Below are positions 1 through 64,000 of a DNA stretch of 64,000 nucleotides, piece after piece. Positions within the stretch are counted from its first letter, which is position 1. Each line of letters opens with the position of its first letter. The notes below the pieces were generated by a model. The model saw only the letters and a program-made list of their open reading frames with translations. It had not been told where the DNA came from and did not search any database. This DNA is from Planctomonas sp. JC2975 (GTDB lineage Bacteria; Actinomycetota; Actinomycetes; Actinomycetales; Microbacteriaceae): assembly GCF_012985205.1 (NCBI RefSeq), contig NZ_JABEKS010000001.1, positions 2,294,001 through 2,358,000 on the forward strand, written 5' to 3'. The position numbers were made by a program, and so were the translations under genes.

Positions 1-321
1 GTCTCGGCGACGCTCGGCCATCTGGAAGGTGCCGCGTACGGCATCGAGGGCCTCTGCGCCATCGCGGCGGCGCGCGGGAACGCGGAGCGCGCCGGGATTC
101 TCGCGGGCGCAGCCCAGGAGCTGCGACAGAAGTCCGGCATGTACGACGCCCCGATGTTCGTCTACCACCCGCGATACCTCGCGCCGTTGCGCGAGGCCTT
201 CCCCGACCTCATGCACGACGCGGAGGAACGCGGCCGGCGGATGTCGGCCGCCGAGGTGATGCAGTTCGCCCTCGATGCCGAGCGCGGCGCTGCCGCCGCG
301 GCGAGGCTCAGCGCGCCGTAG
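1..321 (+). CDS. C-terminal end of a large ATPase/LuxR-type regulator (5' truncated by window edge)
   Basis: The reading frame is open from base 1 to a TAG at 319-321, so only the last 106 residues are present. The helical, Ala-rich text (GHLEGAAYGIEGLCAIAAARG, then a segment rich in Glu and Arg) resembles the TPR-like tail of actinobacterial LuxR/AfsR-type ATPase regulators, whose C-terminal repeats often contain the pattern LEGLAAVAAARGDAERAA. No helix-turn-helix follows the repeats, so this would be the type without a C-terminal LuxR domain, or the domain lies upstream. Its last 14 bases overlap the end of the convergent membrane-protein gene. The family is inferred from a short fragment. 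Confidence 0.55.
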   Translation, partial: VSATLGHLEGAAYGIEGLCAIAAARGNAERAGILAGAAQELRQKSGMYDAPMFVYHPRYLAPLREAFPDLMHDAEERGRRMSAAEVMQFALDAERGAAAAARLSAP

Positions 322-1012
322 CGGCGGGCCTCCGCCGAAGTATCGCGATGCCGACGGCGGCCAGCCACAGAGCGGCGATGCCGTTGAACATCGCGACGGC
401 GCCCCATCCGTTCGAGGCGTAGAACTCCGACGAGTTGTAGCCGAAGAACATCGACGGCACTCCTGCGAGGTGCAGCACGGCAACGGCGAACGACGACCAG
501 CCGACCCAGCGCGGAAGAGCCTGCGTGCGCAGGACCGCGTACCCGAATGCGAGTCCGAAGACGAACAGCATCAGGTGCGAGATCGATCCGTAGAGCAGGT
601 AGGTGGGCACGGTGCGGGTCGGATCGATCATCTCTGTTGCCTTGATCGCGCTGCCGCCTTCGAGCCCCTTGGCGACCATGTCGATGATCGTCCACGCAAC
701 CCCCGCGGTTCCGGCCACGGTTCCGAACCACTCGTAGCGTGCGTCGGCTCGCGCGATCAGGAACCGCACACCGGTCATGAAGACGAGGAAGAGCGTGAGC
801 GCCAGGAAGTTGAAGAGCGTGCGGGTGAGGATCAGCCCATCCGGCATGGGCGAGCCCGTCTCGACCCCGCATACGGCCGGATCGCAGGCCGGCACCACGA
901 AGTACAGCGGCAGCTCTGCCATCGCGAAGACGGCGCCGAGGATGGCGGAGATGCCGATCCAGCGGCGCGCGCTGTTCGGAAAGTGAATCTGTGTATGGGA
1001 TAAAGTGTTCAT
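308..1012 (-). CDS. Hypothetical integral membrane protein (DUF4386-like)
   Basis: The protein has 234 residues with about six hydrophobic segments (GISAILGAVFAMAELPLYF, then FLALTLFLVFMTGVRFLIA and four more), typical of the small DUF4386-like multipass proteins of actinobacteria. No catalytic motif is visible. I chose the ATG at 1012 over an in-frame GTG at 1021 because the latter lies inside a palindrome that looks like an operator. The gene is divergent from the TetR regulator that starts at 1072, which makes it the obvious regulatory target of that protein. Substrate and function are unknown. Confidence 0.7.
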   Translation of the reverse strand: MNTLSHTQIHFPNSARRWIGISAILGAVFAMAELPLYFVVPACDPAVCGVETGSPMPDGLILTRTLFNFLALTLFLVFMTGVRFLIARADARYEWFGTVAGTAGVAWTIIDMVAKGLEGGSAIKATEMIDPTRTVPTYLLYGSISHLMLFVFGLAFGYAVLRTQALPRWVGWSSFAVAVLHLAGVPSMFFGYNSSEFYASNGWGAVAMFNGIAALWLAAVGIAILRRRPAATAR

Positions 1013-1018
1013 ACCACG

Positions 1019-1038
1019 CACAGTAATTCATAACTGTG
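1019..1038. promoter_or_regulatory. Candidate TetR operator in divergent promoter
   Basis: Inverted repeat CACAGT-8 bp-ACTGTG lies in the AT-rich gap between the leftward membrane-protein gene and the rightward TetR gene. The position suits a TetR dimer controlling both genes. The arms are only 6 bp, so the call is tentative. Confidence 0.35.
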
Positions 1039-1071
1039 TAAGCCGTCTACTGTTTTCTCCAGAATCCTGAG

Positions 1072-1923
1072 ATGATGCCTGACATGGCGTCACGAATCGG
1101 AACCGGCGGCAGAGCGACGAGGGGATCGGAGCCGGCCGCTGGCTCTGGCCCGTCTGCGGATCCCCAAGCGCCTGCCGGCCCCGAAGCGATGGACCGCGCG
1201 GCGCTTCCGACGAGTCTCGCGGCGGCGTGGGGTGTCGTCGACGCCGAAGGCAGTCGAGGCCCGAAGCCGGCGCACAGCGTCGAGGAGATCGTCGCCGCGG
1301 CAACCGAACTGGCGGACGCCGACGGCATCGCTGCGGCATCGCTGCCCAAGGTCGCCGCGCGTGTCGGGGTCACGGCCAACGCCCTCTATCGCTATGTCAG
1401 CTCGAAGGACGAACTGATCGTGCTGGCGGCGGATGGAGCGTGGGGCGACCCGCCGACGCTGCCCGGCGGAGACTGGCGCGCCGCCGCTTCCGCCTGGTCG
1501 CACCGATTGTTCGAGCGGTTCCTCGCCCGCCCGTGGCTGCTGGACGTGCCGACGACCGTCCCCTTGACGCCGCACAACGCGGCGTGGCTGAACGCTCTGA
1601 TCGCGGCGCTCGCACCGACGGGCATGACGTCGAAGGAGCTGCTCAGCTGCGCGTATCTGCTGGACAGCCACGCGAGGTACGACGCGAATCTGCGGCGCAA
1701 CATCCCGACGCCCGCGGCGTTGCGCGGCTCCGGTCCCGAGCGACAGCGCACGGCGAATGCGGTGCGCTCGTTCCTCGACCTCCAACTGCGATCCCGTGGC
1801 CTGAACGCCGTCGCGGACGTGATGGACGATCCCGCCTTCCTCGCCGACAAGCCATCCATGGACGGTTTCGAATTCGGCCTTGCCCGAATCCTCGACGGGA
1901 TCTCCGCGCACGTCGCACGGTGA
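1072..1923 (+). CDS. TetR/AcrR family transcriptional regulator
   Basis: The protein has 283 residues. After a disordered N-terminal stretch of about 60 residues comes a TetR helix-turn-helix at roughly residues 65-115 (EEIVAAATELADADG, then VAARVGVTANALYRYVSSKD). The C-terminal half resembles the tetracycline-repressor-type ligand domain (TetR_C_1). It is probably a repressor responding to a small molecule. It is divergent from the membrane protein at 308-1012, with a palindrome between them. The N-terminal extension is unusually long, so a downstream start is possible; ATG 1072 and ATG 1084 are both usable. Confidence 0.85.
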   Translation: MMPDMASRIGTGGRATRGSEPAAGSGPSADPQAPAGPEAMDRAALPTSLAAAWGVVDAEGSRGPKPAHSVEEIVAAATELADADGIAAASLPKVAARVGVTANALYRYVSSKDELIVLAADGAWGDPPTLPGGDWRAAASAWSHRLFERFLARPWLLDVPTTVPLTPHNAAWLNALIAALAPTGMTSKELLSCAYLLDSHARYDANLRRNIPTPAALRGSGPERQRTANAVRSFLDLQLRSRGLNAVADVMDDPAFLADKPSMDGFEFGLARILDGISAHVAR

Positions 1924-1963
1924 TCCCGCGCGTTCGCCCATTGAAGCCTGAGCATCCGCCGAC

Positions 1964-1991
1964 CTAATGTGCACATGGCTGTGCAAGTTAG
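1964..1991. promoter_or_regulatory. Candidate autoregulatory TetR operator
   Basis: Imperfect 12+4+12 inverted repeat: left arm CTAATGTGCACA (1964-1975), right arm TGTGCAAGTTAG (1980-1991), 10 of 12 positions complementary. It abuts a TACACT -10 candidate (1992-1997) placed 6 bp before the ATG at 2004. A dimeric repressor here would occlude the promoter of its own operon. Confidence 0.55.
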
Positions 1992-2003
1992 TACACTGGA
2001 TGC

Positions 2004-2681
2004 ATGTCCACCGTCACCGAGGCATCCGCACGCGCCAGGGCTCCCCGCAGGGACGCCGCCGAGAACCGGTCCGCTCTGCTCGAAGCGGCCGTGCGCGTGC
2101 TCAATCGCGACATCGACGGGTCGCTCGAGACCATCGCCGCCGAGGCCGGGCTCAGCCGCCGGGCGGTCTACGGTCACTTCGCGACGCGTGACGACCTCGT
2201 GCGAGAGGTGCTCGTACGAGGAGCGGCGCGCATCGGGGCATCCATTCTGCCGATCGAGCATGCGGATGCCCGCATCGAGATCGCCCTCTACGGCGCGACC
2301 CTCTGGCGCGAGGTGCAGCACGCGAGCGTGACAGCCGAGTTCGCCGTGCGCGGCCCGCATCAGGAGCTGGTCGGACGCGCGCTGGAGCCGGCGCGGGCGA
2401 AGCTGCGCGCCACCGTGCGGCGCGGTGTACGCGAGGGGGTGCTGCGGCGAGACATCCGTGTCGATCCGCTCGCCAGGCTCATCGAACGAACCGCCATCGA
2501 CGTGCTCACGGAGGCCACGCACGCGGGTCTCAGCGACCGCGCGGGCCACGAACTCGTCATGATCACCACACTGAGCATCGCCGGCCTTGACTGGCGCGAC
2601 GCCGACGAGCTCGTCGCCACGGCGCCCGAACTCGCGTTCCATCGAGCCGCACGTGGCGCCGAAGGCGAGGTCGACGCATGA
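2004..2681 (+). CDS. TetR family regulator of the YhgE/Pip operon
   Basis: The protein has 225 residues with a TetR DNA-binding domain at about residues 17-65 (LLEAAVRVLNRD, then IAAEAGLSRRAVYGHFATRDDLVREV). The C-terminal domain is a generic all-helical ligand domain. It is the first gene of a tightly overlapping operon: its stop shares an ATGA with the degenerate ABC protein at 2678, which in turn overlaps the YhgE/Pip protein. No Shine-Dalgarno is visible and a -10-like TACACT lies 6 bp before the ATG, suggesting a leaderless transcript. It probably represses its own operon through the palindrome at 1964-1991. Confidence 0.88.
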   Translation: MSTVTEASARARAPRRDAAENRSALLEAAVRVLNRDIDGSLETIAAEAGLSRRAVYGHFATRDDLVREVLVRGAARIGASILPIEHADARIEIALYGATLWREVQHASVTAEFAVRGPHQELVGRALEPARAKLRATVRRGVREGVLRRDIRVDPLARLIERTAIDVLTEATHAGLSDRAGHELVMITTLSIAGLDWRDADELVATAPELAFHRAARGAEGEVDA

Positions 2682-3511
2682 GGATCTCGCTCAACGCCGT
2701 CGCGAAGCACCCTGCCCTGAACGCCGTCACACTCACCTACGGCACGGGCGAAGCCGTGCTCGCCCGTGCGGAGACCGAACAGCGCCCAACGGTCCTCGGC
2801 CTCATCGCCTCCGGTCGCATGAAGCCGGCAAGCGGCACCGTGCTGCTCGACGGCGAAGCGGATGCCGGTGCCGTCCGTCGCGCGATCGCCCTCGTCGACG
2901 CACCAGCCGTCAGCGACCCAGCGCCCAATGTCACGGTCGGTGGCGTTGCAGCGGAAGAGCTGATGTTCGCCGGGATGCCCTCCGGCCCACGCGCGGTCAA
3001 GCGCATCCTGGCGTCGCTCGGGCTGGCCGAGCACGCGCGGGACTCGATCGGACAGGTTCCGCCGCGGGTGCGCATCCGGCTGCTCGTCGAGCTCGCGCTG
3101 CTCCGCGACGGCGTTCGCGGCATCGTGCTCACGTCTCCCGACCGGCACGGCGGCGACCCCAATGCGTGGTGGCAACTGGCGCTCGAGGTGGCCGGCCGCG
3201 GATACGCCGTGCTCGTCATCGCCGGCGACGCCTCCGCCGCCGCGATCGCGGCCAGCTCGCTCGTCGCGCGCCTCGAGACGCCGTGGGAGGCGCCGGATCC
3301 CGACGACGACCCCACCCGCGACGACTCCGACTCGTCGCTGTACGACGACACAGCACTCTTCGACCTCCCCGACGTGATCACCCGGCCCGTGCCGGTGATG
3401 CGGAGGGATCCCGACATGCACACCCGCAGAGGCACCGACGATCCGGCGCCCGCTGCTGCGACGACCGATGCGCCCGTATCCGGCGACGCGTCCGAATCGA
3501 GTGACGAATGA
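2678..3511 (+). CDS. ABC-ATPase-like protein lacking catalytic motifs
   Basis: The 277-residue protein has the outline of an ABC ATPase: an opening strand, a turn at the Walker A position, then ASGRMKPASGTVLLDGEAD, which matches the usual GLLRPTSGTVRLDG segment. However, the Walker A glycine-lysine loop is replaced by AETEQRPT (about residues 30-37), the signature is IGQVPPRVRIRL instead of LSGGQ, and the Walker B aspartate-glutamate is replaced by VLTSPDR. It should not hydrolyse ATP. The C-terminal 70 residues are acidic and disordered. It lies between a TetR regulator and a YhgE/Pip membrane protein with 4-base overlaps on both sides, and probably acts as a structural partner of the latter. 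Confidence 0.72.
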   Translation: MRISLNAVAKHPALNAVTLTYGTGEAVLARAETEQRPTVLGLIASGRMKPASGTVLLDGEADAGAVRRAIALVDAPAVSDPAPNVTVGGVAAEELMFAGMPSGPRAVKRILASLGLAEHARDSIGQVPPRVRIRLLVELALLRDGVRGIVLTSPDRHGGDPNAWWQLALEVAGRGYAVLVIAGDASAAAIAASSLVARLETPWEAPDPDDDPTRDDSDSSLYDDTALFDLPDVITRPVPVMRRDPDMHTRRGTDDPAPAAATTDAPVSGDASESSDE

Positions 3512-5403
3512 AAGTCCCCCAGATGATCGCGGCCGAACTTCGCCGCCTCACCGCCAGCCGCATGGCCACCATCGCGCTCCTCGCGCTGATGTGCGTTCCG
3601 GTCATCTACGGCGCCCTCTATCTCTGGGCCAACCAGAACCCGTACGCGAAGCTGGACCAGATTCCGGCAGCGATCGTCGTCTCCGACACGGGTACGACCG
3701 TCGACGGCAAGAGCGTGAACTACGGGCAGAAGGTCGCCGACCAGCTCGTGGAGGACGGCACGTTCGACTGGCATGCCGTCTCCGCCACGACGGCGGCGAA
3801 GGGCCTGAACAACCAGAAGTACGACTTCGCGATCACGCTCCCCTCCGACTTCTCCCGGCAGCTGGCGAGCGCGTCGACGACCACGCCGCAGAAGGCAACC
3901 GTCACGCTCACCACGAACGACACGAACAGCTATCTCGCGTCCACGATCGGGCAGCAGGCGGCGCAGACCATCAAGGCGTCGATCGTGCAGGAGGTCAATC
4001 ACGAGGCGGCGAGCCGGTTCCTGCTGGCCCTGGCGGACATCCGTTCGAGCCTCTCCGACGCAGCGGATGCCGCTCGGCAACTCGCAGACGGCGCCGCGAC
4101 AGCGCACACCGGGGCCGCCACGCTGGCGGACGGCACGGCGCAGCTGACCTCGGGGTCGGCCTCGCTCCGTGACGGCCTCAACACGCTGGCCACCCAGACA
4201 TCCGACCTGCCGTCGCAGACCGCGCAGCTCGCGAACGGCGCCCAGCAGGTGGCCGCCGGTAACGAGAAGGTCGCGGCCGTCGCCGATCAGGCGGGATCCC
4301 TCGCGCAGCAGGCGGCGGATGCCGTGCCCTCCGTTCGTGCCCAAATCATCGCCGACCTTCAGGCGAAGGGCGTCGACCAGGCGACGATCGACCAGGTGAT
4401 GGCCCAGCTCGATCAGCTCGGCACGAAGGTGACCGACGGCAACCAGCAGGTGCAGACCGCCGTCGGCCAGCTCGACCAGCTTTCGAGCGGATCGCAACAG
4501 TTGGCGGCTGGGGCGTCGCAACTGGCGGCATCCGCTCCCGCACTCAGCGGCGGCATCCAGCAGGCGGCGAGCGGTGCGTCGCAGCTCGCGGACGGATCCG
4601 CCCAAGCCGCGACGGGCGCAGCCTCGCTGCGCGACGGCCTGAGCACGCTCGCCGACGGCACATCGAAGCTGCAGGACGGGCTGGATGCCGGAGTGCAGCA
4701 GATCCCGGCGACCACTGCATCCGAGCGCGCGGCGCAGGCGAAGACCATCGCCGACCCGGTGGCGCTGAAGAACTCGAAGGAGGCGAGCGCCGGCACCTAT
4801 GGCGCCGGTCTCGCGCCCTTCTTCATCGCACTGTCCGCATGGATCGGCATCTACGCGCTCTTCCTCATCGTGAAGCCCGTGTCGCGTCGCGCGATCACCG
4901 CGCTGCGCACTCCGCTGCGGGTCACGCTCGCCGGGTGGCTCACGCCGGCACTGCTGGGAATCATCCAGATGATCGGGCTGTACGCGATCGTCGCTGGTGC
5001 GCTGCACTTCGGCGTCAGCAACCCGTTCGCGACGTTCGGGCTCATGGCGCTCGCGTCAGTGACGTTCGCGTCGATCATCCTCGCGCTCAACGTCTGGCTG
5101 GGCAGCGTCGGGCAGTTCCTCGGCCTCGTGCTCATGGTGCTGCAACTGGTGACCGCAGGCGGGACCTTCCCGTGGCAGACGCTGCCGGGGCCGCTCGCCG
5201 CGCTGCATCACGCGCTGCCGATGTCGTATGCCGTCGACGGCATACGACAGACGATGTACGGCGGCAACGCGAGCCTCGCGGTCGGCGACGCGCTGTTCCT
5301 GCTGGCCTGGCTCGCGGTGGCGCTCGTGCTCACGGCCATCGGCGTGATCCGGATGACGCACCGCCGCACCCTGCGCGACCTGCAGCCCAGCCTGATCGGC
5401 TGA
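3508..5403 (+). CDS. YhgE/Pip family ABC-2-like membrane protein
   Basis: The 631-residue protein has one N-terminal transmembrane helix (about residues 20-40, ATIALLALMCVPVIYGALYL) followed by the YPKLDQIPAAIVVSDTG-like motif of YhgE/Pip proteins. A long extracellular region of repeated ADG-type heptads (LADGAATAHTGAATLADGT and similar) comes next, then five or six C-terminal transmembrane helices resembling an ABC-2 permease. The family includes phage-infection proteins and ESX/type-VII-associated membrane proteins. It is translationally coupled (ATGA) to the preceding ABC-like protein. Its role may be export or envelope-related; the substrate is unknown. Confidence 0.88.
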   Translation: MKVPQMIAAELRRLTASRMATIALLALMCVPVIYGALYLWANQNPYAKLDQIPAAIVVSDTGTTVDGKSVNYGQKVADQLVEDGTFDWHAVSATTAAKGLNNQKYDFAITLPSDFSRQLASASTTTPQKATVTLTTNDTNSYLASTIGQQAAQTIKASIVQEVNHEAASRFLLALADIRSSLSDAADAARQLADGAATAHTGAATLADGTAQLTSGSASLRDGLNTLATQTSDLPSQTAQLANGAQQVAAGNEKVAAVADQAGSLAQQAADAVPSVRAQIIADLQAKGVDQATIDQVMAQLDQLGTKVTDGNQQVQTAVGQLDQLSSGSQQLAAGASQLAASAPALSGGIQQAASGASQLADGSAQAATGAASLRDGLSTLADGTSKLQDGLDAGVQQIPATTASERAAQAKTIADPVALKNSKEASAGTYGAGLAPFFIALSAWIGIYALFLIVKPVSRRAITALRTPLRVTLAGWLTPALLGIIQMIGLYAIVAGALHFGVSNPFATFGLMALASVTFASIILALNVWLGSVGQFLGLVLMVLQLVTAGGTFPWQTLPGPLAALHHALPMSYAVDGIRQTMYGGNASLAVGDALFLLAWLAVALVLTAIGVIRMTHRRTLRDLQPSLIG

Positions 5404-5511
5404 GCCGGACCGCGGCTCACGACGCGCGACGTCAAGGACCGCGTCCCGCCAACCCGAAACGTCGAATCATGCGACGCCGGAGGGATGGGGACCACGCTTT
5501 CTGACGTTTCG
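5402..5511. terminator. Intergenic hairpins after the YhgE/Pip gene
   Basis: A small hairpin (GAGCCG/CGGCTC, 5402-5418) starts inside the stop codon. Further on, CGAAACGTC (5455-5463) pairs with GACGTTTCG (5503-5511) across a 39-base loop. The second stem shares its sequence with the flank of the terminator at 35768-35823. No T-tract is present. The remaining bases to 5600 show no gene. Confidence 0.35.
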
Positions 5512-5614
5512 AGCCCGCGCGTCACGCGAGCTTTCGCAGACCGAGCGAGATGGCGGCGACATCCGCGTACGGACGATGGTGGCCCCGCGGGGCGCGTCAC
5601 GTTAGCGTGGCCCG

Positions 5615-6394
5615 ATGAGATTCGACGACAGAGTGGCCGTCGTGAGCGGCGGCGCGAACGGGATCGGCTGGGCGACGGTGGAACGGCTCCTCGACGAGGG
5701 GGGTCGCGTCGCGATCCTCGACCGTGAGCCGGAGGCCGCCGCTGCGAAGGTGACGGAACGCACGGAACGGGATGCGACCACGTCGGACCGCGCGGCCGTG
5801 TTCGAGTGCGACGTGATGGATGCGGCATCCGTCGACCGCGCCGTCTCCGGGGCGCTCGACCGGTTCGGACGCATCGACGTGCTGGCGGCCGTCGCAGGCG
5901 GCGACCACTTCGTCGACGACGAGCTGGACGAGGATCACTGGAACGAGATCGTCAGTCTCAATCTGCACGGGCCGGTGCGTCTCATCCGTGCGTGCAGGCA
6001 AGCGCTCATCACCTCGCGGGGCGCCATCGTCATGGTGGGCTCGGTGAACGGCGTCGCTGCGTACGGTGAGCCGGCATACGGGTCAGCCAAGGCCGGCCTC
6101 ACGCTGCTGGCCAAGAACCTCGCCGTCGACCTCGGGCCGGCGGGTGTGCGCATCAATGTCGTGGCACCCGGCACAGTCCGCACGCGAGTGTGGGAAGGGC
6201 AGGGCGGACCGGATCGGCTGGCCCCGCTCTATCCGCTCGGCCGTGTCGGCGAACCAGCCGACATCGCATCGGCCATAGCGTTCCTCGCCTCCGACGACGC
6301 GTCATGGATCACGGGGGTCACCCTCCCGGTCGACGGCGGCTCCCTCGCCGGCCCGCTCGTCGTGATGGACCACCTGCTGGGCTCCCAGGAGTGA
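5615..6394 (+). CDS. SDR family NAD(P)-dependent oxidoreductase
   Basis: A 259-residue classical short-chain dehydrogenase/reductase. The nucleotide-binding GGANGIG is at residues 12-18, catalytic Ser at 143 (VGSVNG) and the YxxxK pair at Tyr155/Lys159 (YGSAK). The C-terminus carries the usual ITGVTLPVDGG segment. All catalytic residues are present, so it should be an active oxidoreductase. The substrate cannot be told from sequence. It appears monocistronic, with a GTTAGCGT -10-like box about 8 bp before the ATG and no ribosome-binding site, suggesting a leaderless mRNA. Confidence 0.85.
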   Translation: MRFDDRVAVVSGGANGIGWATVERLLDEGGRVAILDREPEAAAAKVTERTERDATTSDRAAVFECDVMDAASVDRAVSGALDRFGRIDVLAAVAGGDHFVDDELDEDHWNEIVSLNLHGPVRLIRACRQALITSRGAIVMVGSVNGVAAYGEPAYGSAKAGLTLLAKNLAVDLGPAGVRINVVAPGTVRTRVWEGQGGPDRLAPLYPLGRVGEPADIASAIAFLASDDASWITGVTLPVDGGSLAGPLVVMDHLLGSQE

Positions 6395-6477
6395 GCCGCG
6401 TGGATGGGTCGGACGCGGACGCTGCCTGAGCTGCTCGCCGAACCCACAACGTCGGCAGCCGTCGATAGTGTGGCCGC

Positions 6478-7329
6478 GTGACGGCATCACATCGGGCGAG
6501 CGCCGACCTCAGAATCCTGCACATCAGCGACACGCACCTGTACGGCGACGGCACGCTGCACTACGGCATCGTCGACACGACGGCCGCGCTCGAGCGGGTA
6601 CTGGCCGCCGCATCCGAGGTGGTCGGCATCGATGCCGTCGTGCTCTCCGGAGATCTCAGCGAGGACGGCACCACGGCCTCGTACGAGAAGCTGCGCGACC
6701 TCGTTGCGCCCTGGGCGGCCGAACGCGGGGCGGAGGCGGTGTACGCGATGGGCAACCACGACCATCCGGATGCATTCGCCGAGGTCCTCGGCGACCGCAC
6801 CCGGGTGCACACGCTCGGCCACCACCGCATCGTCACACTCGACTCGTCGGTGCCCGGCGCCGCATACGGATCTCTGGATGCCGCCCAGCTCTCCTGGCTC
6901 GAGGGCGTGCTGGCCGAGCCGGTCGATCTCGGAACGGTGGTGGTCGTCCACCATCCGCCGACCCGCGCCGTCACCCCGCTGCTGCGCCGCCTCGAGCTCG
7001 ATGATCCGCACGCCCTCCTCGGGGTGCTGGACGGCAGCGACGCGCGGCTTGTGCTCAGCGGGCACTACCACCATCCGCTCGTCACGCTGGAGCGCGGGAT
7101 CCCGATCGTCGTGGCGCCCGGAGTGACGAACACGTCCGATGTGACCACACCAGACGACATCGAGCGGGCGCGGGTGGGCGCCGGATTCGCGCTCGTCGAT
7201 CTGCCGGCATCCGGTGCACCGAGGGTCTCCGTGGTGCGGGCGCCGAGCGCCCAGGATGGCGAGCTGGTGTTCGAGCTCGATGCCGACGGTATCCGCCAGA
7301 TCGCGGAATCGTTCGGGCGGTCGGAGTGA
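6478..7329 (+). CDS. Metallophosphoesterase (CpdA/Icc-like)
   Basis: A 283-residue calcineurin-like phosphoesterase. The metal-binding motifs are in order: DTH at Asp18/His20, GD at Asp59 (VVLSGDLSEDG), GNHDH at about 92-96, HHPPT in the middle and GHYHH near residue 190. This layout matches class III cyclic nucleotide phosphodiesterases (Icc/CpdA) and related DNA-repair-linked phosphoesterases. The GTG start at 6478 follows a GATAGTGT -10-like box by about 8 bp, with no Shine-Dalgarno. The cyclic-nucleotide role is by family resemblance only. Confidence 0.82.
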   Translation: MTASHRASADLRILHISDTHLYGDGTLHYGIVDTTAALERVLAAASEVVGIDAVVLSGDLSEDGTTASYEKLRDLVAPWAAERGAEAVYAMGNHDHPDAFAEVLGDRTRVHTLGHHRIVTLDSSVPGAAYGSLDAAQLSWLEGVLAEPVDLGTVVVVHHPPTRAVTPLLRRLELDDPHALLGVLDGSDARLVLSGHYHHPLVTLERGIPIVVAPGVTNTSDVTTPDDIERARVGAGFALVDLPASGAPRVSVVRAPSAQDGELVFELDADGIRQIAESFGRSE

Positions 7330-7437
7330 GCGGTCGCCATTCTTCCGGCTCGCGTAGGCCGTTGGTCACGAAAGCGCTGCCTGCCTTGTCGATATGAGTG
7401 GTAGCACGTGCGTGCCACCGAGGGAGGAAGGGAATCG

Positions 7438-8193
7438 ATGAGAATCGCTGTCGCGGGCGGAACCGGGACCGTCGGACTACACGTGGTGGAGGCGCTGAAG
7501 GTTCACGGTCACGAGCCCGTCGTGCTCTCCAGAGCCACCGGGATCGACCTCGCCGCCGGGACCGGCATCGATGAGGCGCTGCGCGGAACGGATGCCGTCA
7601 TCGACGTCACCTCGACCGGATCCCAGTCCGCGAAAGCCGGCGTCGCCTTCTTCGGCTCGGTGACCCGCAACCTGCTGGCCGCCGAGAGGCGCGCGGGCAT
7701 CGGCCATCACATCGCGCTCTCGATCATCGGCGCAGCGAAGATGGACGCCGGATACTACGCGGGCAAGGCGGCGCAGGAGCGCATTCTCATGGCGCTGCCC
7801 GGTGGATGGAGCATCCTGCGGGCGGCGCAGTTCCACGAGTTCGCTCAGCAGATGGCCACCCGCATGCGGTTAGCAGGGGTGCACGCGGCGCCCGTGATGA
7901 ACTGCCAGCCGGTCGCGGCATCCGAGGTGGGTGAGGCACTCGCCGAGATCGCCGTCGCGGCGCCGCGCGGTTTGGACACCGACCTCGCCGGGCCGCGAGA
8001 AGAGAAGATGACCGACATGGTGCGCGAGTACCTCAGGGCCGTCGGCGACAAGGGCCCCGTGATCAACGTCTCCCTGCCCGGCGCGTTCGGCCGAGGGCTC
8101 CGAGACGGCTCGATCCTTCCCGGGCCGGATGCCCGCCTCGGCACGCAGACGTTCGCCGAGTGGATCGCGGTACAGGCATCGGCCAAGGTCTGA
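7438..8193 (+). CDS. NAD(P)H-binding (atypical SDR) protein
   Basis: A 251-residue protein of the NmrA-like/atypical SDR group. It opens with the Rossmann motif IAVAGGTGTVGLHVVEAL (residues 3-20), continues with a DVTSTGS strand and lacks a clear YxxxK, as in the sugar-epimerase-like members. I chose ATG 7438, which follows a strong GGGAGGAAGGGA ribosome-binding site, over an upstream in-frame GTG at 7408. It is probably a soluble flavin- or NADP-binding oxidoreductase or sensor; the substrate is unknown. Confidence 0.8.
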   Translation: MRIAVAGGTGTVGLHVVEALKVHGHEPVVLSRATGIDLAAGTGIDEALRGTDAVIDVTSTGSQSAKAGVAFFGSVTRNLLAAERRAGIGHHIALSIIGAAKMDAGYYAGKAAQERILMALPGGWSILRAAQFHEFAQQMATRMRLAGVHAAPVMNCQPVAASEVGEALAEIAVAAPRGLDTDLAGPREEKMTDMVREYLRAVGDKGPVINVSLPGAFGRGLRDGSILPGPDARLGTQTFAEWIAVQASAKV

Positions 8194-8201
8194 CGCTCCG
8201 G

Positions 8202-8313
8202 GCGTCGCGGCGGAGGTCGCCTGAGGTCTCAGGCAGCCGACGGCCGAGACGGCGGTCGGCGCTTCCGTCGCGGGAAAAAGCCAGAAATGGCCTCCTCTTT
8301 CAGCTCCAGCGCG
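8202..8313 (-). repeat. Dispersed palindromic element, copy E1 (3' of trmH)
   Basis: Read on the minus strand this 112-bp element matches the 111-bp element at 19258-19368 over its whole length, by eye about four-fifths identical. Shared blocks include CGCGCTGGAGCT, GGAGGCCATTTCTGGC, AGCGCCGACCG and CTCCGCCGCGACGC. Its first hairpin (GCCA-TTTC-TGGC followed by TTTTT) would serve as an intrinsic terminator for the TrmH gene, whose stop codon it contains. Confidence 0.75.
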
Positions 8314-8995
8314 AATGCTGCACGATCCAGGCGTGCATGGCGATGGCCGCGGCGGCCGACGCATTGATCGATCGGGTGGATCCGAACTGCGCGATCTCGA
8401 CGATCGCATCCGCTGCCTCGATCGCCTCGGCCGAGAGGCCTGGCCCCTCCTGCCCGAACAGGAGGACGCACCGCTCTGGCAGCTCGAACGTCTCGATCAG
8501 GACGCTTCCGGGAACGTTGTCGACCGCGATGATCGGCATCCGCTCCTCGCGCGCCCACGCCACGAGGTCCGCAATCGTCTCGTGATGCACCACGTGCTGG
8601 TAGCGGTCGGTGACCATGGCACCGCGCTTGTTCCAGCGACGACGACCCACGATGTGCACGGTGTGGGCCAGGAAGGCGTTGGCGCTGCGCACGATCGAGC
8701 CGATGTTCATGTCGTGCTGCCAGTTCTCGATGGCGACGTGGAACGGATGCCTATGGGCATCCAGCTCCGCCACGATCGCCTCGATCCGCCAGTAGCGGTA
8801 CCGGTCGACGACATTGCGCGTGTCGCCGTTCGCGAGCAGCTCCGGATCGTAGCGCTCGTCTGCGGGCCAGGCATCCCGTCCGCCAGGCCACGGACCGACG
8901 CCGTGGGTCGACTGCTCGTGGGTGGGAGCGTCGGTCGAAGACGGGGGCAGCGCGCGGTCGGGACTCGGATCCTCAGGATCGACGTCGTTCAGCAC
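8300..8995 (-). CDS. TrmH/SpoU family RNA 2'-O-ribose methyltransferase
   Basis: The three SpoU motifs are visible: motif 1 NIGSIVRSANAF, motif 2 LLFGQEGPGLS and motif 3 RSINASAAAAIAMHAW at the C-terminus. The knotted SPOUT fold would methylate a ribose in tRNA or rRNA using S-adenosylmethionine. The open frame extends upstream to 9142, but that stretch reads as Arg/Thr-rich filler. I take GTG 8995 (HVLNDVD segment) as the more likely start, giving 231 residues; no clear ribosome-binding site decides it. In motif 3 the usual SLNVS is SINAS. The stop codon falls within repeat E1. Confidence 0.82.
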   Translation of the reverse strand: MLNDVDPEDPSPDRALPPSSTDAPTHEQSTHGVGPWPGGRDAWPADERYDPELLANGDTRNVVDRYRYWRIEAIVAELDAHRHPFHVAIENWQHDMNIGSIVRSANAFLAHTVHIVGRRRWNKRGAMVTDRYQHVVHHETIADLVAWAREERMPIIAVDNVPGSVLIETFELPERCVLLFGQEGPGLSAEAIEAADAIVEIAQFGSTRSINASAAAAIAMHAWIVQHSRWS

Positions 8996-9226
8996 GTGCT
9001 TCAGACTACGGAGTCCGCGCGCCGATGCCGTGGGCGTCGCACTCGCCGTGCGGAGCGTGCGACCGCGTCGTGTCGCCACTGCTCGCCGAAGTCTCTGCGC
9101 GAGCGTTGCCACGTCGGGCAGCCCGCGTAGGCGAGCGGGCACCGACGGTGGCTATGGTGAGGCCGCCGAAACGAGGCGGACAACGGGCGCGGATACCCTT
9201 GAGGGACCGCATCCTGGAGGACGAAC

Positions 9227-10027
9227 ATGGCGAACCGCGACGAGATCGAGTGCTGGCTCACCGACATGGACGGCGTGCTCGTTCACGAGAACGAGGCGCT
9301 GCCGGGAGCCGCCGAGCTCATCCAGCAGTGGCGCGACACCGGCACGCCGTTCCTGGTGCTGACCAACAACTCGATCTTCACGCCCCGCGACCTCGCCGCG
9401 CGGTTGCGCACCTCAGGACTCGACGTGCCGGAGGAGGCGATCTGGACATCCGCTCTGGCGACCGCCGCGTTCTGCAAGTCGCAGATGCCCGGCGGCAGCG
9501 CGTTCGTGATCGGCGAGGCCGGCATCACGACGGCGCTGCACGAGGCCGGCTTCATCCTCACGGAGACGAAGCCCGACTACGTCGTGGTCGGCGAGACCCG
9601 CAACTACTCGTTCGAGGCGATCACGAAGGCGATCCGGCTCATCGGCAACGGTGCCCGCTTCATCGTGACGAACCCGGATGCCACTGGCCCGAGCGCCGAC
9701 GGACCGCTTCCGGCAACCGGTGCCATCGCCGCACTCATCACCAAGGCGACCGGACGCGAGCCGTACGTCGTCGGCAAGCCGAACCCCATGATGTTCCGCT
9801 CGGCGATGAACAAGATCGGCGCCCACTCCGAGAACACCGGCATGATCGGCGACCGCATGGACACCGACATCGTCGCCGGCATCGAGGCAGGCCTGCACAC
9901 GGTGCTCGTGCTGACCGGCATCAGCGACCAGAGGGAGATCGAGCGGTATCCGTTCCGCCCGGGCGAGGTGCTCGACGGTGTGTACCAGCTCGTGTCCACG
10001 GATCCCGTGGAGACCGACGCGATCTGA
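9227..10027 (+). CDS. HAD-IIA family hydrolase
   Basis: A 266-residue HAD-superfamily phosphatase of the NagD/AraL type. The nucleophile motif DMDGV is at Asp13/Asp15, followed by VLTNNS (motif II), GKPNPMMF (motif III lysine) and MIGDRMDTDI (motif IV). All catalytic residues are present. It probably dephosphorylates a small sugar or nucleotide phosphate. The ATG at 9227 follows CTGGAGGACGAAC, a good ribosome-binding site. TrmH, HAD-IIA, pyrE and xth genes tend to lie near each other in related genomes, so this belongs to the conserved backbone. Confidence 0.87.
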   Translation: MANRDEIECWLTDMDGVLVHENEALPGAAELIQQWRDTGTPFLVLTNNSIFTPRDLAARLRTSGLDVPEEAIWTSALATAAFCKSQMPGGSAFVIGEAGITTALHEAGFILTETKPDYVVVGETRNYSFEAITKAIRLIGNGARFIVTNPDATGPSADGPLPATGAIAALITKATGREPYVVGKPNPMMFRSAMNKIGAHSENTGMIGDRMDTDIVAGIEAGLHTVLVLTGISDQREIERYPFRPGEVLDGVYQLVSTDPVETDAI

Positions 10028-10072
10028 CTCTGGGCGTCAGGACGGAGGCTCGGCGTCCACTAGCGTTTCGCC

Positions 10073-10669
10073 ATGACCCGTTTCGCGGACAGCGTCCCGC
10101 TCACCGGCAGCATTGCGACCCTCGAGCCGCTCACTCTCGATCACGCCGAGGGACTCGGCCGTGCGGCGTCCGACGGCGAGCTCTGGAACATCTGGTACAC
10201 GACCGTGCCGCGACCGGAGGAGATGGCGACCGAGATCGAGCGTCGGCTCGCTCTCCAGCGCGAGGACAGCATGGCGCCATGGGCGATCCGTGACTCGCGA
10301 AGCGGTGACCTCGTCGGCATGACGACGTATTGCAACATCGCGCAGGAGAACCTCCGGGTGGAGATCGGCTACACCTGGATGGCGCAGTCGGCGCACGGCA
10401 CGGGCATCAACGCCGACGCGAAGCGGCTGCTGCTCGGCCACGCGTTCGACACTCTCGGATGCAACGCCGTGTACTTCCACACGCACTGGCACAACCGCCA
10501 GTCGCGCGCGGCCATCGAACGTCTCGGCGCCAAGCAGGACGGCGTGCTGCGCAGCTACCAGGTCTACAAGGGCATCGTGCGCGACACCGTGACGTTCTCG
10601 ATCCTGAACAACGAGTGGCCCGCCGTTCGACAGGGGCTGGACGCCCGGATCGCACGGCACGCGCGCTGA
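10073..10669 (+). CDS. GNAT family N-acetyltransferase (RimJ/RimL-like)
   Basis: A 198-residue acetyltransferase of the RimJ/RimL type: an N-terminal LEPLTLDHAEGL strand, the acetyl-CoA segment around IGYTWMAQSAHGTGINADAKRLLLGHAF (the classical Q/RxxGxG/A is relaxed to AHGTGI) and CNAVYFHTHWHNRQSRAAIERLGAKQDG, which is the usual N-x-x-S-R-x-A-x-E-x-L-G-A pattern. The target amine is unknown. A CTAGCGT -10-like box lies about 8 bp before the ATG with no ribosome-binding site. It ends 10 bp before the convergent gene. Confidence 0.85.
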   Translation: MTRFADSVPLTGSIATLEPLTLDHAEGLGRAASDGELWNIWYTTVPRPEEMATEIERRLALQREDSMAPWAIRDSRSGDLVGMTTYCNIAQENLRVEIGYTWMAQSAHGTGINADAKRLLLGHAFDTLGCNAVYFHTHWHNRQSRAAIERLGAKQDGVLRSYQVYKGIVRDTVTFSILNNEWPAVRQGLDARIARHAR

Positions 10670-10679
10670 ATCGGTATCC

Positions 10680-11441
10680 TCAGCCCGACACGACGGCGTC
10701 GGGCCAGGGGAACCCGTCGGGATCCGCGGTGATCGCAGCGTGCATCCGCTCCTCGTCGTTGCCGCGCACGAGGTCGCGGAACGGAAAGTCGGCCGGCTCG
10801 ACGAGGAGCGTCGCCGCCGGCAGGACGGGGACGGCGGATGCCGACTGCCGAAGCGTCACGGTGAGTTCACCGTACTCGAGGCACTCGTCGGGCTCGAAGC
10901 TCGTCGCTGGAAGCAGGTAGACGGCACCCGACTGCCACGGCGAGTCGGCGAGACCCACGGCATCCATCGCGAAGTACCAGGCGCGCAGGCTCGATCCATC
11001 TGGGCCGCCCGCGATGTCAGCCGCCATGTTGACGATCCTGCGCGCCTTCGCCCGGTCGATGGTGGCGTAGAACAACGGCCAGATGCCGTCCGTCGCGGCG
11101 TAGATCGCCATCCGGTTGCCGAATTCCCGCTGGTCGTTCGACTGGCGTGGCACGAACTCCGCGATGTCACGGTCCGCCGTGCCGTGCAGCACGAAGCGCC
11201 CGCTGTCCACAGCGTGCTGCAGGAACAGCCACTTGGGCGCGTCGAGGGCGTAATCGATCACGGTGACATCACTGTCCCGGTCGATCTGCGCGAGCAGGTC
11301 ATCGAAGTCTGCACGCTCGGCGTCCGTCGCCGAGGTCTCGGGCATCGTCAGCATGAAGTCGGGGAGTCGCACGCCACGATCCTGCCAGCGACGCACGTCG
11401 TGCCGCACGGCCTGGTATCCGCGACCGGTGACGAATGTCAT
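10680..11441 (-). CDS. Hypothetical protein
   Basis: A 253-residue soluble protein that I do not recognise. It is rich in aromatic residues and has a conserved-looking middle (KWLFLQHAVDSGRFVLHG, then DIAEFVPRQ and DGIWPLFYATID). There is no signal peptide, membrane helix or known catalytic motif. The frame is open to 11588, but I start at ATG 11441 because the upstream part is Arg/Cys-rich and unlike the rest. It is convergent with the GNAT gene and divergent from the membrane protein at 11500. Confidence 0.68.
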   Translation of the reverse strand: MTFVTGRGYQAVRHDVRRWQDRGVRLPDFMLTMPETSATDAERADFDDLLAQIDRDSDVTVIDYALDAPKWLFLQHAVDSGRFVLHGTADRDIAEFVPRQSNDQREFGNRMAIYAATDGIWPLFYATIDRAKARRIVNMAADIAGGPDGSSLRAWYFAMDAVGLADSPWQSGAVYLLPATSFEPDECLEYGELTVTLRQSASAVPVLPAATLLVEPADFPFRDLVRGNDEERMHAAITADPDGFPWPDAVVSG

Positions 11442-11499
11442 GGCACCCCAGTGACGGATGCCGCATGTCGGCCCTGCCCTGCGGCGGGACGCTTGCGGC

Positions 11500-12540
11500 A
11501 TGAAAACGTTGCTGCACTCGTTGTCCCTCGCCGTGGCATCCGGCCTGACGGCCGAGTTCCTCCTCGGCGACCAGTATCTGGGCGGCATGGCGCCGGCCGG
11601 TCAGCAGATCGCCCAGATCATCCTGTTCACGGCGTTCTACGGATCCGCCGCGATCCTCATCCGCGAGCTCGCGCGGCGGGCGCGCGCCGGATGGCCCGGC
11701 ATCCTCACTCTTGCGCTGGCGTTCGGAGTCCTCGAAGAGGGCGTGATCACGCAGTCCCTCTTCAACCCCGGATACGTCGGAGCCCACATGCTCGACTTCG
11801 GCTTCGTGCCATGGCTCGGCACGGCCGGCCCGTGGCTGATCTACGTGCTCACCCTGCACGTCGTGTGGAGCATCGGCTCGCCGATCGCCGTCATGGAGGG
11901 TGCATTCGGGCGCCGCTCGTGGATGCGCTCAGGATGGCTCGCCGTTCCTGCCGTGCTCTTCGTGCTCGGCGCAGCCGCGATCTTCTTCGTCTCGGTCGCC
12001 GCCGGAGGCTTCATGGCCAACGGGGTCCAGCTCGGCGTCTGCGTCGCCATCGCGGCCGTGCTCATCGTCGTGACCTTCACCGTGCTCCGCGGTCGAACGA
12101 CTTCGGACGGCGACCCGCTGCCTGTCACGCGGTCGCGCCGGAGGTCGACGGTCCGTCGCGGCTTCGGGGCAGGAATCGCGGCCGGATTCGTGCTCGGCTC
12201 CCTCTTCCAGCTCACGTCGCAGATCCCACACACCGTGTCGCCGTGGGTGCCCGTCGTGCTCCTGGTCGTCATCATCGTTGCCGGCATCGTGTTCGCGTAC
12301 CTCGTGCGTCCCGATGCCGTAGGCATGGGCTCCGGCGCGATCCTCACCTACTGCTGGGTCGGGCTCTCCCGGGCTGTCCAGACCGGACCAGCCGCCGTCA
12401 TCGAGCAGGTGGTCCTGGTGCTGATCACGCTGGCCGTCCTGGCCATCGTCGCGGTGCGGCACCTGCGGGCGACGGGGTCCTCAGAGGCCCGGGCGCCTGA
12501 GAGCGGCTCGCCTGAGGTCGCGAACGACGCCCGCGCGTGA
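11500..12540 (+). CDS. Hypothetical multipass membrane protein
   Basis: A 346-residue protein with about nine or ten hydrophobic helices and a basic cytoplasmic loop near the middle (PVTRSRRRSTVRRG). One helix contains LEEGVITQSLFNPGY, which looks like a conserved functional site, but it lacks the EExxxR pattern of CPBP proteases. I chose ATG 11500 (MKTLLHSLSLAV) over an earlier ATG at 11458 because the first hydrophobic helix follows directly. Function unknown. Confidence 0.72.
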   Translation: MKTLLHSLSLAVASGLTAEFLLGDQYLGGMAPAGQQIAQIILFTAFYGSAAILIRELARRARAGWPGILTLALAFGVLEEGVITQSLFNPGYVGAHMLDFGFVPWLGTAGPWLIYVLTLHVVWSIGSPIAVMEGAFGRRSWMRSGWLAVPAVLFVLGAAAIFFVSVAAGGFMANGVQLGVCVAIAAVLIVVTFTVLRGRTTSDGDPLPVTRSRRRSTVRRGFGAGIAAGFVLGSLFQLTSQIPHTVSPWVPVVLLVVIIVAGIVFAYLVRPDAVGMGSGAILTYCWVGLSRAVQTGPAAVIEQVVLVLITLAVLAIVAVRHLRATGSSEARAPESGSPEVANDARA

Positions 12541-12612
12541 GCGCGGGCGCCGCGGGTTCGAGACCGGTCATCGGGACTTGTCACTGCCTGCTCTCTACGG
12601 AACGCTGGGACG

Positions 12613-13407
12613 ATGACAGGGGCGTTCTCGGGCTGGACAGCCGATCAGTATGCGGCCCATCGGCGAGATCTTCCCGAGATCGTGGTGGCCGATCTGGTAT
12701 CGCACTTCGGTCTCGACCTGGCATCGAGCGTGGTCGACCTCGGCTCCGGCACCGGCCAGGCGATCGCGCCCCTCAGCCGGCGAGTGGGCGTCGGCATCGC
12801 GATAGAACCCGAGCCCGACATGCTTCGGCGGCTGCGCGAGCGTACGGATGTCGGCAGCAACGTGTTGACGATCCTCGGTTCCGACCACGACCTGCCGCTG
12901 TTGCGCAACGTGCTCGGCGACCGGCGCGTCGATCTCGTCACAGTGGCGAACGCATTGCACTTCATGGATCCGGCAGCCGTCTTCGCGGATGCGCTCTCGG
13001 TGCTGCGTCCGGGCGGCGGCATCGCCGTCATCTCCCACGGCTGGCCTCTCTGGCTGGCCGACAGCGACTGGTCAAGGGCCGTAAGGGCATTCCTCGAACA
13101 GTGGCTCGGCCACGGGACCGCCAGGACCTGCGGCCTGGACGAGCAGACGCTGCACGAACGAGAAAGCCTGCTGACGTCGACGGGATTCGTCGACGTCACG
13201 GTGTCACGTCACGAATACACGACCGAGGTGACCCCCGACTACGTCGTCGGCAACCTCGCTTCCGCACTGTCGGATGAGCAGGTCCCCGCTGCACGCCGCA
13301 GCGAGTTCGAGGCCGGAGTCCGCACCGCACTCGCGCAGGGTGCGGGATCGCTGCCGCTGGAGGAACGCGTCCCGATCGTCGTGCTGGCTGCGCGAGCCCC
13401 GTCCTGA
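12613..13407 (+). CDS. Class I SAM-dependent methyltransferase
   Basis: A 264-residue methyltransferase with the canonical motif I VVDLGSGTGQAIAPL (about residues 38-52), an acidic residue after the second strand (GIAIEPEPDM), and the VNALHFMDP and LRPGGGIAVIS segments of motif IV/post-I. It resembles the small-molecule methyltransferases of the UbiE/Trans-aconitate group. The substrate is not indicated by the neighbours, a membrane protein upstream and the convergent septum-formation gene downstream. Confidence 0.84.
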   Translation: MTGAFSGWTADQYAAHRRDLPEIVVADLVSHFGLDLASSVVDLGSGTGQAIAPLSRRVGVGIAIEPEPDMLRRLRERTDVGSNVLTILGSDHDLPLLRNVLGDRRVDLVTVANALHFMDPAAVFADALSVLRPGGGIAVISHGWPLWLADSDWSRAVRAFLEQWLGHGTARTCGLDEQTLHERESLLTSTGFVDVTVSRHEYTTEVTPDYVVGNLASALSDEQVPAARRSEFEAGVRTALAQGAGSLPLEERVPIVVLAARAPS

Positions 13408-13461
13408 AGCGGGCGGCCCTTCGCCAGTGCGCGCCGCACCCGGCCCGCTCCACGGCGGCCG

Positions 13462-15531
13462 CTACTGCGGGCCGGATCCCTGGAGGCTGCCGGTGATCGG
13501 CTGTCCCGACGACCGGTTCACGAAGCAGAAATACGAGCGCTGGCCGGCCTTCCACTGCTTGTCCGTGACCGGGTAGCTGCCCTGGAGCTGGGCGTCGTCG
13601 TACTGACCCGCGGCATCGAGGTTGAGCACGCCCGGGCGGGAGCAGAGGGCGTTGATCTGCCCGGCGAGCGCATCCGCTCCGGGATATGCGGCATTCGCGT
13701 CAGTGGAGAACACGCCCGTGTAGACCATCTGGGCGGCGTGCGCCGTTCCGCAGTCGACGACAGTGAACGTGTCGGCCCAGGGAGTGGTGAACGGATCGAT
13801 GCACTCGCCGCCGCGCAACGAATCCCACGGATGCTTCCCCGGCGCCTGGGGTCCGGTTGCGGCGGGCGTCGCCGTCGGTGTCGGGGTCGGGGTGGCGGTC
13901 TTCGTCGCGGTCGGCGTCGGCGATGGCGTCGTCGCGGGATGACTCACCGAGCGCCCCACGATGAAGAGCGCGATGAGCAGCAGCACGAGCAGCATGGCCC
14001 CGGCGACGATCAGCATGATGCGCTGGGCGCGCGGGGACGGACCTCCGGCGTCCTCGTCGTGGTCGCCCGGTCCGGCTGCTCCGCCCGAGCCGCCCGACGA
14101 CCCGCCACCGGATCCGCCCGATGCCCCACCGCGGGACGATCCAGAGCCGCCGGATGCACCTGAGCCGCCGCCGTCCGCCGAGTCCCGCCATCCGCGGCCC
14201 CGCCGGTACGCCGAGTCATCGCCCTGCGCGTCGGAGGCGGCACCTGTCGCGGACGCGCCGAACGCGGATTCGGCCCCGCCCGCACCGAGACCGGCAGCCG
14301 CTGCGGCAGCGCCGCCTGCCGCAGCCGAGGCGCCCCACGGCCATCCCGGCGTCGGCACGGAGTCGGCCTCCGGCAGGTCGTAGGCGGCTGCCTCGCTCGC
14401 GGATGCCCCTGGCAGGGCCTCCGTGATCGACGTGGCGGTGATCGCGGCGAAGAGATCCGTCGCGGTGAGTTCCTTGGGCTCGCGCGGCTGATCCGCTTCG
14501 TCTGTCGTGGCGTCACGATCAGCGACGTCCTCGGTTGCGGAGGCCCACTGCGCGACATTCTGTCCGGCCGATTCCTGACCGTCGGCGTCTGGCCCGACGA
14601 TCTCGTCCTCATCGCCGAAGAGGTCACCGAACAGTGACCACGACGACGAAGCCGCCGGCTGGGCGGCATCAGGGGCGGGATCGTTGGAAGCGGGCCACGC
14701 GGATGTCTGGTCCGGCGCGCCTGCAGCTGGTGCGGCATCCCACGGGAAGGCCGCCGTCGGCGGAACGACGGGCGGCGCGGCCGGCGGGACGACCGGAGGC
14801 GTGGCCTGCGGCAGCGACGGCCACGCCGGCTGCACGGGAGGCTGCGGCGCGGCAGCCGATGGATCCGGCTCTGGCGACCGACGCGTGGCGACCCACGGAA
14901 GCGACACGGTGCCCGGCGCGGGCTCGGGCTGCGTCGATTCAGGCTGCGCAGGCTCAGGCTGCGTCGGCTCGGGCCTCCACGGTTCGATGACAGGAGGCGT
15001 CGGAGGCACGATCTGCGCGGGAGGCGCCGGCGGTTCGGCCGGTGCCTGGGCCGTCGGCTGCTCGTACAACGGGGGGACGTACGGCGCCAGCGGCACCGAC
15101 GGCGGCACCAGGCCGCGGTGCCTGCGATCGTCGTGGGTCGATGGAACGGAGGGATCGGATGCCGGATGATCCTGTTCGGCGCCGGACGTCCCGTGGATGC
15201 GCGGGTCGGGCGCCTCGTTCGGCGTCAGGCCCCAGAAGAAGCCGCCGCCCTCTGCCGGAAGGTTCGCGTCCCCGCCGCGCGGCGCAGGCGCCGGTCGCGG
15301 AGGGATCGGCATCGACAGTTCGGGGATGTCGTAGTTCGGCGGCGCCGCCCGGGGATCCGGTAGGTCGGGCCGCCGCTGCGAGGAGACTGGCGGGGGAGCC
15401 GGGAACATCGGCTCGAGGCCATCCGCTTCATCGTCGATGCCGAGATCGTCGTCGACGTCGCCGAACAACGACGAGAAGTCGTCGTCGGGTTGGTCGGACT
15501 CGTTCGGCCCGTGGAGGAAGCGGCCTGCCAC
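13462..15531 (-). CDS. Septum-formation domain membrane protein with long disordered N-terminus
   Basis: A 689-residue protein. The first 430 or so residues are disordered, Pro/Ala-rich and acidic (DDDFSSLFGDVDDDLGID near the start, SLFGDLFGDEDEI near 330), followed by a Gly/Ser-rich linker. One transmembrane helix (IMLIVAGAMLLVLLLIALFI), a Thr-Pro stalk and an extracellular Septum_form-like domain (GECIDPF, TFTVVDCGTAHAAQMV, FCFVNRSSGQPITGSL) follow, with about four cysteines. The GTG start shares a base with the pyrE stop (TAGTG), so the two are co-transcribed. Family members are linked to cell division in actinobacteria. The extended frame upstream to 16557 is the pyrE shadow. Confidence 0.8.
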   Translation of the reverse strand: MAGRFLHGPNESDQPDDDFSSLFGDVDDDLGIDDEADGLEPMFPAPPPVSSQRRPDLPDPRAAPPNYDIPELSMPIPPRPAPAPRGGDANLPAEGGGFFWGLTPNEAPDPRIHGTSGAEQDHPASDPSVPSTHDDRRHRGLVPPSVPLAPYVPPLYEQPTAQAPAEPPAPPAQIVPPTPPVIEPWRPEPTQPEPAQPESTQPEPAPGTVSLPWVATRRSPEPDPSAAAPQPPVQPAWPSLPQATPPVVPPAAPPVVPPTAAFPWDAAPAAGAPDQTSAWPASNDPAPDAAQPAASSSWSLFGDLFGDEDEIVGPDADGQESAGQNVAQWASATEDVADRDATTDEADQPREPKELTATDLFAAITATSITEALPGASASEAAAYDLPEADSVPTPGWPWGASAAAGGAAAAAAGLGAGGAESAFGASATGAASDAQGDDSAYRRGRGWRDSADGGGSGASGGSGSSRGGASGGSGGGSSGGSGGAAGPGDHDEDAGGPSPRAQRIMLIVAGAMLLVLLLIALFIVGRSVSHPATTPSPTPTATKTATPTPTPTATPAATGPQAPGKHPWDSLRGGECIDPFTTPWADTFTVVDCGTAHAAQMVYTGVFSTDANAAYPGADALAGQINALCSRPGVLNLDAAGQYDDAQLQGSYPVTDKQWKAGQRSYFCFVNRSSGQPITGSLQGSGPQ

Positions 15532-16079
15532 TATGAGAGTCCCAGGTCGTCCAGTCCGATGGCGGCGAGGTACGGGTAGCCGGCCTGCTCGATGACTTCG
15601 CGAGCACCGGTGTTGCGGTCGACGACGACGGCGACGGCCGCGATCTCCGCTCCGACCTTCTTCAGGGCCTCGATCGCCTTGAGCGGCGAGCCGCCGGTGG
15701 TCGACGTGTCCTCGAGCACGATCACGCGCTTGCCTTCGAGCTCCGGGCCCTCCACCTGCTTGCCGCGGCCGTGGTCCTTCGGCTCCTTGCGCACGACGAA
15801 CGCGTCGTACGCGAGCCCCCTGGCGGCGCCCTGGTGCAGCACCGCCGCAGCGACCGGGTCCGCTCCCATCGTCATGCCGCCCACCGCGACCACGTCGGGC
15901 ACGTCGGCGATGAGGTCGAGCATGACCTGTCCGATGAGCGGGGCGACGCGGTGGTCGAGACTGACCTTGCGCAGGTCGACGTAGAAGGAGGCCTTCTTTC
16001 CGCTGGTCAGCGTGAAGTCGCCGTGGAAGACGGCCTCGTTCGAGATGTGGTCGATGAGCTGCTGGCGGGTGTCGGTCAC
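15531..16079 (-). CDS. pyrE: Orotate phosphoribosyltransferase
   Basis: A 182-residue type I PRTase catalysing orotate + PRPP to OMP + PPi in pyrimidine synthesis. The PRPP-binding motif VIVLEDTSTTGGSPL is at about residues 110-124. The N-terminal ISNEAVFHGDFTLTSGKKASFYVDLRK segment is typical of PyrE, and LIGQVMLDLI and VVAVGGMTMGADP follow. The GTG start at 16079 is preceded by a leader that holds a 57-bp direct repeat with hairpins. It is coupled to the downstream septum-formation gene. Confidence 0.95.
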   Translation of the reverse strand: MTDTRQQLIDHISNEAVFHGDFTLTSGKKASFYVDLRKVSLDHRVAPLIGQVMLDLIADVPDVVAVGGMTMGADPVAAAVLHQGAARGLAYDAFVVRKEPKDHGRGKQVEGPELEGKRVIVLEDTSTTGGSPLKAIEALKKVGAEIAAVAVVVDRNTGAREVIEQAGYPYLAAIGLDDLGLS

Positions 16080-16091
16080 GGAGAACCAGAT

Positions 16092-16228
16092 TACCGGCGA
16101 CTGAGGTGAGAGAAGACTGAGCTTGCTCGGTCTTCCGAACCGATGGAGTCGGTGAGTGGCTCAGCCGCGATACCGGCGACTGAGGTGAGATGAAGACTGA
16201 GCTTGCTCGGTCTTCCGAACCGATGGAG
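16092..16228. repeat. Pair of 57/58-bp direct repeats with internal hairpin
   Basis: Units at 16092-16148 and 16171-16228 (79-bp offset) are identical except for a one-base change near the middle (AGAGAAG versus AGATGAAG). Each unit contains an 11-bp stem, GAAGACTGAGC pairing with GCTCGGTCTTC across TT (16112-16135 and 16192-16215), with one G-T wobble. The block begins 13 bp upstream of the pyrE start and would lie in its leader or promoter. Confidence 0.8.
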
Positions 16229-16235
16229 CGATGAG

Positions 16236-16273
16236 CGACGGTCCTGTGGACCGTCGCCGCGACGCCAGCGCCG
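16236..16273. repeat. Hairpin plus partial copy of dispersed element
   Basis: Perfect 9-bp hairpin CGACGGTCC-TGT-GGACCGTCG (16236-16256), followed by CGCCGCGACGCCAGCGCCG (16255-16273), a 19-base exact match to 19295-19313 in element E2. It appears to be a fragment or module of the same repeat family. Confidence 0.6.
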
Positions 16274-16342
16274 TGGCGGCTACGCCGGCACGGTTGCCAT
16301 GCGACGTCTCGGCCATGGACTGAGCCCCTATACCCTGGGGCG

Positions 16343-18277
16343 ATGCAGCATCGCCTCGTCCGGCTGGTCGGCTCCGCAGCTGCCGTGATCGCACTCGTCG
16401 GGCTCGGCACGGCGGTGGGTACGACGATGTCCGCGGTGCCGGCGCGCGCATCCGTCCCGGCCGTCGCAGCGAACGCCACGTCGTCGAATGGCGGCGCCGC
16501 CCACGCGCTCGGCGGCACCGTTCGGCCGTTCGCGGACGACCCAGTCACCGCGCTCACCGTCGACCGTTTCGACTCGGTCTTCGACCTTCACCGGGATGCG
16601 AACAGGAACTCGTCGATGACGGTGAAGGAAACCATCGCCGTGCGGTTCCCGGACACCGACGTCAATCACGGCATCGAGCGCGCCATTCCGCAGTACGTCG
16701 GGGACATCCCGCTCGACCTCCAGGTGGAATCCATCACGGATGCCGCAGGCACGGATCAGCCGTACGTGACGGCCGACAGCACCTCGGCCGGCTACGGCGA
16801 CGACATGACGGTGCTGCGGATCGGCGACAAGGACACGTACGTGCACGGGGCGAAGACGTACGTGATCACGTACACGCTGCAGAACGTGGTGCGCCACTTC
16901 CCGAACACGGACGACGCGGAACTGTACTGGGACGTGAACGGCACCGGATGGAGCTCGCGCATCGGCGAGGCATCCGTGCGCATCAATCTCCACGACGGTA
17001 CTGCGGACGGGCTGAACGGCAAGAGCGCCTGTTATCCGGCCGCCTCGGAGACGTCGGCTTCGGATTCGCCGTGCGTCATCCACCGTGACGGCGACACCTT
17101 CACCTCCAGCGTGCAGGGCCTGAACTCCTACTACTCGCTGACCGTCGCGATCGGATTCGAGAACGACGCGTTCGCCGAGCCGCCGCACGCCACTCAGCAG
17201 TGGCAGTGGACCGTGGTGCCGTGGCTGTTCTTCATCCCCCTGCTGGCCGCGCTGGTCTGGGTGATCTACCTGCGCGTCGGGCCCTTCCGCGACGCCAAGG
17301 GCCGCGGCATCATCGTGCCGGAGTACGACGCACCGCGCGGAGTGTGGCCGATGCTCGCCGCCGACTTCCTGAAGAAGGGGGGCACCGCGTTCGCTGCGGA
17401 GCTCGTCGGCCTGGCGGTGGGCAAGTACCTCACCATCTCCGAGAACACGGATGCTCCCACCACCGAGCGTTACACCCTCACGCTCACGAACACCGACTGG
17501 TCCGCCCTCGACGACTCGGAGATCGCCCTGCTCGGCGCCCTCTTCCCGAGTGCGACGGTCGGAAATCAGCGGATCCTCGACCAGAAGAGTCAGGCGCTCG
17601 GCGACGCGATCGCCGCGCAGCGGGCATCCGCTCCCCGCAGGGTCACCGAGCTGGGGCTCCGCGCACGGCCGAAGAACCGTCCCAACCGCTGGGTCCGCCT
17701 GGGACTCGTGCTGCTCGTCGTGCTGCCGATCGTGCACCTCGTGCTGGCAGGCTTGAACCTGGCCGGCGTCTGGTGGGTCGCGCTGCCCGACATCGCGGCG
17801 ACGCTGTTCGCGATCGTCCTCCTCGTGCTGAGCTCGCCACGGCTGCGGATCACCGACAAGGGCGCGGAGGTGCGCGACCATCTCAAGGGTCTGCGGGTGT
17901 ACATCCAGTTGGCTGAGAAGGATCGCCTCGCGTTCCTGCAGAGTCCGAAGACCGCTGAGCGGATCGACGTCGCCGACTCGGGCGCCGTCATCAAGCTGTA
18001 CGAGAAGGTGCTGCCGTACGCGATGGTGCTGGGCATCTCGGAGCAGTGGGTCAAGGTGCTGCAGGATCGCTATGCGACGACGGGCGATTCGTCGCCTGAC
18101 TGGTACGCAGGGCCGTCGCCGTTCCTCACGCTCGCGCTGTGGTCGAGTGCGGTCTCCAGCTCGGAATTCGCCACAACCCCCGCGTCCACGAGCAGCAGTT
18201 CGAGCTCGTTCGGCGGCTCAGGAGGCGGCGGCTTCTCCGGCGGCGGTGGAGGCGGCGGAGGCGGAGGCGGCTGGTAA
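16343..18277 (+). CDS. DUF2207 family membrane protein with Gly-rich tail
   Basis: A 644-residue DUF2207-type protein. A signal peptide (residues 1-35, LVGSAAAVIALVGLGTAV) leads to an extracellular beta-rich domain (VKETIAVRFPDTDVNHGIERAIPQ), then a transmembrane helix (WLFFIPLLAALVWVIYL), a cytoplasmic domain, a central hairpin of two helices, and a C-terminal segment ending in about 22 residues of nearly pure Gly/Ser with a final Trp. This is the standard layout for the family, whose function is unknown. A TATACCCT -10 box (16329-16336) sits 6 bp before the ATG; no ribosome-binding site is seen. Confidence 0.86.
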   Translation: MQHRLVRLVGSAAAVIALVGLGTAVGTTMSAVPARASVPAVAANATSSNGGAAHALGGTVRPFADDPVTALTVDRFDSVFDLHRDANRNSSMTVKETIAVRFPDTDVNHGIERAIPQYVGDIPLDLQVESITDAAGTDQPYVTADSTSAGYGDDMTVLRIGDKDTYVHGAKTYVITYTLQNVVRHFPNTDDAELYWDVNGTGWSSRIGEASVRINLHDGTADGLNGKSACYPAASETSASDSPCVIHRDGDTFTSSVQGLNSYYSLTVAIGFENDAFAEPPHATQQWQWTVVPWLFFIPLLAALVWVIYLRVGPFRDAKGRGIIVPEYDAPRGVWPMLAADFLKKGGTAFAAELVGLAVGKYLTISENTDAPTTERYTLTLTNTDWSALDDSEIALLGALFPSATVGNQRILDQKSQALGDAIAAQRASAPRRVTELGLRARPKNRPNRWVRLGLVLLVVLPIVHLVLAGLNLAGVWWVALPDIAATLFAIVLLVLSSPRLRITDKGAEVRDHLKGLRVYIQLAEKDRLAFLQSPKTAERIDVADSGAVIKLYEKVLPYAMVLGISEQWVKVLQDRYATTGDSSPDWYAGPSPFLTLALWSSAVSSSEFATTPASTSSSSSSFGGSGGGGFSGGGGGGGGGGGW

Positions 18278-18308
18278 GCGGCCATCGCCCGCGCAGGGCA
18301 ATGGCCGC
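18278..18308 (+). terminator. Hairpin terminator after DUF2207 gene
   Basis: GCGGCCAT (18278-18285) pairs with ATGGCCGC (18301-18308); an inner GCCC/GGGC stem extends it. It directly follows the TAA. There is no T-run. Confidence 0.5.
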
Positions 18309-18400
18309 CAGTCGAGGTGCGGTCAGGGCACGACCCTTCGACTCGGTTGCGCCTCACTCCGGCGCTCGGTGTGTCGTCGGCAGCCGATAGATTGATCGGC

Positions 18401-19252
18401 ATGCGTGTGGCCACCTGGAACGTGAACTCCGTGCGCGCCCGAGCGGGTCGTGTCGTCGATTGGCTGGTGCGTGAAGACGTCGATGTGCTCGCCATGCAAG
18501 AGATCAAGTGCAAGCCGGAGCAGTTCCCGCACGAACAATTCGAGGCCGCCGGCTATGAGCTGGCCACCCATGGCCTGAATCAGTGGAACGGGGTCGCGTT
18601 CGCCTCCCGTCTTCCGATCGAGGACGTCGTCACCTCCTTCGACGGCATGCCCGGCTTCGCGAAAGGTCAGGAAGGTTCCGACCTGCCGCAGGAAGCGCGG
18701 GCTATGGGCATCACCGTCGCCGGGCTTCGTCTGTGGAGCCTCTACGTGCCCAACGGGCGCGCACTCGACGATCCGCACTACGACTACAAGCTGGACTGGC
18801 TGGCGACGCTCGCGGCCGAAACCCGCGGCTGGCTCACCCAGCATCCGGACCAGCCGCTGGCGCTGATGGGCGACTGGAACATCGCCCCGACGGATGCCGA
18901 CAACGGCGACCCGACGGTGCTTCCCGGTGTCTCGACCCACATCTCCGCGCCGGAGCGCGCCGCGTTCGACGAGTTCCTCTCGCTCGGCCTGTCCGACGTG
19001 GTGCGGCAGTATCAGCCGGAGGGCTTCACGTACTGGGACTACAAGCAACTGCGTTTCCCGCGCAACGAGGGCATGCGCATCGACTTCATCCTGGGATCGC
19101 GGCCGTTCGCCGACCTCGTGACGCACGGCAGCATCCACCGCAACGAGCGCAAGGGCGATGCCCCGAGCGACCACGTGCCGGTGCTGGTCGACCTCGACCT
19201 GTCGCTGAACGGCCCCGGTGAGGACGAAGACCGCCCGATGATCTTCGGCTGA
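18401..19252 (+). CDS. xth: Exodeoxyribonuclease III
   Basis: A 283-residue Mg2+-dependent AP endonuclease/3' exonuclease of base-excision repair. The active site is visible: Asn7 in RVATWNVNS, Glu34 in AMQEIK, the LYVPNGR tyrosine, MGDWNIAPTD (Asp/Asn) and SDHVPVLVDL (catalytic His with its Asp). I use ATG 18401; the frame is open to 18317 but that part is not conserved-looking. A GATAGATT -10-like box ends about 8 bp before the ATG with no ribosome-binding site. Repeat E2 begins 6 bp after the stop. Confidence 0.93.
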   Translation: MRVATWNVNSVRARAGRVVDWLVREDVDVLAMQEIKCKPEQFPHEQFEAAGYELATHGLNQWNGVAFASRLPIEDVVTSFDGMPGFAKGQEGSDLPQEARAMGITVAGLRLWSLYVPNGRALDDPHYDYKLDWLATLAAETRGWLTQHPDQPLALMGDWNIAPTDADNGDPTVLPGVSTHISAPERAAFDEFLSLGLSDVVRQYQPEGFTYWDYKQLRFPRNEGMRIDFILGSRPFADLVTHGSIHRNERKGDAPSDHVPVLVDLDLSLNGPGEDEDRPMIFG

Positions 19253-19257
19253 GCGCG

Positions 19258-19368
19258 CGCGCTGGAGCTAAGAGCGGAGGCCATTTCTGGCCTCCGCCGC
19301 GACGCCAGCGCCGACCGTCGTCTCGACGGTCGGTTACCTGGAGGCCACAAGCGCCTCCGCCGCGACGC
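19258..19368 (+). repeat. Dispersed palindromic element, copy E2 (3' of xth)
   Basis: A 111-bp partner of E1 (8202-8313, opposite orientation). It contains two strong hairpins: GCGGAGGCCA-TTTC-TGGCCTCCGC, and CGACCGTCG-TCT-CGACGGTCG. It ends in CTCCGCCGCGACGC. It lies immediately 3' of xth and may act as a terminator. The rest of the 343-bp gap to 19595 holds no gene that I can support. Confidence 0.75.
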
Positions 19369-19511
19369 TTCCTCTTGCACGGCCGGACCGCGGAACGACG
19401 CCGCCCCAGAACCGGCTCGTGCGGCCCCGCGCCGACCGGACCAGAGCGCCCTGACGCGCTCCGGCAGACAAGCGCGTCCGCTCTCCTGAGCACGCGGGTG
19501 AGCAAGGGTTT

Positions 19512-19537
19512 TCGGTCCCTAGACCGAGGGCTAGACT
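19512..19537 (+). promoter_or_regulatory. Candidate promoter/operator of the FtsX-type ABC operon
   Basis: Inverted repeat TCGGTC-CCTA-GACCGA (19512-19527) is followed by TAGACT (19532-19537), a possible -10. It lies 59 bp upstream of the first permease gene, in an otherwise featureless gap. Weak evidence. Confidence 0.3.
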
Positions 19538-19595
19538 CAGGCGGATTCTGCCTGATCGCCCCCGCAGTGGTGCCCACCTCTTGCCTGCTCGCGTG

Positions 19596-22361
19596 ATGGT
19601 CCGAGACGAGGAGATGGCCATCAGCGGCGAGCCATTCTGGCGGGCGCGTTCTGCGCGGCGCCGGCCCCTGCTCCTTGCGATCGGCGCCACGGTGTTCGTC
19701 CTGGCCGCGCTTCTCTCGGCCGCGGCCGGCCTGTGGGGGCGGGCGCCGACATCCGAAGTGCGCCACGCACTGACGAGCGCGTCGTTCACCGAACGTTCGG
19801 AGACCGTGACGGCGCACGAGTCTCGCGTGACCGCTGCGCAGCGCGATCATGTGGATGCCGTCATCGCGCGGGACTTCGGATCCGCGCCCGTGCACGTTGC
19901 ACGCACGACCTCGGGCGACGCGCTGCGCTGGACCGTCACGCCCGTCGCGTCGAAGGTGCTCCCCTCCGATCTGGCCGCACTGCAACACGGGTTCACCGTC
20001 TTCGGACCGAACGTGGACGACGCGCTCACGCCTGCCGGCGGGGCGACCACGATCGGATCCGGCGCCACGACCATCGCCACCATCGCGCAGGCGGTGCAAG
20101 TGGTGGAGCAGACGATCGTGGTGCCGCTCGGGATCCTCGCCGTCGCCGGCGCAGTCGCCGTCGCCATGCTCGGGCACCTCCTGGTCGTGGCGCGCACGAC
20201 GGAGGATCGCCTGCTGAGGCTTCGCGGCGCATCCCCTGGTCGCATGGTCGGTCAAGCGCTGCTCGAGGGCGTGGCCGTCGCGGTGCCGTCGGTGATCGCC
20301 GGCGCGCTCGTCGCTCAGCTCGCGCTCGCACCTCTGCTCGGTTTGCCCGTCGGCGTCGCCGAGGTGGCCGTCCCGCCGCTCGCGGCGCTGGTGCTCGCTG
20401 TGCTCGCGCTCGTCGCGACGGCCGTGCCCGCCGCCGTCCGTCCGCTTGCAGGAGACGACGCACGGCGGCGAGGCGCGTCGACGGTGGGCTTGATCGCGAT
20501 CGTTCTCGTCGTGCTCGGCGCCATCTGCACCTGGCGATATCAGGAGGCGGCGGATGCCGCATCCCTCATCCGCGACCCGCTCGCCCTCGCCGCTCCCACC
20601 GTGGTGCTCTGCGCCCTGGCCGCCGTAGCGGCGGCGCTCCTCGCACCCCTCGGACGTCTCGTGGCTGCACGTCTCGCCCGCGGGCGGGAACTCGGCACCG
20701 CGCTGACCGGCAGGCAGATCGCACAGAGCTCGGGGATCCTCGCGGCCCCGGTGTTGCTCGTCGCGCTGGCGGTGGCCACCGGGACGCTCGCCGCGGGCGC
20801 GACGGCAACCTCGGAGTCGTTCCTCGACGACGCCGCACGGCTCGCCAACGGCGGAGCGGCCCGGATCACCGTCTCGGGCGACCCGCTGCTCTCCAGTTCC
20901 CAGGACCTGCTGCCAGCGGGCCTTCGCCGCGCGGCGAGCGGGGATCCGTCGTCGGCGCCGGTGGCGCCGGTACTGCGCTCTTCCGGCATGATCAGCAACG
21001 TCGCGACCGGCGTCGTCGGGGTGCGGGCATCCGAACTGCCGACGATCGTCCCGGTGAACGAGCGCCGCCTGGACTCGGCAGGCATCGAATCCGCCATCGC
21101 GTCGCGCACGCTGCCCGGCGTCGTCCTCGGCTCGGCGGCCACGTCCGGATCCACGTTGACGGCGGCACTGGAGTCGTCGGGCACATGGGCGACCGGCACG
21201 CCTGCAGCGTCTGCGCCGACGGCGACGATCACGCTCTGGGTCGTCGATCCCGCCGGCGATGCCGCTCCCGTCTCGCTGCCGCAGACACCCGTCGGGGGCG
21301 ACAACACCCTCTCGGTTCGACTGCCCTCCGGCGGGCCGTGGACGGTGGCGGCAGCCGACGTCGGCGTGCAGTCGGACGTCATCGCGACCAACGTCACCGT
21401 CGCCTTGAAGGACCTGAAAGTGGATGGCAAAGCGGTCGCCACGTCGTCGGCGAAGTGGGCGGCGCGCCCTGACATCTTCGGCGACCGGGCCTCGACCAAC
21501 ACGACGACCACGATCGGTGCCGGCCTGCCCATGGTGGATCCGGAGTCCGTCGGCGGCGAACTGGTGCGTGTGATGCCGGTCGGACCCGCCAGCGCACCGG
21601 TCGCGATCAGCCAGAGCCTCGCGGACCAGACCGGGCTCAAGGTCGGCGACACGACGGCGGTCGACGGTCAGGTGGCGAGCTTCACCGCCAAGGTCGCGCG
21701 GATCATCCCGGTCGTGCCCGGCACCAGCGGCAGCGCGGCGATGCTCGCCGATCTCCCTTTACTGCAGGCGGCGTACTTCGCCGGGTCCCAGCAGCCGCCG
21801 ACCGTGCTGGAGGCATGGACGGCGGATCCCGTCGTCGACCGTGCGGGCTGGGGCCTCCACGGCGTGACGATCACCCGGCCGTCTACTGTGCTCGAGGCGG
21901 GATTCGTGCGGGCATCTGCGACGGCGTTGTGGCTCGCAGCCGCCGGAGCCGCCGCGTTCGCCGCGCTGACGGTGGCCGCCACCGTGGCGGCGCTGCAGCG
22001 CGACCGCCGACCGGAGATCGAGGTGCTGCGCACGCTGGGCGTCGAGTCGAGACGCCAAGCCGGCATCAGGGTCGCTGAGTCCGGCGGTGCCGTCGCGTTC
22101 GCGCTCATCGCCGGCGGACTGGCAGGGATGCTCGCCACCCCCTTGATCGCTCCGGCCGTCGCACGCACGTCGGCGCCGGCCGCACCCGATGCGCTGCCCG
22201 TCGGCATCGCGATCGACGGGCTCGGCCTCGCGATCCTGGTCGGTGCACTCGCCGTCGCCGTCGCCGGTCTCCTCGCCGGACAGTATCGGCTCACACGACG
22301 AGCAGCCGAGGGCTCACGCGGCGCTGACGGCACGAACGACCTGCTGGGGGGAGTGTCGTGA
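19596..22361 (+). CDS. FtsX-like ABC transporter permease
   Basis: About 921 residues. The N-terminal transmembrane helix (LLLAIGATVFVLAALLSAAAG) is followed by an extracellular domain, several central helices with FtsX core features (LVVARTTEDRLLRLRGASPGRM), a large second extracellular domain and C-terminal helices ending in a second FtsX core (RPEIEVLRTLGVESRRQ). This is the duplicated layout of MacB/FtsX-type exporters. ATG 19596 or ATG 19614 may be the start; neither has ideal spacing. Its stop overlaps the next permease's GTG start (GTGA). The substrate is unknown, probably a lipid, peptide or envelope component. Confidence 0.84.
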   Translation: MVRDEEMAISGEPFWRARSARRRPLLLAIGATVFVLAALLSAAAGLWGRAPTSEVRHALTSASFTERSETVTAHESRVTAAQRDHVDAVIARDFGSAPVHVARTTSGDALRWTVTPVASKVLPSDLAALQHGFTVFGPNVDDALTPAGGATTIGSGATTIATIAQAVQVVEQTIVVPLGILAVAGAVAVAMLGHLLVVARTTEDRLLRLRGASPGRMVGQALLEGVAVAVPSVIAGALVAQLALAPLLGLPVGVAEVAVPPLAALVLAVLALVATAVPAAVRPLAGDDARRRGASTVGLIAIVLVVLGAICTWRYQEAADAASLIRDPLALAAPTVVLCALAAVAAALLAPLGRLVAARLARGRELGTALTGRQIAQSSGILAAPVLLVALAVATGTLAAGATATSESFLDDAARLANGGAARITVSGDPLLSSSQDLLPAGLRRAASGDPSSAPVAPVLRSSGMISNVATGVVGVRASELPTIVPVNERRLDSAGIESAIASRTLPGVVLGSAATSGSTLTAALESSGTWATGTPAASAPTATITLWVVDPAGDAAPVSLPQTPVGGDNTLSVRLPSGGPWTVAAADVGVQSDVIATNVTVALKDLKVDGKAVATSSAKWAARPDIFGDRASTNTTTTIGAGLPMVDPESVGGELVRVMPVGPASAPVAISQSLADQTGLKVGDTTAVDGQVASFTAKVARIIPVVPGTSGSAAMLADLPLLQAAYFAGSQQPPTVLEAWTADPVVDRAGWGLHGVTITRPSTVLEAGFVRASATALWLAAAGAAAFAALTVAATVAALQRDRRPEIEVLRTLGVESRRQAGIRVAESGGAVAFALIAGGLAGMLATPLIAPAVARTSAPAAPDALPVGIAIDGLGLAILVGALAVAVAGLLAGQYRLTRRAAEGSRGADGTNDLLGGVS

Positions 22362-24766
22362 GCGGGGAACGGGCATCCGCGTCCTCCGCAGCGACGGAGA
22401 CGCTCGACCCGCACAGCCAGGAGAACCGCTCCACGGCATCGGCCGCCGAATCATCACGCACCCGATCGTCACGCACACGTGCACGCGCGAAGTCGTCCCG
22501 TCGCGCTCCGAGCGACCGTTCGTTGTTCCGCCGCTCACTGGGCGATCAGGCGGCCAGGCTCACCGTGCTCGGCGTGCTCGTTGCGGTGATCGCGCTCGCG
22601 GCCGTCGGAGCGCCTCGGCTCACGGAGCGCCTCATCGACGGCAACCTGCGGCACACCGTGTCGTCGGCATCCGCGCCGTCGCGCGACCTGATCTCCGAGA
22701 TCGATGCTCAGCACCGGCTCCCGTCGAACTCCATCACCTCGGAGTACACGATCGCGCCGACCTGGAACGCGATGCCCGCCACCCTGCGTCACACCACGTC
22801 GAGCATGCCGTCGGAGTTGCGGGACATCGTCGGATCCGGCCGGTATTCCGGCATCGCCAGCCCCCTTCAGGGCGGTGGACTCGACCCGGGTTTCACCGCG
22901 TCGAAGAACCCAGGCGCACCCTCGGGCGGGCAGATCCTCTCCGTCGAGGCGTATCCGGACCTGAAGGCGGATGCCGCACTCGTCTCCGGCCACTGGCCTC
23001 AGACATCCACTTCGGCGAAGGCCCCTGTGGAAGTCGTGATGACGGCCGACGCCGCAAGCGCCCTGCACTGGCGCCTCGGGGACACGCAGCACATCTCCCA
23101 CACCCCGTTCGACCGGGTGGTGAAGCTGGTGGGAACGATCCGCCCGCGTCAGACGGACAGCGACTACTGGTCCCTGGACACGACGCGAGCGCGTCTCGTC
23201 GTGCAGACCGACAACGACGGGCAGCAGTTCCGCCGGGCCGTGATCTGGGTGGATTCCGACTCGTGGGGCGATGTCGGTGGGCAGTTCCCCGGCAACAGCA
23301 TCGAGTCCTGGTTCCCTGTGGACGGAAACGCCGTCGCGCTCTCCACGCTGTCCGACCTGCAGACCGGACTCGAGCTGTTCCTCGCCAATCCGGCGCCCAT
23401 CAACGACGGCACCCAGGACGGCCACGTGCTGCGCTTGTCCTCGTCGCTGCCGGCGATCCTCTCCGCGTTCTCGGTGACGGCGCTCGCTTCGTCGTCGATC
23501 GTTGCGCTGACGATGGCGGCGTCCGCCGGCGTGGCGCTGCTGACGCTGCTGCTCACGGTGCGACTCCTCGTGGGGTCGCGGGCATCCGTACGCAGCCTGA
23601 TGCGCACCAGGGGCGCCTCACTCGCCACACTGGGCTCGCTGACCGCCGCCGAGCTGGCCGTCGCGGCTGTTCCGGCGGCTCTCGTCGGAGGCGTCGCCGG
23701 GATCGCGTCGGTGGCGATTCCGGTCGGCGTGCATCCGTCCGTCCCGTTCGCGTTCGGCGCCCGGGAGGTGCTCACCGTCGCGGTGTGCGCCCTCATCGCA
23801 CCGGTTGCGGCGGCATGCTTCGTGCTGGCCGCCGACGGACTCCCGGCTGCCGCGAAATCGGCGGCGCGACGACTCAGCTGGATCGGCCAGGTGGCCCTCG
23901 TCGTCCTCGCGGCCGCAGCCCTGGTCGTCGTCGTCGAGGGCGGCGCGGCGAGCGGCGACTCGTCCGTCGATCCGCTCGTCGTCCTGACGCCTCTGCTGCT
24001 CGCACTCGCCGGCGCCGCCGTCGTGCTGCGACTCTTCCCTCGGCTCGTGCGGTTGCTGCGCGGCGGCCTTCCCGCACGAGGCAGGGCCGCCTCCTTCGTC
24101 GGCCTGACCGAGGCGAAGGCCACGAGCGGCGTCGCCTGGATGGTCACCGCCGCCGTCGTCGCCACGAGCATGGGAGTGCTCTCCGTGGTGCTCGTGACCA
24201 GCGCCATGGGGGTCACGGTCGCGACCGGCGACACGACCGCGTCGAGCCGGTCGAGCACCGCCCCGATCATCGTGCCGGGACTGCTCGGCATCACGATCGC
24301 AGGCATCGTGCTGAGCATCGTATGCGCTGCCGCCGCCTTCGCTGCGTCATCGGTGGCGGATGCCCGTTCCCGACGCCTGCGGACCGTCACCATGCGCGCC
24401 CTCGGCTTCGACCGTTCGGCATCAGGAGTCGTCGCCGCGTGGCTGACGGTTCCCGTCGCGATCGTCAGCGTCGTCGTGGGATGCGCGCTCGGCGTGCTCA
24501 TCGCGATCCCGACGCTGCCCGCGATCGTTGCGACCGGATCCGGATCCGCAGCGACCGTGGTCATCGGCTGGGTTCCCATCCTCGCGGCTGCGGGATCCAT
24601 CCTCCTGCTCGCCATCGCCGCCGGCGTGGTGCCGGCACTGGCCGATCGCCGGGCGACGCGGGGCGACGGGGACAGGACAGGGCGAGGCGCCGCATCCGGT
24701 GGGAACTCGAAGACAGCCTCTTCGAAAACCGCCGACTCGAAGGCCGCCAGAAGGAGGCAGGCATGA
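22358..24766 (+). CDS. FtsX-like ABC transporter permease (second subunit)
   Basis: An 802-residue partner of the preceding permease. The first 60 residues are Ser/Arg/Thr-rich and cytoplasmic, then LTVLGVLVAVIALAAVGAPR forms the first helix. A periplasmic-type domain with many Thr/Ser follows, then a central FtsX core (RLLVGSRASVRSLMRTRGASLATLG) and a C-terminal core (RSRRLRTVTMRALGFDRSASG). GTG start overlaps the upstream stop by four bases, and its stop overlaps the ATPase start (ATGA). The two permeases probably form a heterodimer. Confidence 0.84.
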   Translation: MSGERASASSAATETLDPHSQENRSTASAAESSRTRSSRTRARAKSSRRAPSDRSLFRRSLGDQAARLTVLGVLVAVIALAAVGAPRLTERLIDGNLRHTVSSASAPSRDLISEIDAQHRLPSNSITSEYTIAPTWNAMPATLRHTTSSMPSELRDIVGSGRYSGIASPLQGGGLDPGFTASKNPGAPSGGQILSVEAYPDLKADAALVSGHWPQTSTSAKAPVEVVMTADAASALHWRLGDTQHISHTPFDRVVKLVGTIRPRQTDSDYWSLDTTRARLVVQTDNDGQQFRRAVIWVDSDSWGDVGGQFPGNSIESWFPVDGNAVALSTLSDLQTGLELFLANPAPINDGTQDGHVLRLSSSLPAILSAFSVTALASSSIVALTMAASAGVALLTLLLTVRLLVGSRASVRSLMRTRGASLATLGSLTAAELAVAAVPAALVGGVAGIASVAIPVGVHPSVPFAFGAREVLTVAVCALIAPVAAACFVLAADGLPAAAKSAARRLSWIGQVALVVLAAAALVVVVEGGAASGDSSVDPLVVLTPLLLALAGAAVVLRLFPRLVRLLRGGLPARGRAASFVGLTEAKATSGVAWMVTAAVVATSMGVLSVVLVTSAMGVTVATGDTTASSRSSTAPIIVPGLLGITIAGIVLSIVCAAAAFAASSVADARSRRLRTVTMRALGFDRSASGVVAAWLTVPVAIVSVVVGCALGVLIAIPTLPAIVATGSGSAATVVIGWVPILAAAGSILLLAIAAGVVPALADRRATRGDGDRTGRGAASGGNSKTASSKTADSKAARRRQA

Positions 24767-26004
24767 CGTCACGATCAGCGGCGCGAACCGCGCGGGCACA
24801 GGCATCCGCCGCCCCAGCCGGTCCCGGTGACGCACGCCGAGCAGGCGGCGCCATCGCGTGCCGCGGCCTGGTGCGCATCTACGCCTCGAAAGACGTCGAG
24901 GTGCAGGCTCTGCAGGGCCTCGACCTCGACATCGCCTCCGGCGAGCTGGTGGCGATCGTCGGGGCATCCGGGTCGGGCAAGTCCACGCTGCTCGGCATTC
25001 TCTCGGCGCACGACAAGCCGACGGCGGGCACCGCGACGGTGGCCGGGATGCCGGCGCACGCGCTGAGCCGCTCCGACCGGCTGCACTATCGGCGCCGCGT
25101 CGTCGGGTTCGTGTGGCAGAAGACCGAGCGCAACCTCGTGCCATACCTCACCGTCGCCGAAAACCTGCACCTGGCCCGGTCGCTGGGCAGTGCGGATCGC
25201 AGCGACGCGCGCACCGACGACCTCGTCGACCTGCTGCAGCTCGGCGAGGTGGCCGACCGGCGGCCGGCCGAGATCTCCGGGGGCCAGCGGCAGCGTGCGG
25301 CGATCGCGGTCGGACTCGTGAACGAGCCGTCAGTGCTGCTCGCGGATGAGCCGACCGGCGAGCTGGACGACGCGACGAGCGCCGATGTGCTCGAGATCCT
25401 GCGACGCGTGAACCGCGAGCTCGGCACCACGACGCTCATCGTCACGCACGACGCCACGGTGTCGGAGCACGTGGGGCGCACCATCCAGATTCGCGACGGA
25501 CGGATCTCGAGCGAAGTGCTCCGCGACGACGACCTTCTGGGCACGGGGCTCCCGGCCCGGGAGTTCACGGTCGTCGACTCGGTCGGACGCATGCAGCTGC
25601 CGAAGGAGTACGTGTCGCACCTGGGCATCCGGGATCGCGCCCGGCTCGAACTGCACGACGACCACATCGGGGTCTACGCGGAGCACACCCCGAGCACGGG
25701 CGAGCCCCCTTCCGGCCAAGCATCCACGTCGGCGCCCGCGTCCGTCTCCCAGCCCGCCGCCAGTGCCGCGCCTCCATCCGCGACCGAAGCGGCAGGCCCG
25801 TCCGAAAGCACAACCGCGCCCGCGGTCGGAAGCGGGGCTGCGCCCAAGCACCGCAAGGCGAGCGCAAACGAGAGTCGCGGCGCAGCGGGCAACGCGGCGT
25901 TTCCCGACGCCGGAGCAGCCACCGCCGGCGACGCGATGACCGACGAGGCATCGGTACCTGCCGATGCCAACACACCTGACGACTCCGAGGACGACGACCG
26001 ATGA
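24763..26004 (+). CDS. ABC exporter ATPase with C-terminal AbrB-like segment
   Basis: A 413-residue protein. The ABC domain (about residues 28-245) is intact: Walker A GASGSGKST, Q-loop VWQKTERN, signature ISGGQRQRAAIA, Walker B LLADEPTGELDD and the H-loop VTHD. It is followed at about 265-305 by VDSVGRMQLPKEYVSHLGI and RARLELHDDHIGVY, which has the pattern of a SpoVT/AbrB/MazE swapped-hairpin unit. The remaining 105 residues are disordered, Ala/Ser/Pro-rich. AAGGAGG at 24751-24757 precedes the ATG. It energises the two FtsX permeases of the operon together with the next ATPase. Confidence 0.83.
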   Translation: MTSRSAARTARAQASAAPAGPGDARRAGGAIACRGLVRIYASKDVEVQALQGLDLDIASGELVAIVGASGSGKSTLLGILSAHDKPTAGTATVAGMPAHALSRSDRLHYRRRVVGFVWQKTERNLVPYLTVAENLHLARSLGSADRSDARTDDLVDLLQLGEVADRRPAEISGGQRQRAAIAVGLVNEPSVLLADEPTGELDDATSADVLEILRRVNRELGTTTLIVTHDATVSEHVGRTIQIRDGRISSEVLRDDDLLGTGLPAREFTVVDSVGRMQLPKEYVSHLGIRDRARLELHDDHIGVYAEHTPSTGEPPSGQASTSAPASVSQPAASAAPPSATEAAGPSESTTAPAVGSGAAPKHRKASANESRGAAGNAAFPDAGAATAGDAMTDEASVPADANTPDDSEDDDR

Positions 26005-26684
26005 ACGGCGAACCCATCCTCGTCGCCGAGGGGGCGTCGCGACGCTTCCAGAGCGGCATCCAGACCGTGGATGCCTGCGCCGACGTCGATCTCGCGGTGA
26101 GGCCCGGCGAGTTCGTCGTGGTGCGCGGCCGGTCAGGCGCAGGCAAGACGACGCTCCTGTCGCTCCTCGCCGGCCTGGTGCGTCCAGCGGGGGGCCGGGT
26201 CGAGGCGCTCGGACTCGATCTCGGATCCGCCTCCGAGGCCGAACTGACCCGTCTGCGACGATCGGACATCGCGACCATCCCGCAGGACTTCGGCCTGCTC
26301 GGCGCGCTCACGGCCGCCGAGAACGTGGAGGTCCCGCTCCGGCTCACCCGAGAGGATCCGCGCGAGCGCGACCGCCTTGTCGCCCACGCCCTGGACGCCG
26401 TCGGGCTGGGTCATCAAGCCAAGCAGCGTCCCGACCAGCTCTCCGGCGGCCAGCAGCAGCGCGTCGCGATCGCCAGGGCGATCGTCCGTCCGCGCCGCAT
26501 CGTGCTCGCCGACGAGCCGACCGGATCCCTCGACTCCGCCACGGCGGCGACCATCACCGACGTGCTGCACGGGCTGGCCCGATCCGGCGAGTCGGCCGTC
26601 GTCGTGACGACCCACGATCCCGTCGTCGTCGCGCGAGCGGACCGCGTGCTGCAGATGCACGACGGCCGCATCGCGGAGTCGTGA
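26001..26684 (+). CDS. ABC exporter ATPase
   Basis: A 227-residue complete ABC ATPase: Walker A GRSGAGKTT (about residues 43-51), Q-loop IPQDFGLLGALTAAENV, signature [15 protein letters not shown], Walker B IVLADEPTGSLDS and H-loop TTHD. It is the last gene of the four-gene operon and starts in an ATGA overlap with the previous ATPase. Two distinct ATPases with two FtsX permeases suggest a fully heteromeric exporter. A palindromic terminator-like sequence follows at 26741. Confidence 0.88.
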   Translation: MNGEPILVAEGASRRFQSGIQTVDACADVDLAVRPGEFVVVRGRSGAGKTTLLSLLAGLVRPAGGRVEALGLDLGSASEAELTRLRRSDIATIPQDFGLLGALTAAENVEVPLRLTREDPRERDRLVAHALDAVGLGHQAKQRPDQLSGGQQQRVAIARAIVRPRRIVLADEPTGSLDSATAATITDVLHGLARSGESAVVVTTHDPVVVARADRVLQMHDGRIAES

Positions 26685-26740
26685 GCCCCACCGGCGCCCG
26701 CCCGTGCACCGAAAACAGCAGAGTCCGCGCTCTCGCGTCC

Positions 26741-26765
26741 AGAACAGCAGGATTCCTGCTGTTCT
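26741..26765. terminator. Palindromic hairpin after the ABC operon
   Basis: AGAACAGCAGG (26741-26751), loop ATT, then CCTGCTGTTCT (26755-26765): an 11-bp perfect stem. Further AACAGCAG/CTGTTCT copies flank it at 26713-26720 and near 26780. The same core occurs in the hairpin at 45383-45440. The rest of the 267-bp gap holds no recognisable gene. Confidence 0.55.
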
Positions 26766-26951
26766 CGGCGACACCCGCTGTTCTCGCTTTGGCGTTGCAG
26801 GGTGCCCTAGGTCGTACGACCCCAGCGCCTACCGCGGTACTGTCGAGCGTCGGCTGCACCGTGCGCTGTCGTGCGTACGTCGAGCCTCGTCGGTGCCGGC
26901 CCGCGTTCTACGTTGAAACGACACTTCGCACACGCACGGAAGGAACACGGG

Positions 26952-27506
26952 ATGCCGCATCACGAGGATCCGACGGGTCGAGTCCGGACTCGACGCACCA
27001 GGCCGGCTGCGCCGGTCGCGGTGATGCTGACCGGCGTCGCTCTCGCGTCCTTCCTCGCCGCGTGCGCGAGCGCGACGCCCGCCAGCACGCCGGTCGCTGC
27101 GCAGACCGACGGCCAGTCCGCGGCCCAGGCGGACAGCCAGTCGAAGGGCGTGATGCACACCATTCCGCCGCTCAAGCCCGGCGTGCTCGGTCCGTCGCCT
27201 GCGCCGACCGCCAAGAATCAGCCGCTCACTGCCGACCAGGCCTCCCTGCAGCAGCTCTGGGCTGGGGTGACGAGCGGCCCGAGCGGCACCCCGACCAACC
27301 GGGCGGCAGGTGAGATTCCGCAGTCGTTCACGGACTTCGCGGATGCCATCGCGAAGCGATGCGCGCCGATCCTCACCGCCGATCAGACCTCGACGCTCGC
27401 CACGCTGCGCCAGACGGTCACCACGACGGCGGCGAGCGCCGGCACGGATCTCGGCCCATCGATCACGGCCTACGTCGACGCGGCCACCAAGGACTGCATG
27501 AACTGA
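26952..27506 (+). CDS. Putative secreted lipoprotein
   Basis: A 184-residue protein. A basic N-terminus (RVRTRRTRPA) leads to a hydrophobic helix and a lipobox, LASFLAAC with Cys at about residue 41, so it is likely lipidated and membrane-anchored outside. The mature part is low-complexity at first (TPASTPVAAQ), then a small helical domain with two cysteines (AKRCAPIL and TKDCMN-end) that could pair. ATG 26952 follows GGAAGGAACACGG. I do not recognise the family. Confidence 0.68.
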   Translation: MPHHEDPTGRVRTRRTRPAAPVAVMLTGVALASFLAACASATPASTPVAAQTDGQSAAQADSQSKGVMHTIPPLKPGVLGPSPAPTAKNQPLTADQASLQQLWAGVTSGPSGTPTNRAAGEIPQSFTDFADAIAKRCAPILTADQTSTLATLRQTVTTTAASAGTDLGPSITAYVDAATKDCMN

Positions 27507-27522
27507 TCCGGAGTGGGCGCGA

Positions 27523-27543
27523 GCTGCGCCCACTTGTGGTCCG
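27523..27543. terminator. Bidirectional hairpin between convergent genes
   Basis: GTGGGCGC-GAGCT-GCGCCCAC forms a perfect 8-bp stem between the lipoprotein stop and the VOC stop. Confidence 0.55.
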
Positions 27544-27559
27544 GAGGCGGTCGAACCCG

Positions 27560-27958
27560 TCAGTACATCATCCGCGGGTCCGCGTAGTACTTGAACTCGA
27601 GCAGATTGCCCGAAGGGTCCTTCAGCATGAAGGACTCGTGCTCTTCGACCTTGCCCTCGAACCGGTGGAACGGCTCGACGAAGAACTCGAGCTCTCGGGT
27701 CCGCGCCAGTGCGACCAGGCGGCGCCAGTCATCCGCGTCCCGGAAGGTCACGCCGAAATGCCGCGGATACATGCTCGGGTTCGGGTCGTAGTTCTGCGAG
27801 AGGTGGCACACCACCTGGTCGCCGAAGAAGTCGAGCGTGATGCGGTCGTCGTAGCGGCGCGCCAGCTTGCAGCCGAGACCCTTGACGTAGAAGTCGTACG
27901 CCTCGTCGAGGTCCTTGGCCGGGATGGCGAGATGGAAGGCGTCGCGGGGTTCACGCAT
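27560..27958 (-). CDS. VOC family (glyoxalase/dioxygenase fold) protein
   Basis: A 132-residue single VOC domain module: HLAIPAKDLDEAYDFYVKGLGCKLARR at the N-terminus (metal ligand His9), and DPSGNLLEFKYY at the C-terminus, where the last Glu is the usual metal ligand. Probably a metal-dependent lyase, isomerase or dioxygenase. Its first 8 bases overlap the end of the phosphosulfolactate-synthase-like gene, and GAGGAG precedes the ATG, so it is translationally coupled and probably acts on the same or the next metabolite. Confidence 0.82.
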   Translation of the reverse strand: MREPRDAFHLAIPAKDLDEAYDFYVKGLGCKLARRYDDRITLDFFGDQVVCHLSQNYDPNPSMYPRHFGVTFRDADDWRRLVALARTRELEFFVEPFHRFEGKVEEHESFMLKDPSGNLLEFKYYADPRMMY

Positions 27959-28784
27959 GGATGTCTCCTCGGAGTGCGGATTCGGTGGCGGTGGCGGGGT
28001 CGAACGACGGGTCGATGGCGGCGTCCAGCGCCAGGAGTGTGTCGCTGCGCAGCCCGAGGCGCAGCGTCTCCAGCGGCACCAGGTCGGAGTGCGCGATGTT
28101 GCCGACGTTCACGTTGGGTCCGACGCGACGGATGAAGTAGTTCTGCAGGTCTTTCGTCGGCGTCTCGAACATGAGGCGGTCCACGTCCACGCCGGACTCG
28201 AGGATCTCCTCGATCAGGCCGTATCGCAGCTCGCCGTTGGAACGGGCAATGCCGCTCTTGCCGCTCTCGCGCGCCTCAGTGATGACCGTGTGCGCGCCCG
28301 CGGCGAGGTCCTCGTTGATGTAGCGGACCCAGAGCTCGGGACGCATGGTCTCCGAACGTTCCGACTCCTTGTAGCCGACCTCGCTGTAGACGCGGTAATC
28401 GGATGCCACGCGCGCGATGTAGTCCGCCTTGCGCTCGTTCGAGAGGGCGATCGTGCCGTTGGAGATCTCGACCGTTCGCACCTCGTACTCATCGACGAAG
28501 CGACGCCATTCGTCGAACATGCCTTGCGAGACATACTTCTCGAACAGGGTGCCGCCGAAGTAGAAGTCCACGCCATTGGCCAGCAGCGCATCGATCTTGT
28601 ACGTCAACTGGGCAGTGACCAGGGCCGTGCCCCAGCCGAACTTGACGACGTCGACCAGGTCGCTGTGGCTATCGACGGTGTCCACGAACTGCGCGGTCGG
28701 AAGTCCTCCGTCGATCATCATCGTGCGGCCGCGCGTGCGCGGCTTCGCCTCCCTGAGCGGCAGTCGGAGTGAGGTTTCCAGCAT
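27951..28784 (-). CDS. Phosphosulfolactate synthase family protein (ComA-like)
   Basis: A 277-residue TIM-barrel protein. It carries the ComA-type landmarks in order: KPRTRGRTMMIDGG near the N-terminus, DVVKFGWGTALV, GVDFYFGGTLFEKYV, EISNGTIALS, VYSEVGYKE, AGAHTVITEARESG and LMFETPTKDLQNYFI. ComA adds sulfite to phosphoenolpyruvate to make (2R)-3-phosphosulfolactate, the first step of coenzyme M or sulfolactate synthesis; Bacillus YitD and plant HSA32 are relatives. GGAAGGAG precedes the ATG. It lies in a leftward cluster with an AEC transporter, a HAD hydrolase and the VOC gene. Its actual reaction here is inferred. Confidence 0.82.
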   Translation of the reverse strand: MLETSLRLPLREAKPRTRGRTMMIDGGLPTAQFVDTVDSHSDLVDVVKFGWGTALVTAQLTYKIDALLANGVDFYFGGTLFEKYVSQGMFDEWRRFVDEYEVRTVEISNGTIALSNERKADYIARVASDYRVYSEVGYKESERSETMRPELWVRYINEDLAAGAHTVITEARESGKSGIARSNGELRYGLIEEILESGVDVDRLMFETPTKDLQNYFIRRVGPNVNVGNIAHSDLVPLETLRLGLRSDTLLALDAAIDPSFDPATATESALRGDIHA

Positions 28785-28877
28785 CGCGACTCCTTCCCGT
28801 GCACCCGTGAAGAGGGGATCGGGGCGGCACGTGCGGACTACCCTGGCCGCGCCGTCTGTGCTTTCTCACAGGTAAAG

Positions 28878-29627
28878 CTATGCCTCAGGTGCGGATTCCG
28901 CAGCACCTTCCAGCAGGCGGGGGAGCTCGGCGAGCGAGTCGACCACCGCAAGGCACGACGCTTCGACGGCCTCGTCGTGCTCGATGAGGCCCCACGGTCC
29001 CCTTCGGATCCGCACCGCGCGCAGCCCGGCGTCCAGTGGTGCGACGACGTCGTTGCGCAGCTGGTCGCCGACGTAGACGGTTCGTTCCGGGGAGGCGCCC
29101 GCCTCGGCGGCGGCACGCCGGAAGAAGTCAGGATGAGGCTTCGCAATGCCCCAGTCCGTCGAGGATGCGATGAACGCGGCGCCGAGATCGAGGGCTCGCA
29201 GACGGTCGCTCGTGCTGGACGGCTGGTTGCCGGCGATGCCGACCACGATTCCCCGCGCCGCGAGCGCTGCCAGGGTGGGCCGCACATCCGTATAGAGATC
29301 GTCCTCGGTGATGCCGACGTCCAGCCCGGCGGCGCGGCGGGCGGTGAGAAGTTCCGGGTAGGAGGGTCCGGAGGTGGACCGGCCACCGGCGCTGCGCTCG
29401 CCGCGGCCACCGGCGACGCCCGTGGTCGCGCCGAAGTACTCGATCACCTCCGCTACCTTGCGGCCGCGCGCGATCATCGCGCCGAAAACGGCGGAGAACG
29501 TATGCGCCGGAACATCGAAGAACTGCGCCCAGGCGGCGTACTCGCGCGTGCGGTCGAGGACCGTCTCGCCGATGTCGAGGATGACGGCATCAGCGATGCG
29601 GCCGGGACCGCTGGTCGAATCGGGCAT
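28878..29627 (-). CDS. HAD family hydrolase
   Basis: A 249-residue HAD-IA type protein. The nucleophile motif reads AVILDIGETVLD (Asp18 or thereabouts), so the second aspartate of the classical DxD is a glycine. Motif II may be VVGIAGNQPSS, the conserved Lys lies in GIAKPHPDFF, and the acidic motif is YVGDQLRNDV. The missing second Asp makes ordinary phosphatase activity less certain. It lies 93 bp upstream of the ComA-like gene and 51 bp downstream of the AEC transporter, all on one strand, so it may act in the same pathway. AAAGGA precedes the ATG. Confidence 0.82.
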   Translation of the reverse strand: MPDSTSGPGRIADAVILDIGETVLDRTREYAAWAQFFDVPAHTFSAVFGAMIARGRKVAEVIEYFGATTGVAGGRGERSAGGRSTSGPSYPELLTARRAAGLDVGITEDDLYTDVRPTLAALAARGIVVGIAGNQPSSTSDRLRALDLGAAFIASSTDWGIAKPHPDFFRRAAAEAGASPERTVYVGDQLRNDVVAPLDAGLRAVRIRRGPWGLIEHDEAVEASCLAVVDSLAELPRLLEGAAESAPEA

Positions 29628-29678
29628 GCCTCGATCCTTTCACCGCCGCTGCATGCCCGACGCGGAGCGGCACCGGGC

Positions 29679-30596
29679 TCACGCCAGCAGTGCCGAGATC
29701 ACCAGGAGCATCGGAAGCGACGCGATCGTCGTGATCAGCACGGTGTCGCGGGCGATGACCTCGCCGCGCTGGTATCGGCTGGCGTAGTTGAACACGTTCT
29801 GGGCTGCGGGAAGGGCTGCGAGCGCGACCACCGCGAACAGCGCGTGACCGTGCAGCCCGAGCAGGAGGGCGACGCCCCACGCCACGAGCGGCATGAGCAC
29901 CACCTTGCCCACGGATGCAGCGATGATCGGCATCCGTTCGTGTGCTGTCCGCAGGGGTCGGGCCCCGCGCAGTGAGATGCCGAACGCCAGGAGGACCAGC
30001 GGAACCGCGGCGCCCCCGATGAGTTCGAGGGGCTGGAGCACCGCATCCGGAATCCGCCAGCCGGTGAGGTCGATCAGGACGGCCAGCACCGATGCCAGGA
30101 TGATCGGGTTGCGCACCGGCTGCATCAGCACGCTGCGCCAGGAGGCCCGGCCGTGCGACGTGATGTCGAGAACCGCCAGCGCGACGGGCGCGAACACGAT
30201 GAGCTGCAACAGCAGGACGGGCGCGACTAGTGCACCGTTGCCGAGCACGTAGAAGGCGACGGGAAGACCGATGTTGTTGGCGTTGACGTATCCGGCGCCG
30301 AGCGCGCCGATCGTGGTCTCCGGTGCTGGACGAGGGAAGAAAAGCCTGCTGACCACCACGAAGGCCAGGGCCGCGATCACAGCCGACACCGCCGCGATGA
30401 GCAGGTTGGCCGAGAAGACGTCGTGCAGATCCGCTCGCACGAGCACGGTGAACAGGAGCGCCGGGCTCGCGATGAAGAAGGCGACCCGGTTGAGCACGTA
30501 TCCCGTCGACGGTCCGCCGAGGCCGAAGCGTCCGGCGAGGTAGCCGACCAGGATGACGAAGGCGATGATCCCGAATCCGATCAGCACACCCGCCAC
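29679..30596 (-). CDS. AEC family transporter
   Basis: A 305-residue protein with about ten hydrophobic helices. GYVNANNIGLPVAFYVLG contains the NxxNxGLP signature of the auxin-efflux-carrier/malonate transporter family, and the C-terminal half has ALPAAQNVFNYASRYQ, the usual second conserved site. The family moves small organic acids. As first gene of the leftward cluster with HAD, ComA-like and VOC proteins, it could import or export the acid that they handle. GTG 30596 or GTG 30587 may be the start. Confidence 0.86.
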   Translation of the reverse strand: MAGVLIGFGIIAFVILVGYLAGRFGLGGPSTGYVLNRVAFFIASPALLFTVLVRADLHDVFSANLLIAAVSAVIAALAFVVVSRLFFPRPAPETTIGALGAGYVNANNIGLPVAFYVLGNGALVAPVLLLQLIVFAPVALAVLDITSHGRASWRSVLMQPVRNPIILASVLAVLIDLTGWRIPDAVLQPLELIGGAAVPLVLLAFGISLRGARPLRTAHERMPIIAASVGKVVLMPLVAWGVALLLGLHGHALFAVVALAALPAAQNVFNYASRYQRGEVIARDTVLITTIASLPMLLVISALLA

Positions 30597-30676
30597 CCGA
30601 CAAGCCTATGGACTCCGACGCGTGCATCCGAACCGCGTCCTGGCCGAGGCGATCGGCGCACCGTAGGCTCGAACCC

Positions 30677-31492
30677 ATGCCACACCTGAGCGTGCCGGGG
30701 GCCGAGTTGTACTACGAGGCCGATGGGCCGGCGTCCGCTCCGTGCGTGCTGCTGATCCACGCCGGATGCGCCACTCTGCGCATGTGGGACCCGCTCGTGC
30801 CCGCGCTCGCCCAAGACCACTATGTGGTGCGCTTCGACACCCGCGGCTTCGGCCAGACCCGCACCGACGATGTGAAGTTCAGCGACAGGGATGACGCCCG
30901 CGACGTTCTCGAGCACCTCGGTGTCACGCGCGCGACGGTCGTCGGGGCGTCCCGTGGCGGACGCATCGCGCTGGACCTCGCGCTCGAGTCGCCGGAGACG
31001 GTCACCGGTGTCGCGACGGTCGGATCCGGTCCGAGCGGCTTTCCGGACACCGAGCTCACCGACGAGGAGGACGCGGCGTTCGACGGCCTCGACGACGCCT
31101 ACGAAGATGCCGACTGGGAGCGGATGACGCGCCTCGAGACAGCACTGTGGGTGGTCGGTCCGCGCCGCGACGAGTCGACCCTCGACCCGGCGTTCGTCGA
31201 GACGGCCTACGCCTTGAACCGTCCCAACATCGTGCACAGGGCCGAGGCGCCGGTCTCCGTTCCGCTCGAGCCACCCGCCTACGACCGCGTCGCCGACCTG
31301 CGGATGCCCGTGCTCGCCACGGTCGGCGAGTTCGACCTCTCCTTCGAGCTGGCTTCGCAGGCCTTCCTCATCGACGCGGTGCCCGGCGCAGAGGGCTACA
31401 TCTTCAGCGACACGGCGCACCTGCCGAGCGTGGAGCATCCGGAGGAGTTCAACGCCGTGCTCACCGGCTGGCTCGCGGAGCACGGGCTGTAA
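30677..31492 (+). CDS. Alpha/beta hydrolase
   Basis: A 271-residue alpha/beta hydrolase. The oxyanion segment LLIHAGCATLRMWDPL comes first, then the nucleophile elbow VVGASRGGRIAL with Ser at about residue 95. An acidic residue follows in VLATVGEFDLSF, and a C-terminal His lies in DTAHLPSVEHPEEF. The elbow has GASRG rather than GxSxG with a second Gly earlier, which is common in the peroxidase/esterase branch. Substrate unknown. ATG 30677 follows a CGTAGGCT box with no ribosome-binding site. Confidence 0.83.
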   Translation: MPHLSVPGAELYYEADGPASAPCVLLIHAGCATLRMWDPLVPALAQDHYVVRFDTRGFGQTRTDDVKFSDRDDARDVLEHLGVTRATVVGASRGGRIALDLALESPETVTGVATVGSGPSGFPDTELTDEEDAAFDGLDDAYEDADWERMTRLETALWVVGPRRDESTLDPAFVETAYALNRPNIVHRAEAPVSVPLEPPAYDRVADLRMPVLATVGEFDLSFELASQAFLIDAVPGAEGYIFSDTAHLPSVEHPEEFNAVLTGWLAEHGL

Positions 31493-31635
31493 GGCCGAGG
31501 CGCACTGCCATCCACCGGCTGTCGCGCCGGATGGCGCGGTTCAGGGCAGACCACCGGCCTCGCGCACAAAGCTCTGCGGGAGCTCTCCGAACCCTGAGTG
31601 CTGCGAACCGTTGCGACGGCACCAGCGGGGAGGTG

Positions 31636-32472
31636 TCAGCTGCGGCCGACGAAGTCGTCCATCGAGGAGTACACGCCGAAGACCGGGCCGGCGATGGCAT
31701 CCCATGCTCGCGTCGGCAGGATGCCCTTGAGTGCCTTCGCGAGGCCGACCGACTTCGGCAGCATCAGCATCGGACGGCCGGCGAGCATGGCATCCCACAC
31801 GCGGTCCACGACGTATTCGGGCTTCATGATCGGCGTGAGGAGCGGACCCCGCGCCCCCTCGAACATGCCCGTGTCGATGTAGCTCGGGGTCACCGTCGTG
31901 ACCTTCACGTTGGTGTGGTCCTCGCGCTCGAGTTCCAGCCGGAGCGAATCGCTCCACCCGACGACCGCCCACTTGGATGCCGCGTACACGCTCATCCGCG
32001 GGTTCGACAGCAGCCCCGCGGCCGACGCGATGTTGACGATGCGCTTGGCGCGGTACGAATCCTCGATCATCGCCGGCAGGAACTCCCGCGTCACGTACAT
32101 GGGCGCCAGAGCGTTGACCTGCATGATCTTGCGGGTGTCGTCGCCGTTGTCGTGCTCCCAGAACAGAGCGCCCCGCACGATGCCCGCATTATTGATGACG
32201 ATGTCCGGATCGCCGGCGTGCCTGCGCACCTTGTGCGCGGTCTGCGCGATGGCGCCGAGCTCCCCGAGGTCGACCGCGTACGTGTACACCGCCGTGCCGG
32301 GCTCGGCGACGGCGCGCAGGACCTCCGCGAACTCCTCGAGGGATGCCTTGTTCACGTCCCACAGAACGACCGACTTGGCGCCCTCCAGCACGGCCCGCTC
32401 CGCGTAGAGCCTGCCCATGCCGCTCGCAGCGCCGGTGATCAGGATGCGTGCGCCTCGAACCGTTCGTGCCAT
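31636..32472 (-). CDS. SDR family oxidoreductase
   Basis: A 278-residue short-chain dehydrogenase: GAASGMG at about residues 11-17, NNAGIV near 85, catalytic Ser in VNIASAAGL, and YAASKWAVVGWSDSL with the YxxxK pair. The C-terminus has a long extension (KEFDDRVW-like, KALKGILPTRAWDAIAG), typical of the membrane-leaning SDRs related to acetoin/retinol dehydrogenases. I start at ATG 32472, giving the motif its usual distance from the N-terminus. It lies downstream of the RclA-like gene, beyond the 22-bp repeat array. Confidence 0.85.
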   Translation of the reverse strand: MARTVRGARILITGAASGMGRLYAERAVLEGAKSVVLWDVNKASLEEFAEVLRAVAEPGTAVYTYAVDLGELGAIAQTAHKVRRHAGDPDIVINNAGIVRGALFWEHDNGDDTRKIMQVNALAPMYVTREFLPAMIEDSYRAKRIVNIASAAGLLSNPRMSVYAASKWAVVGWSDSLRLELEREDHTNVKVTTVTPSYIDTGMFEGARGPLLTPIMKPEYVVDRVWDAMLAGRPMLMLPKSVGLAKALKGILPTRAWDAIAGPVFGVYSSMDDFVGRS

Positions 32473-32525
32473 GCCTCTATTGTCGTCGGTCGGCATGCTG
32501 CTGCCGCGCGGATACCCTCCGCGAG

Positions 32526-32767
32526 GGTGCCCCTTCCTCCGCCCGAGGGTGCCTCTTCCTCCGCCCGAAGGTGCGCGCTTCTCCGCGCGAGTGTGCGCCT
32601 TCCTCCGCGCGAGAGTGCGTCCTCCTCCGCGCGAGTGTGCGTCCTCCTCCGCGCGAGAGTGCGTCCTCCTCCGCGCGAGAGTGCGTCCTCCTCCGCGCGA
32701 GAGTGCGTCCTCCTCCGCGCGAGAGTGCGTCCTCCTCCGCGCGAGAGTGCGTCCTCCTCCGCCCGAG
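32526..32767. repeat. Tandem array of 11 x 22-bp units
   Basis: Exactly 242 bases, eleven units of 22 bp with the consensus AGTGCGTCCTCCTCCGCGCG + AG. Units 5-11 are nearly identical; units 1-4 diverge. A partial unit precedes it. The period is not a multiple of three, so the array cannot be a repeat protein. It fills the gap between the RclA-like gene and the SDR gene. The same unit is found at 53195-53709. Confidence 0.92.
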
Positions 32768-32782
32768 ACGATCGGCCGGACG

Positions 32783-34219
32783 TTACGCCAGCGCCCCGAA
32801 CAGATCGTTGAGCGCTTCCGTCATCGACGGATGCGTGTAGATCCCGTCCCGCAGCTGCGTCGCCGTGGCCCCGAACCGCATCGCGACGGCCACCGTGTTG
32901 ATCACCTCGTGGGCGTCGTGCGCGAGCACGGTGACGCCGAGGATCTCGCCGGTTGCGGCATCCGCCACCGCCTTCATCACGCCTCGGGTGTCGCCGACGA
33001 TGCGGGCGCGAGGCACCGTCGCCATGGCCTCCACCTCGCGCGTCGCCGTGAGCAACGCACGCCCGGTTGCGTGCGCCTGGTGCTCGTTCAGGCCGACGCG
33101 GGCCAGCGGCGGCGTGGTGAAGACGACGTGCGGCACGGCAACGCGATCCGCGGTGGAGCGGATGCCGGCTCCCGTGAGCTGGTCGAGCACGATCCGGTAG
33201 TCGTCGAGCGAGACGTAGGTGTACTGCGGCCCACCGTTGACGTCACCGACCGCGAAGACGCGCGGGATGCTCGTGCGAAGGTGTTCGTCGACGACCACAG
33301 CGCCACGGGCATCCGTCTCGATGCCGACCGCGTCGAGCCCGAGGCCGTCGGTCATCGGCCGGCGTCCGAGCGCCGCGAGCACGAGGTCGCCGTCGACGGA
33401 ATCGGCGACGCCGTCGGAGCGTGTGAAGCTGACGGATGTCGCATCCTCTCCATCTGCGACCCCGCTGAGGGCCGCACCCGTGATGACGTCCACCCCGCTC
33501 TCGGCGAGCAGCACGGTGATGCGCGCCGAGATGTCGGGATCCTCGGCGGGGAGGATCCGCTCGCTCCGCTGGATCAGCGTGACCTCCGCGCCGAACGCGG
33601 CTTGCATCGAGGCGAACTCGACCCCGACGTATCCGCCGCCCAGCACGATGAGCCGGTCGGGTCGCTGCGGCAGTGCGAGCAGCTCTGTGCTCGTCACGAC
33701 CCGGGAGCTCTCGCGCAGCCCGGGGATGTCCGGGATCGCCGGCACGGCGCCCGTGTTGATCACGATCGTGTCGGCGTGAACGGTGAGGCGATCGTCGCCC
33801 GCGGCGACGAGCAGCGTGTGCGGATCGACGAAGGTCGCGAATCCGGTGATGACGGTGGCCGTGTCCGGCGTGTCCAACATCGCGAAGTTCTTGTCGCGCA
33901 GCAGGGCGGTCAACTCGCTCGTCGCGCCGACTGCGGCGGTCCAGCGAGCGCTGTCATCCGCGGGCTCTCCGCCTGCGTCGCCGAGAAGTTCCGGATGCTC
34001 GCCCCGATAGACCAGCGCCTTCGTCGGCACGCACCCGATGTTGATGCAGGTGCCGCCGTACATCTGCGCCGACTGCTCGATCATCGCGACCCGCTTGCCC
34101 GCCTTCGCGAGCGTCGCGGCGAGGGTCTTGCCGCCCTTGCCGAACCCGATCACGGCGAGGTCGACGGTGAGAGAAGGGGACGCCGGAGTTGTCGAGGGTT
34201 CTTCGCGTTCGGATGCCAT
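32783..34219 (-). CDS. Pyridine nucleotide-disulfide oxidoreductase, RclA-like
   Basis: A 478-residue FAD enzyme. The N-terminal FAD site reads VIGFGKGGKTLAATLAKAG, followed by the redox disulfide GGTCINIGCVPTK (Cys pair about residues 55 and 60), an NAD(P) site IVLGGGYVGVEFA, the FAD motif VFAVGDVNGG and a dimerisation domain ending YTHPSMTEALNDLFGAL. The GKGGKTLA opening and the C-terminus match E. coli RclA, a reactive-chlorine-resistance flavoprotein with copper(II) reductase activity, better than lipoamide dehydrogenase. It is divergent from metY across a strong 16-bp inverted repeat. Confidence 0.84.
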   Translation of the reverse strand: MASEREEPSTTPASPSLTVDLAVIGFGKGGKTLAATLAKAGKRVAMIEQSAQMYGGTCINIGCVPTKALVYRGEHPELLGDAGGEPADDSARWTAAVGATSELTALLRDKNFAMLDTPDTATVITGFATFVDPHTLLVAAGDDRLTVHADTIVINTGAVPAIPDIPGLRESSRVVTSTELLALPQRPDRLIVLGGGYVGVEFASMQAAFGAEVTLIQRSERILPAEDPDISARITVLLAESGVDVITGAALSGVADGEDATSVSFTRSDGVADSVDGDLVLAALGRRPMTDGLGLDAVGIETDARGAVVVDEHLRTSIPRVFAVGDVNGGPQYTYVSLDDYRIVLDQLTGAGIRSTADRVAVPHVVFTTPPLARVGLNEHQAHATGRALLTATREVEAMATVPRARIVGDTRGVMKAVADAATGEILGVTVLAHDAHEVINTVAVAMRFGATATQLRDGIYTHPSMTEALNDLFGALA

Positions 34220-34281
34220 GGGCTCAGTCTGTCCGAGTCGGCCTCGGATCGGGAGGTCCCTTGCGTGCCGACCCAGTCCGC

Positions 34282-34348
34282 CCGTATTCAGGACATGCGA
34301 CCCGTTGTCGGCGCTGGGTCGACAAGTCGCGCCATGTCCTGAATACGG
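34282..34348. repeat. 16-bp perfect inverted repeat between divergent genes
   Basis: CCGTATTCAGGACATG (34282-34297) is the exact reverse complement of 34333-34348. Inside lie further pairs, GCGAC/GTCGC and CGACCC/GGGTCG, so the whole 67 bp can form one long hairpin or cruciform. It sits 63 bp from the rclA-like start and 85 bp from the metY start. It could be an operator, a bidirectional transcription barrier or a mobile palindromic repeat. Separately, a short GACACC/GGTGTC hairpin (34407-34430) lies just before the metY ATG. Confidence 0.7.
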
Positions 34349-34433
34349 CAGACGCCTCGATCGCCGCGTGCCGCACCGTCACACCCCGTCACTCGATGCG
34401 TCCCGCGACACCGTGTCCCCTTAGGGTGTCTCC

Positions 34434-35750
34434 ATGTCCGAACCTGACTGTCGCCCGGGTGACGCCCGCCGCGCCGATTTCGAGACCCGCCAGATCCACG
34501 CGGGGAGCGTGATCGACGCGCAGACGAACGCCAGGGTCACCCCGATCTATCAGACCGCCGGATACGTGTTCGACAGCTTCGACGACGGTGAGGACCGCTT
34601 CGCGGGCCGCGGCGGACGCGCGTATTCGCGCAACGAGAACCCCACGAACCACGTCGCCGGTCAGCGCATCGCCGACCTCGAGGGCGGCGTCGACGGCATC
34701 GTCGTCGCGAGCGGGCAGGCGGCGATCGCTGTGGCGATCTCGGCGCTCGCCGGCGTGGGCGACCACGTACTCGTGACGCAGTCGCTGTACGAAGGCACGA
34801 ACGAGATGTTCCGCGGAATCCTGAAACGCCAGGGCATCGAGGCGGAGTACGTCGCCGACGACGCGAGCGACGACGAGTGGGTCGCGCGCATCCGCCCGAC
34901 CACGAAGGCGTTGTACACCGAGAGCCTGCCGAATCCGCTGGGCCAGGTCGTCGACATCGAGCGGCTGGCTCGCATCGCCCACGCGCACGGGGTTCCAGTG
35001 CTGGTCGACAACACGGTGCCGACCCCGTACCTGGAGCGTCCGATCGAGCACGGAGCGGATGTCGTCATCCACTCGACCTCGAAGTGGCTGGCCGGCCACG
35101 GCGCAGTGATCGGCGGCGCAGTCGTCGACGGCGGACGGTTCGACTGGGTGGCGAGCGGGCGGTTCCCGCAGCTGTCGGAGTCGCCGCGGGAGGGCGTGGG
35201 CGCGTTCGTCGAACGGTTCGGGAATGCCGCGTTCGGCGCCTACCTGCGCTCCGTCGTCGTGCTCGAGTACGGCCCGACCGTGCCGCCGACGAGCACGTTC
35301 CTGCTGTTGGCAGGCATCGAGACGCTGTCGCTGCGGATGGAGCGCCACGTCGCCAACGCGCAGCACGTCGCCGAGTGGCTGGAGGGCCGGCCTGAGGTGA
35401 CGACCGTGTTCTACCCGGGGCTGGCATCCAGCCCGTATCGCGAGCTCGCCGACCGCTACCTGCCGCTCGGCCCCGGATCCATCGTCTCCATCGATCTGAA
35501 GGGCGGACGGGATGCCGCGCGCCGCTTCATCGACGCCCTGCAGCTGATCTCGCCCATGACGCACATCGGTGACGTGCGCACGCTGGCCATCCACCTCGGT
35601 TCGACGATCCACCTCAAGCTCACCGAGCAAGAGCGTCTGGCTGCCGGCATCACGCCGGGGCTGATCCGCCTGTCGATCGGTCTGGAGAGCGCCCGCGACA
35701 TCGTCGAGGACCTCGAGCGCGGGCTGAACGCGGTCGCCTCAGCGTCCTGA
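34434..35750 (+). CDS. metY: O-acetylhomoserine sulfhydrylase (MetY-type)
   Basis: A 438-residue Cys/Met-metabolism PLP enzyme. The start FETRQIHAG and TPIYQTAGYVF are typical of O-acetylhomoserine aminocarboxypropyltransferase rather than of cystathionine gamma-synthase. The PLP lysine is Lys217 in HSTSKWLAGHG, and TLAIHLGSTIH is the conserved C-terminal segment. It would make homocysteine from O-acetylhomoserine and sulfide. A TTAGGGT box lies about 7 bp before the ATG. No SAM riboswitch is apparent. The gene is followed by a strong terminator. Confidence 0.9.
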   Translation: MSEPDCRPGDARRADFETRQIHAGSVIDAQTNARVTPIYQTAGYVFDSFDDGEDRFAGRGGRAYSRNENPTNHVAGQRIADLEGGVDGIVVASGQAAIAVAISALAGVGDHVLVTQSLYEGTNEMFRGILKRQGIEAEYVADDASDDEWVARIRPTTKALYTESLPNPLGQVVDIERLARIAHAHGVPVLVDNTVPTPYLERPIEHGADVVIHSTSKWLAGHGAVIGGAVVDGGRFDWVASGRFPQLSESPREGVGAFVERFGNAAFGAYLRSVVVLEYGPTVPPTSTFLLLAGIETLSLRMERHVANAQHVAEWLEGRPEVTTVFYPGLASSPYRELADRYLPLGPGSIVSIDLKGGRDAARRFIDALQLISPMTHIGDVRTLAIHLGSTIHLKLTEQERLAAGITPGLIRLSIGLESARDIVEDLERGLNAVASAS

Positions 35751-35767
35751 GCGGATCCGCCCGGGAT

Positions 35768-35823
35768 CGAAACGTCAGAGAGTGCGCTCCTTTCGCAGAA
35801 GGAGCGCACTCTTCGACGTCTCG
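35768..35823 (+). terminator. Strong hairpin terminator after metY
   Basis: Inner 14-bp perfect stem AGAGTGCGCTCCTT (35779-35792) with 35799-35812 across TCGCAG. An outer partial stem CGAAACGTC/GACGTCTCG extends it. The inner arm resembles the 22-bp array unit (AGTGCGTCCTCC), and the outer arm resembles the stem at 5455-5511. The remaining gap to 35992 shows no gene. Confidence 0.7.
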
Positions 35824-35992
35824 AGGGGACTGCGGAGGCGACGCGCGGCGCTCGGAACTCGCGCGTAAAAGCGGCGCACGAGCACGGCAGGTTGTGAGCG
35901 CTAGACGGTTCACGCACGGGAGCGGCGCGCGAGTGCAGCCGCGGAACATGCGCGGGCGCGGCGCTCAGCAGCGGCGGCGCTTGGGCGACGGA

Positions 35993-37180
35993 TCAGCGCG
36001 CCGCCGCCTCCGCGAGCTCCAGCGGGCGCCGCGCCCGCACCACGGACGCGATGCGCTGCACCGCCTCGACGATCGTCGACGGGTCGCACGCCAGGTTCAC
36101 ACGCACGAATCCCGCACCTCCGGTGCCGAACGTCGGGCCGGAGTTGAAGGCGACGCGTCCCACGTCGCGGAGCACGGCGGCTGGGTCGTCGCCGAGGCCG
36201 GCATCCCGCAGGTCCAGCCAGAGAAGGTAGCCGGCGTCGGGGCGCACCAGACGCGCCTCCGGAACGTGTTCGCCGAGTTCGGCGGCGAGCAGGTCGACGT
36301 TGGCCGTGATCTGGGCGAGCGCGGCATCCCGCCACTCCGTGTCGTCGAGCGCGGCGATGCTCGCGTGCAGCCCGAGGATGCTCGTGCGCGCCGCGACCTC
36401 CTCCGGAAGCCTCGTCAGGTCATCGGCCGCACGCTCGCCGGCCGCGACGATCCACGCGCACTTCAGTGCGGCGAGATTCCACGCCTTGCTGGCGCTGGTG
36501 ACCGTGAAGCTCTCCACGCCCGCCGCCTCGGCAAGGGGAGCGAACGGGGTGAAGACCGCGTCCGGATGGCTCAGCGGCGCGTGCACCTCGTCGCTCAGGA
36601 TCGGCACGTCGTACCGTGCGGCGAGCTCGGCGAGCGCCTCGAGCGACTGGCGCGAGTGACATCGCCCCGTCGGGTTCTGCGGGTTGCACAGCAGCATGGC
36701 GTCCACGCCCTCAGCGAAGACGCGCTCGAGGCGTTCGAGGTCGAGCGACCATTCGGATGCCTCCACCAACGGCACCTCGACCACGCTGCCCTGCACCTCG
36801 CCGACCATCTCGTAGAACGGGGCGTAGACGGGCGGGGTGAGCACGACGCGAGCGCCGACCGGCGGGACCAGCACGCGCAGGGTCTCGACGAGGCCGACCG
36901 TGACGTCGGTGGCGAGGTGGATCCGATCCGGATTCACGTGCCAGCCCCACGATCGCTCCGCGAACTCGGCGAACGCCGGTGCGAGCGGGCCGGGACCGTC
37001 CAGGTAACCGGTGTCGCCGGATGCCAGCGCCAGCGAGACCGCATCCACGATCGCCCCGCACGGCTCGAAGTCCATTTCCGCGACGAACAGCGGCAGCACG
37101 TCGGGCGCGTAGCGGCGCCACTTGATGCTGCTGCGCTCGGTACGCAGACGGGCGATGGGGCGAATGGACAGCTGGCTCAC
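35993..37180 (-). CDS. MalY/PatB family PLP-dependent aminotransferase/C-S lyase
   Basis: A 395-residue fold-type I PLP enzyme. WRRYAPDVLPLFVAEMDFEP is the characteristic N-terminal segment of the MalY/PatB cystathionine beta-lyase group; LLCNPQNPTGRCHSRQSL, ILSDEVHAPLSHPD and TSASKAWNLAALKCAW (PLP Lys) follow. The enzyme probably cleaves cystathionine or another S-conjugate to homocysteine or a thiol, pyruvate and ammonia. The GTG start at 37180 is preceded by GAGAG. The frame extends to 37351 but that part is not protein-like. It lies near metY and the CBS-like gene. Confidence 0.87.
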   Translation of the reverse strand: MSQLSIRPIARLRTERSSIKWRRYAPDVLPLFVAEMDFEPCGAIVDAVSLALASGDTGYLDGPGPLAPAFAEFAERSWGWHVNPDRIHLATDVTVGLVETLRVLVPPVGARVVLTPPVYAPFYEMVGEVQGSVVEVPLVEASEWSLDLERLERVFAEGVDAMLLCNPQNPTGRCHSRQSLEALAELAARYDVPILSDEVHAPLSHPDAVFTPFAPLAEAAGVESFTVTSASKAWNLAALKCAWIVAAGERAADDLTRLPEEVAARTSILGLHASIAALDDTEWRDAALAQITANVDLLAAELGEHVPEARLVRPDAGYLLWLDLRDAGLGDDPAAVLRDVGRVAFNSGPTFGTGGAGFVRVNLACDPSTIVEAVQRIASVVRARRPLELAEAAAR

Positions 37181-37457
37181 GTTGGGTCTCTCGATCAGGT
37201 GGGATCGAGAGTAACCCGCACGGCGTCGACGGCCCATTTCGCGAGTCGCCGCGTTACGACGACGTGGCATCCGTCCCGGTGCGAACACTGCTCCGCGTCG
37301 ATCAGCAAGGCACGCTTGCTGCGCATTCGGGGACGGAGAGGAACCGAGCACCCGTCCTCACGGCCACGGACCGCAAGCCGCGACCTGGGCATCCGCTGGC
37401 TGCGAACACGGCACGGTCGCGCTCCTCGCCCGGAGAGACTGGTCGGCGGAGGTTGGC

Positions 37458-38315
37458 ATGGATGGAGTGGGCAAGACGGCCGTTGCCGTCGCGGCAGGAC
37501 GCGCGCTGGAGTCGTCCCGTTCGGATGCGCTGGTGCGTGATCCGTATGCGGCAGAGCTCGTGCGCCTTGCGGATGCCGGTCTCCCGTTTCCGCAGGCTTG
37601 GCCGGACGATCCGGTGGCGGCGGATCCGCTCGAGCAGTCCCTGCTGTTGAGCGCCGTCTACGTCGGCCTCCGCACGCGTTTCATCGACGACGAGGTGACC
37701 GACGCCGGGCTCGATCAGGTCGTGATCCTGGGCAGCGGACTCGACCCCCGGGCTTGGCGTCTGCCGTCGCTCGACGGTGCGGCGGTGTTCGAACTGGACT
37801 CGGCGGAGGTCGGGGCGTTCATGTCCTCGGCGATGGCGGGCGTCGCATCCGGAGCTCACCGCGTGCCGCTCGCCGCGGACGTCACCGAGCCCTGGGCCGC
37901 GGACCTCGTGCGCAGCGGCTTCCGTCCGGATGCGCCGACGATGTGGGTCCTCGAGGGCTTGCTCCCGTACCTGGGCGCCGACGACCAGCGCGCGCTCGTC
38001 GACGACATCGTGCACCTGTCCGCACCAGGATCGCGTGCCGTGATCGAGCAGGCCACAGCTCTCGATGCGTCAGAGGCGTCGGAGGAGCGACTCGAGACCT
38101 ATAGCCGCCTCACCGGGCTGCCGATGGACGAGGTGCTCGCGCGCTCGAGTCCGCCGGATCCCGCCGCGCTCCTCGCCGACGCCGGATGGCATACCGCGCG
38201 CACGACGATCCGTGAACTCGAGCACCTCTATTCCCGCGCGCTCTCGCTCGACGGAACCGGCACGACCTCGGGCGACCGCGGCGGCTTCGTGACGGCGACG
38301 CGTCCGGCGCGGTAG
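37458..38315 (+). CDS. SAM-dependent methyltransferase, leucine carboxyl methyltransferase-like (UPF0677)
   Basis: A 285-residue protein of the actinobacterial LCM-like family. Landmarks are the N-terminal VGKTAVAVAAGRALESSR, RDPYAAELV, the motif I variant VVILGSGLDPRAWRL at about residues 92-106, FELDSAEV, and WVLEGLLPYLGAD. Members are predicted O-methyltransferases with unknown or polyketide-like substrates. No ribosome-binding site is obvious before ATG 37458; a GGAGGTTGGC motif lies just upstream with 1-6 bp spacing. Confidence 0.84.
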   Translation: MDGVGKTAVAVAAGRALESSRSDALVRDPYAAELVRLADAGLPFPQAWPDDPVAADPLEQSLLLSAVYVGLRTRFIDDEVTDAGLDQVVILGSGLDPRAWRLPSLDGAAVFELDSAEVGAFMSSAMAGVASGAHRVPLAADVTEPWAADLVRSGFRPDAPTMWVLEGLLPYLGADDQRALVDDIVHLSAPGSRAVIEQATALDASEASEERLETYSRLTGLPMDEVLARSSPPDPAALLADAGWHTARTTIRELEHLYSRALSLDGTGTTSGDRGGFVTATRPAR

Positions 38316-38385
38316 GGGCGGCATCCGTCGTCCGACGTGCTCAGACGCGGTACCGGCTCCGCTCCCCGCGCTCGACCAGGCTCGT

Positions 38386-39861
38386 TCAGAGCATCATCTC
38401 GACGAATCCGTCGATCACCGCCGGCACCGTATGCCCGTCCCCGTTGACCGCACGCTCGAGGTCTGAGCGGCCGACGAGTGCCGCCACCCGCCCGTCCTGC
38501 AGCACGAGCGCGGCGCTCCACAGCGGGTCCGAGGCGCGCGCGAGGTCCAGAGCGGCCGAGGGTGTCAGTCCGATGCCGACCTCGGCGTGCACCGGATACG
38601 CCACCTCACCGACGGTGCGCCGCATCTCGACACCGGGGCGGCCTCGCTCGCCCTCCTGGGTGAGGTCCTCGAGCGACGCAACGGTCGTCCAGCCGACGAC
38701 CTCGGACGGATGCGGCGCGAGCTCCCTCTCTCGTGCGTAGACCACGAGTACCGGGTCGTCGGGATCCGCCCCCGCCTCATCGAGAGCCGTGATGGCTTCG
38801 CCAGGCGAGACGTCCTTGCCCACGAGATACAGCCGAGGGGCTTCGGGAAGAAGGTCTCGCACGGTCGTCTCGCCGGATGTCGGCTCGCTGAAGCCTTTGA
38901 GGACGAGCCACTCGTCGTTGAAGTAGGTGGAGAGGTTCGCCCGTCCGGAGTCCGGCAGGATGACGGCCACGACGTCGTGCTCGCCCAGTTCCGCCGCCAC
39001 GTCCAGGGCCGCGACGAGGGCGACACCGCTGGATCCGCTCGCCAGGATCCCCTCTTCCCTCGCCAGCCGCCTGACCAGTTCGATGGCGCTGAGGTCGTCG
39101 ACGGCGACATATCTGTCGATCACGCCGGGGTCGAAGCCGGCCGGCCAGGCGTCCCGTCGTGCGTCGGGATGCGTGACGTGCCCCGCGCCCTCGATGTACG
39201 TCGGGCTGCCGTCACCGCCGGAGTACGACGACGTGAAGGGGTCGGCGCCGACGACCGTCACGCGTCCGTCGCTCACCTGTTTGAGGTAGCGAGCGGTGCC
39301 GGTGATCGTGCCTCCTGTTCCGACTGCTGCGACGAGGTGGGTGATCCGTCCGTCGGTGTCCGCCCAGAGCTCGGGACCCGTCGTGGCGAAGTGCGCCTCG
39401 GCATTGGCGGGGTTGTCGTACTGATCAGCGAACCAGGCACCCGGCGTCCTGGCCACGAAGCGTTGGGCGTGCGAACGAAGGCTGTCCGGATGATCCCTCG
39501 GCACGAACGCGTCGATGAGGTGCACCTCCGCGCCGAAGGCCGTCATCAGGCCCAGCTTCTCTGCGGAGACCGTGGAGGCGGCGAAGATGACGGATCGGTA
39601 TCCGAGGTGCGCGGCGAAGGCCGCGAGGCCGATACCGGTGTTGCCCGATGTGGTCTCCACAACGGTGCCGCCCGGCTGAAGCGAGCCATCCGCTTCTGCA
39701 GCGCGGAGCATCCAGAGGGCCGCCCGGTCCTTCGCGCTGCCGGCCGGATTGGCGCCCTCGAGCTTGACGTACACAGCAGGGCGGAGACCTGTGGTCAGGC
39801 GGGTGAGACGGATGAGCGGCGTACCGCCGACGGCATCGGCCAGGGCTTCGTAGCGCGTCAC
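38386..39861 (-). CDS. Cystathionine beta-synthase/cysteine synthase-like PLP enzyme
   Basis: A 491-residue fold-type II PLP enzyme. GGTPLIRLTRLT and KLEGANPAGSAKDRAALWML (PLP Lys in SAKDR) are at residues 10-55; TSGNTGIGLA and GTGGTITGTA bind phosphate. A C-terminal 150 residues resemble a degenerate CBS-domain pair (TVRDLLPEAP, LARASDPLWSAALVLQDGRV). It would either condense serine with homocysteine or make cysteine from a serine derivative. I chose GTG 39861, preceded by CTGGAGGCACAC. It is divergent from the luciferase-like operon. Confidence 0.88.
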   Translation of the reverse strand: MTRYEALADAVGGTPLIRLTRLTTGLRPAVYVKLEGANPAGSAKDRAALWMLRAAEADGSLQPGGTVVETTSGNTGIGLAAFAAHLGYRSVIFAASTVSAEKLGLMTAFGAEVHLIDAFVPRDHPDSLRSHAQRFVARTPGAWFADQYDNPANAEAHFATTGPELWADTDGRITHLVAAVGTGGTITGTARYLKQVSDGRVTVVGADPFTSSYSGGDGSPTYIEGAGHVTHPDARRDAWPAGFDPGVIDRYVAVDDLSAIELVRRLAREEGILASGSSGVALVAALDVAAELGEHDVVAVILPDSGRANLSTYFNDEWLVLKGFSEPTSGETTVRDLLPEAPRLYLVGKDVSPGEAITALDEAGADPDDPVLVVYARERELAPHPSEVVGWTTVASLEDLTQEGERGRPGVEMRRTVGEVAYPVHAEVGIGLTPSAALDLARASDPLWSAALVLQDGRVAALVGRSDLERAVNGDGHTVPAVIDGFVEMML

Positions 39862-40020
39862 GTGTGCCTCCAGGATGGTGTCCGGCTCGATGCAGGGTCC
39901 CGTGTGGACACGGTGGTCCGGGCCGGGCGGATCCGCTGTGCGCACCGGAGCGGTGCTGTCGTCGGCGTGGTCATTACATGCCCGGCCGATTCGCGGGCGC
40001 CAGGTCTGTCACCGCCACCG

Positions 40021-40100
40021 CGTCACAGACGGACCGACGACGTAACACCCCGACCGAGCGGGTAACCGTCTGACCGGATGCGTAACAGCACGGGCGCCGG
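40021..40100. promoter_or_regulatory. Four direct repeats at exact 20-bp spacing
   Basis: Units start at 40021, 40041, 40061 and 40081: CGTCACAGACGGACCGACGA, CGTAACACCCCGACCGAGCG, GGTAACCGTCTGACCGGATG and CGTAACAGCACGGGCGCCGG. The core GT(A/C)AC recurs in the same phase every two helical turns, with GACCG shared by the first three. They end 78 bp before the LLM gene start. I interpret them as a regulator-binding array. The rest of the 317-bp divergent gap (39862-40178) shows nothing else. Confidence 0.6.
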
Positions 40101-40178
40101 GGACGTCTCATGGCGCACGCTGGGCAGACGCGTCCGACGGGAATCGGACCGCACACCACGACACGCAGGGAGGGATCC

Positions 40179-41390
40179 GTGACGCACGACACCGAGGTGC
40201 CCGACCCACGGTCGGAAACGCCGGAAGACGGGTGGGCGCAGCCCGCCCGCGCGCCGCTGTCGGTGCTCGACCTCGCGCCGTTCCCCAGCGGATCGACGCC
40301 GGCCGACGGCATCCGCAACACGATCGACCTCGCGAAGCACGCGGAGCGGTTCGGATACGCGCGGTACTGGCTCGCCGAGCACCACGCGAATCCGGGTGTC
40401 TCGGGCTCAGCGCCGCACGTGCTCGCGGCGCTCGTCGCGGCTGCGACGGACGGCATCCGGGTGGGCACGGCGGCAACGCTGCTCGGCAACTACAGCCCCA
40501 TCCAAGTCGCGGAGGCGGCCGGCGTGCTGGGTGCCTACAGCGGCGGGCGCTTCGACCTCGGAGTGGGGCGTGCGGCATCCGTCCCGCGCCCGCCGTCGAA
40601 CGCCGTGCCGCCGGCGTCCACCGCTGACGCCGCCGACCGCGTCGTCGACGGACTCGTCATCCCTGCACCGCGGGTTCCGCGCCTCGACTCCGAACGGTTC
40701 GCCGCCATCGCCCGGCTGCTGTCTCGCGACGAGGGGCGGGATTTCGCCGAGACGGTCGACGCCATCCTCGGCTTTCTGCGCGGCGACTACGTCGACCGAG
40801 ACGGTGTTCCGGTGCTCGCGACCCCAGCGCACGACCACGGCGGCGTGCAGGTGTGGGTGCACGGCAGCACGGCCGGCCCGAGCGCCAGACTCGCCGGCGA
40901 GCGCGGTCTGCGCTTCGGCGCGAACTATCACGTCGCGCCGTCATTCGTGCTGGAGGCGATCGAGGAGTACCGCTCCGCGTTCCGCCCGAGCGAGCAGCTC
41001 GCCCAGCCGCACGTCATCGTCTCGGTCGACGTGGTCGTCGCCGATAGCGACGAGAAGGCACGGCGGCTCGCGGCCGGCTACGCGCCGTGGGTGCTGAGCA
41101 TCCGTTCGGGGCGGGGCGCCATCCCGTTCCCGACGCCGGAGCAAGCGGATGCCATCGCCTGGTCCGACGAGGACCGCGACGCCGTGCGCGACCGCCTCGA
41201 CACTCAGTTCGTCGGCTCGCCCGCGACAGTCGCCGAACGTCTCGAGACGTTGCAGCGCGTGACCGGCGCGCAGGAACTGCTTGTCACGACCATCACGCAC
41301 GATCACGCGAACCGCGTGAACTCCTACCGCCTGCTCGCCGAGGCCTGGGGCATCACGGCGTGCGGCACCACCGACAGGAGAGCATCATGA
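40179..41390 (+). CDS. LLM class flavin-dependent oxidoreductase (MsnO8-like)
   Basis: A 403-residue bacterial-luciferase-like monooxygenase. LSVLDLAPFPSGSTPADGIRN is the typical start of the MsnO8 subgroup, and RYWLAEHHANPGVSG, VGTAATLLGNYSPIQVAEAAGVLGAYSGGRFDLGVGRA follow. The family uses reduced FMN and oxygen, and includes Bacillus YtmO (CmoO). GTG 40179 follows AGGGAGGG; an upstream ATG at 40110 has no such site. It is the first gene of a three-gene overlapping operon. Confidence 0.86.
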   Translation: MTHDTEVPDPRSETPEDGWAQPARAPLSVLDLAPFPSGSTPADGIRNTIDLAKHAERFGYARYWLAEHHANPGVSGSAPHVLAALVAAATDGIRVGTAATLLGNYSPIQVAEAAGVLGAYSGGRFDLGVGRAASVPRPPSNAVPPASTADAADRVVDGLVIPAPRVPRLDSERFAAIARLLSRDEGRDFAETVDAILGFLRGDYVDRDGVPVLATPAHDHGGVQVWVHGSTAGPSARLAGERGLRFGANYHVAPSFVLEAIEEYRSAFRPSEQLAQPHVIVSVDVVVADSDEKARRLAAGYAPWVLSIRSGRGAIPFPTPEQADAIAWSDEDRDAVRDRLDTQFVGSPATVAERLETLQRVTGAQELLVTTITHDHANRVNSYRLLAEAWGITACGTTDRRAS

Positions 41391-42574
41391 GCCGAACCTT
41401 CGCCGTCATCGTCGAGCTCGACGACGACCTGCGCACCGATGCTCCGGCATCCGCGATCGTGCGGGTCGCGCGGGCCTCGGAACGCGCCGGTGTCACCGCG
41501 GTGAGCTTCGAGGACCATCCGACGGCGCCAGGCGCAGGCGCGGGTGCCGCGTCCCGTTCGGGTGCTCGGTTCGGGCGGCTGGATGCGACGCTGCGCGCGG
41601 CATCCGTCGCCCCGATCACGAGCTCGATCGGCCTGATCCCTGTGGTGCACGCCCTCTACAACGAGCCGTTCCACCTCGCGACCCAGCTGGCCACCTTGGA
41701 CACCGCGTCCCTCGGTCGGGCCGGATGGATAGCGCGAGCCGACCCGGATCCGTCCATCGCCGCGCGCCACGGCAGGGGTCCGCTGCCCGCATCCGCCGCG
41801 GACGCCGAGCTCGCCGACGTCGTTGAAGCGATCCGCGGCGTATGGGACACCTGGGAGGACGACGCGGTGATCCGTGACGTCGCCACCGGCCGGTACCTCG
41901 ACCGGACGAAGGTGCACTACGCGGACTTCGTCGGCGACCGGTTCTCGGTGAAGGGACCGTCGATCATCCCGCGGCCGCCGCAGGGCCAGCCGGTCGTCTT
42001 CGGCGAACCGGGCTCTGCTGCCGAGTTGGATGCCGTGCTCCTCGATCTGACGCTTCCAGGCCGCGACCGGCCCGCTGCGCACCTCAACGCATCGACGGAC
42101 TCGACCATCGCCGGTGCCGCCGATCTACCGGAGCTGCTCGGCCGGGCAACGGAGGCGGTCGACGCCGCACGCACCCGACTCGCCCCTGGAACGCTCATCG
42201 TGGTGCAGCTCGGCTTCGCGCTCGACTCCGCCGGCCTCTCCGCGCTCGATCGTCTCGCGGACGAACGTCACCACACCCGAGCGGATGCCCGAGCCATCGT
42301 CACCGGCGACCCTTCCGTTCTCGTCGACCTCCTCACCGCGCTCGCCCGGGTGGCCGACGGCGTGCGCCTGTTCCCGGCATCGCTCGAACCGGATCTCGAC
42401 GAGCTCGGCCGCGCCGTGCTGCCCGGGCTGCGCGCACGCGGCGTCTTCCACTCGCCGCTCGCCGGTGACTCCTTGCGTACCTCGCTCGGCCTGGAACGGC
42501 CGACCAACCGATTCGAGTCCGTCGCACCCGATCCGCTCGCCAGCAACGCTCAGACCCTGGAGGCCGCCCGATGA
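41387..42574 (+). CDS. Divergent luciferase-like flavin oxidoreductase
   Basis: A 395-residue protein whose N-terminal third keeps the LLM outline (IVRVARASERAGVTAVSFEDHP, APITSSIGLIPVVHALYNEPFHLATQLATLDTASLGRAGW). The C-terminal half has lost most of the barrel motifs and is short. It starts in an ATGA overlap with the first monooxygenase and is preceded by ACAGGAG. I read it as a distant LLM paralogue, perhaps a non-catalytic or reassigned subunit of the operon. Confidence 0.72.
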   Translation: MSRTFAVIVELDDDLRTDAPASAIVRVARASERAGVTAVSFEDHPTAPGAGAGAASRSGARFGRLDATLRAASVAPITSSIGLIPVVHALYNEPFHLATQLATLDTASLGRAGWIARADPDPSIAARHGRGPLPASAADAELADVVEAIRGVWDTWEDDAVIRDVATGRYLDRTKVHYADFVGDRFSVKGPSIIPRPPQGQPVVFGEPGSAAELDAVLLDLTLPGRDRPAAHLNASTDSTIAGAADLPELLGRATEAVDAARTRLAPGTLIVVQLGFALDSAGLSALDRLADERHHTRADARAIVTGDPSVLVDLLTALARVADGVRLFPASLEPDLDELGRAVLPGLRARGVFHSPLAGDSLRTSLGLERPTNRFESVAPDPLASNAQTLEAAR

Positions 42575-43947
42575 GCACACCAGTCCGCCGCATCCAGTTC
42601 GGCGTCTTCTTCCAGGGCGTGAACTCGTCGACCGTGTGGGACGCCCCCGAGAGCGGATCCCAGACCGACTTCGAGAGCTTTCGTCGCCTTGCCCAGACGG
42701 CCGAGCGCGGTCTGTTCACCGCGTTCTTCCTCGGCGAGGGACTGCGACTGCGCGAACACCTCGGTCGGCTGCACGACCTCGACATCGCCGGCCGGCCGGA
42801 TGCCATCACGCAACTCGCGGCGCTGGCATCCGTCACCGAGCGCATCGGTCTCGTCGCCACGCAGAACACGACCTACAACGACCCGATCGACCTCGCCCAC
42901 CGCCTGCAGAGCCTCGACGTGCTCTCCGGTGGCCGTGCCGCGTGGAACGTCGTGACGACGGACAACGCGTGGACGGGCGAGAACTTCCGTCGCGGCGGAT
43001 ACCTCGACCACGCCGACCGCTACACCCACGCCGCGGACGTGATCGCCATCGCCAGGCGGGTGTGGGATGCGGTGCCCGACAACGCCGCGGACGGCCTGCT
43101 CGCCGTGCTGCCCGACCCGTTCCGCTACGACACGGCGTACTACTCCGTCGAAGGCCGTGGGGTGCTGCCGCGCAGCACTCAGGGGCATCCGGTGCTCTTC
43201 CAGGCCGGCGACTCCGCAGAGGGCCGCGACTTCGCCGCGCGCAACGCCGAGGTGATCTTCTCCGCCCACGCCCAGCTGGAGCCGGCCACCGAATTCGCTG
43301 CGGACATACGTGCCCGAACGCTCGCTGCGGGCCGGCCGGCCGACGACCTGAAGATCTTCCCCGGCCAGGAGTTCATCGTCGTCGACGACGCGTCCGAGAC
43401 CGAGGAGAAGGTGCGCTGGGTGCGCGAGCATCAGATCACGCCGCAGACCGCCGTCGCGTTCGTCGAGCAGCTCTGGGGCGCCGAGCTTCCCGATCTGGAT
43501 CCGGACGGCCCGCTGCCGTCGTTCGATCCCGTGCAGAGCATCACGGGCGAGACCCGTGGCGCGGGATTCCGCGCCACGAAGGCGGTCGAGACGGCGCGCG
43601 CGTGGCGCGAGCTCTCCCAGGAGCGCGGGTGGAGCATCCGCGACCTGGTCATCAACGTCAGCACCCGCCGCGGATTCGCCGGCACGGCATCGCAGATCGC
43701 CGACGAACTCGAGCCTTTCGCGCGCACCGGCGTGGTCGACGGTTTCAACATCACGCCGTGGCTGATCCCGGGCGGCCTGGACGACATCGTGAACAAGCTC
43801 GTGCCGGAACTGCAGGAACGCGGCATCTACTGGACCGACTACCCCGGCGATACCCTGCGCGAGAACCTCGGCCTGCGCGAGCCTCTCACGCGGCGAAGCG
43901 CAGCGGATGTCGTCGCCACGGTGCCCGAAGCGGCGACCGTCCCGTGA
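42571..43947 (+). CDS. NtaA/SnaA/DmoA family FMN-dependent monooxygenase
   Basis: A 458-residue monooxygenase of the nitrilotriacetate/dimethylsulfide/dibenzothiophene-sulfone type. The landmarks are FRRLAQTAERGLFTAFFLGEG, LASVTERIGLVATQNTTYNDP, LSGGRAAWNVVTTDNAWTGENFRRGG, QGHPVLFQAGDSAEGRDFAA and WLIPGGLDDIVNKLVPELQERG. This family includes Bacillus YtnJ (CmoJ), which oxidises S-alkylcysteine derivatives. It starts in an ATGA overlap with the previous gene. It is the last gene of the operon; no terminator is obvious in the convergent gap (43948-44217), which otherwise shows nothing. Confidence 0.9.
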   Translation: MSTPVRRIQFGVFFQGVNSSTVWDAPESGSQTDFESFRRLAQTAERGLFTAFFLGEGLRLREHLGRLHDLDIAGRPDAITQLAALASVTERIGLVATQNTTYNDPIDLAHRLQSLDVLSGGRAAWNVVTTDNAWTGENFRRGGYLDHADRYTHAADVIAIARRVWDAVPDNAADGLLAVLPDPFRYDTAYYSVEGRGVLPRSTQGHPVLFQAGDSAEGRDFAARNAEVIFSAHAQLEPATEFAADIRARTLAAGRPADDLKIFPGQEFIVVDDASETEEKVRWVREHQITPQTAVAFVEQLWGAELPDLDPDGPLPSFDPVQSITGETRGAGFRATKAVETARAWRELSQERGWSIRDLVINVSTRRGFAGTASQIADELEPFARTGVVDGFNITPWLIPGGLDDIVNKLVPELQERGIYWTDYPGDTLRENLGLREPLTRRSAADVVATVPEAATVP

Positions 43948-44217
43948 CTTCCCGGCGCCGGTCGCCTGCCACCCAGAGCACGGCTGGCGGGCGGCTGCGC
44001 CGAGTACGAGGCTCAACCGCCCGAATCCATCTCCTGGCCGAATCCGACGGCGGCGCTGCCCTGGTCAGCCGCGTCGGAATGCGGTTCGCTGAGGTCGTGG
44101 CGGCGACTGCTGAGAAGGATCGGGCGGTGCTTCGTCCACGATCGGCGATCTGGATCGCGGTGGTCGCGGTCTGAGTGATTGGCGCCGTGCCCGACGACGC
44201 CGTTCGCTGACGCCCGG

Positions 44218-44487
44218 CTATGCGCTCCGCGCCGCGCCGGTCGGCCCGGCCCACTCGGCGGCGAGTTCGTCGAGGGAGAGGCCGAGCGCCGATGCCAGCA
44301 CCGCGACGACGCCGAACGCCGGGCTGGGCAGGCGTCCGGTCTCGATCTTGCGCAGGGTCTCGGGAGAGATCCCGGCCTCGGCTGCGACCTCGTTGAGCGA
44401 TCGTGTTCCTCGAGCACGTCTGAGGGTTTCACCGAGCCTGCGACCGGCAGCCAGCTGCTCGGGAGTGAGCGGCGCACGAACCATCAT
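44218..44487 (-). CDS. XRE family transcriptional regulator
   Basis: An 89-residue protein that is almost entirely a helix-turn-helix domain: LGETLRRARGTRSLNEVAAEAGISPETLRKIETGRLPSPAFGVVAVLASALGLSLDEL. The first of two tandem ATGs (44487) is preceded by TGGAGACAG. It is divergent from the methionyl aminopeptidase, with a palindromic operator over that gene's -10 region. It probably represses the aminopeptidase and may respond to a signal yet unknown. Confidence 0.87.
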   Translation of the reverse strand: MMVRAPLTPEQLAAGRRLGETLRRARGTRSLNEVAAEAGISPETLRKIETGRLPSPAFGVVAVLASALGLSLDELAAEWAGPTGAARSA

Positions 44488-44550
44488 CTGAGCTGTCTCC
44501 ACATCTGCTCGATGCGCTCCGACTCGAAAGCCGAGGAACCCATAAACCAA

Positions 44551-44566
44551 CGGTATTATTATACCG
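44551..44566. promoter_or_regulatory. Operator overlapping the -10 of the aminopeptidase
   Basis: CGGTAT-TATT-ATACCG (44551-44566) has perfect 6-bp arms and an AT-rich centre that stands out in this GC-rich window. Its TATTAT/TATACC content overlaps the -10 region, and it ends 2 bp before the ATG at 44569. The divergent XRE protein is the obvious ligand. Confidence 0.65.
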
Positions 44567-44568
44567 CC

Positions 44569-45327
44569 ATGATCGAGCTTCACACCCCTGCAGAAATCGA
44601 GCAGCTGCGCGCCGCGGGCCGCTTCGTGCACGACACACTGGTCACCCTTTCCGCACGGGCGGCCGTTGGCGTCAACCTGCTCGAGCTCGAGGAGTGTGCG
44701 CGCACGGCCATCGCGGATCGCGGCGCCGTCTCGTGCTACTGGGACTATGCACCGTCGTTCGGCAACGGCCCGTTCCGCAACGTCATCTGCCTGTCGGTCA
44801 ACGACGCCGCGCAGCACGGTCTGCCTCACGACTACGTTCTGCGCGACGGAGACATGCTGAGTCTCGACTTCGCCGCATCCGTCGACGGCTGGGTCGCGGA
44901 TGCCGCGGTCACCGTCATCGTCGGCCGAGCGGATCCGGCCGACCATCGGCTCATCCGCTCGACGCAGGAGGCGCTCGCTGCCGGCATCGCGGCGTCCGAA
45001 CCGGGCAATCGGATCGGCGACGTCTCCGCCGCGATCGGGCAAGTCGCGGCCGACTACGGATACCCGGTCAACCACGAGTTCGGCGGCCACGGCGTCGGCC
45101 GCACGATGCACGAGGACCCGTTCATCTGCAACGACGGACGCGCTGGACGCGGCTACCGCATCCGTCCCGGCATGGTCTTCGCGCTGGAGCCGTGGTGGGC
45201 GAAGACCACGGCCCGCATCCGAATGGATCCCGACGGCTGGACGGTGCGCTCGGCGGACGGCAGCCGCGCCGCGCACACCGAGCACACGATCGCGGTCACG
45301 GCCGACGGGCCCGTCATCCTGACCTAG
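44569..45327 (+). CDS. map: Type I methionyl aminopeptidase (M24 family)
   Basis: A 252-residue M24 metallopeptidase. All five metal ligands are visible: Asp in LSLDFAASVDGWVADAAVTV (two Asp), His in EFGGHGVGRTMHEDP, Glu in FALEPWW and Glu in HTEHTIAV. The SVNDAAQHGLP segment matches the usual VNEAVVHGIP substrate pocket. It removes initiator methionine. It is probably an accessory copy, since it is regulated by a dedicated XRE repressor. There is no Shine-Dalgarno and the ATG lies 2 bp after the operator, so the mRNA is probably leaderless. Confidence 0.86.
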   Translation: MIELHTPAEIEQLRAAGRFVHDTLVTLSARAAVGVNLLELEECARTAIADRGAVSCYWDYAPSFGNGPFRNVICLSVNDAAQHGLPHDYVLRDGDMLSLDFAASVDGWVADAAVTVIVGRADPADHRLIRSTQEALAAGIAASEPGNRIGDVSAAIGQVAADYGYPVNHEFGGHGVGRTMHEDPFICNDGRAGRGYRIRPGMVFALEPWWAKTTARIRMDPDGWTVRSADGSRAAHTEHTIAVTADGPVILT

Positions 45328-45382
45328 CCCCCGCACTCGGATGAGGTCGCGTCCGCTCCAGGAACAGCAGGAACCGGACCTT

Positions 45383-45440
45383 CGCGGGGAGAGCAGCAGA
45401 ATGTCGGCTGTTCTCGTCGACATCTGCTGTTCTCCCCGCG
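45383..45440. terminator. Long imperfect hairpin between convergent genes
   Basis: Left arm 45383-45406 pairs with right arm 45418-45440 (CGACATCTGCTGTTCTCC...) over about 23 bp with one bulge and one mismatch. The loop is GCTGTTCT. It lies between the aminopeptidase and the substrate-binding-protein genes and suits bidirectional termination. Its AACAGCAG core recurs at 26741-26765. Confidence 0.7.
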
Positions 45441-45447
45441 CCCAGCC

Positions 45448-46482
45448 CTACTGGTTGCTCAACGGCAGGCCGGGCGGGTTCACCTCTGCCTTGTCGACGG
45501 CCTCGTTCGAGAGGTTGTACGCCTTCAGCCACTTCGCGTACTGGCCGTGTTCGATGAGGTACTCGATGGCATCCGCGATGGGCTGCGCCAGACCGCTGTC
45601 CTTCTTCACCGTGGCGGCGATGAGGCCTTGCAACTCGGATCCGGCCCCGGAGAACGTGCCAGCCGTGCGCGTCGGGTTCGCGGACTTCGCGTCCTGTCGC
45701 TCGTGGTACGCGATGGTCGGGTTCGGCCCGAAGTAGGCGTCGATCTTGCCCGAGTTCAAGGCGAGATTCACGGAGTTCTGGTCGGGGTAGTACTTGACGG
45801 TGAGGTCCTTGCCCTCCGCCTTCAGCTTGGACTGCCACTCGAGCAGGATCTTCTCCTGGTTCGTCCCCGAGCCGACGGCGACGGTGAGCCCGGCGAGCTT
45901 CTTGTAATCGCCGCCGAACGTCCACGTGCTCTTCTTCAGCACCTCGAACGCGAGGTTGTCCTTGCGGTACGACGCGAAGTCGTACTTCTCCTTGCGCTGC
46001 TCGGTGTCGGTGATGTTCGAGAAGCCGACGTCGGTGCGTCCGGTGTCGATGCCCACGAAGAGGTTGTCCCAGGTGGCGTTCGACACCACCGGCTTGAGGC
46101 CGAGTACGGCGGCGACGAGGCGACCCAAGTCCGGTTCCGTGCCCGTCACCGTCTTCTGGTCGTCGCCCGTGTACGCGAGCGGGGCGGAGCCTGCGGGTAG
46201 AGCGCCGACGCCGATCTTCAGCTCCCCGCTCGAGCGCACGGACGCCGGCAGCTCGGCCCTGATCTTCTGAACGACGGGCACATCGATGGTCGTGGGGGTG
46301 GCGGCACCGTTGCTGTGCGCGCCGACAGCGACGCCTTCCTTCGCGGCCACGTCGGCGGATGCCTGGGTCGTCGCGCATCCTGCGAGAAGGGCGAGGGTCG
46401 CCGTGACCGCGAGGGCAACGGATGCCGCCCGAAGCCGTGGTCGTCGCCCGCGCTCTGCGCCGGGCTGGATCGTGTGTGTCAT
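45448..46482 (-). CDS. Amino-acid ABC transporter substrate-binding lipoprotein
   Basis: A 344-residue type II periplasmic-binding-like lipoprotein. A basic N-terminus and a hydrophobic stretch end in the lipobox LLAGC (Cys about residue 36). The PBP2 core is visible: LVAAVLGLKPVVSNATWDNLFVGIDTGRTDVGFSNITDTEQRKEKYDFA, which matches polar-amino-acid binding proteins, and LTVAVGSGTNQEKILLEW. It delivers an amino acid, possibly a sulfur-containing one, to the permease encoded upstream. It is the last gene of the operon. Confidence 0.9.
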   Translation of the reverse strand: MTHTIQPGAERGRRPRLRAASVALAVTATLALLAGCATTQASADVAAKEGVAVGAHSNGAATPTTIDVPVVQKIRAELPASVRSSGELKIGVGALPAGSAPLAYTGDDQKTVTGTEPDLGRLVAAVLGLKPVVSNATWDNLFVGIDTGRTDVGFSNITDTEQRKEKYDFASYRKDNLAFEVLKKSTWTFGGDYKKLAGLTVAVGSGTNQEKILLEWQSKLKAEGKDLTVKYYPDQNSVNLALNSGKIDAYFGPNPTIAYHERQDAKSANPTRTAGTFSGAGSELQGLIAATVKKDSGLAQPIADAIEYLIEHGQYAKWLKAYNLSNEAVDKAEVNPPGLPLSNQ

Positions 46483-46538
46483 GGGATCTCCTGATGTGTG
46501 TGGGTTGGTGGAGGGGATGTGCGGATTGGTGGGGAGGA

Positions 46539-47363
46539 TCAGAGGACGCGCCCGAGGAACTCCTTCGTGCGCTGATGCTGCGGGGCGCCGAGCACCTGCT
46601 CTGGCGGACCCTGTTCGACGACGACTCCGTCGGCTAGGAACACCACCTGGTCGGCGACCTCGCGGGCGAATCCGATCTCGTGGGTCACCACGACGAGCGT
46701 CCGGCCGCTGCGAGCGAGGGAGCGGATGGTGCCCAGCACCTCGCCGACCAGCTCGGGGTCGAGTGCCGAGGTGGGCTCGTCGAACAGGAGCACGTCCGGC
46801 TCGAGCGCCAGCGCGCGCACGATCGCCACGCGCTGCTGCTGCCCTCCTGACAGCTGCCGCGGATATGCCTGCGCCTTGTCGCCGAGGCCCACCTGCGTCA
46901 GCAGCTCGAGGGCGCGGGCACGGGCATCCGCTCTGCCGAGCAGACCGGTCGCGACGGGGGCCTCGACGACGTTCTCCAGCACGGTGAGGTGCGGGAACAG
47001 GTTGAAGTTCTGGAACACGAAGCCGATGCGCGAGCGCTGCTGCAGGATCCGCTTCTCCGCCAGCTCCTTCAGCCGATCGCGGTCGACGTGCACCCCGATG
47101 AGCTGACCGTCGACGGCGACGTATCCCTCGTCGAGCGACTCGAGGTGGTTGATCGCACGCAGCAGCGTCGATTTGCCCGCACCCGAAGGACCGAGGATGA
47201 CCGTCACGCTTCCGCGCTCGACCGTCAGGTCGATCCCGCGGAGCACGGGCTTGCCGCCGAAGGACTTGTGCGCTCCTCGGATCTCGACGGCGGGTGCGGC
47301 ATCCGCTCGAGAAGAGGCGCCGGCGACGCCCGGGTCGGCAACGGGACGGCTGACGGCGCTCAC
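46539..47363 (-). CDS. Amino-acid ABC transporter ATP-binding protein
   Basis: A 274-residue ATPase of the GlnQ/TcyC type. Walker A is GPSGAGKST (about residues 58-66), signature [15 protein letters not shown], Walker [15 protein letters not shown] and H-loop VTHE. The C-terminus [20 protein letters not shown] is typical of polar-amino-acid importers. Its start overlaps the permease stop by four bases (GTGA). Confidence 0.93.
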
Positions 47364-48328
47364 CGCGCGCCCCGCTCTCCGCGCCCGTAGTAGCGCTCGA
47401 CGAAGTACTGCACCCCGGAGATCACGCTCGTGAGCACGAGGTACCAGATGGATGCCACGACCAGGAGCGGGATGATGTCGGTCGGATACGTGCTGCCCAG
47501 GTTCTGCACGACACCGAAGAGGTCGAGCAGGCTGACGTAGAACAGCAGGGAGCTGGACTTCAGCAGCCCGACGATCTGGTTCACGTACGCCGGGACGATG
47601 GAGCGCAGCGCCTGCGGCAGCACGATTCGCGTGAACTGCCTGCGCCGCGGAATGCCGAGCGCTTTGGCCGCCTCGTGCTGACCGCGGTCGACGGCGAGCA
47701 GCCCGGAGCGCACTACCTCGGAGGCGTATGCGATCTCCGACAGGCTCAGGCCGACGACGCCGAGCGTCAGGTCACTGAGGTACACCGTGGTCGGAACCTC
47801 CACCTGAGGCCCGAACGGGATCCCGATACCGATCGTCGGGTACAGGTTGCCGAGGTTGTACAGGAAGATCAGCACGAGAATCAGCGGCACCGACCGGAAC
47901 ACCCATGTGTAGAACCATGCGCCGCCCCACAGCACCGGATTCCGCGACTGCCGTGCGAGCGCCACGACGACACCGCCCACGAAGCTGACGACCGCGCTGA
48001 TGGCCGTCGCCTCCAGGGTCAGGGTCAGGCCGGCCAGAATGGCCGGGCTGAACATCCACTTGCCGACCTTCGCCCACTCCCACGACGGGTTCGTGAAGAG
48101 CGTCTGCGCGAAGTTCACGGCCAGCAGCAGCACGACTGCCGTCGCCACCCACTGCCACGGATGTCGCAGCTTGCGCACACCACGCGACGCGAGCTTCTGC
48201 AACTCTGCAGTCGACAGCCCGCCGACGGCCGTGCCGTTCGTGGTTGCGCTCGCTTGGTCTGCGCCGGATCCGGGTCCGTCGCCCCCGCCCGCCGGCCTCG
48301 GGGAGAGGCGATCGATCACACTGGTCAT
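47360..48328 (-). CDS. Amino-acid ABC transporter permease
   Basis: A 322-residue HisM-type permease. After a 60-residue cytoplasmic N-terminus come about five helices, the EAA loop [44 protein letters not shown] and a Tyr-rich C-terminus. A long Gly/Ala N-terminal extension is common in actinobacterial members. It is the first gene of a permease-ATPase-binding-protein operon. A TTGACC-18-TAACGT promoter lies just upstream of the ATG. Confidence 0.92.
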
Positions 48329-48334
48329 GGGGGC

Positions 48335-48364
48335 ACGTTAGGAAGCCCCGCGCACCCCGGTCAA
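48335..48364 (-). promoter_or_regulatory. Promoter of the amino-acid importer (leaderless)
   Basis: On the minus strand TTGACC (48364-48359), an 18-bp spacer and TAACGT (48340-48335). The start site would fall at about the ATG at 48328. No ribosome-binding site is present, which fits a leaderless transcript. Confidence 0.5.
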
Positions 48365-48458
48365 TCGAGGCGGCAACCTTGCGGAAACACATCGCCACAC
48401 GATGATTTCCCTGGTCACAAGGCGAAACATGACGCCATGCGACGACACGCTCGCGAGC

Positions 48459-49034
48459 TCACGGACGTGCAGGAAGAGCCTTCTCGAAGGCGTGCAGACC
48501 CACCTCGTCCGCGGGCTTCGTCAGGTCGTACAGCGGGGTGTATCCGGTGTTCAGGTAGAGGCGCTGCGCCTCCGGCTGTCGCGGTCCGGTTGTCAGGTAG
48601 ACGCGGCGGTATCCGCGGAGCACCGCCTCGGCTTCCAGCTCGGCGAGCACGAGACGGCTGAGGCCCTTCCGGCGGTGATCCGCATGGGTCCAGATGCGCT
48701 TGAACTCGGCGGTCTCGTCATCGAGGCGCTTGAACGCGCCGCCAGCGATCGCACCGTGAGCACCTGGTCCGCCCGAGTGCTCCTGGCCGTCGGCGAGCAG
48801 GAGCAGGAAGGCGCCGTGCGGAGGCGCGAACGCGGCATCCGGATACCGCGCCAGCTCCACCGACGCAGGCTCGCCGCCCAGGAACCCGTAGCGGCTGTCG
48901 TACTCGTTCGTGAGGTCGTCGATCATCGGCCGGGCGAGTGGGTCGCTCTGCAGCACGTACGCCCAGCGTGTGCCTGGCGGCGTGCTCGTGGCCTCGCGAT
49001 CGGATGCCGCGCCGATCGTCTGCTCGATGCTCAT
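48459..49034 (-). CDS. GNAT family N-acetyltransferase
   Basis: A 191-residue GNAT. The acetyl-CoA site is FKRIWTHADHRRKGLSRLVLAELE, with R-x-x-G at about residue 125, followed by YRRVYLTTGPRQPEAQRLYLNTGYTPL. The ATG at 49034 follows AGAAGGCAGAGGC; the frame is open to 49214 but that part is Arg-rich. It lies 130 bp upstream of the amino-acid importer on the same strand. In Bacillus, a GNAT (YtmI) similarly precedes the sulfur-amino-acid importer tcyJKLMN, so acetylation of the imported amino acid is plausible here. Confidence 0.83.
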   Translation of the reverse strand: MSIEQTIGAASDREATSTPPGTRWAYVLQSDPLARPMIDDLTNEYDSRYGFLGGEPASVELARYPDAAFAPPHGAFLLLLADGQEHSGGPGAHGAIAGGAFKRLDDETAEFKRIWTHADHRRKGLSRLVLAELEAEAVLRGYRRVYLTTGPRQPEAQRLYLNTGYTPLYDLTKPADEVGLHAFEKALPARP

Positions 49035-49116
49035 GCCTCTGCCTTCTCGCTCATTGCCCATCCATCGTCCCGTGCCGCGCCTGAGTGATCGCTTGCGTGG
49101 AGCAGGGATGCCTGGC

Positions 49117-49563
49117 TCATGCGACAGGCTGGGCCACGGTGTGCACGTGCGGCGCACCTCCGGGCTGTGCCGGCGGGGCGGCCGAGGGGATGGGTGCGGC
49201 ATCCGTCTCCGCATCCGCGCCCGCGTCCTCGAACAGCGGATCGGTGAGCTTCAGCGCGAGACGGCCGTGCGCGAAAGCGCCACCCGCCTTCAACGCAGCG
49301 GCGACCCATGCGGTCTCGGCCAGCTCAGCTCGCGTCGCACCGGCACGCACGGCGGCCGCGCTGTGCCCGTCGATGCAGTAGGCGCACTGGGTCGTGATCG
49401 CGACGGCCACGGCGATCAGCTCGCGGTACTTGAGCGGGATCTCCCGGTCATCCGGTGCGAACACCGCCGAGTTGAAGTCGTTGAAGGCTGCCAGGATGTC
49501 CGGCGTCTCGGACTTGTAGAGCCGGGTGTACCGCTTGTCGTCGGTGTCGAAGTACGAAGTCAT
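49117..49563 (-). CDS. Carboxymuconolactone decarboxylase family protein (AhpD-like)
   Basis: A 148-residue AhpD-like alpha-helical protein. FNSAVFAPDDREIPLKYRELIAVAVAITTQCAYCIDGHSAAAVRAGATRAELAE contains the redox CxxC and downstream His of the family, so it is probably an active peroxidase or disulfide reductase. It is followed on the same strand by the GNAT and importer genes, and CMD proteins often accompany flavin-monooxygenase sulfur clusters. Confidence 0.87.
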   Translation of the reverse strand: MTSYFDTDDKRYTRLYKSETPDILAAFNDFNSAVFAPDDREIPLKYRELIAVAVAITTQCAYCIDGHSAAAVRAGATRAELAETAWVAAALKAGGAFAHGRLALKLTDPLFEDAGADAETDAAPIPSAAPPAQPGGAPHVHTVAQPVA

Positions 49564-49724
49564 GCTGCGTTCCTAACAGCACCGACGCTGATGCGTCCGG
49601 CCCGCGACGCGGCGCGACTCCCCGCGACGAACCGTGTCGTATCGCGACGGGCGGAGTCCTCCGACGACCAACTGTGTCGTCGGAAGGTGCCGGTTTGGCA
49701 CCCTCGCGCGTCTGTGGGGGCGGG

Positions 49725-50519
49725 CTACTGCGTTCGGCGGCGCCGCGCCCGATACGCCGCGCGATCCTCCGCATCGAGGTGCTCCGTCGCGTAGGACAGC
49801 ATGGTGGCGGGCATCCGCTCGACGTTCGCGTCGAGGAAACCGCCCAGCAGTCCGCGGTCGACGCGCTTGCCGACTTCGCGGAGCATCCATCCGGTCGCCT
49901 TCTGCGTGAGATCGCGCCTGTCGTCCGTCTCGAGCACGAAGGATGCCAGTTCGAGCGTTGTCGAGGCATCCCCGCGCTTGATGAACGCGAAAGTCGACAG
50001 CAGTGCGACGCGCCGCCACCACAGGTCGCCGGGCTCCGCCGAGTCGCCGCGGGCCAGTTCGAACAGGATGAACCGCGGCCGGTCGTACAGGTACTCGCCG
50101 AGCACGAACTCTGCCGAGGCGTCGACGAGGTCCCAGTTGTTCACGTGCCCGGCGCGCACCGCGGCCAGGTAGAACGCGGCCAGACGCTCTCGCTCGTCAT
50201 CGTCGCGGGTTCGGGATGCTGAGGCCAGAGCGAACAGCCTATTCAGCGCCACGAGTCCGGCCAGCCTGTGCTCGTGCACCGGGCTCTCCAGCAACTCGCC
50301 GATCGCTTCCAGTGGCAGCGGGCCGGATCGCTTCACGACGGCGCGCACGTCGGGCACGCGCACGCCGATGAACACATCGCCATCGCCGTACTCGCCCGGC
50401 CCGGTCTTGAAGAACCGTTGCAGGATGACCGCGTCGTCAGGATCCGCCCGCGCATCGAGCGCCGCCATCACGGCCTCTGCCGCACTCTGACCCTGCACAC
50501 TCACCGCGTCGGATGCCAC
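49725..50519 (-). CDS. DNA alkylation repair protein (AlkD-like)
   Basis: About 264 residues of helical HEAT-like repeats. GDVFIGVRVPDVRAVVKR, HEHRLAGLVALNRLF, NNWDLVDASAEFVLGEYL and WWRRVALLSTFAFIKRG are the standard AlkD landmarks, including the Trp and Asp of the lesion site and the Arg. Such proteins excise bulky alkyl-purines. Start is uncertain: the frame opens at TTG 50531, and I prefer GTG 50519. Confidence 0.82.
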   Translation of the reverse strand: MASDAVSVQGQSAAEAVMAALDARADPDDAVILQRFFKTGPGEYGDGDVFIGVRVPDVRAVVKRSGPLPLEAIGELLESPVHEHRLAGLVALNRLFALASASRTRDDDERERLAAFYLAAVRAGHVNNWDLVDASAEFVLGEYLYDRPRFILFELARGDSAEPGDLWWRRVALLSTFAFIKRGDASTTLELASFVLETDDRRDLTQKATGWMLREVGKRVDRGLLGGFLDANVERMPATMLSYATEHLDAEDRAAYRARRRRTQ

Positions 50520-50570
50520 GCCCCCAGTCAACCGCGCACGGAGCCGTTCCGCGCCGCGGCGACCCGAGAA

Positions 50571-52154
50571 CTATGCGGACGTCACGAAGTTGGCCATCAT
50601 CCCCATGTCCTCGTGCTCGAGGTTGTGGCAGTGGAAGACGAATCGGCCGACGTGGTCAGTGAAGCGCACGGCGATCTTCGCCTGCTCGCCTGCCCGCAGG
50701 TCGATCGTGTCCTTCCAGCCGGCGTCGAACTCACCGGGTCCGTCTGCACCGCGGGCGACCACCTGGAACGGATCGAGGTGGAGGTGCACCGGATGGTGGA
50801 AGTCCGCGAAGAGTTCCCACACCTCGATGTCGCCCAGCTTCGGATCCGCGGCCGACGTGCGCGGGCTGAACTCGGCCCCGCCGATGATCCATCCCTCGTG
50901 GTCGCCGATCGCGGACTCGAAGCGGAACCGCCGCGTGACGGTTGCCGCGGCGGGGTCCAGTCGCTCGATCGTGGACAGGCTGGCGGGTGCCTCGAAACGC
51001 GGGCCTGTGGCATCCGCCACGGTGAAGCGCATGATGGCGTTCATGTCTCCGGAGCCGAAGTCGTCGTACACGGTCACCCTGGTTCCGGGTCGGAACGCGG
51101 AGAAGTCGACCAGGGCATCCAATCGTTGGGCGGGCGCGAGCTCGAACGCGTCGTGCTTCAGCGGTTCGGCGAGGAGGCCGCCCTCGGTGCCGATCTGCAC
51201 GATGCCGTCGCCGGGCGCCGGGTCGAGCCGGAGCCGGATGCGCCGCGCGTTGCACGCGTTGACGAACCGCAGCCGGTACGTCGCACGCTCGACCGTCGCC
51301 GAAGGCCACGGAACCCCGTTGACGAGCATGACGTCGCCGAGCACACCGGCCACGAAATCGCCCGTCACACCGGGAATGGTGGTCATGCTGGGGTCGGCGC
51401 TGGGGTAGAGGAAGGATCCGTCGGCATCGAACGCGCGGTCGGTGAGCACCAGTGGCAGTTCGTGCGCTCCTGCCGGAAGGCCGAGGGCATCCTCCTCGTC
51501 GTCGCGCACGATGTGCAGCCCGGCCAGCCCGCGCCACACGCTCGGCCCGGTGAAATCCATGCGGTGGTCGTGGTACCAGAGCATGGCTGCGCGCTGCTCG
51601 AGCGGATACCGGTACACCCGCTCGCCGTTCGTGGTGTCACCGGCGGGCATCGCCATTCCGTGCGCCATGCCCTGCATGCTCTGATGACGCCGAAGGTACG
51701 ACAGGTCCTGCGGATAGATGTAGTCCGTCGGGTATCCGTCGCTGTCGTGCGGTGTGTGTCCGCCGTGCAGGTGCACGACCATCGGGACCGGCAGCCGGTT
51801 GCGGTGGGTGATCGCGACTTCGCGTCCACGCCGGCTCTCGATCGTCGGACCGGGGAAGACTCCGTTGAACCCGAAGATCTGCGTCGTGAGCCCTGGCAGG
51901 ATGCTCGCCCCGACCTGTCTCGCCGTCATCGTGTAGCGGTCGACCCCGTCGCCGGTGTCGATGGGCTTCAGCACAGGCGGCAGCCGCAGCGGCAGGGAGA
52001 ACCGGCGCGGCAGGGCGGCGCGGGAGACCAGTTGCGCACCCGTCGACCGTGCACCGGTCGAACTGAACGCGAGCGGGATCCCGGCCGCGAACCCGACGCC
52101 GACGCCGGCCAGCACGCCGCCGACGATGAACGCCCTGCGAGTCATCGGGCTCAT
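50571..52154 (-). CDS. Multicopper oxidase
   Basis: A 527-residue three-domain multicopper oxidase. A twin-arginine signal (residues 5-30, TRRAFIVGGVLAGVGVG) leads to the four copper motifs: HLHGGH at 128-133, WYHDH at 193-197, HHPVHLHLDPF late in the protein and HCHNLEHEDMGMM near the C-terminus. All T1/T2/T3 ligands are present, so it should be enzymatically active, unlike the FtsP/SufI members. It is probably a copper or small-substrate oxidase exported by Tat. Starts in an ATGA overlap with the upstream membrane protein. Confidence 0.9.
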   Translation of the reverse strand: MSPMTRRAFIVGGVLAGVGVGFAAGIPLAFSSTGARSTGAQLVSRAALPRRFSLPLRLPPVLKPIDTGDGVDRYTMTARQVGASILPGLTTQIFGFNGVFPGPTIESRRGREVAITHRNRLPVPMVVHLHGGHTPHDSDGYPTDYIYPQDLSYLRRHQSMQGMAHGMAMPAGDTTNGERVYRYPLEQRAAMLWYHDHRMDFTGPSVWRGLAGLHIVRDDEEDALGLPAGAHELPLVLTDRAFDADGSFLYPSADPSMTTIPGVTGDFVAGVLGDVMLVNGVPWPSATVERATYRLRFVNACNARRIRLRLDPAPGDGIVQIGTEGGLLAEPLKHDAFELAPAQRLDALVDFSAFRPGTRVTVYDDFGSGDMNAIMRFTVADATGPRFEAPASLSTIERLDPAAATVTRRFRFESAIGDHEGWIIGGAEFSPRTSAADPKLGDIEVWELFADFHHPVHLHLDPFQVVARGADGPGEFDAGWKDTIDLRAGEQAKIAVRFTDHVGRFVFHCHNLEHEDMGMMANFVTSA

Positions 52155-52684
52155 CGGCGTGACCAGGCCCGACGGGCGCCGACGACACCGAGCACGATGA
52201 TCGCGACGCCGAGCGGAATGTGCACGGCGAGAATGTGCCGCGTGCCGAGCATCATTTCCACGACGACGAGCCCGGTGAGCGCGGCGTAGGCGACGATCGG
52301 CCACCACGGGCCGTGGCCTGGGCGGAAGTAGAGCACGGCTGCGACCACGGTCACCAGCGTGGCGACGCCGGCGATTCCCGCATTGAGGTTGTGCAGATCC
52401 AGAGCCGGATACGCACCGGAGAGGAACTGTCCGGCCAGCACGGACTGGGCGAAGAGGATGACGGCCGTACCCGTGGCGGCGATGCGGAACACGATCACGG
52501 GCCAGCGGAGTGACATCCTGGATGCGTCGGTCGCGTCGTTCGACGCATCCGGCGCGGGCGTGCCGCTGACGGACTCGCGCGAAGCCGGGTCTTCGGCGGT
52601 GGCACGTTGGCTCGGTCCACCCGCGACCGGGTCGCCGGCCGGTAGAGCGGTCGCCGTCTGGTCAGCGTCCAACATGGTCTCCAT
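52151..52684 (-). CDS. Hypothetical four-helix membrane protein
   Basis: A 177-residue protein. The N-terminal 55 residues are acidic and disordered. Four helices follow (VIVFRIAATGTAVILFAQSVL, then segments around GVATLVTVVAAVLYF, WPIVAYAALTGLVVVEMML and HIPLGVAIIVLGVVGA). The last two contain His residues that may bind heme, as in DUF6220/cytochrome-b561-like proteins, so a partnership with the multicopper oxidase is plausible. Its promoter lies in the MarR-controlled divergent gap. Confidence 0.75.
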   Translation of the reverse strand: METMLDADQTATALPAGDPVAGGPSQRATAEDPASRESVSGTPAPDASNDATDASRMSLRWPVIVFRIAATGTAVILFAQSVLAGQFLSGAYPALDLHNLNAGIAGVATLVTVVAAVLYFRPGHGPWWPIVAYAALTGLVVVEMMLGTRHILAVHIPLGVAIIVLGVVGARRAWSRR

Positions 52685-52687
52685 ATC

Positions 52688-52716
52688 GTTTCAAATGAAA
52701 CTGTTCCAAATGAAAC
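52688..52716. promoter_or_regulatory. Tandem MarR operator
   Basis: Two near-identical palindromic boxes GTTTCA-AA-TGAAAC (52688-52701) and GTTCCA-AA-TGAAAC (52703-52716), 15 bp centre to centre. They occupy the gap between the leftward membrane-protein start and the MarR gene, and are the only AT-rich DNA nearby. A MarR dimer would bind each. Confidence 0.65.
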
Positions 52717-52748
52717 TAACATGACGGCGTACGAAAGGGAACTCCTCG

Positions 52749-53174
52749 ATGCGCGAAGAGACACTGGCCGTCGGCCTGCTGTTGAGGCAATCGCACCGGT
52801 GGGCAGCGCAGATGCTCGACACCGCGCTCGCGCCTCTGCACATCGGCGGCCCGCACTTCGGCGTGCTGCTCCTGCTCGATCGGGACGGCAGTTCGACCCA
52901 CAGGGAGCTCATCGCGCTCACCGGCCGCGACAAGGCCAACATGGCGCGCACCATTGCGGATCTGGATGCTCTCGGCGCGATCGCCCGCACCGTCGACACC
53001 GCGGATCGCCGGGTGGTGCACGTCAGTCTGACTCCAGCGGGGCAGACGCTCTACGCCGAGGCGCAGAAGCTACTGGACCCGGTCAGCCGCGAGTTCGAAC
53101 GCCGCCTCGGAACGGATGGGATCGCGCAGCTCACCGCGCTGCTCCAGCGCCTGCTCCCTCCGTCCCCGCTCTGA
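52749..53174 (+). CDS. MarR family transcriptional regulator
   Basis: A 141-residue winged-helix regulator: an N-terminal dimerisation helix (VGLLLRQSHRWAAQMLD), the recognition region STHRELIALTGRDKANMARTIADLDALGAIARTVDTADRRVVHVSLTPAG, which includes the wing D-R-R, and a C-terminal dimerisation helix. AAAGGGA precedes the ATG. It is divergent from the membrane/multicopper-oxidase operon and most likely represses it. The stop is followed at once by the 22-bp repeat array. Confidence 0.9.
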   Translation: MREETLAVGLLLRQSHRWAAQMLDTALAPLHIGGPHFGVLLLLDRDGSSTHRELIALTGRDKANMARTIADLDALGAIARTVDTADRRVVHVSLTPAGQTLYAEAQKLLDPVSREFERRLGTDGIAQLTALLQRLLPPSPL

Positions 53175-53194
53175 TCGCAACACCCCCTCCCGAG

Positions 53195-53480
53195 GGTGCC
53201 CGTTCCTCCCCCCGAGGGTGCCCGTTCCTCCTCGCGAGAGTGCCCGTTCCTCCTCCCGAAAGTGCCCGTACCTCCTCCCGAAGGTGCCCGTTCCTCCTCC
53301 CGAAAGTGCCCGTTCCTCCTCCCGAAAGTGCCCGTTCTTCCTCGCGAGAGTGCCCATTGCTCCTCGCGAGAGTGCCCGTACCGCCCCCTAAAGTGCCCGT
53401 ACCGCCCTCCGAAGGTGCCTGTTGCTCCTCGCGAGAGTGCCCGTTCGTCCACCTGAAAGTGCCCGTACCTTCCCCCGAAA
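53195..53480 (+). repeat. Forward tandem array of 13 x 22-bp units
   Basis: Thirteen contiguous 22-bp units, consensus AGTGCCCGTTCCTCCTCCCG + AA/AG, with partial units on both sides. The core matches the array at 32526-32767. Since 22 is not a multiple of 3 the long open frames through it are artefacts. It begins 21 bp after the MarR stop. Confidence 0.92.
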
Positions 53481-53519
53481 GTGCGCCCCCGGGGAACAAC
53501 GCTCATGCGGCGAAAACTG

Positions 53520-53709
53520 GCACCTTCGGGAGGAGAAACACGCACCTTCGCGAGGAAGTAGACGCACCCTCGCACGGAAGAACGGGCACCCTCGCGAGGA
53601 AGAGCGGGCACCTTCGGGAGGAGGAACGGGCACCCTCGCGCGGAAGGAGACCCACCCTCGCGCGGAAGAACGGGCACTCTCGGGAGAGAGAACGGGCACT
53701 CTCGACGCA
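53520..53709 (-). repeat. Inverted tandem array of 8+ x 22-bp units
   Basis: Eight full 22-bp units and a partial, in the opposite orientation to the 53195-53480 block (plus-strand consensus GCACCCTCGCGAGGAAGAACGG). The 39-bp centre between the two blocks contains CCCCCGGGG. The forward and inverted blocks are complementary and could fold into a very large hairpin. Confidence 0.9.
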
Positions 53710-53773
53710 GAGACGCGCCCGCCCCGTGAGGGACGAGCGCGTCTTCGGAATGCTCAGCGCGATGCGCGCGGAA

Positions 53774-54622
53774 TCAATACCAGTTGTACGACTGCGAGTG
53801 CGACCAGGCACCGCAGGGAGTGCCGTACGATCCGGCGATGTAGCCGAGGCCCCACTTGATCTGGGTCGCAGCGTCGGTGGCCCAGTCAGTGCCCACGCTG
53901 GCCATCTTCGAGCCGGGGAGCGCCTGCGGGATGCCCGTCGCGCCACTCGGGTTGTAGGCCTGGTAGTTCCAGCCGGACTCGCGGTTCCACAGGCTGTTCA
54001 GGCAGGAGAACTGGTCGCCGCCCCAGCCGTAGCTCGAGGCCATGGTGGACTGCGCGTAGGAACGGGCGCCATCGGGCGTGTTGACCTGAGCCAGCGCGGC
54101 AGCGGCGGCAGCAGCCTCGGCTGCGGCCTTGGCGGCTGCCTCTGCGGCCGCCTTCTGCGCTGCGGCGACGGCTGCGTCGTGCTCGACGGCAGCCTTGTTG
54201 GCAGTGGTCACGGCGTTGTCCGCCGCGACGGTGAGCTTGTGCAGCGTGGTCGAGTCGGACGAGTAGTTGCTCTTGAGCGCTGCGATGGCACTGTCGAGCT
54301 GAGTGACGTCGGCACGACCCTGCACCTGCTGCTCGGTGATCTGAGCGACGGCGAGCGCGTCGAACGAGTCCTGCGCCGCGGTGTGCTGCAGGGCCATCGG
54401 GGCGATGGGAGAACCCTTGACCACCTCGGAGAGAGGGCCGGCTGCCTGCTTGGCGGGCTCGGCGTAAGCGTTCGAGACGACGACGGGGGTCACGACCGCG
54501 GAGACCGCGACGACGGCGGCTGCAGCGACGGTCAGGCCACGCTTGTTCTTGACGGCCTTGGCGGTGAAGTTCTGGAAGGAGTGTCTGATGGAGCCGGGGG
54601 AAATACGGTTGGAGAAGGTCAC
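53774..54622 (-). CDS. Secreted lytic transglycosylase-like protein
   Basis: A 282-residue secreted protein. A signal sequence (residues 20-45, KRGLTVAAAAVVAVSAVVTPVVVSNAYA) leads to a helical Ala-rich region with coiled-coil character, then a C-terminal transglycosylase-like domain: FSCLNSLWNRESGWNYQAYNPSGATGIPQALPGSKM, in which ESGWN supplies the catalytic Glu, and WGLGYIAGSYGTPCGAWSHSQ with a Cys pair. This is the usual resuscitation/wall-remodelling layout of Microbacteriaceae. GTG 54622 is chosen; the frame extends to 54724. A structured leader lies upstream. Confidence 0.82.
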   Translation of the reverse strand: MTFSNRISPGSIRHSFQNFTAKAVKNKRGLTVAAAAVVAVSAVVTPVVVSNAYAEPAKQAAGPLSEVVKGSPIAPMALQHTAAQDSFDALAVAQITEQQVQGRADVTQLDSAIAALKSNYSSDSTTLHKLTVAADNAVTTANKAAVEHDAAVAAAQKAAAEAAAKAAAEAAAAAAALAQVNTPDGARSYAQSTMASSYGWGGDQFSCLNSLWNRESGWNYQAYNPSGATGIPQALPGSKMASVGTDWATDAATQIKWGLGYIAGSYGTPCGAWSHSQSYNWY

Positions 54623-55140
54623 GGGGTTCCAATGCTCGGGTCTGCCCCGCGTGGTCCACCCGGTGTTGCGCGCACGCTCCACCGGGAAACGGATGCCACG
54701 CGACACTCGACGGGTCGCGTCCATCCGGGCGGGTTGGGCACCCCGGGGTCATGCTCGTCCGCTCAACCGCGTTCGGGCACGGCGGAGCAACGGCGTAGGG
54801 CTACGCCGGCAAGACACCCCGCGGATGCCACACAGCAGTCCGTCGGGTCGGGGCGTTCATCGCGCTGCGGACGCCGCCCGTGTAGGTGCGGGCGAGGTCG
54901 TAGCGTGACGACTGGAAAACGGTACCCACTCGCTCTGGGCAGGCTGTGCACAGAGGCTCCAAGGCCTCTGGGAGCGGATCCGCCGCGGAATTCCGCGGAT
55001 TTTCGACCGCAAATCAGAGTGTCCCCGATTTCGCAACCCGATGACGCGGTGCGATCTCAGACGAAAAGCTGCCCGGTCAGGCCTTTCTCCACCGTTCGAA
55101 CCGCCGGCCGGATGCGGTCCGCCGGACGGTTCGCCGAACC
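54623..55140 (-). other. Long, GC-rich structured leader and intergenic region
   Basis: This 518-bp gap has no supported gene. Read on the minus strand it contains a perfect hairpin CGGCGTAG-CC-CTACGCCG (about 54792-54809) and, nearer the gene, a GGGGTGCCCAACCCG segment with GGATGGACGCGAC/GTCGCGTGGCATCC pairs. Cell-wall hydrolase genes of actinobacteria are often controlled by c-di-AMP (ydaO) riboswitches. GGGGTGCCCAACC recalls their GGGGGACCCAACC core, but the other conserved blocks are not clear. I therefore give it only as a possibility. Confidence 0.3.
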
Positions 55141-56229
55141 CTACGGCGAGACGGACAGGAACAGGAATGCCGCGAAGATCACGAGGTGCACTCCGCCCTG
55201 CAGCTTCGTGGCCCGTCCAGGGACGATGGTGAGGATCGTCACCACGATGGAGAGCGCGAGCAGAACGATCTGGGTGCTCCCGAGGCCGAGGACCAGTTGC
55301 TGCGGCATCCAGATCGAGGCGACGGCGACAGCGGGGATGGTGAGCCCGATGCTCGCCATCGCTGATCCGAGTCCGAGGTTGAGGCTCGTCTGAATGTGGT
55401 TGCGCTGGGCCGCCCGCACGGCCGAGATGCTCTCCGGCAGCAGGATGACGAGCGCGATGATCACGCCGACCACGGATTCCGGCAACCCGAGCGCGACCAC
55501 GCCGCCCTCGATCGACGGCGACTCCAGCTTCGCCAGCCCCACGACGGCGACGAGCGAGACGAGCAGGAGCACGAGGCTGACAAGCGTGGCGCGCAGCGAG
55601 GGCGGTTCGCCGTGCTCGTCCTCCTCCTCGTCCGCATCGTCGATGACGTTGACGGGCAGGAAGAATTTGCGGTGCGAGATCGTCTGCGTGATGACGAACA
55701 GCACGTACAGCGCGAGAGAGGCGATTGCGGCGAACGTCAGCTGAGTCGGCGAGAACCGCGGACCTGACGCCTCGGTGAAGTCCGGCAGCACCAGGCACAG
55801 CACGGCCAGCGTCGAGACAGTGGCGAGCGCGGCGCCCGATCCCTCCGAATTGAACCGCACCGTGCCGAACTTGAACGCTCCGACCAGGATCGAGAGCCCA
55901 ATGAGTCCCGTCGTCGTGATCATGAACGCCGAGAACACCGTGTCTCTGGCCAGCGTCGCGGCGTGCTCGTCTCCGCCCGCAGAGAGCGTGACGATGAGGC
56001 CGACCTCGATGATGGTGACGGCCACGGCGAGGATGAGGGATCCGAACGGCTCACCGACCCGGTGGGCGATCACCTCTGCGTGATGCACCGCCACCAGGAT
56101 GACGGCGATCAGGATGACCGCGAGCAGTATCGCGAGCCCCACCCCGGGCTTCGATCCCCAGGCGAGCACCAGGGTGATCGCAGCGATGACCGGGACCGCG
56201 AGGGGCACCCACCTGCCGATCGTCCGCAT
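55141..56229 (-). CDS. Ca2+/H+ antiporter (CaCA/CAX family, ChaA-like)
   Basis: A 362-residue protein with about eleven helices. It contains both alpha-repeats: VHHAEVIAHRVGEPFGSLILAVAVTIIEVGLI and GVIIALVILLPESISAVRAAQRNHIQTSLNLGLGSAMASIGLTIPAVA, including the acidic residues that bind cation. An acidic cytoplasmic loop (DDADEEEDEHGE) separates the halves, as in E. coli ChaA. It exchanges calcium or sodium for protons. I prefer ATG 56229 over GTG 56238; GGATGGAGG lies upstream. Confidence 0.9.
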   Translation of the reverse strand: MRTIGRWVPLAVPVIAAITLVLAWGSKPGVGLAILLAVILIAVILVAVHHAEVIAHRVGEPFGSLILAVAVTIIEVGLIVTLSAGGDEHAATLARDTVFSAFMITTTGLIGLSILVGAFKFGTVRFNSEGSGAALATVSTLAVLCLVLPDFTEASGPRFSPTQLTFAAIASLALYVLFVITQTISHRKFFLPVNVIDDADEEEDEHGEPPSLRATLVSLVLLLVSLVAVVGLAKLESPSIEGGVVALGLPESVVGVIIALVILLPESISAVRAAQRNHIQTSLNLGLGSAMASIGLTIPAVAVASIWMPQQLVLGLGSTQIVLLALSIVVTILTIVPGRATKLQGGVHLVIFAAFLFLSVSP

Positions 56230-56342
56230 CGTCGTCACCCCTCCATCCTCGCAGGCGCCGAACGTCAGCCCGGTAGCGACCACAATGGAAGAGGCGGTCG
56301 AGCCGCTCGACCCCTCCACCAACGACACGGAAGCAGAACACG

Positions 56343-57272
56343 ATGGCACTGCGCAGCTGGCGCTCCCTCGCATCCGGCCAGGTCAGCCGACTCGTCGTCT
56401 TCGACGTCGCAACGGGCGACCGCACGCTCGTGTACGAAAGTGGCGACGCCGTCTTCGAGGCCCCGAACTGGGTGGTCTCGCCGCACTGGGGCGACGACGA
56501 ATGGCTGGTGGTCAACCAGGACGGCCTCATGTACCGGCTGCCGGTAGACGGCCTCCCCGACGGCACCTCGCCGATCCTGGTGCCCACAGGAGACATCGAC
56601 AGCTCGAACAACGATCACGTCGTGTCACCGGACGGCCACCACCTCTACATCTCGGCCGAGGACAAGCACATCCACGAGGTGTCGCTGGCCGACGGCACGG
56701 CTCGCCGGGTCACCCACGATCACGATCAGCCGTTCAACCACTACCTGCACGGCATCTCGCCCGACGGCCGCACGCTCTCCTACATCGGCCTCGAGCCGCT
56801 CGGCCCGAATCCCGGTCCAGGCACGCCAGCTCTCACGAACGTGTTCACGATCGGGATCGACGGAGCGGATGACACGCAGCTCACCTTCTCGGACAAGCCG
56901 CACGATGGGGCGGAGCTCGATCCGAGCGGCGAGTGGATCTACTTCAACTCCGAGCGCGCATCGGATCGCCCGGGGCACGCGCAACTCTTCCGCTGCCGGC
57001 CGGATGGATCCGACATCCGTCAGCTGACGTTCGACGAGCGCGTGAACTGGTTCCCGCACGTTGCGCCCGGCGGGCGCGATCTCGTGTACGTGAGCTACCC
57101 GGCCGGCGTGCTCGGGCATCCGGCAGACGAAGAGGTGCTGCTGCGCCGCATCGACCCCGAGGGCGGCGCGCCGACGGACCTGGTCGCGCTGCACGGCGGG
57201 CAAGGCACCATGAACGTCGCGAGCTGGTCACCGGACGGCACCCGTTTCGCCTACGTGGAGTACCCGGCCTGA
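56343..57272 (+). CDS. TolB-like beta-propeller protein (PD40 repeats)
   Basis: A 309-residue protein made of PD40/WD40-like repeats (SPDGHHLYISAEDKHIHEV, ISPDGRTLSYIG, DPSGEWIYFNSER, SPDGTRFAYVEYP). The repeated S-P-D-G-x-x pattern is typical of the propeller in TolB and dipeptidyl peptidases, but no signal peptide and no protease domain are present. It is probably a cytosolic scaffold or sensor. It is divergent from the antiporter. Confidence 0.82.
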   Translation: MALRSWRSLASGQVSRLVVFDVATGDRTLVYESGDAVFEAPNWVVSPHWGDDEWLVVNQDGLMYRLPVDGLPDGTSPILVPTGDIDSSNNDHVVSPDGHHLYISAEDKHIHEVSLADGTARRVTHDHDQPFNHYLHGISPDGRTLSYIGLEPLGPNPGPGTPALTNVFTIGIDGADDTQLTFSDKPHDGAELDPSGEWIYFNSERASDRPGHAQLFRCRPDGSDIRQLTFDERVNWFPHVAPGGRDLVYVSYPAGVLGHPADEEVLLRRIDPEGGAPTDLVALHGGQGTMNVASWSPDGTRFAYVEYPA

Positions 57273-57373
57273 CCGGCATCGCCGGTTGACCCGTTGCCGT
57301 CGGTCGCGACATCCCCCGAATAGCGCGGACAGGGTGAAGCGAGGTGGCCGGATGCGCGGTTACGCTCACGCGC

Positions 57374-58558
57374 ATGAGCCTGCGTGAGCGTGTCAACGGC
57401 GTGCGCGATCGGGTGCGGGGCGCCGCCACCAGTCGCGAATCCCTCGCCATCGGAGTCGGCGCGACGGCGTTCGTCGTCGTCGGTGTCGTGGCCCTTTTCG
57501 TGTTCGGCACGTCTGAGCAGCCCATCACCGGACCGGGCTCCCTCGGTCAGTTCGCTGCCATCGCCGGCGCCATCACCGCCGTCGTCGTCTTCGTCGTCAC
57601 CTGGCTGCTCGTCATACGCAGGCGGCTGCGTCAGCGCACCATCGTCGGCGCGCTCATCGACCTCGTGGCGCTCGCCATCGCCCACACCGTGATCTGCCTC
57701 CTGCTCTGGCTCGTGCTCGGTCAGATCATGGAGCTGAGTTTCAAGGGAGCACTCGTCTACGCCGTGCCCGCGGCGATGCTGGCCGGCGGTGCTGCTGCGA
57801 TCAGCGGCTACTTCGTATTCCTCTCCGCATGGGGCATGAACGGGATGCGACTGGCGGGGGTGCTCGCCGTGTTCCTCGTGGTGGGGGCGGTGGCCAGCAT
57901 GATGACGGCGTCGGACCCGCACTGGTGGCAGAAGAACCTGAGCGCGCTGGGCATGACGGACGACGTCTCGTCTTTCGCGTTCAACCTCACGCTCATCGTG
58001 GCGGGGCTGCTCGTGACCACCATCGCGCGCTATTCGACGGCGGCCCTGGTGCGCATCCCGCGCCGAGTGGGCGTCGAGGTCGTGCGGTGGACGCTGGTCG
58101 CGCTCGGCGTTCTGCTGGCGTGCGTCGGGATCTTCCCTGTCGACAAGTTCTTCATCCTGCACAACTCGGTGGCCTGCGGCATGGTCGTCGCCTACCTGGT
58201 GATCACTGTCGGGCTGCGCTGGTTCATCCCGGAACTGCCCAGGTCGTTCGTCGCGCTCGGCATCGTGTTCCTGGTCGTGATCGTCGTGGCGGCGATCTTC
58301 TTCGTCGTCGGCTACTACAACCTGACGGCTGTCGAGATGATCGCGGCCGTGCTCATCTTCAGTTGGCTCATCGTCTTCCTCCGCATCGTGTCGGCCACCT
58401 CCAACGACCTCGAGACAGCGGCGAACACGCAGGTGGCCGCAAAGGAGGCGCCGACGGTCGGCCGTCACGCACGCGCCGACGTCGACCTCACCGATCTCGA
58501 CGATCCCGCTGCAGCCCTCGCGCTCGGCGATGCGGCCGATACCGCCGGCGCGAGCTGA
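57374..58558 (+). CDS. Hypothetical multipass membrane protein
   Basis: A 394-residue protein with about ten helices (SLAIGVGATAFVVVGVVALFVFG, IVVFVVTWLLVIRRRL and others) and a 55-residue acidic/Ala-rich cytoplasmic tail. The loop RIVSATSNDLETAANTQVAAKEAP resembles no family I know. I start at ATG 57374. No function can be proposed. Confidence 0.72.
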   Translation: MSLRERVNGVRDRVRGAATSRESLAIGVGATAFVVVGVVALFVFGTSEQPITGPGSLGQFAAIAGAITAVVVFVVTWLLVIRRRLRQRTIVGALIDLVALAIAHTVICLLLWLVLGQIMELSFKGALVYAVPAAMLAGGAAAISGYFVFLSAWGMNGMRLAGVLAVFLVVGAVASMMTASDPHWWQKNLSALGMTDDVSSFAFNLTLIVAGLLVTTIARYSTAALVRIPRRVGVEVVRWTLVALGVLLACVGIFPVDKFFILHNSVACGMVVAYLVITVGLRWFIPELPRSFVALGIVFLVVIVVAAIFFVVGYYNLTAVEMIAAVLIFSWLIVFLRIVSATSNDLETAANTQVAAKEAPTVGRHARADVDLTDLDDPAAALALGDAADTAGAS

Positions 58559-58685
58559 CGCAACGAACGAGCGCGAAATTGCGCTGATACGCAACAGTCC
58601 GCGACAACTCGGCAAACTCATCCCCGAACCTCGTCGTTACCCTCGAGAGAGACGCAATCCATTGCACTTTCAAGGGGGCCAGCCC

Positions 58686-60116
58686 GTGTCAACGATCCTT
58701 TCCACCGCGGCACGCGCGGCGACTGCACTCGATGCCGCAGCGACCACCCGTCTGAAGTCCGTGACGACGGACCCTTCGTGGCTCAGGCTGAAGGCGGCGG
58801 CCACGAGCATCCAGGCCGACCAGGTGAAGGACGGCTCGATTCCCGACGCCTCCCGTCACGCGGATGCCCGCGCCGAGGTCGACACCATCGTGCAGTCCAT
58901 CGTCGACCTGACGCCACTCTTCCCGCACGACGCCGACTACCTCGCTACGCTGCGGCGCGACTTCGGTCGCTGGGCGGATGACTCCTTCGGCGTTCCGGAC
59001 TTCTACGACTCGCTGGTGGCATTCCAGCCCCAGCAGCACCGCGTGGACGGCCTGCGTCACCTGGTCGTGTTCCCGATGTACACGCAGAACGGATCGGCGG
59101 ATCGCCACGTCGAGGCCTTGATCGTCGAGACGATCTGGCCGGAGTTCGTGGCCGAGCTGGAGCGCACCGACTACGGCAACAAACTGTTCCTTTCGTTGCG
59201 GCTCATCGACTTCACGTCCGGATACGACACCAACTCGGCCGTGCTCTTCCCGGAGACCGTCGCCATGCGCGAGCTGCCCACCTTCACGTGGGGCGCGATC
59301 TTCCAAGACCGCGAGGCAGCACGGTACCGCGTGGTGGTGCGCGCGGCATCCGACATCACGAAGCTCGAGCTGCCGGAGGACGCCGCCCGGCTGCTCGACG
59401 ATCAGAGCCTCATCGAGCAGACGTTCGTGATGTGGGACATCATCCATGACCGCACGCACATGCGCGGCGATCTTCCGTTCGACCCGTTCATGATCAAGCA
59501 GCGCATGCCGTACTTCCTCTACTCGCTGGAGGAGCTGCGCTGCGACCTCACCGCATACCGCGAGGCGTTCCGGCTGGAGCAGACGCTCGGCGCTCTGCCG
59601 TGCGAGGAGCTCTCGGTCGAGCAGTCGAGCATCCTCGAGCACGCGAAGCTCGTGCGGTACGCGATCCTGTTCGACCGCATCTTCCGGTTCCCGATCACGG
59701 GCAGCCGGGTGCGGAACTACGACGGCCTCGGCGGTCAGCTGCTCTTCGCATGGCTGCACCAGCACCACGTGCTCGACTGGACCGACACCCGTCTCTCCAT
59801 CGACTGGGATGCCGTCGGCGACGCCGTCATCGCCCTCTCGGACGCCATCAACGAGTTGTACTGGCGCTCGATCGACCGCCCCAAGACAGCGCACTGGCTG
59901 GCCGCCTACGAACTCGTCAGCAGCGTGCTCGCGCCGAACCCGGCATCCGTCTGGGCGAAGGGTCTCCCGGATGAGGTCCTCGCCGGCGCTCCGAAGGGCT
60001 ACACGGATGCCGTCCTCGATGACGAGTTCCCGCTCTCGATGTTCTACGAGGCGCTGAACAAGAAGATGGGCGACACGATCGAGTCGACCAAGGGGATCAC
60101 GGCCGCGACGTCCTGA
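58686..60116 (+). CDS. DUF6421 family protein
   Basis: A 476-residue cytosolic protein of a conserved actinobacterial family that I recognise as DUF6421. Landmarks are DGLRHLVVFPMYTQNGS, YGNKLFLSLRLIDFTSGYDTNSAVLFPETVA, WDIIHDRTHMRGDLPFDPFMIKQRMPYFLYSLEELRCDL and YALFDRIFRFPITG. The IHDRTHMRG/ELRCDL pairing has a layout suggestive of a metal site, but no activity is known to me. GTG 58686 follows AAGGGGG; an upstream frame exists to 58530. Confidence 0.68.
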   Translation: MSTILSTAARAATALDAAATTRLKSVTTDPSWLRLKAAATSIQADQVKDGSIPDASRHADARAEVDTIVQSIVDLTPLFPHDADYLATLRRDFGRWADDSFGVPDFYDSLVAFQPQQHRVDGLRHLVVFPMYTQNGSADRHVEALIVETIWPEFVAELERTDYGNKLFLSLRLIDFTSGYDTNSAVLFPETVAMRELPTFTWGAIFQDREAARYRVVVRAASDITKLELPEDAARLLDDQSLIEQTFVMWDIIHDRTHMRGDLPFDPFMIKQRMPYFLYSLEELRCDLTAYREAFRLEQTLGALPCEELSVEQSSILEHAKLVRYAILFDRIFRFPITGSRVRNYDGLGGQLLFAWLHQHHVLDWTDTRLSIDWDAVGDAVIALSDAINELYWRSIDRPKTAHWLAAYELVSSVLAPNPASVWAKGLPDEVLAGAPKGYTDAVLDDEFPLSMFYEALNKKMGDTIESTKGITAATS

Positions 60117-60141
60117 CGGATCGGCCGGCGTCGCGCTCCGG

Positions 60142-60339
60142 TCAAGAGTCGTACGAGCCCGCGGTGGCCGCGACGGTGCCGAGGATCCCGACCAAGACGA
60201 CGATGTAGAACAGCACGACGAGCACGACCAGTCCGAGCGACACATAGCCGATGATGACGGCCGCGAGCGCGAGGCCGTGACCGCCTTCTCCGGTGCGCCT
60301 GCACCCATATACAAGCAGAGCGATGCATCGCACCACCAT
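60142..60339 (-). pseudogene. 5'-truncated DUF4190 remnant
   Basis: A 65-codon open frame whose last 50 residues are the second half of a DUF4190 domain: RRTGEGGHGLALAAVIIGYVSLGLVVLVVLFYIVVLVGILGTVAAT. In intact proteins this follows a first helix and a lead-in ending ALGHIALSQIKRTG. Neither is found upstream in any frame before the VOC gene's end at 60393. It may be a degraded gene or a short single-helix protein. Confidence 0.5.
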
Positions 60340-60392
60340 GGGGCGTACTCCCCATCTCCGGGGGTGATGCGAACGGCCCCCGCACGTGCTCG

Positions 60393-61013
60393 CTATCCGG
60401 CGGCGACCGTGGACTCGGCGGTGACCCAGGCGTATCCGTCCGGATCGGTGAACGTCCCGTCCGCGACTACCGCGAGGCGGTGCGCGCCGGTGCCTTCCGG
60501 ATCGACGCCGACCTGCTTGGCGAGCGCGGCGCGCTTGTAGAGGGCGAGCTTGACGGCCCCGGAGTCGAATTCGACGTAAGCGGGGAAGTTCTTGGTCGCC
60601 TTCAGGCCGTGCTCCTGGTAGAAGTGCTTGCTGGCCTTGACGCCGTCGACGCCGAGCAGCAGGACGAGCCGCTCGACCTCTCCGCCGGCCGGCCCGGTGG
60701 CGGTCTTGTTCGCGCTGGCGATCTGCCATGCGGTTCCATCGGGTGCACGGAACGAGCCGCCGTATCCCCAGAGGCTCTTCTCGACGGGCTTCAGGACCTG
60801 CGCGCCGCTCGCCAGCGCCCGTTCAACTGCCGCGTCGACGTCGCCCGGCTGCACGAAGATCAGGGACGGCGCGAAGCCGCGGAAGCCTGTAGTGGGCTGG
60901 GTGGATGCGCGTACGCCGACGCTGTCACCCAGGCGAAGCGCGTCGCAGTAGAAGGATTCGGCCGCCTCGACGGCCTCAGGATTCGTTTCGATGGTGATGC
61001 TGTGAATGTTCAT
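60393..61013 (-). CDS. Two-module VOC family protein
   Basis: A 206-residue protein with two VOC modules. The first has ITIETNPEAVEAAESFYCDALRLGDSVGVR and GSFRAPDGTAWQIA. The second begins VERLVLLLGVDGVKASKHFYQEHGLKATKN and ends TDPDGYAWVTAES. It resembles glyoxalase/bleomycin-resistance proteins of the two-domain type. Metal ligands are not fully conserved, so binding rather than catalysis is possible. It is on the same strand as the ABC-2 exporter that precedes it by 137 bp. Confidence 0.8.
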   Translation of the reverse strand: MNIHSITIETNPEAVEAAESFYCDALRLGDSVGVRASTQPTTGFRGFAPSLIFVQPGDVDAAVERALASGAQVLKPVEKSLWGYGGSFRAPDGTAWQIASANKTATGPAGGEVERLVLLLGVDGVKASKHFYQEHGLKATKNFPAYVEFDSGAVKLALYKRAALAKQVGVDPEGTGAHRLAVVADGTFTDPDGYAWVTAESTVAAG

Positions 61014-61150
61014 GCTTCGACGATAGGAACCGGCTCACGGCGGAACTTCTCGAATCCTGCTCGATGCAGAAGCGGGTCCGCCCGCCGCCGAGCCGACGGA
61101 CGATTCCGCTCCCGGACGCACGTGCGCAAGGGCGGCAAGCGCTCAGTGGA

Positions 61151-61930
61151 TCAGTGCGTCTCCCACCGGAACCAGCGCACCCCGATGAACGTGAAGACGA
61201 CGATGTAGCCGAGACAGGCGAGCAGGGCGTTCGTGTCCTGGCCGGTCCACGACGTCGTGCCGATCACGTCGGAGAACAGCGTCATCAGCGCCCCGACAGG
61301 CGACCACTGGGAGATGGTCTTCACCACGTCGCCGAGCACGCCGGTGCCCCCCAGGATGCCGAGCAGCACGAGCACGATGAAGAGGATGCGCCCGATGGCG
61401 TTCACCGCACCCGACGAGCTCACGAGCCCGACGAGTGCTTGTCCGATGGCGAGGAACACCGCGGCGCCGAGCGCGGCGACGACGATCGTGAGGAGGTACT
61501 GCACGAAGGATGGAGTCAGCCCGTGCAGAATGACGCCGACGATCACCACCACGATCGACGCGATGAGGTTGGTCACGACCTGCACCGAGATGCGGCTCGT
61601 CATGATCATCCAGGTCGCCGTGGGCGTGACCCGGAGCCGCTGCAGCACGCCCACCTCACGGTCGTGCGCGAGGGTGAGGCTGTAGCCGAGAAGGCACGAG
61701 GTCAGCAGCCCGAGGGTCAGCGCGAGGCCGATGACCAGGGCCGGTCCGCCGAGCCGCTGCCCGCTGTTCTTGCCGAAGCTCGTCGCCACCAGGATCACCA
61801 CGGGCAGCACCAGGGCCAGCACCGTGGCGACCCTGCTGTGCAGCAGCACGATCGCGTCGGCCCTGAGCAGAGAGCGCATGGCCAGCCCGGCCGGCGGCCG
61901 CCTCGAGATCGCGTCAGTCACGGATGTCAC
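61151..61930 (-). CDS. ABC-2 type transporter permease
   Basis: A 259-residue permease with six helices. A cytoplasmic start (RSLLRADAIVLLHSRVATV) is followed by LVLPVVILVATSFG, a helix pair with TLAHDREVGVLQRLRVTPTATWMIMTSRI, the ABC-2 landmark loop, and SSSGAVNAIGRILFIVLVLLGILGGTGVLGDV near the end. Its start lies inside the ATPase gene (17-bp overlap). Exports an unknown substrate. Confidence 0.87.
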   Translation of the reverse strand: MTSVTDAISRRPPAGLAMRSLLRADAIVLLHSRVATVLALVLPVVILVATSFGKNSGQRLGGPALVIGLALTLGLLTSCLLGYSLTLAHDREVGVLQRLRVTPTATWMIMTSRISVQVVTNLIASIVVVIVGVILHGLTPSFVQYLLTIVVAALGAAVFLAIGQALVGLVSSSGAVNAIGRILFIVLVLLGILGGTGVLGDVVKTISQWSPVGALMTLFSDVIGTTSWTGQDTNALLACLGYIVVFTFIGVRWFRWETH

Positions 61931-62729
61931 TTCCCGTCAGTCCGATGAACACGTCCTCGAGCGTGACGTCGCCGTGCGCGACGGCGAGCACACGAGGGTC
62001 GTCCTTGTGCTTGGCGATGAGGTCGCTCGGAGTCCCCACGGTGAGCACCACGCCGTGGTCGATGATCGCGACCCTGTCGCACACCGCCTGCGCCTCCTCC
62101 ATGGAGTGCGTCGTGAGCAGGATGCTGCTCCCGCGCTTGCGCATCTGCTCGATGCGCGACCACAGGGCGCGCCGCGACTGCGGGTCGAGGCCCGATGTGG
62201 GCTCGTCCAGCAGCGCCAGCATCGGATCGTGGATCGTCGCGATGTAGAGCGCGAGACGTTGCTGTTGTCCGCCCGACAACTGCTTGAACCGCTTGCCGCG
62301 CTCCTGACCGAGGCCGATCTCGTCGAGGCAGGAACGGATCCGCTCGCTCGTCAGCCGCACACCGTACAGCCCGCCGTACAGGGTGGCGATCTGCTCGATG
62401 CTCAGCTCAGGCTGGAAGCTCGAGGACTGCAGCTGCACGCCGAGGCGGCTCTTCACCTCGAGCGGATGCTGCCTGGCATCGATCCCGTCGACGGTCACCG
62501 TGCCCGATTTGGGCGTGATCAGGCCTTCTATGGCGCCGAGCGTGCTGGTCTTGCCTGCGCCGTTCGGTCCGAGCAGGCCGAAGATCTCGCCGCGCTCGAT
62601 ACGCAGCGCGACCCCGTCCACCGCCGTCTGCTGACCGTAGGCGACCGTCAGGTCGTCGACCTGCAGCGCGGCGACCATCGTCGCGTCTTCCGACGCCACG
62701 GGTGCGGCGGGCTCGTTCGCATCACTCAT
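61914..62729 (-). CDS. ABC transporter ATP-binding protein (ABC-2 exporter)
   Basis: A 271-residue drug/lipid-exporter-type ATPase: Walker A GPNGAGKTS (about 54-62), signature [16 protein letters not shown], Walker B LALLDEPTSGLDPQSR and H-loop TTHS. The C-terminal 40 residues (VAIIDHGVVLTVGTPSDLI, DVTLEDVFIGLTG) match the DrrA type. GAAGGAG precedes ATG 62729; an upstream frame to 62816 is not used. A palindrome lies upstream at 62851. Confidence 0.9.
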   Translation of the reverse strand: MSDANEPAAPVASEDATMVAALQVDDLTVAYGQQTAVDGVALRIERGEIFGLLGPNGAGKTSTLGAIEGLITPKSGTVTVDGIDARQHPLEVKSRLGVQLQSSSFQPELSIEQIATLYGGLYGVRLTSERIRSCLDEIGLGQERGKRFKQLSGGQQQRLALYIATIHDPMLALLDEPTSGLDPQSRRALWSRIEQMRKRGSSILLTTHSMEEAQAVCDRVAIIDHGVVLTVGTPSDLIAKHKDDPRVLAVAHGDVTLEDVFIGLTGSDIRD

Positions 62730-62850
62730 CGCCGTGGCTCTCCTTCGAGTGGATCGGCCGACCGCCCGCAGAAGCGAGGGAATCGGAATGCTGGGGGATG
62801 GCATCCGTCGTCTCACAGCTGCTGTTAAAACGATATCACTTTACACATTG

Positions 62851-62875
62851 TCGATTCGCACCTGCACCGAATCGA
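62851..62875. terminator. Palindrome between the ABC-2 and SPFH operons
   Basis: TCGATTCG (62851-62858) pairs with CGAATCGA (62868-62875), 8-bp perfect arms around a 9-base loop. It lies 11 bp after the ribbon-helix-helix stop and upstream of the ABC-2 ATPase, next to an AT-rich stretch (62825-62850). It could be the terminator of one operon or an operator of the other. Confidence 0.45.
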
Positions 62876-62885
62876 CCGACACGAT

Positions 62886-63083
62886 CTAGGTGCGCGGCGG
62901 GCGCCCTCTGCGCGGAAGAGGCGCGACCTCCTTCGGCAGCCGGCCGGCCTTCTTCAGCGCGTCGCGGAGCAGGATCTCGATCTGGGCGTTCACGCTGCGG
63001 AGCTCGCCGGACGCCCAGCGCGAGATGGCGTCGTGCACGGCCGGATCCAGCCGCAGCAACAGGTTCTTCCGCTCGGTGCTCAT
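62886..63083 (-). CDS. Small ribbon-helix-helix DNA-binding protein (Arc-like)
   Basis: A 65-residue protein: MSTERKNLLLRLDPAVHDAISRWASGELRSVNAQIEILLRDALKKAG carries the strand-helix-helix layout of the Arc/MetJ/CopG fold, typically a dimeric regulator. A basic tail follows (PLPRRGRPPRT). Its ATG overlaps the SPFH stop (ATGA), so the two are translationally coupled. No toxin partner lies next to it, which argues against an antitoxin role. Confidence 0.8.
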   Translation of the reverse strand: MSTERKNLLLRLDPAVHDAISRWASGELRSVNAQIEILLRDALKKAGRLPKEVAPLPRRGRPPRT

Positions 63084-63991
63084 GACGTGTACAGCGTTCC
63101 CGCGTTGACGATCGGCGCCGCCGGCTGATCGCTGCAGAGCACGACCATGAGGTTGCTCACCATGGCGGCCCGACGCTCGTCGTCGAGCGTCACGTAATCG
63201 CTCTCGTTGAGCCGGTCGAGCGCCATCTCCACCATGCCGACCGCCCCCTCGACGATGCGCGACCTGGCCTCGACGACGGCACCCGCCTGCTGCCGCCGCA
63301 GCATCGCCTGTGCGATCTCGGGAGCGTAGGCGAGGTGACTGATGCGCACCTCGACGATCTCGACTCCGGCGAGCGCCACCCGCGTCGCGACCTCGTCCGA
63401 CAGCTCCGTCGCAACGATGTCTGTGGAGTCGCGCAACGAGACTCCGTTGCCTGCAGACGCGTCGTAGGGATAAGCGGTCGCGATCTGGCGCAGCGCCGAC
63501 TCGGCCTGCACCGTCACGAAGTCGACGTAGTCGTCGACCGCGTAGACCGCCTTGGACGTGTCGGTCACCTGCCACACGACGATGGCGGCGATCTCCACCG
63601 GGTTGCCGTCCGCGTCGTTGACGCGCAGCCTCTTCGTCTCGAAGTTGCGGATGCGAACGCTCATCCTCCTCCTCGTGGAAAGGGGCATCACCCACGCCAT
63701 CCCGGAACGTCGAACGGTTCCGATGTACCGCCCGAATCGCTGAACGACGCGGGTCTCTCCCGGCTGCACGATCACCAACGACCCGATGACCACGAGAACG
63801 GCCAGCACGGGCAGCACCAGATACTTGGCCTGGCCGGTCGCGATGAGCACGATGCCGATCACGATCAGCACGACGATCGCCAGCACGCCGTATGCGCCGC
63901 TGATGGCAGCCGCCGGTCGCTCGTCGATGTCGACCCGGGATCCCGAGTGAGCGAATGGCGCGGAATCCGGGCGCCTCGGAGCAGTGTCCAT
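63080..63991 (-). CDS. SPFH/Band 7 family membrane protein
   Basis: A 303-residue SPFH protein. Two hydrophobic helices (GAYGVLAIVVLIVIGIVLIA, VLPVLAVLVVIGSLVIV) lead to the band-7 domain: PGETRVVQRFGRYIGTVRRSGMAWVMPL, RNFETKRLRVNDADGNPVEIAAIVVWQV, VESALRQIATAYPYD and GVEIVEVRISHLAYAPEIAQAMLRRQQA. Scaffolds membrane microdomains or a bound protease. No NfeD gene follows; instead a coupled ribbon-helix-helix gene does. The ATG at 63991 is 10 bp from the window edge. Confidence 0.88.
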   Translation of the reverse strand: MDTAPRRPDSAPFAHSGSRVDIDERPAAAISGAYGVLAIVVLIVIGIVLIATGQAKYLVLPVLAVLVVIGSLVIVQPGETRVVQRFGRYIGTVRRSGMAWVMPLSTRRRMSVRIRNFETKRLRVNDADGNPVEIAAIVVWQVTDTSKAVYAVDDYVDFVTVQAESALRQIATAYPYDASAGNGVSLRDSTDIVATELSDEVATRVALAGVEIVEVRISHLAYAPEIAQAMLRRQQAGAVVEARSRIVEGAVGMVEMALDRLNESDYVTLDDERRAAMVSNLMVVLCSDQPAAPIVNAGTLYTS

Positions 63992-64000
63992 GTCATCGCC

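Follow-up and report, generated by a model that had tools for sequence, protein, structure and literature searches.

What could place two tandem arrays of a 22-bp unit, facing each other in opposite orientation, in the gap between two convergent genes, and what might they do there? In the window, that is, the whole stretch of 64,000 nucleotides analysed here, the first of these arrays (53191–53484, + strand) comprises 13 full units at 53191–53475, spaced by 22 bp in 11 steps and by 21 bp in one, followed by a fourteenth core, CGAAAGTGC, at 53476–53484, and it bears the nine-base core CGARRGTGC on the + strand. The second (53507–53704, - strand) comprises nine units of 22 bp, spaced by 22 at every step in the profile scan, with the same core on the - strand. 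TRF delimits the + array at 53186–53484 (period 22, 13.6 copies, 82% matches) and the - array at 53515–53704 (period 22, 8.6 copies, 76% matches). TRF, the profile scan and the sequence itself thus agree that the opposed arrays are real, and the coordinates and unit counts first given for them were right to within a few bases. The + array begins 16 bp past the stop codon of a + strand gene (52749–53174), whose MarR label is borne out by a match to Pfam MarR_2. The gene that faces it (53774–54724, - strand) had been labelled a transglycosylase, a label that Pfam, with no family at E 0.001, leaves unconfirmed. A GC-rich hairpin with a 15-bp stem (53711–53744, - strand), distinct from the arrays, lies between this second gene's stop codon and the - array. 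The units abut with no unique spacers between them, which sets the arrays apart from CRISPRs; none of the three ORFs running across the focal array has a Pfam match at E 0.001, giving no sign of a coding repeat; and at the gathering threshold neither the window nor any of 17 related loci yields an Rfam family. An assembly error is unlikely, because the arrays adjoin the same genes in a second species.

The original prediction envisaged a long RNA hairpin with an arm of more than 180 nt; the longest inverted match at the locus extends over 189 nt and is 76% complementary. When both transcripts of 53175–53773 were folded, as had been proposed, each proved far more stable than its dinucleotide shuffles, at -356.5 kcal/mol against -235.8 (sd 6.6; z -18.2; 100 shuffles) for the + strand and at -422.8 kcal/mol against -286.3 (sd 7.3; z -18.6) for the - strand, and no shuffle of either strand folded as well as the native sequence. 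Folded alone, the + array is little more stable than its shuffles (z -2.45), one of the 200 folding as well. The separate hairpin at 53711–53744 is of above-average stability, yet not the best when compared with 30 shuffles of its gap; among the stop-to-array gaps of at least 28 nt, 8 of 28 hold a hairpin that beats 30 shuffles. A stable hairpin 3' of a stop codon, as in an intrinsic terminator, is shown for the focal locus only, and by eye no U-tract stands directly 3' of it.

A dispersed family of 22-bp units

The focal arrays belong to a repeat family that is dispersed through the genome of which the window forms part (G000; 4.36 Mb, G+C 69%). A search for neighbouring cores one 22-bp step apart (CGARRGTGC-N13-CGARRGTGC) returned 61 forward and 79 reverse matches, 140 in all, and none when the pattern was read backwards; several dozen places bear the tandem 22-bp unit with its conserved nine-base core. 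One of these places lies in the window itself, where a second array of 11 units (32522–32763, + strand), several of them near-identical, sits between two - strand genes without an opposed partner; this array had gone unmentioned before. For genomic context, 28 loci holding 115 of the 140 matches were fetched, together with one more that carries a short array. The 33 array-bearing gaps of G000 are of every type (17 convergent, 13 tandem and 3 divergent; L112, which has no usable flanking gene call, is absent from them, and single assignments may be wrong given the simple in-house gene caller), and convergent gaps are enriched, at 17 of 33 against 8 of the 43 window gaps of at least 30 bp (Fisher p 0.003).

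Gaps with opposed arrays are the less common kind, at 6 of 33 in G000, 1 of 12 in a second species of the genus (G179) and 4 of 17 in Microbacterium lacus SDZm4; the other gaps (27 of 33, 11 of 12 and 13 of 17, respectively) hold one orientation only, and there a long hairpin is therefore impossible. Wherever opposed arrays meet, they are ordered + then -, with the cores outermost (11 of 11 pairs, two of the four from M. lacus lying in tandem gaps). Many arrays that are sense to the gene upstream begin 2–60 nt past its stop codon. A strict rule that arrays run sense to the upstream gene was a first impression, dropped when the counts in tandem gaps did not bear it out: 8 are sense and 5 antisense in G000 (n = 13), 4 and 0 in G179, and 6 and 4, with 2 mixed, in M. 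lacus. The sense bias is not significant.

Conservation within the unit is unequal. Across 124 interior units of G000, chosen by position and bracketed by exact cores, the fixed core positions agree in 93–100% and the other positions in 56–93%, while the two R positions of the core are purines in 96% and 90%. Units with a near opposed partner keep the core at 0.987 and the filling at 0.745 (53 units), and units without one at 0.974 and 0.788 (71 units); with or without a partner, core and filling differ at a Fisher p below 1e-24. That the core is better kept than the rest of the unit argues that the arrays are not decaying neutrally. The units of G179 (8) and M. lacus (14) look similar, in samples too small for the same test. 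The filling, pyrimidine-rich in G000 beside a purine-rich core, differs among the three species and is less C-rich in M. lacus and G179, with core and period unchanged. The anti-Shine-Dalgarno-like stretch CCTCCTCC, to which the original prediction had drawn attention, finds no support here and is not the conserved part, since it falls within a portion for which G179 and M. lacus have other sequence. Nor do the unit differences support subfamilies of + and - arms particular to each locus, the arms of one locus being hardly closer to each other than to those of other loci (5.81 against 6.03 differences; 12 pairs). Such subfamilies receive weak support from the energies of arm duplexes, at -131.7 kcal/mol within a locus against -122.1 between loci (p 0.014 by permutation; 8 of the 12 pairs, those of L116 and L121 having their arms in neighbouring gaps), and this better pairing favours a hairpin weakly.

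The search of related genomes that had been suggested found arrays in G179 and M. lacus and mostly none in the other genomes sampled. Among 398 genomes of the family of G000 (f1, probably Microbacteriaceae in the class Actinomycetes, judging by G+C content, genome sizes and a 69% identical protein in M. lacus), six matched the array pattern: G000 with 140 matches, G179 with 15, and four with one match each, which look like chance. With two mismatches allowed, G179 gave 67 matches against 9 for the control, and the other three species of the genus gave 11, 6 and 12 against 3, 6 and 7. M. lacus SDZm4 carries 30 matches, and a stricter pattern run over 295 genomes of its genus matched only this genome and one other, the latter once. 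Arrays stand beside the same genes as in G000 at 5 of the 12 G179 loci examined; four of these (L135, L139, L141 and L144) hold arrays, and the fifth, at the orthologue of the focal - strand gene, holds degenerate units past a hairpin. Two of the shared sites are free of arrays in the remaining three species of the genus. The preference for convergent gaps is apparent in G000 only: the gaps of G179 divide evenly (4 convergent, 4 tandem, 4 divergent of 12; p 0.43 for convergent excess), and those of M. lacus are mostly tandem (3 convergent, 12 tandem, 2 divergent of 17; p 1.0).

Two further repeats were seen in the course of this comparison. In G227 (L165), one of those three species, the gap past a dihydrolipoamide-dehydrogenase-like gene, where G000 and G179 have an array, carries another interspersed repeat, with GCCGGTTGAGCCTGTCGAAACCGG and its complement opposed to each other. 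In G179, at roughly 2600–2850 of L137, tandem copies of a repeat of about 79 bp lie near the stop of the gene orthologous to the focal - strand gene.

Palindromes bounded by the same core

The same core also bounds short palindromes in other genera and in at least one other family. The pattern CGARRGTGC-N18..48-GCACYYTCG matched 63 of 249 genomes of family f1; reversed, as a control, it matched 8 of them. Many of the single matches are intragenic and chance-like (12 of 20 loci listed; of the others, L213, L215, L216 and L219 are intergenic and atypical, L215 lying in a divergent gap). Genera g63, g5 and g34, and to a lesser extent g78 and g38, possess sets of palindromes of 52–60 bp with variable interiors. 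In a class-wide sample, a tighter pattern matched 10 of 394 genomes against 3 of 394 for the control and none of the 21 genomes of family f1 included; seven of the ten belong to one genus of family f11, with up to 9 matches each. The array pattern and one palindrome pattern matched no viral contig; a looser palindrome pattern matched 8, forming no clear family, and no plasmid matched one f11 consensus at E 0.01.

Thirty palindromes were placed in context: 17 lie in convergent gaps, 13 in tandem gaps and none in divergent gaps, a convergent excess with a Fisher p of 0.001 when the base rate is taken from the gaps of the G000 window, not from the host genomes. Three of those in f11 sit 7–20 nt from both stop codons. 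These 30 exclude one intragenic element (the first of L243) among 22 listed palindromes and include only L211, L212 and L217 of the 20 listed loci above, L218 being a duplicate of L238; one set of 20 stretches was hand-picked from the f1 matches for a palindromic look. By eye, no U-tract was seen 3' of the palindromes. Within a genome, the interiors of different copies follow a common consensus in g63 and f11 and, judged by eye, in g34. Two palindromes of G063 are about 1.07 kb apart, and their likely counterparts in G230, matched by eye, are 1.09 kb apart.

Compensatory changes were counted in the interiors, the part that the search pattern leaves unconstrained. For this purpose, the 57-base elements among the matches listed were aligned, leaving out one of G182 (g63), elements of other lengths in G004, one of G855, and those of G846, G1030 and others in the class sample. 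In g63 (13 sequences), compensatory changes occur at 10 of 25 pairs, a count reached by 1 of 500 shuffles; in g5 (7 sequences), they occur at 13 of 25 pairs, reached by 23 of 500. The covariation score of either genus was reached by none of 500 shuffles, and in g5 two of five measures were reached by 23 and 33 of 500. The f11 interiors (15 sequences) show no covariation beyond their shuffles, 337 of 500 of which reach the percentage paired.

Beyond the 9-bp core, the array unit does not match the palindrome arms. Between the two stand, by eye, relatives of the unit that carry CGARRGTGCCCGTTYC as one or two units or as small palindromes near stop codons in other genera (L199–L201, L203, L204 and L206), not always in the sense orientation. 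The single 16-mer CGARRGTGCCCGTTYC occurs in 9 of 249 genomes of family f1, including G000 and G179; outside the genus its 8 matches in 7 genomes, two of them intragenic (L202 and L205), are little above chance, given 4 matches in 4 genomes for the reversed control.

Origin and possible role of the arrays

The reading that we tentatively favour, while giving it somewhat less than an even chance, is that the focal arrays are the amplified arms of a dispersed palindromic 3'-end element. It is prompted by the agreement of arrays and palindromes in core sequence, polarity and preferred place and by the existence of intermediates, and from these four features, the core being 9 bp long, we infer the link between the two. 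The ancestral palindrome would have been a bidirectional 3'-end hairpin that stopped or insulated transcription coming in from the convergent gene on either side; the tandem arrays would then have grown as one arm or both were duplicated again and again in 22-bp steps, and at the focal locus a transcript from either side could fold into one very long stem. The function thereby assigned to the arrays is a matter of inference, and the core, nearly as well kept in G000 without a near partner (0.974) as with one (0.987), is a counterpoint to it. The conserved core and the many one-sided arrays together suggest that a protein, or the machinery by which the repeat spreads, reads the core, and that termination alone is insufficient. 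The super-terminator of the original prediction is possible at the focal locus and fails as a general rule, with opposed arrays in 6 of 33 gaps, no U-tract, and another hairpin between the - strand gene and the array; the mobile palindromic repeat proposed alongside it is well supported in its dispersed, palindrome-related part. A different route, in which a hairpin is followed by copies of its own 3' arm, took its cue from one locus of G179 and from some in Prevotella (L065 and L046, for example); the matching pattern gives no match in G000, and the route is therefore not general.

One-sided arrays, the missing U-tract, the separate hairpin and the drift of the f11 interiors bring a DNA-level binding array close to the favoured reading and make a selfish repeat a serious contender too. 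In a binding array, a putative sequence-specific protein (nucleoid-, topology- or gyrase-related) would dock on each CGARRGTGC; a step of 22 bp, or about two helical turns, would turn successive sites toward the same side of the DNA, and for the array species it would be the count of sites, more than the hairpin, that matters. Such an account, which we regard as possible and on balance unlikely, sits well with a core conserved position by position whether or not an opposed partner is near, with the predominance of one-sided arrays, with the occupation of all gap types, with a filling that varies by species while core and period stay, and with the distances between nearest cores in G000 (22 bp in 102 cases, 44 in 23 and 21 in 3). 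The M. lacus steps fit it less well, 12 being of 21 bp against 27 of 22 bp, and duplex binding has no need of the compensated palindrome interiors of g63 and g5. The other rival is a selfish extragenic repeat of REPIN- or MITE-like kind, the core of which would be an end recognised in trans by a putative transposase or recombinase, and for which gene 3' ends would be the least harmful places of insertion. A consensus common to the copies within a genome, the patchy distribution and the lack of covariation in f11 all speak for it; the arrays that adjoin the same genes in G000 and G179, and the pair of palindromes that keeps nearly the same distance in G063 and G230, speak against it, and we hold it to be distinctly unlikely. 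The terminal inverted repeats expected of a MITE are present in the 52–60 bp palindromes by construction of the search.

Two simpler accounts appear very improbable. A neutral minisatellite made by slippage is suggested by the slightly closer likeness of neighbouring units (4.28 differences, against 4.89 for distant ones), by the near-identical units of the 32522 array, and by the period-22 arrays of unrelated sequence in Prevotellaceae; it is already disfavoured by the unequal conservation of core and filling, the constant order of + then -, and the dispersal of a single unit family throughout the genome. Loading of Rho on a C-rich, rut-like 3' UTR, by way of the sense RNA past the stop codon, is suggested by the short distance from stop codon to sense array and by the pyrimidine-rich filling of G000, and seems no less remote when set against the less C-rich fillings of M. 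lacus and G179, a conserved part that is purine-rich, and a sense bias short of significance.

One may go further and picture, as a rather improbable reading, a candidate actinobacterial gene-end system in which hairpins of nearly constant length (about 57 bp), sited at gene 3' ends and often between convergent genes, carry a foot, CGARAGTGC, read by a putative conserved factor; in three species this foot would have been multiplied into docking arrays phased at 22 bp, with up to 13 or more sites per arm. How converging transcription is stopped in high-GC actinobacteria is a live question, because classical U-tract terminators are few in these bacteria. A palindromic element with a conserved foot, present at gene 3' ends in several genera and in more than one family, offers a concrete sequence for testing, and the array species show that element after amplification and provide orthologous loci at which it is naturally present, absent or expanded.

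Comparison with known repeats and terminators

Searches of the literature on the core letters, the palindromes and repeats in these bacteria left the element undescribed, a weak negative because only open-licence papers were covered. The nearest kinds are the REP/BIME elements and bidirectional terminators, and the nearest case of a tandem array is BrickBuilt. REP/BIME elements of enterobacteria are dispersed, extragenic and palindromic, lie near gene 3' ends, occur as opposed units and have no U-tract. The present family shares with them (compare the RepRanger paper, PMC12306157) dispersal, an extragenic place near gene 3' ends and the absence of a U-tract, and resembles them in part in palindromy and opposed units. 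Dispersed extragenic copies are many, palindromes occur in other genera, and opposed units are present at the focal locus and in the same 6 of 33 gaps, as against 27 that are one-sided. REP/BIME elements differ in sequence; head-to-tail arrays of 22-bp arms, often one-sided, are a feature of the array family described here, and, unlike REP/BIME, the present element keeps the same outer 9 bp across two families or more and several genera. Bidirectional intrinsic terminators between convergent genes (PMC5381666, PMC1852404) are similar in having a hairpin between two stop codons, and the compensatory changes in two genera of palindromes are a further likeness; unlike those terminators, the present element has no U-tract, has a foot conserved in sequence, and includes one-sided arrays unable to form a hairpin. 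On the favoured reading, the focal arrays are REP/BIME-like, perhaps once a bidirectional 3'-end hairpin. BrickBuilt, a minisatellite-MITE of Porphyromonas gingivalis, is an intergenic array of a 23-nt unit with 19 copies in ATCC 33277 (PMC4596501). It resembles the present family as an intergenic tandem array tied to inverted-repeat ends, and it differs in its unrelated unit and in a leader and tail bearing IS5-family-like terminal repeats, none of which was recognised here.

Tandem arrays of period 22 were also encountered in MAGs of Prevotellaceae and Tannerellaceae. They are like the focal arrays in period and, in some cases, in a CGARRGTGC core, and unlike the focal family in that, at several loci, arrays of equal period and unrelated sequence are found as well. 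In Prevotellaceae and related MAGs, such core-unrelated arrays lie within a few kilobases at L032, L050, L054, L058, L065, L092 and L093, as if the 22-bp step were general in those genomes. Because these arrays share several loci with the core-bearing ones, the shared core in Bacteroidota is at least partly a product of the search, for which the core was the key, and no common ancestry with the Prevotella arrays is claimed. Repeats of 11 bp among the Prevotella-type matches look like chance. In one Tannerellaceae MAG (L033, L079, L080 and L103), arrays of units like CGAAAGTGCAGCCGCTCGGCTG occur at several sites of the genome, with up to about 12 units.
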